Virus record (IMG/VR): IMGVR_UViG_3300042691_013753 | Span: 1 to 30,330 of that record | From: a virus | Length of the DNA: 30,330 nt | Direction: 5' to 3' (one strand) | In this document: one piece after another, positions 1-30,330 of the stretch | How positions within the stretch are numbered: the stretch's first letter is position 1 | How the letters are laid out: the number at the start of each line of letters is the position of its first letter | The notes under the pieces: model-generated | What the model saw: only the letters and a program-made list of their open reading frames with translations | Told to the model about the DNA's origin: nothing | Databases searched by the model: none | Made by a program: the position numbers and the translations under genes

Positions 1-2820
1 ACTTAAATTATCAGTATAGTTGTATAAGAAACTTGAACTTTGTGCTGAATAAAGTGAGTTAAATACTGGATAAGCAAATCCTAGCTTATTTATGCTAATA
101 GCTCTTGGTCCTTGTAAGTTACGATACAAACTTGAACTTATTGAAAGAGAATCAGGAAATAGTACTGTATTTCCAGCAGTTCCTCCAATAGTAAATTGTG
201 GATTACTACCTGTAATTGTTGTAGTGCCAGTAAATACTGAATCACCTATAACTGCCAAATCTGTTGCTGCTGAACCTGATATAGTTAGTGAACCAGTAAT
301 GGTTGTATTACCACTTACCTCTAATGGTCTCAATAATTGTACTTGACCACTACCATAAGAACTATATGGTTGTAGTTTAATTGCATTGGAATAAAGAGAT
401 GTGTTTGGGTTGAAGTCTCTTATATACCCACCATTAGCATCTACGAATAATCCAATAGTTCCTTCCGCATTTTCTACCGTTATTTGTTGTTGTTGTGTTC
501 CATTGAAACCACTACAAGCTATACTACCACCGAATACAACCGATTGAACACTTGCACTATCAATAATGATTTGTCCTTGTGTAATGGTATTACTAATGCT
601 AGGGGTTGAACCAGTCACTTGTATTCCACCATTTACTATCAAATCATTAGTTGCTGAACCTGATATTAAAAGAGAACCAGTGATTACTGCATTACCAGTA
701 AATGGAAATGCACTACCTCCTCCACCAAATGAAGAAGTTGCAACGGTAGTTGTTCTACCTGCTGCATCACCTACCCATACATAACCTTGTTGTAGGGATG
801 ATGTGAATGTTCCAGTTGTAGATAACGAACCTGAAACATCTAATCGTTTAAGAGCAGTTATTCTACCATCAGTATAGTTTGTTTTATTTTGGAAACCGAA
901 TACTCCTTCGTAAGTATCTCCAGGAGTGTTATTTACATATATGATAGGTCCATTACCCCAGTTAGTAGTCCATGCTGCACCATCAAGTGCTAAACCTATT
1001 TCAGTTGCATCAGATACTTTATATATACCTATATTACTACCAAATGAATTACCGAAATACTGTACACTTGTACCATTTGTATTTGATAATCCTAATGCAG
1101 CTGAACTTGATATAAATACAGAGCCAGTGATTGTTTGATTACCTATGAATGTATTAGAGCCAGTAATTGCAACTCCTACAGGTGCTAGTCCTGCAAATGA
1201 GGATGTTGCAACAGTTATAGTTCTACCTGCTGCATTACCTACCCAAACATACCCTTGTTGTAGGGATGCCGTTAAATTATTTGCTACTCTTAAATCACCT
1301 CCGTTTATTTGAGCACCTTGTGATGCAGTAAAAGGAGCATTGATTGTAGTTTTACCCTCTGATTGAATTCCACCAAAGAATGTATTTAACCAAGTTCCTC
1401 CTTGATTATCAATCAACCATAATTGCTGGTCAGCTGAACCTGTAATATGGAAATCAAAAGTATTACCATTATTAGAAACACCCAATCTTAAAATATCACT
1501 GCCACCTGGTCTGTTTATGTATAAGTGATTATCAGTGGAACCTGATATTCTTATATCGCCTAAAACGGTTTGGTCTCCTCTAAATGTATTAGAACCAGTA
1601 GTTGCAAAGGAAGCAGTATTGATTGTTCCACCACTTCCGAAAGAAGATGTTGCTACGGTAGTTGTTTTACCAGTTGAATCTCCAACCCAAACATATCCTT
1701 GTTGTAGAGATGCAGTTAAACTTCCATTTAAGTTTAATTCAGTTACATTAAAATTTATACCACTTGCACCTGCTTGGCTAACTTCTAATTTATTACTTAT
1801 ACCACTTTGATTAAATGTAGTATAAATTAGAGGATTACCTTGTTCTTCAATTACTAAAGTATTTTGTATAGTTTGTTGTCCTACAAATGTGTTTGAACCC
1901 GTAGTTGCTAATCCTAAAGTTGATATACTTTTGTTTTTCCACAATCCATAAGATGAACTTTCGTATTGTATTAAATCACCTGTTTGAGCATTATTGATTT
2001 GAACATTATGTAGTTCGTTTAATTCCCAACCATTGTTAATACTAACATAGATTGAACCATTGTTTTGTTGTGCTCTTAATACCTGTCCTAATACAACAAT
2101 TTGATTAGGTGCTTGTGGTTGAACTCGTGTGAATTGACCTGATGATGATAAATAAATAACATCACCTGCTGCATATCCTAATGCAGGGTCTGTATTAACA
2201 CCAACTACCTTTCCTTGAACCACAACTTCAACATCAGTTCCAGTAAGTGCTGCTTGTCTTAATACACCTAAAGTATTTGCTGAAAGTAATTCAGTATTAA
2301 AAGATGCAGTATTGAATATAGGGTTATCACCAACTGCAGAAGTTATATGAACTATTGTTCCTATTGGTAATGTAGATGGGTTTCCGTTTCTTGCAGTAAT
2401 TACTAAATTTCTAGCTATACTTGCCGTTTCTGCAAATGATGCACTTAATGCAAATGAACCAGTTGCAACTTGTATTGTAAATTGAGAACCATCACCTTTT
2501 GTAAATGTAATATCATCATTGATTACTGATGCAGTTACTAAAAGTGAGCCTGTATTTATTGTACTTCCACCTCCAAATGAAGATGTAGATACTGTTGTAG
2601 TTTTACCACTAGCGTTACCTACCCAAACATATCCTTGCTGCAATGAAGCAGTTAAACTTCCTGATAAGAACAAATCTCCTGCGGTGTTTACTTCAATACC
2701 GATAGAATTTCCATATCCATCTTGTAAAGTAGTTAAAGCGGGTGTAGCTACACCATTAGTCCCTAAATGAATTAGAGATTGAAAACTTTGTGAAACATAG
2801 AGGTTACTTAAATTACCCAT
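1..2820 (-). CDS. Large repeat-built tail fibre protein, 3' end cut by the window edge
   Basis: The frame is open from an ATG at 2820 to base 1 (940 codons) with no stop, so the C-terminus lies outside the window. The N-terminus begins MGNLSNLYVSQSF. A Gly/Ser/Thr/Ala-rich body follows, with many ITGSLLVSG-like strands and four copies of a block containing LQQGYVWVG. Residues about 150-310 form a beta-rich module (GTIVHITSAVGDNP onward) like fibre modules of other phages. A block near 258-500 is paralogous to one in the other fibre gene (8885-10507). Composition and repeats indicate a trimeric fibre for host contact. It follows the head-tail completion genes on the same strand. Which receptor it binds cannot be seen, and any tip domain is missing here. 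Confidence 0.85.
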   Translation of the reverse strand, partial: MGNLSNLYVSQSFQSLIHLGTNGVATPALTTLQDGYGNSIGIEVNTAGDLFLSGSLTASLQQGYVWVGNASGKTTTVSTSSFGGGSTINTGSLLVTASVINDDITFTKGDGSQFTIQVATGSFALSASFAETASIARNLVITARNGNPSTLPIGTIVHITSAVGDNPIFNTASFNTELLSANTLGVLRQAALTGTDVEVVVQGKVVGVNTDPALGYAAGDVIYLSSSGQFTRVQPQAPNQIVVLGQVLRAQQNNGSIYVSINNGWELNELHNVQINNAQTGDLIQYESSSYGLWKNKSISTLGLATTGSNTFVGQQTIQNTLVIEEQGNPLIYTTFNQSGISNKLEVSQAGASGINFNVTELNLNGSLTASLQQGYVWVGDSTGKTTTVATSSFGSGGTINTASFATTGSNTFRGDQTVLGDIRISGSTDNHLYINRPGGSDILRLGVSNNGNTFDFHITGSADQQLWLIDNQGGTWLNTFFGGIQSEGKTTINAPFTASQGAQINGGDLRVANNLTASLQQGYVWVGNAAGRTITVATSSFAGLAPVGVAITGSNTFIGNQTITGSVFISSSAALGLSNTNGTSVQYFGNSFGSNIGIYKVSDATEIGLALDGAAWTTNWGNGPIIYVNNTPGDTYEGVFGFQNKTNYTDGRITALKRLDVSGSLSTTGTFTSSLQQGYVWVGDAAGRTTTVATSSFGGGGSAFPFTGNAVITGSLLISGSATNDLIVNGGIQVTGSTPSISNTITQGQIIIDSASVQSVVFGGSIACSGFNGTQQQQITVENAEGTIGLFVDANGGYIRDFNPNTSLYSNAIKLQPYSSYGSGQVQLLRPLEVSGNTTITGSLTISGSAATDLAVIGDSVFTGTTTITGSNPQFTIGGTAGNTVLFPDSLSISSSLYRNLQGPRAISINKLGFAYPVFNSLYSAQSSSFLYNYTDNLS
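727..2662 (-). repeat. Four dispersed copies of the LQQGYVWVG fibre block
   Basis: The core LQQGYVWVG is encoded at 2617-2643, 1681-1707, 1237-1263 and 769-795. Each copy is preceded by a Ser/Thr-Ala-Ser strand and followed by a G(K/R)TTTV(A/S)TSSF-like segment, giving units of about 90 bp. DNA identity between copies is high (all keep the CCAAACATA/CCATACATA core on the plus strand). Such copies could recombine and lengthen or shorten the fibre. Confidence 0.85.
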
Positions 2821-2833
2821 ATTTTATTTATTT

Positions 2834-3676
2834 TTATATGTTTATCCATTTTTGATATTGTTCATTCCACTTACCAGGAATTGTAATCCAAACTTTTCCA
2901 GGTGTAATCCATTGAATACATTCTGCACAACTTTCTAATTCTCCTGGAGGTAATACAGGTAAACCAGAAAAGTTTATGTTTGTATTTTCAGTACTATCTA
3001 TTACAGTATAACATACCAAGTTATCATAAGTAGGTGAATCTCCTGGCTGTTCTACAGATGTAAATGTTTTACCAATTGGGAATGTAGCTTGATTGAGAAC
3101 TGCAACATATCTTTGTTGTGTGTTACAATCTTCAATTATATATGTTGTAAATTCATCAGGTTTAATTAAAAAAAAAAGACAACGATTTCTATCATTGTGG
3201 GTGGTGAGTGTAAACGTGGCCACCCAACCTGCTAAACCATTGTTATACTCTTCTGCAAAAGCAACACAACTTATATCATCGTTTATATCAAACCCTTGAA
3301 CACCTCTTTGTGTATATGATGTTAAATCATTTATAATTGATAAGGTGTTAGCATGAATATCTACGGTATCATCTACTCCATAAAACGGAATAGTTTGAGC
3401 ATTTGATGTACCTGTTGATTCATTATCCTTATTCTTAATTTTATCCGCAACAATCAACTGAATGTTATAATTGGTAACACTTGTACCAAAGTTAGATTCA
3501 GTAATCAAAATGTTACCCAATGGATATGCAGGAAATTCTCTGGTATCTATCTTTGAAATATCACCTTGTGTTACAACAGCAATAGATGGGTGATTATTCA
3601 TTATAGTCTTAAAGTAGTTTAGGACATTATAATATAATGAATAATTCGTACCTGTATTATGAATAATTTGACTCAT
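2834..3676 (-). CDS. Tail completion/terminator-like protein with an added C-terminal domain
   Basis: This 280-residue protein has two parts. Residues 1-165 (MSQIIHNTGTNYSLYYNVL, then NHPSIAVVTQGDISKID and GWVATFTLTTHNDRN) resemble small tail-terminator or neck proteins of Bacteroidota phages. They are followed by a distinct segment (TTYIIEDCNTQQRYVAVL to the end) with paired cysteines (ESCAECIQW). The join lies on a run of ten T's in the coding strand (3168-3177), read CTT TTT TTT TTA. A -1 slip there would give AAT TAA and a 171-residue short form. The gene follows the head-completion gene by 6 nt and precedes the fibre, which fits a head-tail joining role. The N-terminal assignment is moderate and the C-terminal role unknown. 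Confidence 0.65.
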   Translation of the reverse strand: MSQIIHNTGTNYSLYYNVLNYFKTIMNNHPSIAVVTQGDISKIDTREFPAYPLGNILITESNFGTSVTNYNIQLIVADKIKNKDNESTGTSNAQTIPFYGVDDTVDIHANTLSIINDLTSYTQRGVQGFDINDDISCVAFAEEYNNGLAGWVATFTLTTHNDRNRCLFFLIKPDEFTTYIIEDCNTQQRYVAVLNQATFPIGKTFTSVEQPGDSPTYDNLVCYTVIDSTENTNINFSGLPVLPPGELESCAECIQWITPGKVWITIPGKWNEQYQKWINI

Positions 3677-3682
3677 AGTTTA

Positions 3683-4201
3683 TTATAGTTGAATACCTCC
3701 AAAATACTGATTACTCTGGTCTGGATATATCTGTGTTTGATTACCAACTGTTTCTAAATACTGTGGAATGTTGTTTGAATAAGAAATCAAATAGTTTTGT
3801 AATCTTAAAGCGTAATAATCAGCATTTGTTTGTGCAATTTGTTTAAGATAATCTATTTCCGATTTAGATGGTGCTTCTCCTTGCTCACTTCTTTGTTTTA
3901 CAGCTCCATTAGATTTGAATTGAACGGAACTGAAAGGAATATACTCCACACATGAATACCACATTAAAGAATTCTTAATGTAATCATCCAATAGGTCTTG
4001 ATAATAAATACTCAAACCACTAACAGTCCCTGCTACGATTTGTGCTTGTAAATAATCAAACAGAACCGTACCCAATAAGTTTTTTAAGTACTTATCTTGT
4101 GCCACTCTTACAAATGGTAATAAAGCATCTGCATCTATTGCACCTTGTAATGGTGTATTCTTTATAATATCGTTTCTTGTAATGAAAAGTGCGTAAGCCA
4201 T
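3683..4201 (-). CDS. Head-tail connector/head completion protein (DUF6712-like)
   Basis: A 172-residue, mostly alpha-helical protein starting MAYALFITRNDIIKN. The phrase ALLPFVRVAQDKYLKNLLGT and the later helical segment match my memory of DUF6712-type head completion proteins, which line up under the portal at the neck. It sits 9 nt after the portal gene and before the tail-completion-like gene, the usual place for a connector. The ATG at 4201 is the first start in the frame. The family assignment is from pattern memory, not from a search. Confidence 0.65.
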   Translation of the reverse strand: MAYALFITRNDIIKNTPLQGAIDADALLPFVRVAQDKYLKNLLGTVLFDYLQAQIVAGTVSGLSIYYQDLLDDYIKNSLMWYSCVEYIPFSSVQFKSNGAVKQRSEQGEAPSKSEIDYLKQIAQTNADYYALRLQNYLISYSNNIPQYLETVGNQTQIYPDQSNQYFGGIQL

Positions 4202-4210
4202 ATCTTTATA

Positions 4211-5518
4211 TTAGTTATATTCTTTTGAGAAAAATGCTGAATTAGTTCCTACACTTCTAATAAAGTTTATATCACTCATTTCTTCAGCTTTGTTTGGTAA
4301 TGGTTCAAATGAGGTTTCATCTTCACTATCTTCAACAGTTGCAGGATTTTCCATTGATTCATTTACATCTTGTTCTACTTCTGCTACACTCTGACCTGTT
4401 TCTTCAGCAGTTTGTGAAAGGATTACCAATGGAGTTAATTGTTCAAAATACAATTCTATTTCATCACCATATCCACCTTCAGTTAATGCCATATCTAATG
4501 AGTTTAGAATTAGATTTTGGAATGGAGATATTGTCATAGTTTGAAGAATACTAAATGCAGTTTTCATTTCTTCTGATTGAGAAGAGAAACCATTAGCTTC
4601 TGTTCTGATACCAAACAATAATGGAGATGTTACTCTATGTGCGACTAGGATTCTATCTTGTGTGTATCTTGCTACATAATCATATTTCTCATGTAGGTTT
4701 TCAATACTGATTACATCAATAGTTGGTTTAGTTGTAGGGTCATCATTAAATGATAACATAAATCTACCTGCATTATCCGTACCTGTGAATTTAGCTTGAA
4801 CTAAATCTTCAATGGTTTGTCTTTCTTCAGGTGCAGGAACTCCATTATTAAAGTTAATCATTACGGCAGGTAAGAAACCATTTGTAATGTTATTATAATG
4901 TAGGTTACTTATCTCACCTTCAGATATACTGAATTGTAATGCTGATACATAATCAGGTAGTGAATAGTAATATAATCCAGGTGAGTAGTTTTTAATGTAA
5001 AGAATTTCCATCTTTTCATTTGATGTTCCAAATGCAGGTATCTTCTTTTTATCTTTAACCTTTCTCTGGTCATTCCAATCAGTACAATAGTAATAGTTCT
5101 CTATACGAGGATTATTATATATCTTTTCAGCTCTTAATAATTGGACTGGAGTATGATACATTTTAATTATCTTTGTATGGTCATCATTCCAATATACTTG
5201 GTATGCTGCATTACCATATAGTTTCAAATCAAATGTTACTCTTTTAGTTTCTTCTTGTGGAATTAACTTTTGTAAAACGGAATCAAATGCTTCATTTTTA
5301 GAATATAATCCTTTACCATATATTAAATCAGCAATACCTTCTATACATGCTGAATTAGTTGTAGATACGTTATACGCAGAAGTAACTGCATCAAAGAAGT
5401 CATCGTGTCCGTAAACACCAAAAGGTACGAATGGATACCTTGTCTTTGTATCCTCCGTAATGATTGGAAGTTGATTATTATTTACATTAACGATAGAAAA
5501 TTTCTGTCCTTGTTTCAT
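4211..5518 (-). CDS. Portal protein
   Basis: The 435-residue product has the features of the portal family found in Bacteroidota phages: an N-terminal FVPFGVYGHDDFFDAVTSAY, TNSACIEGIADLIYGKGLY, QEETKRVTFDLKLYGNAAYQ and a helical middle (HRVTSPLLFGIRTEANGF). The C-terminal 80 residues are acidic and low-complexity (EDSEDETSFEP). Portals form the dodecameric ring at one capsid vertex through which DNA is packaged. Length is typical. The gene starts one base after the stop of the previous gene (TAATATG) and is followed by head-completion genes. It is unusual that it lies after the capsid and tail-tube genes instead of right after the terminase. Confidence 0.85.
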   Translation of the reverse strand: MKQGQKFSIVNVNNNQLPIITEDTKTRYPFVPFGVYGHDDFFDAVTSAYNVSTTNSACIEGIADLIYGKGLYSKNEAFDSVLQKLIPQEETKRVTFDLKLYGNAAYQVYWNDDHTKIIKMYHTPVQLLRAEKIYNNPRIENYYYCTDWNDQRKVKDKKKIPAFGTSNEKMEILYIKNYSPGLYYYSLPDYVSALQFSISEGEISNLHYNNITNGFLPAVMINFNNGVPAPEERQTIEDLVQAKFTGTDNAGRFMLSFNDDPTTKPTIDVISIENLHEKYDYVARYTQDRILVAHRVTSPLLFGIRTEANGFSSQSEEMKTAFSILQTMTISPFQNLILNSLDMALTEGGYGDEIELYFEQLTPLVILSQTAEETGQSVAEVEQDVNESMENPATVEDSEDETSFEPLPNKAEEMSDINFIRSVGTNSAFFSKEYN

Positions 5519-5519
5519 A

Positions 5520-5879
5520 TTAGTCCATTATTATGTAGTGATTTTCACTAACATTAGAGATGTATTGTGTATTTTTATTTTCGTAAACTGCTTTATCAAT
5601 TGATTGTGATGCATACACTTGGATTGAACCATTCCATATTGAGCCAGTTACACCTGTATTAAGTAATGATGCTCTATATTCTCCACCAACTATTGCTCCA
5701 CTAATATCCATAGAGAATGATACATACGATTCGTATGGTTCATAAGTTAATCCACTAATTGATGCACTAAAATTATATTGAGTAGTCATATCTTGCAGAG
5801 CCATACTAAATATAGTACTGCCAGTTGGCTGTGTTCTGAAAGTATATTGATTAGATTGAGATATGTAATATGCTAACAT
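5520..5879 (-). CDS. Small beta-rich structural protein, function unknown
   Basis: A 119-residue protein (MLAYYISQSNQYTFRTQPTG) rich in Ser, Thr, Tyr and Gly with alternating hydrophobic residues, suggesting a beta-sandwich. There is no signal peptide or membrane segment. It is the first gene after the terminator at 5946-5973, so it needs its own promoter or read-through. It is tightly coupled to the portal gene (TAATATG junction). Similar small proteins occur among head-tail genes of related phages, but I cannot name a family. Confidence 0.6.
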   Translation of the reverse strand: MLAYYISQSNQYTFRTQPTGSTIFSMALQDMTTQYNFSASISGLTYEPYESYVSFSMDISGAIVGGEYRASLLNTGVTGSIWNGSIQVYASQSIDKAVYENKNTQYISNVSENHYIIMD

Positions 5880-5945
5880 TATCTTATAATTAGGTTATCT
5901 ATATCTTATAATAACAACGAATTAACTAGAAATAGTTAAAACAAA

Positions 5946-5973
5946 AAAACCCCTACATTTCTGTAAGGGTTTT
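5946..5973 (-). terminator. Intrinsic terminator after the capsid/tail-tube genes
   Basis: On the minus strand AAAACCCTTACA, a GAAA tetraloop and TGTAGGGGTTTT form a 12-bp stem with one T-G wobble, followed by a run of seven T's. It lies about 20 nt past the tail-tube stop. It would separate highly expressed capsid and tube mRNA from the portal genes. Confidence 0.85.
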
Positions 5974-5994
5974 AATATATTATGCTATACTGAA

Positions 5995-6540
5995 TTAAGC
6001 AGGTGACCCGTAAACTACTGTGAAGTTTTGGGTTAAACCACCTAATGCATTAGTTGTAGTTGAGCCTGATAAGAATACTGCTGGCAATTGTTCCTGACCA
6101 GTGAACGTAACTGAATAACCATAAAGGTCACCCAATGCTGCTCCTGTCTGAATTGTACCTGCAGTTACATCTGCTCCTTCTCTTTCACCAACTAATAGTG
6201 CATCTCCGTTTTGTGTCCAAACGATGATTTGGGGACGTCCATAAGCCATAAGCTTCAATTGGGTAGTCATTTCGTTTGTTAACTTCTTCAAATTAAGAAC
6301 TAATTCTTGAGAGAAGAAAGTTGTTCCGTTTTCACGAGATGAATTTACAGTTTCAGTATATGCACTAGTTCCCTTTAATTCATAGTAGTAAAGAGAAGAG
6401 CCGGATGGAACTGCTGTGAGTTCTCCGTTTCCGTTTTTAGTGAAAGAACCAGTTGTGTAGTTAATGAAGTAAACTCCTTGAAGTCCACCTACACTTTCCT
6501 TACATACTTCGTTTCTTCCAGCTGATATATTACATGGCAT
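5995..6540 (-). CDS. Major tail tube protein (probable)
   Basis: 181 residues, beginning MPCNISAGRNEVCKESVGG and GVYFINYTTGSF, a start I associate with tail tube proteins of Bacteroidota phages. The middle FFSQELVLNLKKLTNEMT and the C-terminal strand GLTQNFTVVYGSP are typical of the tube fold, which polymerises into the tail lumen. It follows the major capsid gene after a 64-nt gap containing a hairpin and is followed by a strong terminator, consistent with abundant expression. The assignment is by resemblance and context. Confidence 0.7.
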   Translation of the reverse strand: MPCNISAGRNEVCKESVGGLQGVYFINYTTGSFTKNGNGELTAVPSGSSLYYYELKGTSAYTETVNSSRENGTTFFSQELVLNLKKLTNEMTTQLKLMAYGRPQIIVWTQNGDALLVGEREGADVTAGTIQTGAALGDLYGYSVTFTGQEQLPAVFLSGSTTTNALGGLTQNFTVVYGSPA

Positions 6541-6569
6541 ATCTTTAGTGTTTTAAGTTTGTTAATAAT

Positions 6570-6592
6570 AGGGGTGAGAATATCCCACCCCT
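6570..6592. terminator. GC-rich hairpin between capsid and tail-tube genes
   Basis: AGGGGTG and CACCCCT form a 7-bp stem with a 9-nt loop. On the plus strand it is followed by TTTTGTTTTTTT and looks like a true terminator. On the minus strand, the direction of the genes, only ATTATTAAC follows. It could block antisense transcription, act as a weak partial terminator, or protect the capsid mRNA 3' end. Confidence 0.55.
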
Positions 6593-6604
6593 TTTGTTTT
6601 TTTA

Positions 6605-7576
6605 TTAGTAAGCTCCGTAGTATACGATATCAGAACCGATACCGAACTGCGTACCTGCGGTGTATCTCATAATTACTCTGTAATTTTGAGAACCATCGAT
6701 GTTAGCCATGTCCAACACTCTTACTTCGTTGTAATCTGACAACAAGCCAGTCCCAAAGAATAAGTTAGATTTTTGAGCTGCAACTACTTTAGATGCACCC
6801 ATACCTGGACAATGGAACATTTCAATTCCGTTGAAGTTCAATGGTTTCTCTCCAACATTTAGCATATTATTAAAGCCGTTAGCACCTTGTGCTCCACCTG
6901 CTAATGCCTGCTGATAAGCCTTAACTACGTTAGTTGGAACGAACAATGCCAAATCTTGCTTACCATATACAGTTGTAGGGATAGTAGCAACGATGTCATT
7001 CAATTTAGCCAATACGTTAGATGCAGTAATAGAACCAGAGATGATAGTTGTACCACCTTCTGCTTTAGCTGAAACTACTGCTCCTGCTCCACCAGCTGCA
7101 ACAGATGCAGATAATGCAGTTTGGAATCCAGGGAATGAACCATTGGAGTTTGTACCTTGCCAAATTGCAATTTCAGTTGCTTCGGCTACTTGACCACCTA
7201 CATAAGAGATTAAGAAATCGTTGAAATTCTTTGGAATCTCATCGAATGCAGAAAATCCTAAAGATAGGGCTTCCCAAGAATCTACGAATTCTTGCTTACA
7301 CAATTCCAAGTTAACCTGAAGTTCCTTTGGAGTTAATACTTGCTCTGATAATGCTACAGAACCTGATGTTACGAAATCACAAGATGCGTCCTGGATAATA
7401 CCAGATACATCTAATTTTTGGATTACGCTTTTGTACTTCACATTTGGCATAATAGTTACATACTTCTTATCCAAAGTGTTTGCACTTAACAACGCCGCTG
7501 CGATGAATCCTGAAGCAGCTTCACCTGAATAGGTAGAAGTTACTGTAGGAAGTGCGAAATTTTGTCTTGCTTTCAT
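6605..7576 (-). CDS. Major capsid protein (HK97-fold type)
   Basis: The 323-residue product carries a short N-terminal arm (PTVTSTYSGEAASGF), then YVTIMPNVKYKSVIQKL, PKELQVNLELCKQEFVDSWE, VYGKQDLALFVPTNV and a C-terminal RYTAGTQFGIGSDIVYYG. These are features of Bacteroidota-phage capsid proteins with the HK97 fold. There is no long delta-like scaffold domain at the N-terminus. Scaffolding appears to be supplied by the separate gene just upstream (7607-8305). G+C content and codon choice look somewhat higher than in neighbours, as expected for an abundant protein. The N-terminal arm reappears at the C-terminus of the protease at 22216-23244. Confidence 0.88.
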   Translation of the reverse strand: MKARQNFALPTVTSTYSGEAASGFIAAALLSANTLDKKYVTIMPNVKYKSVIQKLDVSGIIQDASCDFVTSGSVALSEQVLTPKELQVNLELCKQEFVDSWEALSLGFSAFDEIPKNFNDFLISYVGGQVAEATEIAIWQGTNSNGSFPGFQTALSASVAAGGAGAVVSAKAEGGTTIISGSITASNVLAKLNDIVATIPTTVYGKQDLALFVPTNVVKAYQQALAGGAQGANGFNNMLNVGEKPLNFNGIEMFHCPGMGASKVVAAQKSNLFFGTGLLSDYNEVRVLDMANIDGSQNYRVIMRYTAGTQFGIGSDIVYYGAY

Positions 7577-7606
7577 TTCCTTTGTTTTTTTAATGAATTA
7601 ATTTTT

Positions 7607-8305
7607 TTATTTATATAATTTAGATAAGAAAGATGATTGTGAATTTTTCACTTTCTTACCATAATTTTTAGAGTTTGCTTGAGCTGCGAATCTAACACCT
7701 TCTTCAACAGGTGCTCCATCTAATTTAGGAAGTTCCATTTCTTCAATATCATCTTCCTTCTTAATATCAGCTTCTTTATCTACCACTTCTTCTTTTACTT
7801 TCTCCATAGCCTGCATCTTCTTCTCCATCTCTTCAATACGATAAGCTAATTTAGCAACCATATCTTTCAATTCGATTTCGATAGATGGTTCTTCTTTATC
7901 AGTATCTTCTGGTAGAGGAGCAACTTCTTCAGTTTCTTCTTCCATCTTTACTGAATTTTTTTCCTCTCCAACGATTTCTGATGCAGGAATATCACCTGAT
8001 GCTTGTGGTATATCTTCAACTTTAACATCTTCCAATTCTACATTTTCTCTTTCAACGATAACTCCATCTTTAGTTATAACTTTGATAAGGGTTTCGTTTC
8101 CTTCAGTATCTTTCAAAGATAATTCATGCTCACCATCTGGTGCTTTTGCTTTAGTTCCATCTTCTGAAACTACTTCTAATGGTTCACCCACATCGAAAGT
8201 AGGAGATTCTACGATTGTACCATCGGCCAATTTAGCGTAAGTTAGTGCTACTTCATCTTTTGATAAAAGAGCCATTATCTTACTTAATACAGTTTTTGAA
8301 TTCAT
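7607..8305 (-). CDS. Capsid scaffolding protein (probable)
   Basis: A 232-residue, strongly charged protein directly upstream of the capsid gene. The N-terminal part (MNSKTVLSKIMALLSKDEV, then strands such as YAKLADGTIVESP) may be a small beta domain. Residues about 110-205 are rich in Glu and Lys with a predicted coiled coil (YRIEEMEKKMQAMEKVKEE). A basic tail follows, ending SSFLSKLYK. Acidic coiled-coil proteins with a basic C-terminus next to capsid genes are typically internal scaffolds, the basic end binding the capsid. No protease motif is visible here. The assignment rests on position and composition. Confidence 0.65.
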   Translation of the reverse strand: MNSKTVLSKIMALLSKDEVALTYAKLADGTIVESPTFDVGEPLEVVSEDGTKAKAPDGEHELSLKDTEGNETLIKVITKDGVIVERENVELEDVKVEDIPQASGDIPASEIVGEEKNSVKMEEETEEVAPLPEDTDKEEPSIEIELKDMVAKLAYRIEEMEKKMQAMEKVKEEVVDKEADIKKEDDIEEMELPKLDGAPVEEGVRFAAQANSKNYGKKVKNSQSSFLSKLYK

Positions 8306-8361
8306 AAGTGTTTAGTTTATATTGTTATTAACAATTGTAAATTTATTTATAGTTATTTTTT

Positions 8362-8883
8362 TTATGTAATATACCTACATGCTAGCACGCCTCTACTATC
8401 CGAATGATTTCCTGTTGATTTAGTTGCTGTTGCAACATCAACAATCCAATTCTGATTTCCAGGATTTGCTACAAATGCAGATGATGCATGGTAGGTTGCT
8501 CCTGTTAAACTATATGGTATAAATGCTTTGTTAATTAAAACTAATTGTAGTTCATCAGCTGATGGCATAAACCAATCAGTAAATCCATCATTAGTATAAT
8601 TCCAACACGTTCCTATACCATCTGTAGTGTATCCTGCAGCAAATGCTGCCTGTGTATTTGTAAATCCTTTACCATACGCTATATCAGTTGGCGTAACAAC
8701 ACCACCAATTGAAGGCCATGTCATTGCACCACTTATTTCAACAGGTGCAATAATTAATCCCTGTTGATTAGGATAATTACCAGTTAAATAAATTACATAT
8801 CCACCCTGATAGTATAATCCTAAACTTAACAGTCTACCCGTTGCACCTCCGCTTGTATTAAATCCAAATGGTTGTATTAACAT
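8362..8883 (-). CDS. DUF1566-like (C-type-lectin-fold) tail tip protein
   Basis: The 173-residue protein has the layout of DUF1566/Lcl-type domains: GGYVIYLTGNYP, GLIIAPVEISGAMTWPS, an NTQAAFAAG helix, then DGFTDWFMPSADELQLV and a C-terminal SDSRGVLACRY. This C-type-lectin-like fold is used in bacterial and phage surface-binding proteins. It follows the fibre gene with a TAATATG junction, so it probably caps or accompanies that fibre and contacts the host. The same fold is a frequent target of diversity-generating retroelements, but no reverse transcriptase is in this window. Confidence 0.7.
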   Translation of the reverse strand: MLIQPFGFNTSGGATGRLLSLGLYYQGGYVIYLTGNYPNQQGLIIAPVEISGAMTWPSIGGVVTPTDIAYGKGFTNTQAAFAAGYTTDGIGTCWNYTNDGFTDWFMPSADELQLVLINKAFIPYSLTGATYHASSAFVANPGNQNWIVDVATATKSTGNHSDSRGVLACRYIT

Positions 8884-8884
8884 A

Positions 8885-10507
8885 TTATGCGTTTGTCATA
8901 GTTTTAACAGATGCCAAATAAACTTTATTTGAAGCAAATGAACTAAAGGTTAATATATCAGTTCCAGCTGCATTAGTAGGAACATAGAATGATGCAGATG
9001 GTTGGAAAACATTTGTTGAGAATGATGCCGTTGCTGCAGCTCCTGCGGTTGTTATTTCTAACATTGCTGATTGACCTGCTGAAACATTTTGTACATTGAT
9101 ATGAGTATTTGCAGATGCAGGTAATGTAAGAGTAAAGAAATTACCTTTACTTAAATCTATCGAAGCAGTTGATGAAACAATACTTGCGGATACTACATTA
9201 GAATATACAGAGCCAGTTAGTGTTAGTGAACCTGATATAGTTGCCGAACCACTAATTACTGCTCCACCTACAACTGTCAAATCTACTGCTGCTGAACTTG
9301 ATATACTTACTGAACCAGTTACCTGTAATGGTCTCAATATCTGAACTTGACCACTACCATAATCACTATATGGTTGGAATTTAATTGCTTTGGAATAACC
9401 AGTATTAGGGTCATAATCACCTATATATGAACCAGTACCATCTATACTTAATTGAATAGTTCCTTCAGCATTCTCTAAAACTATTTCTTGAAATTGTGTC
9501 CCACCAAGATTACTATATACTGCATTTCCTGCAGTCATAATTGTTATTCCACTACCACTATCAATACGAACTGAACCTGATGAAATTGTAGTTCTATTTC
9601 CTCCAACAGAACCAGTTACAAATATATTACCTATAACTGTTACATCATTTACTTGGGAACCTGATACTAAAAGGGAACCAGTGATTACTGCATTACCAGT
9701 AATGTTTTGATTACCTACGAAGGTATTAGAACCCGTAGTTGCAAATGAACCTGTTATGCTTTCAATTGATGATAATCTTGCATTAGTAGATGCGGTATAT
9801 AAATTAACTGATTGTGTATATTGAGCAAATTCTGCTTCTGATACAAATCCTGCATCTAATGAAGATGAAAAACTCAACAACTGTGAAATAGATGCCGTAG
9901 CAGATAGATTGAAACTATTCTGTGATGCAGTTAACTGATTTAATGAATCAATTGATACTTTAGCAGATGCAGTAAATGCGTTAGTAGATGCCGTATATGC
10001 ATTAAAAGATGCAGATGGTGTATTACTTGTATCAGTTAATACGGTAATAGATGCTATAGCTCCATCTACATTCGGTATAATACTTGCTGATACAAATCCG
10101 TTAAAGAAGAATCTAGTTGATGTTCCTATACTTGCACCATTAACTATAATTTGATTTATAGATGAACTCCATGCATTTAATGAAGAAGTTGTAGATTCTA
10201 AATTATTTAATCTACCTGTTGCAGATTGAGTGAATGTATTAACACCACTATTAACTGATAATTGAGATGCAGTAAAAGAATTAAGTGCAGTAAAGGATGG
10301 TTGTTGTGATGAAGTAAATACTTCCAACGCATCTATTTGTTGATTCCAACTTGCTGAATCCGCAGTATATTCGATTTGATTTACTGTAGAATCAATCACA
10401 TCAACATTAAATGCTCTTAAATCAGATGGAGTAATACTTCCATTATTGTTATTTGGAAATGATTGATTATTCTCTACTATTAATGCCTGCTTTGATATTT
10501 GTGCCAT
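8885..10507 (-). CDS. Trimeric tail fibre protein
   Basis: 540 residues. The N-terminus (MAQISKQALIVENNQSFPNN) may attach to the tail. Residues about 40-250 have repeating FTAS..SA..I..L patterns suggesting trimeric coiled coil or beta-helix. Then come TGSNTFVGNQNITGN-type strands, a module around residues 330-420 (ENAEGTIQLSIDG, SDYGSGQVQILRPLQV) paralogous to one in the fibre at 1-2820, and a C-terminal tip domain (FFTLTLPASANTHINVQN to YLASVKT). It precedes the lectin-like gene with one intervening base. Its position between the terminase-side genes and the capsid genes is unusual for a fibre. Confidence 0.8.
   Translation of the reverse strand: MAQISKQALIVENNQSFPNNNNGSITPSDLRAFNVDVIDSTVNQIEYTADSASWNQQIDALEVFTSSQQPSFTALNSFTASQLSVNSGVNTFTQSATGRLNNLESTTSSLNAWSSSINQIIVNGASIGTSTRFFFNGFVSASIIPNVDGAIASITVLTDTSNTPSASFNAYTASTNAFTASAKVSIDSLNQLTASQNSFNLSATASISQLLSFSSSLDAGFVSEAEFAQYTQSVNLYTASTNARLSSIESITGSFATTGSNTFVGNQNITGNAVITGSLLVSGSQVNDVTVIGNIFVTGSVGGNRTTISSGSVRIDSGSGITIMTAGNAVYSNLGGTQFQEIVLENAEGTIQLSIDGTGSYIGDYDPNTGYSKAIKFQPYSDYGSGQVQILRPLQVTGSVSISSSAAVDLTVVGGAVISGSATISGSLTLTGSVYSNVVSASIVSSTASIDLSKGNFFTLTLPASANTHINVQNVSAGQSAMLEITTAGAAATASFSTNVFQPSASFYVPTNAAGTDILTFSSFASNKVYLASVKTMTNA
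9270..9510 (-). repeat. Fibre module duplicated from or to 258-500
   Basis: About 240 bp here match about 240 bp at 258-500 in the other fibre gene. Shared protein phrases are VENAEGTI/LENAEGTI, YGSGQVQ(I/L)LRPL and a following SGSAA-type strand. Several DNA stretches are near-identical, for example the CTTGACCACTACCATAA core. The best explanation is module exchange or duplication between the two fibre genes. Confidence 0.75.
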
Positions 10508-10521
10508 GTCTATGTTTTTAT

Positions 10522-10797
10522 TTATTCTAATACAATTTCAAAACCATCAGAGTATCCATCAGAGAATGCTCCACCACCTGTTCTATTAGGTGATTGTATT
10601 ACACCTATACCTTGCTCCATCAAATGTCCTTTGCAACATCTAACATCGTATGTATCACTATCCAAACATAAACATGCTCTTCTACTGTTTTTAGGTGATG
10701 ATAAACCTAAAGTAGGTCCTAAATAAACTCCTGACTGATTCTCTCTATTAACAGAATATCGGAGGTTTCCATTACGTGAATTAGACCATTTCCCCAT
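10522..10797 (-). CDS. Small cysteine-motif protein, function unknown
   Basis: 91 residues. The core RRACLCLDSDTYDVRCCKGH followed by LMEQGIGVIQ resembles a recurrent small protein of Bacteroidota phages with a CxC...CC pattern, usually near structural genes. The four cysteines could bind a metal or form disulfides. It lies between the frameshift-containing gene and the fibre. The C-terminal SDGYSDGFEIVLE is acidic. I cannot give a function. Confidence 0.65.
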   Translation of the reverse strand: MGKWSNSRNGNLRYSVNRENQSGVYLGPTLGLSSPKNSRRACLCLDSDTYDVRCCKGHLMEQGIGVIQSPNRTGGGAFSDGYSDGFEIVLE

Positions 10798-10843
10798 TAT
10801 ATGATTTCGTTTTATATAATAACACCAAATAGATTAAAAGTGA

Positions 10844-11117
10844 TTACTTCTTAATTGTTTTAATCATCTCATTATGTATCAGAGTTTCTAATTGTACTTT
10901 ATCTGCTTTATATGCTAGATATAATAAACACTTCTCTAATGGTTGCTCTACTACTTCATCGATTTTAAGGATATTCCCTTCTGCCAATTCAATAATGGTT
11001 GCATAATTTGACCACTTCTTGCTAAAATTTGCTTGATGTTGAGAGGAAGCTCCTCCTCCTTCAAATAATTCAGGGTAAAATTCAGTAAGTCTATTTGTAA
11101 ATTTAATAAAAAAAAAA
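10844..11117 (-). CDS. -1 frame extension of the gene at 10951-11610
   Basis: This frame is open from upstream of the T10 run (11108-11117) to a stop at 10844, overlapping the end of the 219-residue ORF. Its sequence looks like real protein (FSKKWSNYATIIELAEGNI, then QPLEKCLLYLAYKADKVQL), whereas the overlapping zero-frame tail is less so. An ATG at 11155 in this frame has no supporting leader, so I read the segment as a C-terminal extension reached by a -1 shift, giving a fusion of about 255 residues. The shift could be at the T10 run or nearer 11023-11061. A one-base assembly error would look the same. Confidence 0.55.
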
Positions 11118-11610
11118 GTGCTCCAAAGTGTACATCCATAGGGACATCCAACCATTTTTCGAAATCATCATCTCCTCTGTATGTTTCGATTGAATACATA
11201 TCACCTTTTTTATGTTTAACTGGTCTATATAATATATTCATTATCTTTGCCCAATTCTCATCCATCTCTATTGTTTTGAATTTAGTTATATCAGAATACG
11301 CACCGTATGTCATATTAGACAAGTTTGGTTCAAATCCGTATTCTATACCATCGATAGTTACAAATCGTTTAAGAGGCAAATCTACATTACCTAAAAAGTT
11401 ATTTAACTCATCTCTTATTGTATTATAAGTATCAACAGGTAATGATTTAAGATATGAGGCATCTAATCCACATAAATGATATATCATAACTGCACCAATT
11501 GCTTCATCATTATCTTTGTAGTTATTTATATCCTTTTGTAAATCTAACCACTTCTTTAGTGAAATATCTCCGTATGAAGTAGGTATTTTAATTTCTATTT
11601 CCTTTACCAT
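10951..11610 (-). CDS. Tail-assembly-chaperone-like protein with a -1 frameshift
   Basis: The 219-residue zero-frame product starts MVKEIEIKIPTSYGDISLKK. It continues with GIEYGFEPNLSNMTYGAYSD, NILYRPVKHKKGDMYSIE and PMDVHFGALFFLLNLQIDLL, a pattern I associate with a conserved Bacteroidota-phage protein of about 250 residues. The coding strand carries a T10 run read CTT TTT TTT TTA and later an AAGGAGGAGGAG purine run (11050-11061). The open frame then continues at -1 to 10844. Two-frame products of this kind are typical of tail assembly chaperones (lambda gpG/gpGT), but those normally precede the tape measure. Here the gene follows terminase. Start overlaps the previous gene by 7 nt. Confidence 0.6.
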   Translation of the reverse strand: MVKEIEIKIPTSYGDISLKKWLDLQKDINNYKDNDEAIGAVMIYHLCGLDASYLKSLPVDTYNTIRDELNNFLGNVDLPLKRFVTIDGIEYGFEPNLSNMTYGAYSDITKFKTIEMDENWAKIMNILYRPVKHKKGDMYSIETYRGDDDFEKWLDVPMDVHFGALFFLLNLQIDLLNFTLNYLKEEELPLNIKQILARSGQIMQPLLNWQKGISLKSMK

Positions 11611-11798
11611 ATATTGTTTTGTTTTAATACTAATAATAACTTCTTTACTTTTGCTTCTTCGTTATCTAATTTAGCTTGCATTAGTATAATGCCAGAACGA
11701 AGGTCCTCATTTGTTTGTTGTAACTCTTTTGCAAACAGAATCAAATCTCTGATTTCTTCTGCACTCCACATTTGTTCTTTATCTAAAACTAATGACAT
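11604..11798 (-). CDS. Small coiled-coil protein after the terminase gene
   Basis: 64 residues (MSLVLDKEQMWSAEEIRDLI), almost entirely helical, with a heptad-like second half (QAKLDNEEAKVKKLLLVLKQ). It overlaps the end of the terminase gene by 20 nt and the start of the next gene by 7 nt, so the three are probably translationally coupled. Function unknown. Confidence 0.6.
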   Translation of the reverse strand: MSLVLDKEQMWSAEEIRDLILFAKELQQTNEDLRSGIILMQAKLDNEEAKVKKLLLVLKQNNIW

Positions 11799-12933
11799 AT
11801 TTTCCTTTGGTTTGTGCTTTCTGTGTTAACTTCATCATTGCTACATATCTTGCAGCATCCAATAAGTGGTCTAATCCTCCTTCGGGTGTATCTGTTACAT
11901 ATCCGTATTTATCAGTTGCATATTGATACGCATACATCTCATTAATTAGGTTTTGTGATTTCTTATGTATATGTATCTTATGGTTCTGTAGGACTGATAT
12001 ACCAAACTTAATTGAATCAGGTCCTTTCTTTACTGCTTTAGCATTGAATCCCATTCGATATAATTCTTCTATACTTCTCGGTTCCGATGAATCACACCAT
12101 ATCTCTTCTTGCTTTGTTATATCTAATCCTTTTAATCTATCTCCTATATCCTTTAGAACTAATCCCTTCTCATATAGTATCTCTTCTAAATAAAGATTAT
12201 CACCATTCTTATACACTGCTACTACTGCAGTAGGGTCTTGTGAGTATCCCCAGTCTAATCCGAATCCAACAAACTCTGCTTCGTAATCATCTACTATCTC
12301 AAAGTTGTATATTGCTTTATCATTAGGAGCAAACTCACCCTTACCATATATCTTCCAATACTTTGGATTCTTTATTTCTAATTCTTCAATGCCCTTAACC
12401 AATTCCTTTGGTAGATACGGATTATCTTTGTAGGTAGTAACATACCTATCACAATCCTGCATCTGTCTTAACCAATGCATAGGTGATATAGTTGGATTGT
12501 AAGCAAGTATGATTTGACCTGTAGTACGGATTGATAACTGAAAGAAACTTTCCTCATCTAATTCCGATGCTTCATCCACAAATAGAATATCAGATTTTAA
12601 TCCTCTTAACTTTTCAGGATCGTCTGAATTGATAAATTGAACTATACTATCACCCAACTTATAGGTTCTATCAGTAATGTTCCAATCATCATCTCTCCAC
12701 ACTCCTAATCCTTTCAGTATATCGGTGAAATCTTTGATTATGGTCCTCTTTAGTGATGGGATGGTTCTTCGTACCACCGTAATGGTTTGCGTTGATTCTA
12801 GCCCCCTTACAATGAGAAATTGGAGTATTCCGTACGACTTACCCGAACGTGTGCCACCTATGTGTTGACTCACTCTTTTAGTTGAATCTAATAAGTGCTC
12901 AAAAGTGATTGTAGTATTAATTTCCAGATTCAC
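11779..12933 (-). CDS. terL: Terminase large subunit
   Basis: The packaging motor ATPase and nuclease, 384 residues. The Walker A motif GGTRSGKS is at 26-33 and the Walker B ILFVDE at 116-121 followed by ASELD. The C-terminal RNase-H-like nuclease has acidic residues in GLDWGYSQDPTA (D227), IWCDSS (D281) and GGLDHLLDAARY (D355/D359). The layout matches Terminase_3/Terminase_3C (PBSX-type) enzymes. The start is a GTG at 12933, overlapping the small-subunit gene by 17 nt. No ATG exists upstream of the ATPase core, so GTG is likely real. All key residues appear present. Confidence 0.93.
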   Translation of the reverse strand: MNLEINTTITFEHLLDSTKRVSQHIGGTRSGKSYGILQFLIVRGLESTQTITVVRRTIPSLKRTIIKDFTDILKGLGVWRDDDWNITDRTYKLGDSIVQFINSDDPEKLRGLKSDILFVDEASELDEESFFQLSIRTTGQIILAYNPTISPMHWLRQMQDCDRYVTTYKDNPYLPKELVKGIEELEIKNPKYWKIYGKGEFAPNDKAIYNFEIVDDYEAEFVGFGLDWGYSQDPTAVVAVYKNGDNLYLEEILYEKGLVLKDIGDRLKGLDITKQEEIWCDSSEPRSIEELYRMGFNAKAVKKGPDSIKFGISVLQNHKIHIHKKSQNLINEMYAYQYATDKYGYVTDTPEGGLDHLLDAARYVAMMKLTQKAQTKGKYVISFR

Positions 12934-13216
12934 TACCTGTTTTGTTTATATTCACATTTATAGATTGTATCTTTTGTTCTATCTCCCCTTTCAGTTCCGT
13001 TCTACTCAATTTAGGAAGCATGTACTCCATCAACTTCAGAGAGAGTTCGATTGCTCTTTCAGGGTCGTTCTTTCGGATTTTTTCCAAATCTGATGATAGT
13101 GTGTTAAGTGTGTTATTAACTGCTCTCGCAATAGTTAACTTTGCTTCTTCAGTACTCCTATTCAATGCACCATGCGGTCTACCCTTACTTAACTTATGTC
13201 CTTTTTGAAATGGCAT
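12917..13216 (-). CDS. Terminase small subunit (probable)
   Basis: 99 residues. The N-terminus FQKGHKLSKGRPHGALNRST is the basic, Gly-rich start seen in many small terminase and DNA-recognition proteins. A helical segment follows (IELSLKLMEYMLPKLSRTEL). It lies directly upstream of the large subunit with a 17-nt overlap, the classical arrangement. It would bind the packaging site and hand DNA to the motor. A leader of about 40 A+T-rich nt precedes its ATG, so a promoter may be here. Confidence 0.75.
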   Translation of the reverse strand: MPFQKGHKLSKGRPHGALNRSTEEAKLTIARAVNNTLNTLSSDLEKIRKNDPERAIELSLKLMEYMLPKLSRTELKGEIEQKIQSINVNINKTGSESGN

Positions 13217-13258
13217 TTTTATTTATATTATTTAATTATATAACAGAGTGGGTATACT

Positions 13259-13462
13259 TTAGTAGTTGAGGGGGAAATCTATCTCATACATTTGTAGTAT
13301 GTAATCTTCATCATCCATAATGTATATCCATGCAATGCATAATACTTCTGTATATTCGAATTCAATCCTATTCTCTTTTACATCTGTCCAATTCAATCTA
13401 ATGGGAATTAGATTCTCATTATTTATCTTCATCCAAACCGAATCCCATTCTTTCCAGCTCAT
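13259..13462 (-). CDS. Small protein of unknown function
   Basis: 67 residues from the ATG at 13462, or 57 from a second ATG at 13432 (MKINNENLIPIRLNWTDV). It is acidic and aromatic-rich with a beta-strand pattern (CIAWIYIMDDEDYILQMYEI). It overlaps the end of the zinc-ribbon gene by 44 or 14 nt depending on the start. The shorter overlap is more like other junctions in this operon. It fills the space between that gene and the small terminase, which is the main reason to accept it. Confidence 0.5.
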   Translation of the reverse strand: MSWKEWDSVWMKINNENLIPIRLNWTDVKENRIEFEYTEVLCIAWIYIMDDEDYILQMYEIDFPLNY

Positions 13463-13904
13463 CCCAACTTAAATTGCGTGTATCACCCTTTTGTATCCAT
13501 TTCTGCCTTTTAGATAATTTGGGTTCTTTTACGACATCTTTTTTAGGAAGAGTCTCCCCCAACCCCTCCCTTGTCAAATATCTCCATAGAGGTCCGTTAC
13601 TCATTATCTCATCTAATTTCCTTTTTAGATAATCTCTGTATTCTTCTCTACTCATCAATAAAATCTCGTTCGTTAATTTACGATACTTTTTTGCTATTTC
13701 ATCTTTACTGCCCTTCATCTCTTCAGGTCGCATTTCTTCATAAGGTATCCACTCACCACTTTCCATTCGTTCCTGCATCTTTTCCTTATTCTTAATCCTT
13801 GCTAATTCATTTATACACGCTCTACAACTATGGACTGGAGTTGTAGGTTTGTACTCTACACCACATATTTTACATATACGGCTTGGGGGTAATGGTTTTC
13901 TCAT
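13419..13904 (-). CDS. Zinc-ribbon protein upstream of terminase
   Basis: 161 residues. The N-terminus has two CxxC pairs (CKICGVEYKP and HSCRAC), a four-cysteine zinc ribbon at about residues 11-34. A long charged helical region follows (NKEKMQERMESGEWIPYEEM, then YRDYLKRKLDEIMS) and a basic stretch (KLSKRQKWIQKGD). Such proteins next to terminase genes often act in DNA binding or packaging, and some HNH endonucleases share the ribbon. I see no HNH or other nuclease catalytic motif. DNA-binding is a reasonable guess only. Confidence 0.6.
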   Translation of the reverse strand: MRKPLPPSRICKICGVEYKPTTPVHSCRACINELARIKNKEKMQERMESGEWIPYEEMRPEEMKGSKDEIAKKYRKLTNEILLMSREEYRDYLKRKLDEIMSNGPLWRYLTREGLGETLPKKDVVKEPKLSKRQKWIQKGDTRNLSWDELERMGFGLDEDK

Positions 13905-13905
13905 T

Positions 13906-14004
13906 TTAATGTAACTTAATTATTAGAAGAAAGAATAAGAATAGGATATAGAATATGAAAAGGGTAAAGAGAGTATAATCTTTTGAAGGTTTATTAGGTT
14001 TCAT
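13906..14004 (-). CDS. Tiny single-span membrane peptide
   Basis: A 32-codon ORF, MKPNKPSKDYTLFTLFIFYI followed by a further hydrophobic stretch and IIKLH. It has a positively charged start and one clear transmembrane segment. Its ATG overlaps the stop of the sigma-like gene (TAATG) and its stop lies one base before the ATG of the zinc-ribbon gene. Those junctions, the same as elsewhere in the operon, are the reason to consider it a gene. Function unknown. Confidence 0.5.
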   Translation of the reverse strand: MKPNKPSKDYTLFTLFIFYILFLFFLLIIKLH

Positions 14005-14558
14005 TATGGTACGAATGGATTATTTATTGTACTTTTCAAATGTGCTCTTATCTTTTTTATATTGATAAATGCTGTTGATTTAGATATTCCGATTTTATCT
14101 GCCAACTGTTGTAAGGTATCATCTGATGACCAGTATAACTCAAATAACATTGCAGGTGCGAAGTTCTTTGTTTTCTTTAATCTTTGTATCTCATCCATTA
14201 CTGCCGTATGTGCATTCATCATTGCTATATCCTTATCAATATCATAAATCTCTTCCGGCTGATTGGTATAGAATTCATCAATGTAGGTAGTTCTATTTAA
14301 CTTCTTTGTTTTGTTTATCCACCTATGTTTTAGGAAACTCATACAATACATAGTATTATATGAATCACCCCAAAACAATTTTGTATTTCGTTTCTTATGT
14401 AGATACTCATACAACTCCATTACTAAATCTTCACTCTCCTGCTTATTCTTTGTGATATTGTAACCTACCTTTACTAACCATGTATGGCTCTGCCGATATA
14501 ATGTGTCTAATCTTTTAGCACATTGGATTTCAATACTACTAGAAATTTCATTTACCAT
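14004..14558 (-). CDS. Sigma-factor-like transcription regulator
   Basis: 184 residues. Residues about 40-75 (YNITKNKQESEDLVMELYEY) look like sigma region 2 of ECF factors. The C-terminus has a region-4-type helix-turn-helix (LQQLADKIGISKSTAF) followed by INIKKIRAHLK. The linker is unusually long and divergent, and the region 2 core is weak. Position at the head of the terminase and virion genes suggests a late-gene activator that redirects host RNA polymerase. An alternative is a plain HTH regulator. The gene is coupled on both sides by TAATG overlaps. Confidence 0.65.
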   Translation of the reverse strand: MVNEISSSIEIQCAKRLDTLYRQSHTWLVKVGYNITKNKQESEDLVMELYEYLHKKRNTKLFWGDSYNTMYCMSFLKHRWINKTKKLNRTTYIDEFYTNQPEEIYDIDKDIAMMNAHTAVMDEIQRLKKTKNFAPAMLFELYWSSDDTLQQLADKIGISKSTAFINIKKIRAHLKSTINNPFVP

Positions 14559-14836
14559 TACTTACGCTTATTAACCCAATCAAATAAATAATTGATTGCT
14601 CTTTTCCAATGTCCTGCACTGCTTGGACAAGTGCAAGGTTGTGGTTCATTTTCATTTCTCAATCTATTAAACATACCCCAAACATAAGGAGCTTTGTTAT
14701 CAGGAAGATAAGGACCTAGTGTGGTTATAAATTCTCTTAAATCAATAAATTCTTCCTGTGATAGTGGTTCGTATTTATCTACTTCCATATTCATAAGTTC
14801 TACAATTAGTTCTCTCTGTTTTTCTTTACTTATCAT
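14558..14836 (-). CDS. Small conserved phage protein with CTCPSSAGHW motif
   Basis: 92 residues, helical and acidic. A C-terminal PCTCPSSAGHWKRAINYL contains two cysteines and a histidine, a motif I have seen in small Bacteroidota-phage proteins. A single CxC-H set is too small for a classical zinc finger. It starts inside the end of the previous gene (11-nt overlap) and ends with a TAATG overlap with the sigma-like gene. Function unknown. Confidence 0.6.
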   Translation of the reverse strand: MISKEKQRELIVELMNMEVDKYEPLSQEEFIDLREFITTLGPYLPDNKAPYVWGMFNRLRNENEPQPCTCPSSAGHWKRAINYLFDWVNKRK

Positions 14837-15092
14837 TTACCGATTTCAATTTTGGTAATTTCATCGATGATGCCTGCGGTTGTTGTGGTATTGGATTATT
14901 TGGAGTAATTCCATTTTCCAAATCTAATAGATGTTTAATCTTATCAAAGTGTGGATGTCCTCCACTAAATGATAAACCCATACAGGCAAAGATTAGCACT
15001 AACGATTCTACTGATTCAATTCTACTGAAGTCTACTAAATAAAGTTTGTTCTTATCTACTTCTCCATCTAATGTAATTGTTGTTTCTGACAT
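14826..15092 (-). CDS. Small protein of unknown function
   Basis: 88 residues. The first half alternates strands and a hydrophobic helix (SLVLIFACMGLSFSGGHPHF). The second half is proline- and glutamine-rich (NNPIPQQPQASSMKLPK) and probably disordered. Similar short proteins with a disordered tail occur upstream of packaging genes in related phages. Nothing in it allows a functional call. Confidence 0.55.
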   Translation of the reverse strand: MSETTITLDGEVDKNKLYLVDFSRIESVESLVLIFACMGLSFSGGHPHFDKIKHLLDLENGITPNNPIPQQPQASSMKLPKLKSVNDK

Positions 15093-15112
15093 TTTGTTTT
15101 TTATTTAATTGT

Positions 15113-15325
15113 TTATAATTTAATTCCTTCGTTACATCCGAAGAATTCGTTTAACCAAATCCTACGTTCCTCACAGCCGCAGTTTTCGTACCCAAGGTTG
15201 AACGCAATCCAACTGGCTATATCCTTACCCCATCCGAGTGTTAAAACATTGATAAGCCCATCTAAAATGTTTCCTACTTTAATAATACAAATCTTCTTCA
15301 TATCCTTTATTATCTTAATGGCCAT
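15113..15325 (-). CDS. Small protein with C-terminal CGCxxRRxxLN motif
   Basis: 70 residues. A hydrophobic, amphipathic first half (ICIIKVGNILDGLINVLTLG) is followed by LGYENCGCEERRIWLNEFFG. The CGCxxRRxxLN ending is a recurrent signature of tiny phage proteins of unknown role; the cysteines may bind a metal. The ATG at 15325 lies inside the end of the preceding membrane-protein gene. An internal ATG (MKKICI) nine codons in is an alternative start. Confidence 0.6.
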   Translation of the reverse strand: MAIKIIKDMKKICIIKVGNILDGLINVLTLGWGKDIASWIAFNLGYENCGCEERRIWLNEFFGCNEGIKL

Positions 15326-15465
15326 CTCCAGCCTTTTTTCTTTCCTCTAATTACTAAATAGGTACATCCTATTCCAAATGTAGTTAATAACCATACAGGT
15401 GAGTTGATTACAACACCTACTGAAACTATTACAACTACTGCTATAAAACTTAATCCTTGTTCCAT
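15310..15465 (-). CDS. Tiny two-span membrane protein
   Basis: A 51-codon ORF, MEQGLSFIAVVVIVSVGVVI then SPVWLLTTFGIGCTYLVI and a basic tail GKKKGWRWPLR. Two hydrophobic segments separated by a short NSP turn suggest a helical hairpin with cytoplasmic basic end. It overlaps the next gene by 16 nt and the preceding RHH gene by 16 nt. It might be a holin-like or superinfection protein, but size and topology alone do not decide. Confidence 0.55.
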   Translation of the reverse strand: MEQGLSFIAVVVIVSVGVVINSPVWLLTTFGIGCTYLVIRGKKKGWRWPLR

Positions 15466-15614
15466 TGTTTCCTTTCATTATTAGCTAATGATTGACGGAT
15501 AAGTGCTGCTACAAATCCTCCTATCTGAAATCCATTATGTTTACAAAACTCTCTTAATCTTTGGTGTACATCTTCAGGCAATTGTACCATACCATATTTT
15601 TTATTTCCTTTCAT
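15450..15614 (-). CDS. Ribbon-helix-helix-like small DNA-binding protein
   Basis: A 54-codon ORF. The segment YGMVQLPEDVHQRLREFCKH followed by GFQIGGFVAALIRQSL has the strand-helix-helix layout of Arc/CopG/MetJ-type repressors (strand at 7-12, helix 1 at 14-26, helix 2 at 31-43). Such dimers bind short palindromic operators. Nearby palindromes at 16228-16245 and 17208-17226 are candidate sites. It begins 11 nt after the endonuclease gene stop. Confidence 0.6.
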   Translation of the reverse strand: MKGNKKYGMVQLPEDVHQRLREFCKHNGFQIGGFVAALIRQSLANNERKQWNKD

Positions 15615-15625
15615 AACTTTTTATT

Positions 15626-16150
15626 TTAATTGTAAGTGTTTAATATGCTTGCTTTTTCTTTGAATGATTTTATAAATACCTTTTCCAATTCTCTTAAATC
15701 TTTTCTACTGATACCTTCCAATTCAATTATAGTTTCAATCTTATGATTATCTACACCCCATTTGTCAAACGATTCATGTAGAAGGGGTAATCTATTTCTT
15801 CTATTTTGCTTTGCCAATCTGTAATGGATTTTGTGTTCTCCCCATCTTATCTTCAGATGTGTTAGTGTCATACCAATATAATACTCTCCATCAGGATTCT
15901 TAATGTAATATATTTTTCCACTTTTATCAGCAGCTCTATGCTTTCTGACAATTTCACATACTCTTTTAGCATTATCTTTTTGCCATTGAGTATGGTGTTT
16001 AGGATTTAGTGTGGTTCTGAATTTGTGATTATCCACTTTATTACATTCCTTACACTTTGGTTGAAGGGAATCCTTGCTCTTGCTACATTTAGAGAAGTCT
16101 GTGGTAGGTTTGGTAATGCTACATGAGTAGCAGTGTTTGAGTGGTGTCAT
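15626..16150 (-). CDS. GIY-YIG homing-type endonuclease with zinc finger
   Basis: 174 residues. The N-terminal 40 residues carry a zinc-binding pattern (C7, C10, C33, C36; HCYSC...PKCKEC). The GIY-YIG domain begins at about 78 with KIYYIKNPDGEYYIGM. Conserved catalytic positions are visible: the two tyrosines, R102 in IRWGEH, H106, and an acidic residue in LRELEKVFIKS (about E156). It appears intact. Free-standing enzymes of this type cut related phage genomes and spread their own gene. It is the first gene after the terminator and promoter at 16206-16280, consistent with a mobile insertion. Confidence 0.85.
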   Translation of the reverse strand: MTPLKHCYSCSITKPTTDFSKCSKSKDSLQPKCKECNKVDNHKFRTTLNPKHHTQWQKDNAKRVCEIVRKHRAADKSGKIYYIKNPDGEYYIGMTLTHLKIRWGEHKIHYRLAKQNRRNRLPLLHESFDKWGVDNHKIETIIELEGISRKDLRELEKVFIKSFKEKASILNTYN

Positions 16151-16205
16151 TGTTTGCTTTTACTATAAATATCACTTATTTTAAAAAACGATAAATAATT
16201 CTTTA

Positions 16206-16234
16206 AATATACTAAATAATTTTTAGATTTACAA
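16206..16234 (-). promoter_or_regulatory. Predicted promoter for the endonuclease and following operon
   Basis: On the minus strand TTGTAA (16234-16229), a 17-nt spacer ending TAG, and TATATT (16211-16206). The site lies just downstream of a terminator and about 55 nt before the endonuclease ATG, so it could start the leftward operon. It resembles the predicted promoter at 17091-17119. Confidence 0.5.
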
Positions 16235-16245
16235 GTATCTGTAAA
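16228..16245. promoter_or_regulatory. Palindrome over the -35 region (candidate operator)
   Basis: TTTACA, a 6-nt centre, then TGTAAA. It covers the predicted -35 box of the leftward promoter. The half-sites resemble those at 17208-17226 (TTTGACA/TGTCAAA). A phage regulator could bind both. Confidence 0.4.
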
Positions 16246-16248
16246 TAA

Positions 16249-16280
16249 AAAGAACCAGGTCAATGACAACCTGGTTCTTT
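16249..16280 (-). terminator. Strong intrinsic terminator after the replication-initiator gene
   Basis: AAAGAACCAGGT and ACCTGGTTCTTT form a perfect 12-bp stem with an 8-nt loop. On the minus strand the stem runs into TTTTTATTT. It separates the initiator transcript from the endonuclease/virion operon. The symmetry would also allow weaker termination on the plus strand. Confidence 0.85.
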
Positions 16281-16289
16281 AGCATATAT

Positions 16290-16377
16290 CTAAAAGTAGA
16301 TGAGCACTGAATATAAAATAGCATAAACAATTCAGTATTGATTAAGCTCATCTGATTATATAACATACTACTTTTAG
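16290..16377. repeat. Three-tier nested inverted repeat downstream of the initiator gene
   Basis: Three inverted pairs share one axis: CTAAAAGTAG (16290-16299) with CTACTTTTAG (16368-16377); AGATGAGC (16298-16305) with GCTCATCT (16346-16353); ACTGAAT (16306-16312) with ATTCAGT (16330-16336). The left arms are contiguous. The right arms are separated by 9 and 14 nt, giving a long stem with one-sided bulges and a 17-nt loop. It lies between the initiator stop (16389) and the terminator. It could be an RNA 3' element or, by analogy with lambda, the palindrome beside the origin. Confidence 0.75.
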
Positions 16378-16388
16378 TTTGTCATTAA

Positions 16389-16961
16389 TTAATACTTTGA
16401 TGATTTAATAGAATTAATTAAATAACTATATTCTTCATCTGATATAGTATTAGTAATAATATCAGTATAAACATAACTAGTACTAGTACTGTTTATTTCT
16501 TCATTATTTATTTCTATATTATTTACTTCTTCAGTATTTATTTCTATAGTGTTTATTACATGGGGGTTATCCGTTTTCGGTTGGTCCGTTTTCGGTTTAT
16601 CCGTTTTCGGACTGTCCGTTTTCGGAATATCCGTAAATGGACTGATTGTTAATCTAACATCGGATACAATATAATCAACTCTAACAAACTTACCTTTTTC
16701 ATCTCTTACTTTCAGTTGTGTAACATAACCTCTTTCAACTAATTCATTAAAAGCAGTTATAGTACCATCTCTACCATCCTTACTGAATTGATGTAATGCA
16801 GTTTTAAGAACTACCCATTCATCAGGTAGAGAAATGATGCAAGCAAGTAATCCTTTTGCTTTCCAACTTAAACTTTTATCTCTCAACATATCGTTAGATA
16901 ATTGAGTAAAGTTTTGAGAGTGTTTAACTCTGATAATTTTTGATGTGTTATTAAACTTCAT
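16389..16961 (-). CDS. Replication initiator-like protein with internal origin
   Basis: 190 residues. The N-terminal 90 form a winged-helix domain of the phage replication-organiser type (SWKAKGLLACIISLPDEWVV, then DGTITAFNELVERGYVTQ). A repeated linker follows, PKTD(S/K/Q/N) four times at about 114-133, then an Asn/Glu/Ile-rich repeated stretch and a short C-terminal helix (SDEEYSYLINSIKSS). The linker DNA is a set of 15-bp repeats, and the following DNA is very A+T-rich. The design matches lambda O, where the N-terminus binds iterons inside its own gene. It probably recruits the helicase or the AAA+ protein (17682-18584). A structured leader lies directly upstream of its ATG. Confidence 0.65.
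   Translation of the reverse strand: MKFNNTSKIIRVKHSQNFTQLSNDMLRDKSLSWKAKGLLACIISLPDEWVVLKTALHQFSKDGRDGTITAFNELVERGYVTQLKVRDEKGKFVRVDYIVSDVRLTISPFTDIPKTDSPKTDKPKTDQPKTDNPHVINTIEINTEEVNNIEINNEEINSTSTSYVYTDIITNTISDEEYSYLINSIKSSKY
16492..16566. repeat. Five A+T-rich 15-mers (candidate DNA-unwinding element)
   Basis: Units beginning TTTATTTCT or variants start at 16492, 16507, 16522, 16537 and 16552, an exact 15-bp period. They encode the (N)(N/T)(I/E)E(I/V) repeats of the initiator. They lie next to the iterons in the downstream direction of the gene, as the A+T-rich region does in the lambda origin. Confidence 0.75.
16571..16645. repeat. Five 15-bp iterons, candidate replication origin
   Basis: CCGTTTTCGG occurs at 16571, 16586, 16601 and 16616, and a degenerate CCGTAAATGG at 16631, an exact 15-bp period. 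Each unit has CCG/CGG dyad ends. The G+C-rich units stand out from their surroundings. They encode the PKTD linker of the initiator. A set of iterons within an initiator gene beside A+T-rich DNA is the classical arrangement of a theta origin. Confidence 0.75.
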
Positions 16962-16972
16962 AATATGTGCAT

Positions 16973-17022
16973 AAAAAAACCCATCAAAACTGGCAGTGAG
17001 ATTACCAGTTTATCAGGGTTTT
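16973..17022 (-). promoter_or_regulatory. Terminator-like hairpin in the initiator leader (hairpin 2)
   Basis: AAAACCC pairs with GGGTTTT and AAACTGG pairs with CCAGTTT. They are separated by TGAT opposite TGAT (minus strand), which can stack as U-U, G-A, A-G, U-U. The loop is 11 nt. On the minus strand the stem ends in seven T's 12 nt before the initiator ATG, so it looks like an attenuator. Its loop holds ATCTCAC (minus strand), complementary to the loop of the hairpin at 17051-17069. Confidence 0.75.
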
Positions 17023-17050
17023 AGTTTGGAATTGCTTCCGATTTCTTTTA

Positions 17051-17076
17051 CACAATATCTCACATTGTGGTTTTTT
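17051..17076 (+). promoter_or_regulatory. Second leader hairpin with complementary loop; plus-strand terminator-like (hairpin 1)
   Basis: CACAAT and ATTGTG flank the 7-nt loop ATCTCAC (plus strand). On the plus strand GTTTTTT follows, so it could terminate a rightward RNA. On the minus strand it is the first hairpin of the initiator leader, with loop GTGAGAT. All seven loop bases can pair with the loop of hairpin 2. Confidence 0.6.
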
Positions 17077-17090
17077 CTGAATGATGTATG

Positions 17091-17119
17091 AATATACTAT
17101 AAGTTTTTTAAATTACCAA
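17091..17119 (-). promoter_or_regulatory. Predicted promoter for the initiator gene
   Basis: On the minus strand TTGGTA (17119-17114), a 17-nt spacer ending TAG, and TATATT (17096-17091). Transcription from here would give a leader of about 120 nt carrying both hairpins. The -10 context TAGTATATT is the same as in the promoter at 16206-16234. Confidence 0.5.
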
Positions 17120-17207
17120 GTTCTTCAGTAATTATTTTTCATAGTACACTCACTACTTCAATAAATATACAACCTCTTGTCCAAACGAAAAGAAAAACTA
17201 CAATTAT

Positions 17208-17237
17208 TTTGACAACTTGTGTCAAACTTTATAAAAT
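17208..17237 (+). promoter_or_regulatory. Predicted promoter and overlapping operator for the plus-strand operon
   Basis: TTGACA (17209-17214), a 17-nt spacer and TAAAAT (17232-17237). A palindrome TTTGACA-ACTTG-TGTCAAA (17208-17226) covers the -35 box, as an operator would. A Bacteroidota-type -7 motif TATGTTTG occurs further down at 17277-17284 but lacks a correctly spaced TTTG. The rest of 17120-17324 shows no gene. Confidence 0.6.
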
Positions 17238-17324
17238 ATATTTTAGAAAACATTAGGAATTTTGCCGAATTCTTCGTATGTTTGTAGGGTAATGAGAGAT
17301 GAACAACCCCTAACCCCTAAAATT

Positions 17325-17441
17325 ATGACTGACAAAGAATTGCAAGACCTGTACGCATCCATCCAAAAAGGATACGATGAACTAATGGAACGAAACAGAC
17401 AAACACTCGAGTGGATGAAGAGTGTTGGACTTACTAAATAA
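17325..17441 (+). CDS. Tiny first protein of the early operon
   Basis: A 38-residue ORF, MTDKELQDLYASIQKGYDEL followed by MERNRQTLEWMKSVGLTK. It is a single charged amphipathic helix or helical hairpin. It is preceded by the shared CCCTAAAA leader, which supports real translation, and is the first gene after the predicted promoter. Function unknown. Confidence 0.6.
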   Translation: MTDKELQDLYASIQKGYDELMERNRQTLEWMKSVGLTK

Positions 17442-17465
17442 ATTAAACCCTAAAACAAAAAAGTT

Positions 17466-17663
17466 ATGAACGATACTCAAAAACAAATTATCAGACAATC
17501 ATCTCTTAAATCCGCAGTAGAGTGGGTTAACGGACAGGATAGGAAGTATACCTTATCAGAACTGATTGGTATTACTATGGGTTTTGAATCATATTGCATT
17601 GATGGTTCATTTGAACTTCTACAGAGAGTAGATAAGAAATTAAGAAAAGAAACGAATAAATAA
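17466..17663 (+). CDS. Small early protein of unknown function
   Basis: 65 residues (MNDTQKQIIRQSSLKSAVEW, later YTLSELIGITMGFESYCIDG). It is mostly helical and resembles small proteins found beside replication genes in other Bacteroidota phages. It is separated by 24 nt from the previous gene and 18 nt from the ATPase gene, each gap carrying the shared leader. A role with the ATPase in replication is inferred from position only. Confidence 0.6.
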   Translation: MNDTQKQIIRQSSLKSAVEWVNGQDRKYTLSELIGITMGFESYCIDGSFELLQRVDKKLRKETNK

Positions 17664-17681
17664 TTAAACCCCTAAAACAAA

Positions 17682-18584
17682 ATGCAAACACTTAACAACA
17701 AACAAACAAGAGCACTTGAAGATGGTTCAATGTTAATGAAATACTTTGATACAGAAGTTAAATTAGCATGTAGTGGAAATTATGACCGCTTGATTAAAAA
17801 ACATTGGGCATTTACTTCTATGCCAGGTATTACTAAAACAACTAGGATTGTATCAATCTTAACTAAATCAGGTATAAATCATCATATGATTACTGGTAAA
17901 AAGTCTATGAGAGATTTTTTATATCAATTATGTTTTTTAGTAGACCAATATAAACCAAGTAAAGAAAATCCATTATTAATTTTTATTGATGATTGTGAGT
18001 TTTTATTTGCAGATAATGAAAATATGAATGTGTTTAAAGTAATGATTGGTACACAACAAACAGCAACATGGTCAAATAATGCAGCATTAGAGGGTATAAA
18101 AAAATTACCAGTTCCAATGCAAAAATCAATTCTTAAGCATAGATTAAAAAGTTCCGAGGGATTTGAATTTTCTACGAAGAATGTTCATTTTATTATTGCA
18201 TCAAATATAAAATTCCCAACAGAAGATGAGGCAGCAAGAAAACAACAAACTAATCCAGGTCCAACCGCAGAACGATTAGTATCAAAAGCAGCAATTGGAG
18301 ATAGAATGAATACCTACCACATTGATTTTAACTCTTGGGAAGAACAATGGGGATTTGTTGCAAACGAGATTTTAGAGAACCCAAATTTTGCTAATGGTGA
18401 ATTTAAATTTAGTAAAGAAGAAAGAGAACAAATGATTAAATTTACTTGGGATAATTTTAGTGACCTTAAAAGTAAATCATTTAGATGTTATGAAGGTTTA
18501 GCTCAAGATATGTTGAGGTATCCTAATAATTATTTGGATAAATGGAATTCTTCTGCACACTTAAACATTTCATATAGAAAGTAA
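17682..18584 (+). CDS. AAA+ ATPase, probable replication factor
   Basis: 300 residues. A P-loop-like TSMPGITKTT (about 45-54) is followed by a Walker B LLIFIDDCE (98-106), a sensor-1 HFIIASN (N175) and a likely arginine finger GDRMN (R208). The P-loop departs from GxxGxGK(T/S): the usual small residues are replaced by Ser and Thr, but the lysine and hydroxyl residues are kept. The C-terminal part (FKFSKEEREQMIKFTWDNF) is helical. In an early operon next to an origin it is best read as a helicase loader or replicative ATPase. It does not resemble DnaB or terminase. The stop is one base from the next ATG. Confidence 0.7.
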   Translation: MQTLNNKQTRALEDGSMLMKYFDTEVKLACSGNYDRLIKKHWAFTSMPGITKTTRIVSILTKSGINHHMITGKKSMRDFLYQLCFLVDQYKPSKENPLLIFIDDCEFLFADNENMNVFKVMIGTQQTATWSNNAALEGIKKLPVPMQKSILKHRLKSSEGFEFSTKNVHFIIASNIKFPTEDEAARKQQTNPGPTAERLVSKAAIGDRMNTYHIDFNSWEEQWGFVANEILENPNFANGEFKFSKEEREQMIKFTWDNFSDLKSKSFRCYEGLAQDMLRYPNNYLDKWNSSAHLNISYRK

Positions 18585-18585
18585 T

Positions 18586-19053
18586 ATGACAAAGAAAGAG
18601 ATAGAACGGATTATAAAAGAAGCAGATGAGAAATTGGGTAATTATACGGATGCTCAATTAATGAGCCATCTAACTATTTCTAAAAATAGGAGACCTATGA
18701 ATGAAGAAAGAAAGAAAATTGCTTCTGATAATGGTAAAGTACTTTATGAAAATAAAAAAGGTATATTTGCTCTATCAAAAGAAGAAAATTTAAAAAATTG
18801 TTTATTAGGTTCATTAGCTCAACCATTAGAAGCCAAATCTCGTGGTGGGAAAAATGCTGGTAAATTAAGAAAAGATAAAGGAAAACCAATTTTAATGATT
18901 GATAAAAATAGTAATGAAATTATAAAAGAATTTATTACAATAATTGCAGCTGCTACCTTTTTAAATAAAAGAGAAAATAAGATACACGATGTTTTAGGTA
19001 AAAGAAGAAAATCAGCTTATGGTTTTATTTGGAAATATAAAGATATAATATAA
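18586..19053 (+). CDS. NUMOD-type DNA-binding protein lacking a nuclease domain
   Basis: 155 residues. The C-terminal 55 (GKPILMIDKNSNEIIKEF onward, ending YGFIWKYKD) match the NUMOD1-type module that gives homing endonucleases their DNA specificity. The middle (NEERKKIASDNGKVLYENKK and GGKNAGKL) resembles the other NUMOD-like segments of such enzymes. No HNH or GIY-YIG catalytic motif is visible, so it is either a remnant of a homing endonuclease or a repurposed DNA-binding protein. The gene is A+T-rich and starts one base after the ATPase stop. Confidence 0.65.
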   Translation: MTKKEIERIIKEADEKLGNYTDAQLMSHLTISKNRRPMNEERKKIASDNGKVLYENKKGIFALSKEENLKNCLLGSLAQPLEAKSRGGKNAGKLRKDKGKPILMIDKNSNEIIKEFITIIAAATFLNKRENKIHDVLGKRRKSAYGFIWKYKDII

Positions 19054-19077
19054 TTTGTTTTTCTCATAACTAAAAAA

Positions 19078-19107
19078 GGTAGCTGTTTTACGGCTACCCT
19101 TTTTTTC
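19078..19107. terminator. Bidirectional terminator between converging operons
   Basis: GGTAGCTG and CGGCTACC form an 8-bp stem (one T-G pair) around TTTTA, with six A's before and eight T's after. It ends the plus-strand operon and the leftward structural operon, whose last gene stops at 19110. Confidence 0.85.
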
Positions 19108-19109
19108 AT

Positions 19110-19235
19110 CTATCCCTGACCTCTATATTTCTTTGGTTTTTCCTCATACTTTGAGTATGATTTTTTAGCTACTCCTGTCTTTTTCTTTCCAAAGGATATT
19201 TTATTATTCCCTTTAGAGTCCTTTGTTTTTGCCAT
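19110..19235 (-). CDS. Basic microprotein (GVAKKSYSKY type)
   Basis: A 41-codon ORF, MAKTKDSKGNNKISFGKKKT then GVAKKSYSKYEEKPKKYRGQ. The ending GxxKKSYSKY..KPKxYRGQG is a recurrent small-protein signature in Bacteroidota phages. It is strongly basic and likely binds nucleic acid or an acidic partner. It overlaps the previous gene by 23 nt and ends just before the terminator. Confidence 0.65.
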   Translation of the reverse strand: MAKTKDSKGNNKISFGKKKTGVAKKSYSKYEEKPKKYRGQG

Positions 19236-19494
19236 TTTCCATTAAGTATTTTATCTCTACTCTTAAAGTTGATACTTCTTCTACTAACTTTAGTATTTGT
19301 TCTCTCATAATTTCTTTCTCTTCAGAACTCTTTTGTAATAATGCTTCTAATTTAGCAATTCTAGTTCTGCAATCATTACGCATGAAGTTTTCTGATTCCT
19401 CTCTTTTCTGTGCTCTTTTCTCATAGTATCTCCAAGCACCTGTGCCTGTTAATACGGTTAGAGCAGTGATTATTACTGAATAGATATTTTCCAT
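19213..19494 (-). CDS. Membrane-anchored coiled-coil protein (holin-like)
   Basis: 93 residues. One N-terminal transmembrane segment (IYSVIITALTVLTGTGAW) is followed by basic residues and a long coiled coil (RIAKLEALLQKSSEEKEIM onward, ending EIKYLMENGKNK). This layout is common for proteins annotated as holins or lysis-associated factors in Bacteroidota phages. Other possibilities are a spanin-like or tail-associated membrane protein. No endolysin is next to it. It starts one base after the preceding stop (TAATATG). Confidence 0.55.
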   Translation of the reverse strand: MENIYSVIITALTVLTGTGAWRYYEKRAQKREESENFMRNDCRTRIAKLEALLQKSSEEKEIMREQILKLVEEVSTLRVEIKYLMENGKNKGL

Positions 19495-19495
19495 A

Positions 19496-19906
19496 TTATT
19501 CTACAATTGGTCCTCCATCTACATGAGCAAAACAACTACGATTAGCATTGCATTTAAATTTGTATATTTCACAATATCCTAAATCACCTGCTTCAATTAC
19601 ATCCCATGCATTAGAGGTTGGTTCTCCACCACTAATACCTTCTGCAATACAATCTAATACTCTTTTAGTTATATTAAATGCTGCACAATTTCCACAAATC
19701 TCACCTTTAGCTTCTTCAACAGGTACATCCCATTTTTCTGCAATTTTATCCCAATAATCACCTGGATTCTTTATATCTAACGGACCGTACATTGCATTAT
19801 CAATTGCGTATTGACGGTTTTCTAAATTTAAATTGATATTCTGCGTAGCAGGAGGACAACCTAATGTTTGAAATTTGATGATATTTTTATATACTTTGTT
19901 TTCCAT
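19496..19906 (-). CDS. Cysteine-rich protein, probable metal or iron-sulfur binding
   Basis: 136 residues from the ATG at 19906. The open frame extends 15 nt further only to a TTG, which I reject. The segments ENRQYAIDNAMYGPLDI, EICGNCAAFNITKRVLDC and AGDLGYCEIYKFKCNANRSC match a family in T4-like and other phages whose members end in a GGPI phrase. Cysteines are at 17, 71, 74, 86, 112, 119 and 125. Six form a regular set that could hold an iron-sulfur or zinc site. It lies among the last genes of the structural operon. Function is not established. Confidence 0.7.
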   Translation of the reverse strand: MENKVYKNIIKFQTLGCPPATQNINLNLENRQYAIDNAMYGPLDIKNPGDYWDKIAEKWDVPVEEAKGEICGNCAAFNITKRVLDCIAEGISGGEPTSNAWDVIEAGDLGYCEIYKFKCNANRSCFAHVDGGPIVE

Positions 19907-19907
19907 A

Positions 19908-20252
19908 TTATTCTTCTTCAATAGGTCCTCGACAATCTGGCACCTCTACTCCATCAACTATCTTTGTACCAATTTGAATATAATTTTCCCAGCACGGTTC
20001 TTCGAACTCATAAGAACCATCAGGTAGAATCTCTCCTAAATTAAGATTGATTCCTCTGAAATCTGTATCGTAAGCTACTTTAGCCATTACTTTAGATGTA
20101 GTATCTTTTATCTTACTCATCTTATCTTTTCTCCAATAGGAGTAACAAATAGCTGCTGAAACATCTTGCTCTTTACCTGATGCTACTTCTTCACCTATAC
20201 AACGAGATATGAACTCTTCTTCTTTTTCTCCTGGTCTTATATTGATTGGCAT
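19908..20252 (-). CDS. Small virion-associated protein with two recurrent phage motifs
   Basis: 114 residues. The N-terminal 40 (MPINIRPGEKEEEFISRCI, then AAICYSYWRKDKM) match a domain often found at the start of capsid-protease-region proteins of Bacteroidota phages. The C-terminus has CWENYIQIGTKIVDGVEVPD followed by C, another recurrent motif with two cysteines. The two appear as separable modules joined by a linker. It is one base away from the cysteine-rich gene and 7 nt from the preceding large gene. Confidence 0.6.
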   Translation of the reverse strand: MPINIRPGEKEEEFISRCIGEEVASGKEQDVSAAICYSYWRKDKMSKIKDTTSKVMAKVAYDTDFRGINLNLGEILPDGSYEFEEPCWENYIQIGTKIVDGVEVPDCRGPIEEE

Positions 20253-20259
20253 ATCTTAT

Positions 20260-21594
20260 TTATTTTGATGGTGTTGTATCGTAAATACAATTGTATTGTG
20301 ATTGTAATGCAGTACTACCTTGTGTTAATCCAAATCCTCTAATAATACCTTCACCAGTTATTGTTAAAGTATATCCTAAATTCGGAGGTCCATCTGTCCA
20401 AGATGGTGGATTTGTTGCTATATTACTACCACTTACATATAATGATACTTCTCTTGAACTAATTTGAAATGTACCTAATCCAAACCCAACTAATGAATTT
20501 TTAGTAGTTGCTGCACCTAAACCATAGTTAAATAGACTTAAACTACCTGTATTTAAGTATCTAACATTCATTGACCACGGATGGTCAGAATCATCTTTAC
20601 CAACTCCACTTAATGTAAATGAACCTGTTACTATTGATGTATATACCTGTGAGTATGAACCACTACCAATATCCAATATCATAGAACCACTAAATTGGAT
20701 TGCATTAAATCTACAATCACCACTTACTACATTTGTTTTAGTAGCAGTTGATGCTCCAACTAATGTTGCGTATGGGTATTGAGATGATGTATCTGCAACG
20801 CCATATTGGTTTGCGTGATACCATCTACCTGTTGTTTGGTCATACGAATTTACAGTATATCCTAAATCCGCATAGTTAGATGCAGTACAACTATTCTCTG
20901 GTCTATGTGAAATAGATGCAGTTACATCGTAGAATAGATGTGGAGTTACTTTCCAACTATCTAAAAATATACTACCTGATTGTAAACAAGATGATGTAGT
21001 AAACGATTCACCACTACCTGTTACAGTTAAACTCATTGAAGTCGAACCTGTTAAAGGAAATTCAGTTGCAAACAAACTTGCAGTCATAAAAGATGCAGAA
21101 GGTATTTCCCAAAATGTTCCACTAACAGATGAAGATGCATTTACTAATGTAGTTGCATTTTGATTTAATCTAAATACACCATTTGCTCCACCTTGCTCTG
21201 TAAACTTATAATTTACAATACCATAAGGTACAAAAAATATCTCATTTGAATAATCAGATTGTTGCGGGTCAAATGGTTGGTCAACTGCAGAGCAAGATGT
21301 AAATAATCTATAATATGCTGATTGAGAAGGTTGTGGTACTAAATTAGTAGGAGAACAGTTTCCAGGATTAATAGTAGTCCATGTGGAACCACTATTTTGT
21401 GAAACCTGTATATACCCACCAATGCAACTTTTACAATTAACTAAATAAGTTCCAAATGTACCATCAATAGTTAATTGAGTTAAAGATGCAGTAGTTACAC
21501 TATTCAAAGTAGGAGTACAACATAGATTTGTAACACCTCTTTGAATATCTTTACCCAAACTTTGTTGCTGATTAGTATTTCTTAAATACAACAT
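20260..21594 (-). CDS. Large beta-rich tail or surface protein
   Basis: 444 residues, Ser/Thr/Gly-rich. The N-terminus (MLYLRNTNQQQSLGKDIQRG, with CC at about 25) is followed by a short domain with cysteine pairs (YLVNCKSCIGGYIQVS) and then several beta-sandwich-like segments, including SFTLSGVGKDDSDHPWSMN and EVSLYVSGSNIA. No coiled coil is evident. Composition and place among tail genes suggest an adsorption or decoration protein. The exact role cannot be inferred. Confidence 0.6.
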   Translation of the reverse strand: MLYLRNTNQQQSLGKDIQRGVTNLCCTPTLNSVTTASLTQLTIDGTFGTYLVNCKSCIGGYIQVSQNSGSTWTTINPGNCSPTNLVPQPSQSAYYRLFTSCSAVDQPFDPQQSDYSNEIFFVPYGIVNYKFTEQGGANGVFRLNQNATTLVNASSSVSGTFWEIPSASFMTASLFATEFPLTGSTSMSLTVTGSGESFTTSSCLQSGSIFLDSWKVTPHLFYDVTASISHRPENSCTASNYADLGYTVNSYDQTTGRWYHANQYGVADTSSQYPYATLVGASTATKTNVVSGDCRFNAIQFSGSMILDIGSGSYSQVYTSIVTGSFTLSGVGKDDSDHPWSMNVRYLNTGSLSLFNYGLGAATTKNSLVGFGLGTFQISSREVSLYVSGSNIATNPPSWTDGPPNLGYTLTITGEGIIRGFGLTQGSTALQSQYNCIYDTTPSK

Positions 21595-21605
21595 ATTTTT
21601 TTATT

Positions 21606-21863
21606 TTATTTTAATGCTATAATAGCACCTGCAGTTGTTGATGAAGATACGGCAGTGAATATACCAGGAATAAATCCTGATGCTGATACAAATGTTAATA
21701 CAGAACCATCTACGGTTTGTGCAATTAAATTACCTGTTTGTCCGATGTATAAACCACCAGCTACAAATGGTAATGCTCCAATTGGGTCAGAACCTGTAAC
21801 AGCTAATCCACCTGCGAATTGTCCATTTTCAATGTATCCTTTTTGATTTGAAATTGCGCTCAT
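21606..21863 (-). CDS. Small Gly/Ala-rich structural protein
   Basis: 85 residues (MSAISNQKGYIENGQFAGGL, then GALPFVAGGLYIGQTGNLIA). The composition, rich in Gly, Ala, Val and Thr with strand-forming periodicity, is like small capsid or tail decoration proteins. It is preceded by 21 nt of A+T-rich leader and followed by 11 nt before the next gene. No family recognised. Confidence 0.55.
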   Translation of the reverse strand: MSAISNQKGYIENGQFAGGLAVTGSDPIGALPFVAGGLYIGQTGNLIAQTVDGSVLTFVSASGFIPGIFTAVSSSTTAGAIIALK

Positions 21864-21884
21864 AATATATTTTTGTTAAATTGT

Positions 21885-22214
21885 TTATTTTACTCTAAAT
21901 GTTTGTCCGTTAAATCTACATTTTGAAACGGTGTTATAATCTATTGTTCTCCAGCTTCCATCTGCTAAATCTAAACATTGTAGATTTACCATACCATTTG
22001 CTGCTTTAGTAGCACTACCACCTGCAGAACCACCAACGTATGCTGCAGAATCCCAATACGCAAAGTAATATCTATTATTACCTTCTTCAGTAGTCCATCC
22101 TATACGGATTGGATTACTTATTGTAGATTCCTTTAACATAAGTGAGAAAGTTCTGAAAGAAATTTCACTTAAAGCAAAGTTAACTAACTTATTGTATACT
22201 GCGTTATTATTCAT
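21885..22214 (-). CDS. Small structural protein of unknown function
   Basis: 109 residues. The N-terminal half is helical (LVNFALSEISFRTFSLMLKE) and the second half beta-rich (GWTTEEGNNRYYFAYWDSAA, ending KCRFNGQTFRVK). The gene begins one base after the protease stop (TAAAATG), so the two are probably co-translated. It may be part of the same structural sub-assembly. Confidence 0.55.
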   Translation of the reverse strand: MNNNAVYNKLVNFALSEISFRTFSLMLKESTISNPIRIGWTTEEGNNRYYFAYWDSAAYVGGSAGGSATKAANGMVNLQCLDLADGSWRTIDYNTVSKCRFNGQTFRVK

Positions 22215-22215
22215 T

Positions 22216-23244
22216 TTAGTTTATTAATGCTGGTGCAATACTTCCACTTGCTACTTCACCTGGATAAGATGATGTTACTGATGGTTGTGATTCCAATTCT
22301 AATTCACCTAATTCTATCAATTTGTTTCTACTATATCCCAATGCTGCTTTTCCACCCCATAGTAGATATGAAATATACCCGCAATCAGAAGTTGATTCAG
22401 CATTATCATAATAGGTTTCAGCTCTACTCAAATAGGAATACATGCGTTTGATGGTTTCAACTGAAATGGGCTCACCGTTTGCGAGCTGCTGTGCTCTTAT
22501 TTTACCTGTTTGGGTTGCACACTTATTACCATTCTTATCATTTAATTCTATTCCTCTTTTAGCATTATTAGAGATTCCACTACCATAATCAGAGTAAGAT
22601 TCGAACTCTATTCTTTCTTTTGATTTGAACCTCTTATCCTTGCGTATGAGAGCTTTAATCTGTCCAAGTAGTATAGTTGCTTCATTTTCATCTAACTCCT
22701 CTACAGGCCTATCTAAAATCGTTGTAGAAGCATTTATCAATTTATGTTCAAATGTACCTTCAATTGATATTCCTTTTACAGCACCTGTTTTAACATAATC
22801 TTTCCAAATCTCTTCATTTGAAATCTTAAATACACCAACCCAAGTTCCTTCAGGTAAATTCAAACCATAGTTATTTGATTTATCTAACTTACCATCCTTT
22901 ATCCATGACTCAACTAAATTAACACCTGTAATTGTTTTTTCATGTTCCAAAGTTGCTTTATCAGTATATTTTTTCATCAAATAGTTTTGTGCCAACTTCT
23001 TAACAGTTTCCTTTGTAAAGAATACATGATAAGGTTGTCCTTCACCATCAACTCTTAATATCTTTTTATCAGGTATAAGGATTGGACCTAATACCATTCT
23101 TTGTTCCGTATCTACTTTCGCAAACTGAACTACTTCTTTGTCAAAATAAACAAAATCAGATTCGATAGCAGGAGATTCCACAAATGATAGTGCAAACACC
23201 TCATCTATTTCTTCATCCTCTACTTTAAGTTCGTATAATTTCAT
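22216..23244 (-). CDS. XkdF-type prohead protease with an LWGG domain and a capsid-like tail
   Basis: 342 residues in three parts. Residues 1-170 match the XkdF-type phage serine protease fold: ATLEHEKTITGVNLVESWI (candidate catalytic H101), EGTWVGVFKISNEEIWKDYV and VKGISIEGTF (candidate S160). Residues 213-312 are the recurrent phage domain with ISNNAKRGIELN, RAQQLANGEPISVETIKRM and YLLWGGKAALG. Residues 321-341 closely resemble residues 10-30 of the major capsid protein. Such proteases mature the capsid and usually sit beside its gene; here the gene follows the tape measure, about 15 kb away. The unusual position and tail suggest rearrangement. Confidence 0.75.
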   Translation of the reverse strand: MKLYELKVEDEEIDEVFALSFVESPAIESDFVYFDKEVVQFAKVDTEQRMVLGPILIPDKKILRVDGEGQPYHVFFTKETVKKLAQNYLMKKYTDKATLEHEKTITGVNLVESWIKDGKLDKSNNYGLNLPEGTWVGVFKISNEEIWKDYVKTGAVKGISIEGTFEHKLINASTTILDRPVEELDENEATILLGQIKALIRKDKRFKSKERIEFESYSDYGSGISNNAKRGIELNDKNGNKCATQTGKIRAQQLANGEPISVETIKRMYSYLSRAETYYDNAESTSDCGYISYLLWGGKAALGYSRNKLIELGELELESQPSVTSSYPGEVASGSIAPALIN

Positions 23245-23275
23245 AAGTTAATAACATTCAAAATTTGAAAAATCA

Positions 23276-25525
23276 TCACCCACCCGTAAATGTGGCTGCT
23301 CTACTCGTTCTTCTATCCAACGCTTGTTGTGATGAAACATCACCACTAACTACATAAGCACGAACTGGCTTTTGTGATGCACCCAATGTTTCACCTATTT
23401 GTTGTGTAGGATTCATACCACCAGTAGTTTGTATTTGAGGTGCTGCTGCTCCTGCAACTCTTGGTGCAGATATTTGAGCACCTCCACTTCCAGCACTACC
23501 TGCATTTGATGCTGGAGCTCCTGGTTGTGAATTTATCTGTTGTACGGATTTAGCTGCTGCTGCAATTGTAGATGCAATACTTAATCCTGCTGATATAGTA
23601 TTTATTGCAACAAATGGCATACCTCCAACTAATGGAAGTGCTGCTACTGCTTTCGCATTTGCTATTGCAGTGTTTGCAATGATTTGTCCGATTGCAGCTG
23701 CCTGTTGAATAATGATACCACTAATTGCAAGTGCTTTATTCTTACCTGCTATCTGTCCTAATAAACTACCGAATTGTTCAAACAAACCTAAATAAGCAAG
23801 ATTGATTTCCTGTTTAGCCATCATTGCAGATTTTTCAGTTGCAATCTCTTCATCGGTTATACCTTTTCTTGCATCTGCATACTTCTTACGGATTTCTGTT
23901 TTTTGGAATTCAGTAAGTTCGGTATTTTGTAATTCGATTCGTTCTTGCTCTGCAAGTATAGTTCTTTGTTCTGCTAATCTTTCTAAATCCTGCTGAAAAT
24001 CTAAATCAGATAATTGGTTCTGTCTATCCAAATCTTCTAATTTGGTTTGTAAACCTGTTAATAGAATACCTCTTTCATCTTCTTGAGATTTAAGTAGGAT
24101 TTGTTTATCTTTTTCAGCTTTCTCTTCCTTCTTTTTAGTATCCTCTTCATCGTATTTTGTTTTAATTTCATCTAATGCAATACGATATTGTTCTTCGATT
24201 GATTTGAAATCAGTTCTACCTGCTGCTTCTAAAACCTGTCTTCTTTCAGCAAGTTTTAATCCTGCTTCTAATTCTAATCTTTCTCTTTCTGTAAGTGTAG
24301 CTTTGAATGCTTCTAACTCAACTGCATCAGCTGCTTTTGCTTTCGCTAATCTATCCTCTCTTTGTTTTTCAGCATCTGCATCTCTCTTTCTAGCTGCTTC
24401 TTCAGCTGCTTTTGTAGCATTTTCAAAATTAGGTGGTGTTTCTAATCCCTTCTTTAATTTCTTATCATTCTCAATTGCTTGTTGAGTTAGTTTATCACCT
24501 TCTTTAGCAAATACATCTATATTTTTCTTTGTTTCTGCTAAATTTTGAACATAACTTTCGGTTTGCCTATTATAAAATAGTAATGCTTGTCCTCCTGATT
24601 GGATATAATCACCTATCGTTTGCCAAGTAGTAGGTTCTAAATCTTCACCACTTACTGCTTTTGCTGCAGCTTCTGCAGATTTTGCATAGAATACATTTGC
24701 TTGAGTTCGTAGTTTAATACCTTCTACAACTACGGCAGTATTCTCTGCTAACAATTGTTCTGCCTGTTCTAATGAACCTGCAAATCCAACGGTTTTACCT
24801 AATGTATCGTTATATAATTTAAGAGCATCCTTTTTAGAAATAGTTCCTGCTCTGGCTGCTTCAAATGAGTTTTCAACCTCAATCAATTTTTTATTGAAAT
24901 CAGTTAATCCTTCTGTTACTTTAGATTGTGCTTCTTCGTATGTTTTAGATTCAGCAGTTGCACCTGTAATTGCATCTTTTACTTTATCCCAATTGGCAAT
25001 CAACAAACCTAATGCAACTACTAATGCACCGATACCTGTCGCAGTTAGTGCAGCTGCAAATGCTTTAGCACCTGCTGCTGCGGCAGTTTCACCTATACCA
25101 ACTGCAACAAATGATTTGGCTAAAGCAGCATTAAGAACGGTATATACTTTTGTAATACCAGTTAAATCAAAGAATCCCTTTGCAATATCAGTTATATCAG
25201 AACCTAATTCAACAAAAGATGCCTGAATGTTGGTAAATTGAACTGCAGAAAATTGTTTTAAGGTTTGTAAAGTTCCACCTAATTGTCCACCAATAGCACC
25301 AATAGGACCTGGTAATCCACCTAATACATCAGCAAAGTTACCAGCACCTGCTCTTGCAGCAACTAATGAATCCTGAACATCATCAATCTGTCTTTGTAAT
25401 GCTATGAATTCTTGAGAACCAGCTGCAGTTTCTTTTAATTGTTTTTTAAGAGCACGAAGAGCTGCTAATGATGGTTCTACATCAGTTTCAACATCAACTT
25501 TTACTTTTACTGTTTTATCTGCCAT
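23276..25525 (-). CDS. Tape measure protein
   Basis: 749 residues, the longest complete ORF. It has an N-terminal helical region (VEPSLAALRALKKQLKETAA), hydrophobic stretches (about 125-180, AAAGAKAFAAALTATGIGAL; and about 610-665), a long charged coiled coil in the middle (AAEEAARKRDADAEKQREDR) and an Ala/Gly-rich end. This is the classical tape-measure layout, setting tail length and reaching the host membrane. Length predicts a tail of roughly 110 nm using the general rule of about 0.15 nm per residue, if a siphovirus. The start overlaps the upstream small gene by 19 nt. Confidence 0.85.
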   Translation of the reverse strand: MADKTVKVKVDVETDVEPSLAALRALKKQLKETAAGSQEFIALQRQIDDVQDSLVAARAGAGNFADVLGGLPGPIGAIGGQLGGTLQTLKQFSAVQFTNIQASFVELGSDITDIAKGFFDLTGITKVYTVLNAALAKSFVAVGIGETAAAAGAKAFAAALTATGIGALVVALGLLIANWDKVKDAITGATAESKTYEEAQSKVTEGLTDFNKKLIEVENSFEAARAGTISKKDALKLYNDTLGKTVGFAGSLEQAEQLLAENTAVVVEGIKLRTQANVFYAKSAEAAAKAVSGEDLEPTTWQTIGDYIQSGGQALLFYNRQTESYVQNLAETKKNIDVFAKEGDKLTQQAIENDKKLKKGLETPPNFENATKAAEEAARKRDADAEKQREDRLAKAKAADAVELEAFKATLTERERLELEAGLKLAERRQVLEAAGRTDFKSIEEQYRIALDEIKTKYDEEDTKKKEEKAEKDKQILLKSQEDERGILLTGLQTKLEDLDRQNQLSDLDFQQDLERLAEQRTILAEQERIELQNTELTEFQKTEIRKKYADARKGITDEEIATEKSAMMAKQEINLAYLGLFEQFGSLLGQIAGKNKALAISGIIIQQAAAIGQIIANTAIANAKAVAALPLVGGMPFVAINTISAGLSIASTIAAAAKSVQQINSQPGAPASNAGSAGSGGAQISAPRVAGAAAPQIQTTGGMNPTQQIGETLGASQKPVRAYVVSGDVSSQQALDRRTSRAATFTGG

Positions 25526-25719
25526 CGATTGGTTATTAGTTTATTCAATATAATTTTCCAAGTAATTACCTCCCTTTTGGATTTTCTATGTCTCTTTATT
25601 TTGTATAAAGAATCTTTCCAACCATTTGGTAATTCATACTTACCTTTAGCTATTTCTATATTTTTACTTACACCATAAAATTCATTAGCGTTAAGTAAAT
25701 CTAATATATTCTGTATCAT
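25507..25719 (-). CDS. Small basic protein upstream of the tape measure
   Basis: 70 residues (MIQNILDLLNANEFYGVSKN, then LYKIKRHRKSKREVITWKII). It is basic and mostly helical. It lies where tail assembly chaperones usually lie and its end overlaps the tape-measure start by 19 nt, so it might be a reduced chaperone. It shares no visible similarity with the frameshift-containing gene at 10951. Function unknown. Confidence 0.5.
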   Translation of the reverse strand: MIQNILDLLNANEFYGVSKNIEIAKGKYELPNGWKDSLYKIKRHRKSKREVITWKIILNKLITNRWQIKQ

Positions 25720-25733
25720 AAAATTATAACAAT

Positions 25734-25901
25734 TTAATCCTTTTCTATAATTGATAACAATTCTTCAAATGAAGAAAGCTCCAAATCTTTATTATAATCT
25801 GTTACAAAGGAATATATTATTCCAGCATTTTGTAAAGCAGTTTCATTAAATTCCTCTAAATGATATTCTTTTTCGTTATGTATTACTTCTATGAATGGCA
25901 T
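25734..25901 (-). CDS. Small acidic protein
   Basis: A 55-codon ORF (MPFIEVIHNEKEYHLEEFNE, ending LSSFEELLSIIEKD). It is acidic with a strand followed by helices. It sits between the large tail protein and the small basic protein with gaps of 11 and 14 nt. Together with the basic neighbour it occupies the chaperone position before the tape measure. No family recognised. Confidence 0.5.
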   Translation of the reverse strand: MPFIEVIHNEKEYHLEEFNETALQNAGIIYSFVTDYNKDLELSSFEELLSIIEKD

Positions 25902-25912
25902 ATTATTTATTA

Positions 25913-27766
25913 TTAAAATCTTCTAGCAAATATATCGTAGTTTTGTTTAATCTCATCAGCTGTAAGAACTCTATCATATTGTAGATAGGCCATCACTTCT
26001 CCGTTTAGATATCCATTATTAGGAACATCTCTACAAATATAAGATGTAATAGTTGCTGAATTTCCTCTAGTAATTGAGTTAGTTGCGGTTGCTGCAGACC
26101 CACTATTTAGATACATCTTATGTTCATTTGTTCCATTTGATGAATATGCGTATGAGTTAAATACTGCGATATTAGATGGATATACATAGTTAGCAGCTGG
26201 TACAATTGTACTAGCACCATTCCAAAGAATAGCAAGAACCAATGTATCATTTGAATTATTATTTGTTAAAATAAATCCATTATTACCTCTGATATTAGGG
26301 AATCCATTATATACACTAGCGTTAGTACCCCACGATGTAGATGAACCATTGTGTTTAACAATTGCCATAGTAGTGAAAGATGCACTTAACGCAGTATCAA
26401 ATTGCATATATTCCTGCGATGCACTTGCGAATGACATTACACCACCATTTGTTGTTAAATATGTTGGAGTATTTACTAATGTAGCATTCATTGCTGAACC
26501 TCCACTACCCAAGTTAGTTACAGTTGTGCCTGTTCCTGAATATGATGAAGGATTACCAAAATCAAATATCACTTTAGCTCCTGAAGCATAATTTATGTTA
26601 TAATTTGAACTTCCAGTAATATAGTAAGTATTACCAACAGATGCGGTAAATGATGCACTTATTGTGGTATTTGTAGAACCTGATACTGCTATTGTTGTAC
26701 CATCATTTACGTTGATACTCATTGTTGTTCCTAATATATAACTTGCACTTACTGGTCCAAGTTCTACTCTTATAATTTTACCTCCTGATGAAGTTGCATT
26801 ACCTGATGCGCTAGATGTAAGAGTTGTAAGAATTGAACTACTTTCATATATCGTAAATGAAGCTGTTGTATTAGCTCCCTCATTAAATGACCAGCTTATT
26901 TGTGCAGGAGGTGGAGCATTATATCTAATACTTCCTGTAATGTTATATGTTTGTCCTGTATTTACTATAAACGATGAAGAAATAGTAGTATTAGTAGAAC
27001 TACTAACTGATAATGTTGTACCACCATTTACATTCAAACTCATAGTTACACTACCCGATGATGGGAAGTTTACAGGAGCTAATGATGCAACTATAGTATT
27101 AGATGCATCTATTTGAGAACTACCACTACCATTTGCCGTTAATGTTGCAATAGGAGTTCCGTTATTAGTTACAGTAAAAGTTCCATCTTGTGAAATTTCA
27201 GAATAAGACCAACTTACAAATCCAGGTGGAGGTGGAGGTGGAGGTGGACCACTTAATGTATCCGAAATAATTGGACCTAATAATTGTAGGTTGCAAGTTC
27301 CATCCTTTAGAGAGTAATCGTTAATAGCACGAAGATGATAATAGTTACCTCTAAAGTTTACTACATCATTTAATTCCATTTTAACATAATCTGCTAAAGG
27401 AATGATTGCTGAACAATTCAACAAACGAGTTTTTGGATTATACAGAAGTGAAATGTAATCTTCCCAGTATTCAGTATAAAGTGAAGCAGTTGGTGCTGTA
27501 CCATAAGATGGTGCTTCGTTATTAAACAAAAGAGTTCTACTAGTTTCAGTAGGGAATGAACCACTTACAACATTGTAATTATCAAAATATGGAAATGCAT
27601 TCTGTGCAATTGAAATACCGTATTGATTTATGGAACCACTTTCAATATAATAAGTTTCACAATCTACTAATCCATTATAGAAAAACAAACGAGGTAATAC
27701 CCGACTAGGATTGTAATTCTGGTCTGATATATAAGTTGGAATGTATATAGGAATTATTTGTGACAT
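25913..27766 (-). CDS. Tail protein with Ig-like repeats and a LamG-like domain
   Basis: 617 residues. The first 170 (MSQIIPIYIPTYISDQNYNP to QLLGPIISDT) form a conserved tail-attachment domain. A run of eight prolines (about 175-182) follows. Then come two beta-sandwich repeats with the shared pattern ISWSF/SWSYSE..T(A/F)SFT..NT.YITGS (about 185-395). The C-terminal 200 residues, with AMNATLVNTPTYLTTNGGVM and YLNGEVMAYLQYDRVL, match a concanavalin/LamG-like fold that often binds sugars. It probably contacts cell-surface glycans. It starts one base after the preceding stop. Confidence 0.75.
   Translation of the reverse strand: MSQIIPIYIPTYISDQNYNPSRVLPRLFFYNGLVDCETYYIESGSINQYGISIAQNAFPYFDNYNVVSGSFPTETSRTLLFNNEAPSYGTAPTASLYTEYWEDYISLLYNPKTRLLNCSAIIPLADYVKMELNDVVNFRGNYYHLRAINDYSLKDGTCNLQLLGPIISDTLSGPPPPPPPPGFVSWSYSEISQDGTFTVTNNGTPIATLTANGSGSSQIDASNTIVASLAPVNFPSSGSVTMSLNVNGGTTLSVSSSTNTTISSSFIVNTGQTYNITGSIRYNAPPPAQISWSFNEGANTTASFTIYESSSILTTLTSSASGNATSSGGKIIRVELGPVSASYILGTTMSINVNDGTTIAVSGSTNTTISASFTASVGNTYYITGSSNYNINYASGAKVIFDFGNPSSYSGTGTTVTNLGSGGSAMNATLVNTPTYLTTNGGVMSFASASQEYMQFDTALSASFTTMAIVKHNGSSTSWGTNASVYNGFPNIRGNNGFILTNNNSNDTLVLAILWNGASTIVPAANYVYPSNIAVFNSYAYSSNGTNEHKMYLNSGSAATATNSITRGNSATITSYICRDVPNNGYLNGEVMAYLQYDRVLTADEIKQNYDIFARRF
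27224..27248 (-). repeat. GGTGGA microsatellite encoding the poly-proline linker
   Basis: Four tandem GGTGGA units on the plus strand (CCACCT/CCTCCA on the coding strand) encode the eight-proline hinge. In-frame hexamer gain or loss would change the hinge length between the tail-anchor and binding domains. Confidence 0.75.
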
Positions 27767-27767
27767 A

Positions 27768-29708
27768 TTATGAAGAACATGAAGTTATATAAGTAAATGG
27801 TTGACCTGTTATTGTACCAATCTTAATACATCCTGCTCCATAGTATGTATCACCATAATTTAAGAAATAGGAACCAAACGTACCATCACATTTAGTCCAA
27901 TATGCCCATCCACTATAAGGAGCAGGTCCAATTGCGTAAATTGCGCAAGTTGCTGGTGGTGGGTTCAAACCTCCAACAGAACCTGATAAACCAGTTCCTG
28001 GAATACGGACTAACGGAGTTGATGCAAATGTTGTTTTAACATCAAACTTACCTTGTGAGAAGAAGTTTGTATTATCAGTATAATAAATTTTACTATATTC
28101 TCTATTTGCTGCTTTTGAGAATTGTTGTGAAAGGTAATCCTGGTCTAATGTATCTCCAAAATTTAATTGATTTACTGCAAGGTTGTTTGCTGGAATTACT
28201 TCAATCTTCTCATCTAAATTGATGTATTTATTGAAATCCCATCTTCTTCCTGTGTAATACCAATTGTTAAATGATTCTATAATAAATTCATTTGATTTAG
28301 TTTTATTTGGATATATTACTAAATTGAATTTCTTTTGTAATCCTATTATAAAATCTATTTGCTTTATACCATTTGTTCCAAACGGCATATTAGATGGTAT
28401 ATCCATTACCAATCCATCAGCTGCCTGATTTACTTGTGTAATTTCTAAATAGGATTTAGTTGTTGCACCTGGATCCATAGTCACCGTAGGTAAAGTACCT
28501 GTTGGTGAATTTGGTGACTGCATTATTTGAAAATAGTAATCACCAGCAGGGATATTATACAACTTAAATTGTGTTTGTAATTCGTATGTAGTATTTATAC
28601 CACCACTTCTACTTTGTTGTAATTGGTCAAAGAAAAGATTATAAGATTGTAAAGCAGTTAAACCATAAGCAACTGAAGTAGCTGTATTTAACATTCTTAT
28701 TTGCCATCTACCATTATTTGAAAATGTGCCTGGCATATTATTGACAGAACAACTTACATTTATATTAAGATTTAGAATACCTTCTATGTTTGTTATAGTA
28801 TCTACTGTATATCTATTGTTATTATAAAACCCTTGTGGGTCTGATAATACGTTACTCCACGGAAGTGTAGTAAAACTACCAGAGGTTAATACAACATCTG
28901 TCATATTACTACCTGAAATAGCACCTACCTTTATCTTACCGTATGTTTCTAAATCAATACCTTCAAATTCAGGATATTTTAGAGAATTATTACAAACCAT
29001 ATACACATCATCAAACCATGGTTCATTTAAGAAAGATGAAGTGTATGTATATCCTGCTTCAGCAAAGATTGCATCTAATACTTTTTTAGCTCTGATTGAA
29101 GGTTTGAAGTTTTGTACGGTCAGTGCACCATCTGTATCATTTATTCCAAATGTTTGTAAACTACCTTGTGCAAATTGATACCCTTTACCATAATCTGCTA
29201 AAGGATATACTATATCACCATTAAAGAGATTACCTCCCCAACTTGCTGATATATTATCATAAGATGCAGTATGGTTATATTGTGCAAGAGAAACTAAATC
29301 AGTTAGATAGTTTCTGTTTATATCTCTACCAAATGATGATAGAGTTCCATATATAGTTACTTCGTATGATTCAATAAATTTATTTGCAATAAGATTTACT
29401 TTATTTAATTGCAAATAACCATTAGAAAGATATACAGAATCAAAATCAAAGTATGCAGGAACCTTTATATTTGTGTTAAATAAGAAAGGTGAATCTATAC
29501 TAATATCGTAAACGTGTTCAAAAAAGGCATTATTTACCTTTGTACCAGGCAGAGTAATCTGTCTCGTAAAATCAGAGGGTAGAACACCAATATCAAATAG
29601 ACCTGTTACATTGTTTGATAATAGAATATCTTCATCATCAAATGTATCTAATTGTGTACCGTTTGCTACTAACCGAAAAGTAAATGCCTGTGTACTGATT
29701 ATACTCAT
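27768..29708 (-). CDS. Large baseplate or distal tail protein
   Basis: 646 residues. It begins MSIISTQAFTFRLVANGTQL and has FDIGVLPSDFTRQITLPGTK, QNFKPSIRAKKVLDAIFAEA and TYGKIKVGAIS, features I associate with a large tail-end protein of Bacteroidota phages. The C-terminal 65 residues form a cysteine-containing segment (YWTKCDGTFGSYFLNYG, ending YITSCSS) after an NPPPA hinge. It overlaps the previous gene by TAATG. Together with the flanking proteins it likely forms the baseplate or adsorption apparatus. Confidence 0.65.
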   Translation of the reverse strand: MSIISTQAFTFRLVANGTQLDTFDDEDILLSNNVTGLFDIGVLPSDFTRQITLPGTKVNNAFFEHVYDISIDSPFLFNTNIKVPAYFDFDSVYLSNGYLQLNKVNLIANKFIESYEVTIYGTLSSFGRDINRNYLTDLVSLAQYNHTASYDNISASWGGNLFNGDIVYPLADYGKGYQFAQGSLQTFGINDTDGALTVQNFKPSIRAKKVLDAIFAEAGYTYTSSFLNEPWFDDVYMVCNNSLKYPEFEGIDLETYGKIKVGAISGSNMTDVVLTSGSFTTLPWSNVLSDPQGFYNNNRYTVDTITNIEGILNLNINVSCSVNNMPGTFSNNGRWQIRMLNTATSVAYGLTALQSYNLFFDQLQQSRSGGINTTYELQTQFKLYNIPAGDYYFQIMQSPNSPTGTLPTVTMDPGATTKSYLEITQVNQAADGLVMDIPSNMPFGTNGIKQIDFIIGLQKKFNLVIYPNKTKSNEFIIESFNNWYYTGRRWDFNKYINLDEKIEVIPANNLAVNQLNFGDTLDQDYLSQQFSKAANREYSKIYYTDNTNFFSQGKFDVKTTFASTPLVRIPGTGLSGSVGGLNPPPATCAIYAIGPAPYSGWAYWTKCDGTFGSYFLNYGDTYYGAGCIKIGTITGQPFTYITSCSS

Positions 29709-30330
29709 TACATTATTAGTTTATAAGGTTGTCCAAGTTGGAAATCAAATTGATATTGAATTAACTTATCTACTACACCTGTTTTGAATAATATATTTTG
29801 AGTTACAATAGTTAATGGTTTAAGTGCTCCACTCACTTCATCAGTAATCCAATATATTTCATCAGATACTAATAATTGTTTTAGAATATCGTTATAATCT
29901 TCTGATAACCAATTTGTATTTACACTCAACATCTGTTTAGAATCTACAATATATGCTTGCGTTGCTGTATCGTAGTTATTATATGAGAATGTGGAACTTT
30001 CCCATGAGCCTAATTGAGGTTGATAAGTTTTTCTTTCAGTTCCAAATGATTGTCTACTAACCATATTAAAGTTAATCCAATCGAATTGTCCAAAACGGTT
30101 CTTAAATTTAACTCTTACATTAGGGTATTTTTCATTACATACTATGTTGTATTTTATTGAAGTACCTAATGGGGTTGAACCTGAATATGCTTGTATGGTA
30201 TAGTATTCTAATCCACTACCTGTTATAGGGAATGCACTCTCTGCAGGTGCAATTGGATATTGATAAATCTGACCCGTAGAAGCAGTAGAAGAACTTACAA
30301 AATAGTCCGCATTTCCTATGTTCGATGTAT
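29708..30330 (-). CDS. Tail protein, 5' end beyond the window
   Basis: The frame is open from the right edge to a stop at 29708, at least 207 codons; the ATG at 30064 (MVSRQSFGTERKTYQPQLG) is internal, because the frame continues upstream without a stop. The upstream part includes FPITGSGLEYYTIQAYSG and VRVKFKNRFGQFDWINFN, and the downstream part ends YQFDFQLGQPYKLIM. The RFG.WDWINF-like phrase is typical of a tail protein in Bacteroidota phages. It overlaps the next gene by one base (TAATG). Its N-terminus and start cannot be seen. Confidence 0.7.
   Translation of the reverse strand, partial: TSNIGNADYFVSSSTASTGQIYQYPIAPAESAFPITGSGLEYYTIQAYSGSTPLGTSIKYNIVCNEKYPNVRVKFKNRFGQFDWINFNMVSRQSFGTERKTYQPQLGSWESSTFSYNNYDTATQAYIVDSKQMLSVNTNWLSEDYNDILKQLLVSDEIYWITDEVSGALKPLTIVTQNILFKTGVVDKLIQYQFDFQLGQPYKLIM

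Follow-up and report, generated by a model that had tools for sequence, protein, structure and literature searches.

The replication initiator gene of the virus analysed here is preceded by a leader that belongs to a conserved RNA family, in which two hairpins are matched through their loops; such a kissing-hairpin leader is apparently undescribed. The family is real, since dozens of related phages, one of them cultured, keep the pairing while its letters change. It constitutes a structured RNA class absent from Rfam in which every helix covaries, the tertiary contact between the loops among them, and it supplies a natural set of kissing-loop pairs that can be exchanged and that come joined to terminators. 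The leader position suggests control of replication timing in phages of Bacteroidota-type hosts. On balance we favour reading the leader as an attenuator that acts in cis on transcription of the replication operon, its terminator being gated by the kissing of the loops.

The leader and its hairpins

The window (the whole stretch of DNA analysed, 30.3 kb and 33% G+C) is the IMG/VR virus record IMGVR_UViG_3300042691_013753, in which terminase, portal, protease and tail genes are present. Its initiator gene (minus strand, 16389..16961, 190 aa; PHROG 4707 replication initiation protein, E = 6.6e-22) heads a long run of minus-strand genes. The top isolate matches of the terminase are Bacteroides phages, and from the promoter form, the terminase relatives and phage JQ (both below) we infer a host among the Bacteroidota. 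The initiator is short, 190 aa versus about 275-315 aa for homologues of Bacteroides and Alistipes phages; its sequence includes a repetitive Pro-Lys-Thr-Asp stretch and its tail is rich in Asn. The gene adjoining it (15626-16150) matches endonuclease VII-like and homing endonuclease families and is probably a mobile homing gene, because it is absent from that place in the related locus L004.

The minus-strand leader folds with z = -3.4. Hairpin H1 (17051..17069, minus strand), CACAAT[GTGAGAT]ATTGTG, has the stem CACAAU/AUUGUG, which covaries in relatives, and the loop L1 (GUGAGAU, 17057..17063). The terminator hairpin H3 (16977..17021, minus strand) reads AAACCC UGAU AAACUGGUA (AUCUCAC) UGCCAGUUU UGAU GGGUUU, that is, a lower stem AAACCC/GGGUUU, a 4x4 internal loop and an upper stem AAACUGGUA/UGCCAGUUU, with covariation in both stems. 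Its loop L3 (AUCUCAC, 16996..17002) pairs with L1, as loop covariation in relatives supports, and the complementarity ends with the loop borders; across relatives, too, conservation is limited to the loop pairs. A U7 tract (16973..16979, minus strand; U5-U7 here in all copies) gives H3 the form of an intrinsic terminator, and the initiator ATG lies downstream of it at 16961. The sequence is thus laid out as an attenuator would be, with a predicted promoter, then H3 and its U-tract, then the initiator gene.

An earlier note on this DNA, made from the letters alone, had placed the hairpins, loops, U-tract and start codon, and reading the sequence directly and folding it bears those coordinates out. 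Both of its hairpins are present; it missed a middle hairpin, GGAA[GCAA]UUCC (17028..17039, minus strand), which is a feature of subtype I and is absent from subtypes II and III (see below), and its open H1 loop is not what minimum free energy (MFE) folding gives. The open 7-nt loop that kissing needs is not the MFE state, because the MFE form adds two pairs across the loop and leaves only GAG unpaired (-2.7 kcal/mol for the open form of H1 alone, versus -4.9).

Complementary loops in a single genome are no evidence alone, because shuffled sequence, at loose criteria, yields about 2.5 such 7-nt loop pairs per strand per 30 kb. Because a few chance pairs per window are to be expected, it is the relatives that carry the case.

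Covariation of the loops in relatives

A search with the initiator yields the near-identical loci L002 and L003 and the 91%-identical L004, which keeps both loops and has compensated changes in both H3 stems. L026, L046 and L087 were found independently of the loops, through terminase homology followed by blastn with the leader. The loci L091-L108 were found by a middle-hairpin pattern that is blind to the loops, and in 18/18 of them the 7-nt loops are exactly complementary. Six loop pairs occur in subtype I: GUGAGAU/AUCUCAC (the window and L046), AUCGCAC/GUGCGAU (L026), GUAGGAA/UUCCUAC (L087) and, among L091-L108, the order-swapped AUCUCAC/GUGAGAU and the new pairs GUUGGAU/AUCCAAC and GUAGGAU/AUCCUAC. 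The possible kissing loop of the earlier note thereby gains strong support. Independent variation of the loops in related genomes, which that note had named beforehand as counting against it, was looked for and not seen; the loops change together.

In a 16-row alignment (A4) the kissing helix is paired in 112/112 cells with no wobble pair; five of its seven pairs have changed on both sides, one of them through all four Watson-Crick types. The covariation score of the whole structure is 0.499, versus 0.157 when shuffled and at most 0.117 when the structure is slid, and 0/500 shuffles reach it. A 17-row alignment (A5), which takes in L120, L121, L137 and L140, gives 119/119 Watson-Crick cells, L1 and L3 pairing at 100% in all 17 copies, again with 5/7 pairs changed on both sides. 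As the copies are related, independent loop changes are fewer than these cell counts and the shuffle-based scores overstate independence; the safer measure is the number of distinct loop pairs, the order swap and the recurrence of the pairing in three architectures. Unaided, RNAalifold recovers H1, H3 and part of the middle hairpin. Support for the middle hairpin comes from RNAalifold and alignment A4, not A5: its stem is GGAA/UUCC, GCAA/UUGC or GAAC/GUUC in relatives, and its sequence is replaced in L046, L120, L121, L137 and L140.

Several controls address specificity. A structure-only search (stems, linker length and following T-run required) through both strands of 0.92 Mb of related loci matches just the window element and its own reverse complement. 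Complementary loops give 22 matches, against 1 and 3 for reversed and complemented controls, and a one-position shift of the structure string drops pairing from 100% to 35%. Two loop positions were left free in a search of viral_contigs for GTNNGAT and ATCNNAC, in either order, with GGGGTTTTT after them; the free positions are complementary in 11/11 distinct cases that have both strict stems and in 8/80 elsewhere, several of the 8 being other architectures of the element.

The window has no match in Rfam (release 15), at a lax threshold its leader gives nothing beyond chance-level matches, and the element in relatives of all three architectures has no match there either. In particular, no Rfam cobalamin aptamer lies upstream in the window, its leader or the element of relatives. 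No description of the element was found in the literature searched, which left out most subscription papers. Unpaired conservation outside the loops of subtype I amounts to little beyond an AAAGA-like stretch after H1 and A/C-rich spacers, and the middle hairpin is replaced or missing in places; the conserved unpaired ligand pocket that marks a metabolite riboswitch was not found in these copies.

Other architectures

Two further architectures keep the kiss. Subtype II (L139, L212) has an 8-9-nt kiss, CAUCUCAC with GUGAGAUG or CAUCCUAC with GUAGGAUG, and a 14-15-nt H1 loop. Subtype III (L145, L148, L163, L168, L169, L181 and others) is compact, with a longer H1, a short linker and the loops GUCAGAU/AUCUGAC or GUAGGAU/AUCCUAC.

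The isolated Tenacibaculum phage JQ carries a subtype II copy (MT002873.2, about 35937-36059) with the H1 stem AGUUAC/GUAACU around AGCAUCCUACUUAAA and the terminator loop AGGUAGGAUG. A small ORF, a DnaD-like/replication-initiation gene and a helicase follow it. Plain MFE folding of this leader misses its H1 and does not reach significance (z = -1.3), and the standing of the JQ copy as a member of the family rests on comparison with L212 and L139. The mechanism is testable because JQ was isolated with a cultured host.

In L131 (about 6627-6721) and L215 (about 8439-8528), stretches of 7-10 nt that are complementary to each other precede a terminator and a short endonuclease-like gene. With weak hairpins, these two loci may represent a distant form or chance; we exclude them from the count of the element.

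Genes behind the element

All well-supported copies are located at a replication-initiator-like gene or immediately upstream of one, and these genes span several unrelated families: RepA-type (the window, L004), Lin1244_N (L026, L091, L137, L168), DUF6291 (L046, L087, L181, L212), replisome organizer or DnaD-like (L093, JQ), initiation-like (L121) and families with no profile match (L096, L105). DUF6291 is filed here as initiator-like, a putative function suggested by its place and by weak matches to primosomal proteins. The ATG usually lies 7-18 nt past the U-tract, closer in subtype III, and a small ORF intervenes in some copies. The position ahead of the initiator gene and the attenuator-like terminator, both pointed out in the earlier note, are conserved in relatives. 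Because several unrelated initiator families share the element, initiation seems to be controlled by a module that is distinct from the initiator itself.

Homologous initiators occur behind a bare promoter, for example in L022 (74% to L121) and L020 (69% to L046), and the initiator homologues of Bacteroides, Alistipes and Parabacteroides isolate phages (L006-L009, L011) have no such leader. Among the terminase relatives, no leader was seen with the terminator and without H1. In place of the element, L015 (about 560-940) and L070 (about 6330-6600) have a different sequence behind the same promoter, one that is long, possibly structured and without a match in Rfam.

The element looks phage-borne, since searches of bacterial genomes gave no real copy. 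The subtype I model was run on 395 genomes of the Cyclobacterium class, in a search whose first stage may miss weak copies, and turned up no real one; four weak matches there were rejected, the element being absent. The sole match of the middle-hairpin pattern in genome_contigs, L130 (Cyclobacterium), is inside a gene, has no kissing hairpins and is attributed to chance.

A second conserved inverted repeat, GATGAGCTTAATCAATACTGA...TTCAGTGCTCATC, occurs after the initiator in the window (16165-16385, minus strand), L004 and L015, and lies inverted near initiators in L020, L022, L023, L028, L030, L056 and L064; the motif TTAATCAATACTGA recurs, reverse-oriented, upstream of the initiator in relatives. 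This second element is possibly a structured RNA or an origin hairpin. The terminator behind the window's initiator (16280-16249) has a loop, TTGTCATT, complementary to AATGACAA (16385-16378) just past the initiator stop, a match that is probably chance because it is broken in L004.

Promoter and strand

A promoter of the Bacteroidota type is predicted, by consensus only, upstream of H1 in the window, as TTGG-N19-TATATTCA with its -33-like box TTGG at 17116..17119 and its -7-like box TATATTCA at 17089..17096 (minus strand). Most subtype I relatives have TTTG-N20-TATATTTG or TATATTAC, or something close to these, with its end about 20 nt upstream of H1; we take TTTG-N20-TATATTTG to be the Bacteroidota promoter form. 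L121, L137 and L140 have no such promoter at that spacing. Since the predicted promoter ends about 20 nt upstream of it, H1 is probably included in transcripts, and the window transcript would start at about 17080-17085. The same promoter directly precedes initiator genes that have no RNA element in L020, L022 and L030. The stems hold many G-U pairs that fit the rep-sense strand, and the reverse strand scores far lower in the model, both of which point to the rep-sense strand as the functional RNA.

Proposed mechanism and alternatives

Comparative sequence evidence supports the three helices, the kissing pairs, the strand and the position before replication genes. From these we infer a promoter, termination, an effect of kissing on termination, the sign of that effect and a sensed input, which would work together as follows. 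The host-type promoter would start the transcript about 12-16 nt before H1, and H1 would fold first. As the upper part of H3 emerges, its loop could engage that of H1 in a kiss of 7 Watson-Crick pairs (some relatives have 8-9). At the H3 U-tract, transcription would either stop, freeing an RNA of about 105 nt, or read through into the initiator and the genes behind it, and whether the kiss has formed would set how well the lower H3 stem closes. That kissing switches an attenuator in this way is plausible. We slightly favour the kiss as the read-through (antitermination) state over the opposite sign, because H3 alone is already a strong terminator and the complementarity is without exception.

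Across copies, H3 alone has -17 to -22 kcal/mol (-17.8 in the window), open-loop H1 -2.5 to -2.9 and the loop duplexes -7.4 to -9.0. Given its marginal energy and that of the loop duplex, the kiss probably stabilises the open form of H1. H3 needs no kiss to be stable, so kissing might have no bearing on termination and contribute to RNA stability instead. No alternative antiterminator helix with covariation support was found. The only long alternative pairing joins the 3' arm of the middle hairpin with GGGGUUUUU; read by eye, it is invariant where kept and lost in diverged copies. A kissing loop has been shown experimentally to control a terminator, with either sign, in corrinoid riboswitches (PMC10653944), and replication genes of phage P4 are governed by termination via complementary sequences of one leader (PMC4825925).

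The alternative that survives best, itself doubtful, sees the product in the terminated leader of about 105 nt. This would be a stable small RNA of the phage that is protected by its kissing fold and acts in trans on other transcripts or a protein, with the initiator expressed from leftover read-through. The strong terminator directly behind the structure, the compact fold and the independence from any one initiator family would all suit such an RNA. A free small RNA should, however, sometimes be found elsewhere, and the well-supported copies are all at or before a replication gene with the U-tract near its start codon; moreover, matches to the loop sequences elsewhere in the same genomes number 13, against 18 expected.

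We consider it unlikely that the leader controls copy number on the same strand. Here leaders already released would pair in trans with the H1 or H3 loop of leaders still being transcribed and compete for their kiss, so that initiator expression falls as genomes accumulate and leader increases, and the exchangeable 7-nt loop pairs would be an address against cross-regulation by related phages. The loops are indeed self-complementary between molecules, the six subtype I loop pairs would make sensing type-specific, and P4 offers a precedent of termination with pairing partners in the same transcript (PMC4825925). Pairing in cis should nevertheless outcompete pairing in trans, and no third partner sequence was found in the same genomes.

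Little probability also attaches to a 5' cap, a structure that would shield the initiator mRNA against decay or place the ribosome, with no regulated termination and with the U-tract as an unstructured site on which ribosomes land. The structure does begin near the predicted 5' end and end shortly before the ATG, but a GC lower stem with U5-U7 behind it is what marks a terminator, all architectures conserve this combination, and homologous initiators exist without the element.

A DNA-level element (an origin cruciform, or an operator for the initiator or a repressor) is disfavoured as very improbable. It would account for the place before initiator genes and for L1 and L3 forming an inverted repeat 54 bp apart; it would not lead one to expect loops that change in pairs rather than stay constant, G-U wobbles in the stems that fit RNA of one strand, an orientation that always agrees with transcription, or the sharing of the element by unrelated initiators. 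Chance complementarity of two ordinary hairpins, which shuffled windows can mimic at loose criteria, is refuted by covariation of the loops in relatives together with the shuffles, the otherwise empty structure-only scan, the reversed and complemented controls and the degenerate-loop test.

Comparison with known systems

Loop-loop copy control in plasmids, as in ColE1 RNA I/RNA II, also uses fully complementary 7-nt loops to control replication, with loops diversified in relatives. In those systems an antisense RNA from the opposite strand pairs with its target and zips into a longer duplex. The likeness to ColE1, IncB and IncL drawn in the earlier note holds for the loop geometry and stops there: those plasmids use a separate opposite-strand antisense RNA, whereas here both loops are predicted to lie on one transcript and complementarity is confined to them, and the genomes hold no excess of matching loop sequences elsewhere. 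Complementarity that runs past the loops and would allow a full duplex is absent from the window and is not conserved across relatives. The put sites of phage HK022 are short cis-acting hairpin RNAs near an early promoter that act on polymerase at later terminators. Like the leader hairpins they are cis RNAs that could alter termination, though put makes no loop-loop contact to a terminator.

The immunity system of P4 (CI RNA with seqA and seqC) likewise holds down replication genes by premature termination and has complementary sequences in the same leader, but it involves a processed RNA and two target sequences (PMC4825925), where here the hairpin of an intrinsic terminator kisses a second hairpin and is not known to have a processed species or a third partner. 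The L5-L13 kiss of corrinoid riboswitches (metE of Priestia megaterium, cobT of A. halodurans) resembles the present element in that an upstream hairpin uses its loop for a kiss with one in the expression platform, and this kiss gates a leader terminator. Those riboswitches have a large conserved ligand core and a kiss of 4-5 bp (PMC10653944), as against few conserved unpaired bases and 7-9 bp here, and, unlike in them, the loop that is kissed here is that of the terminator itself.
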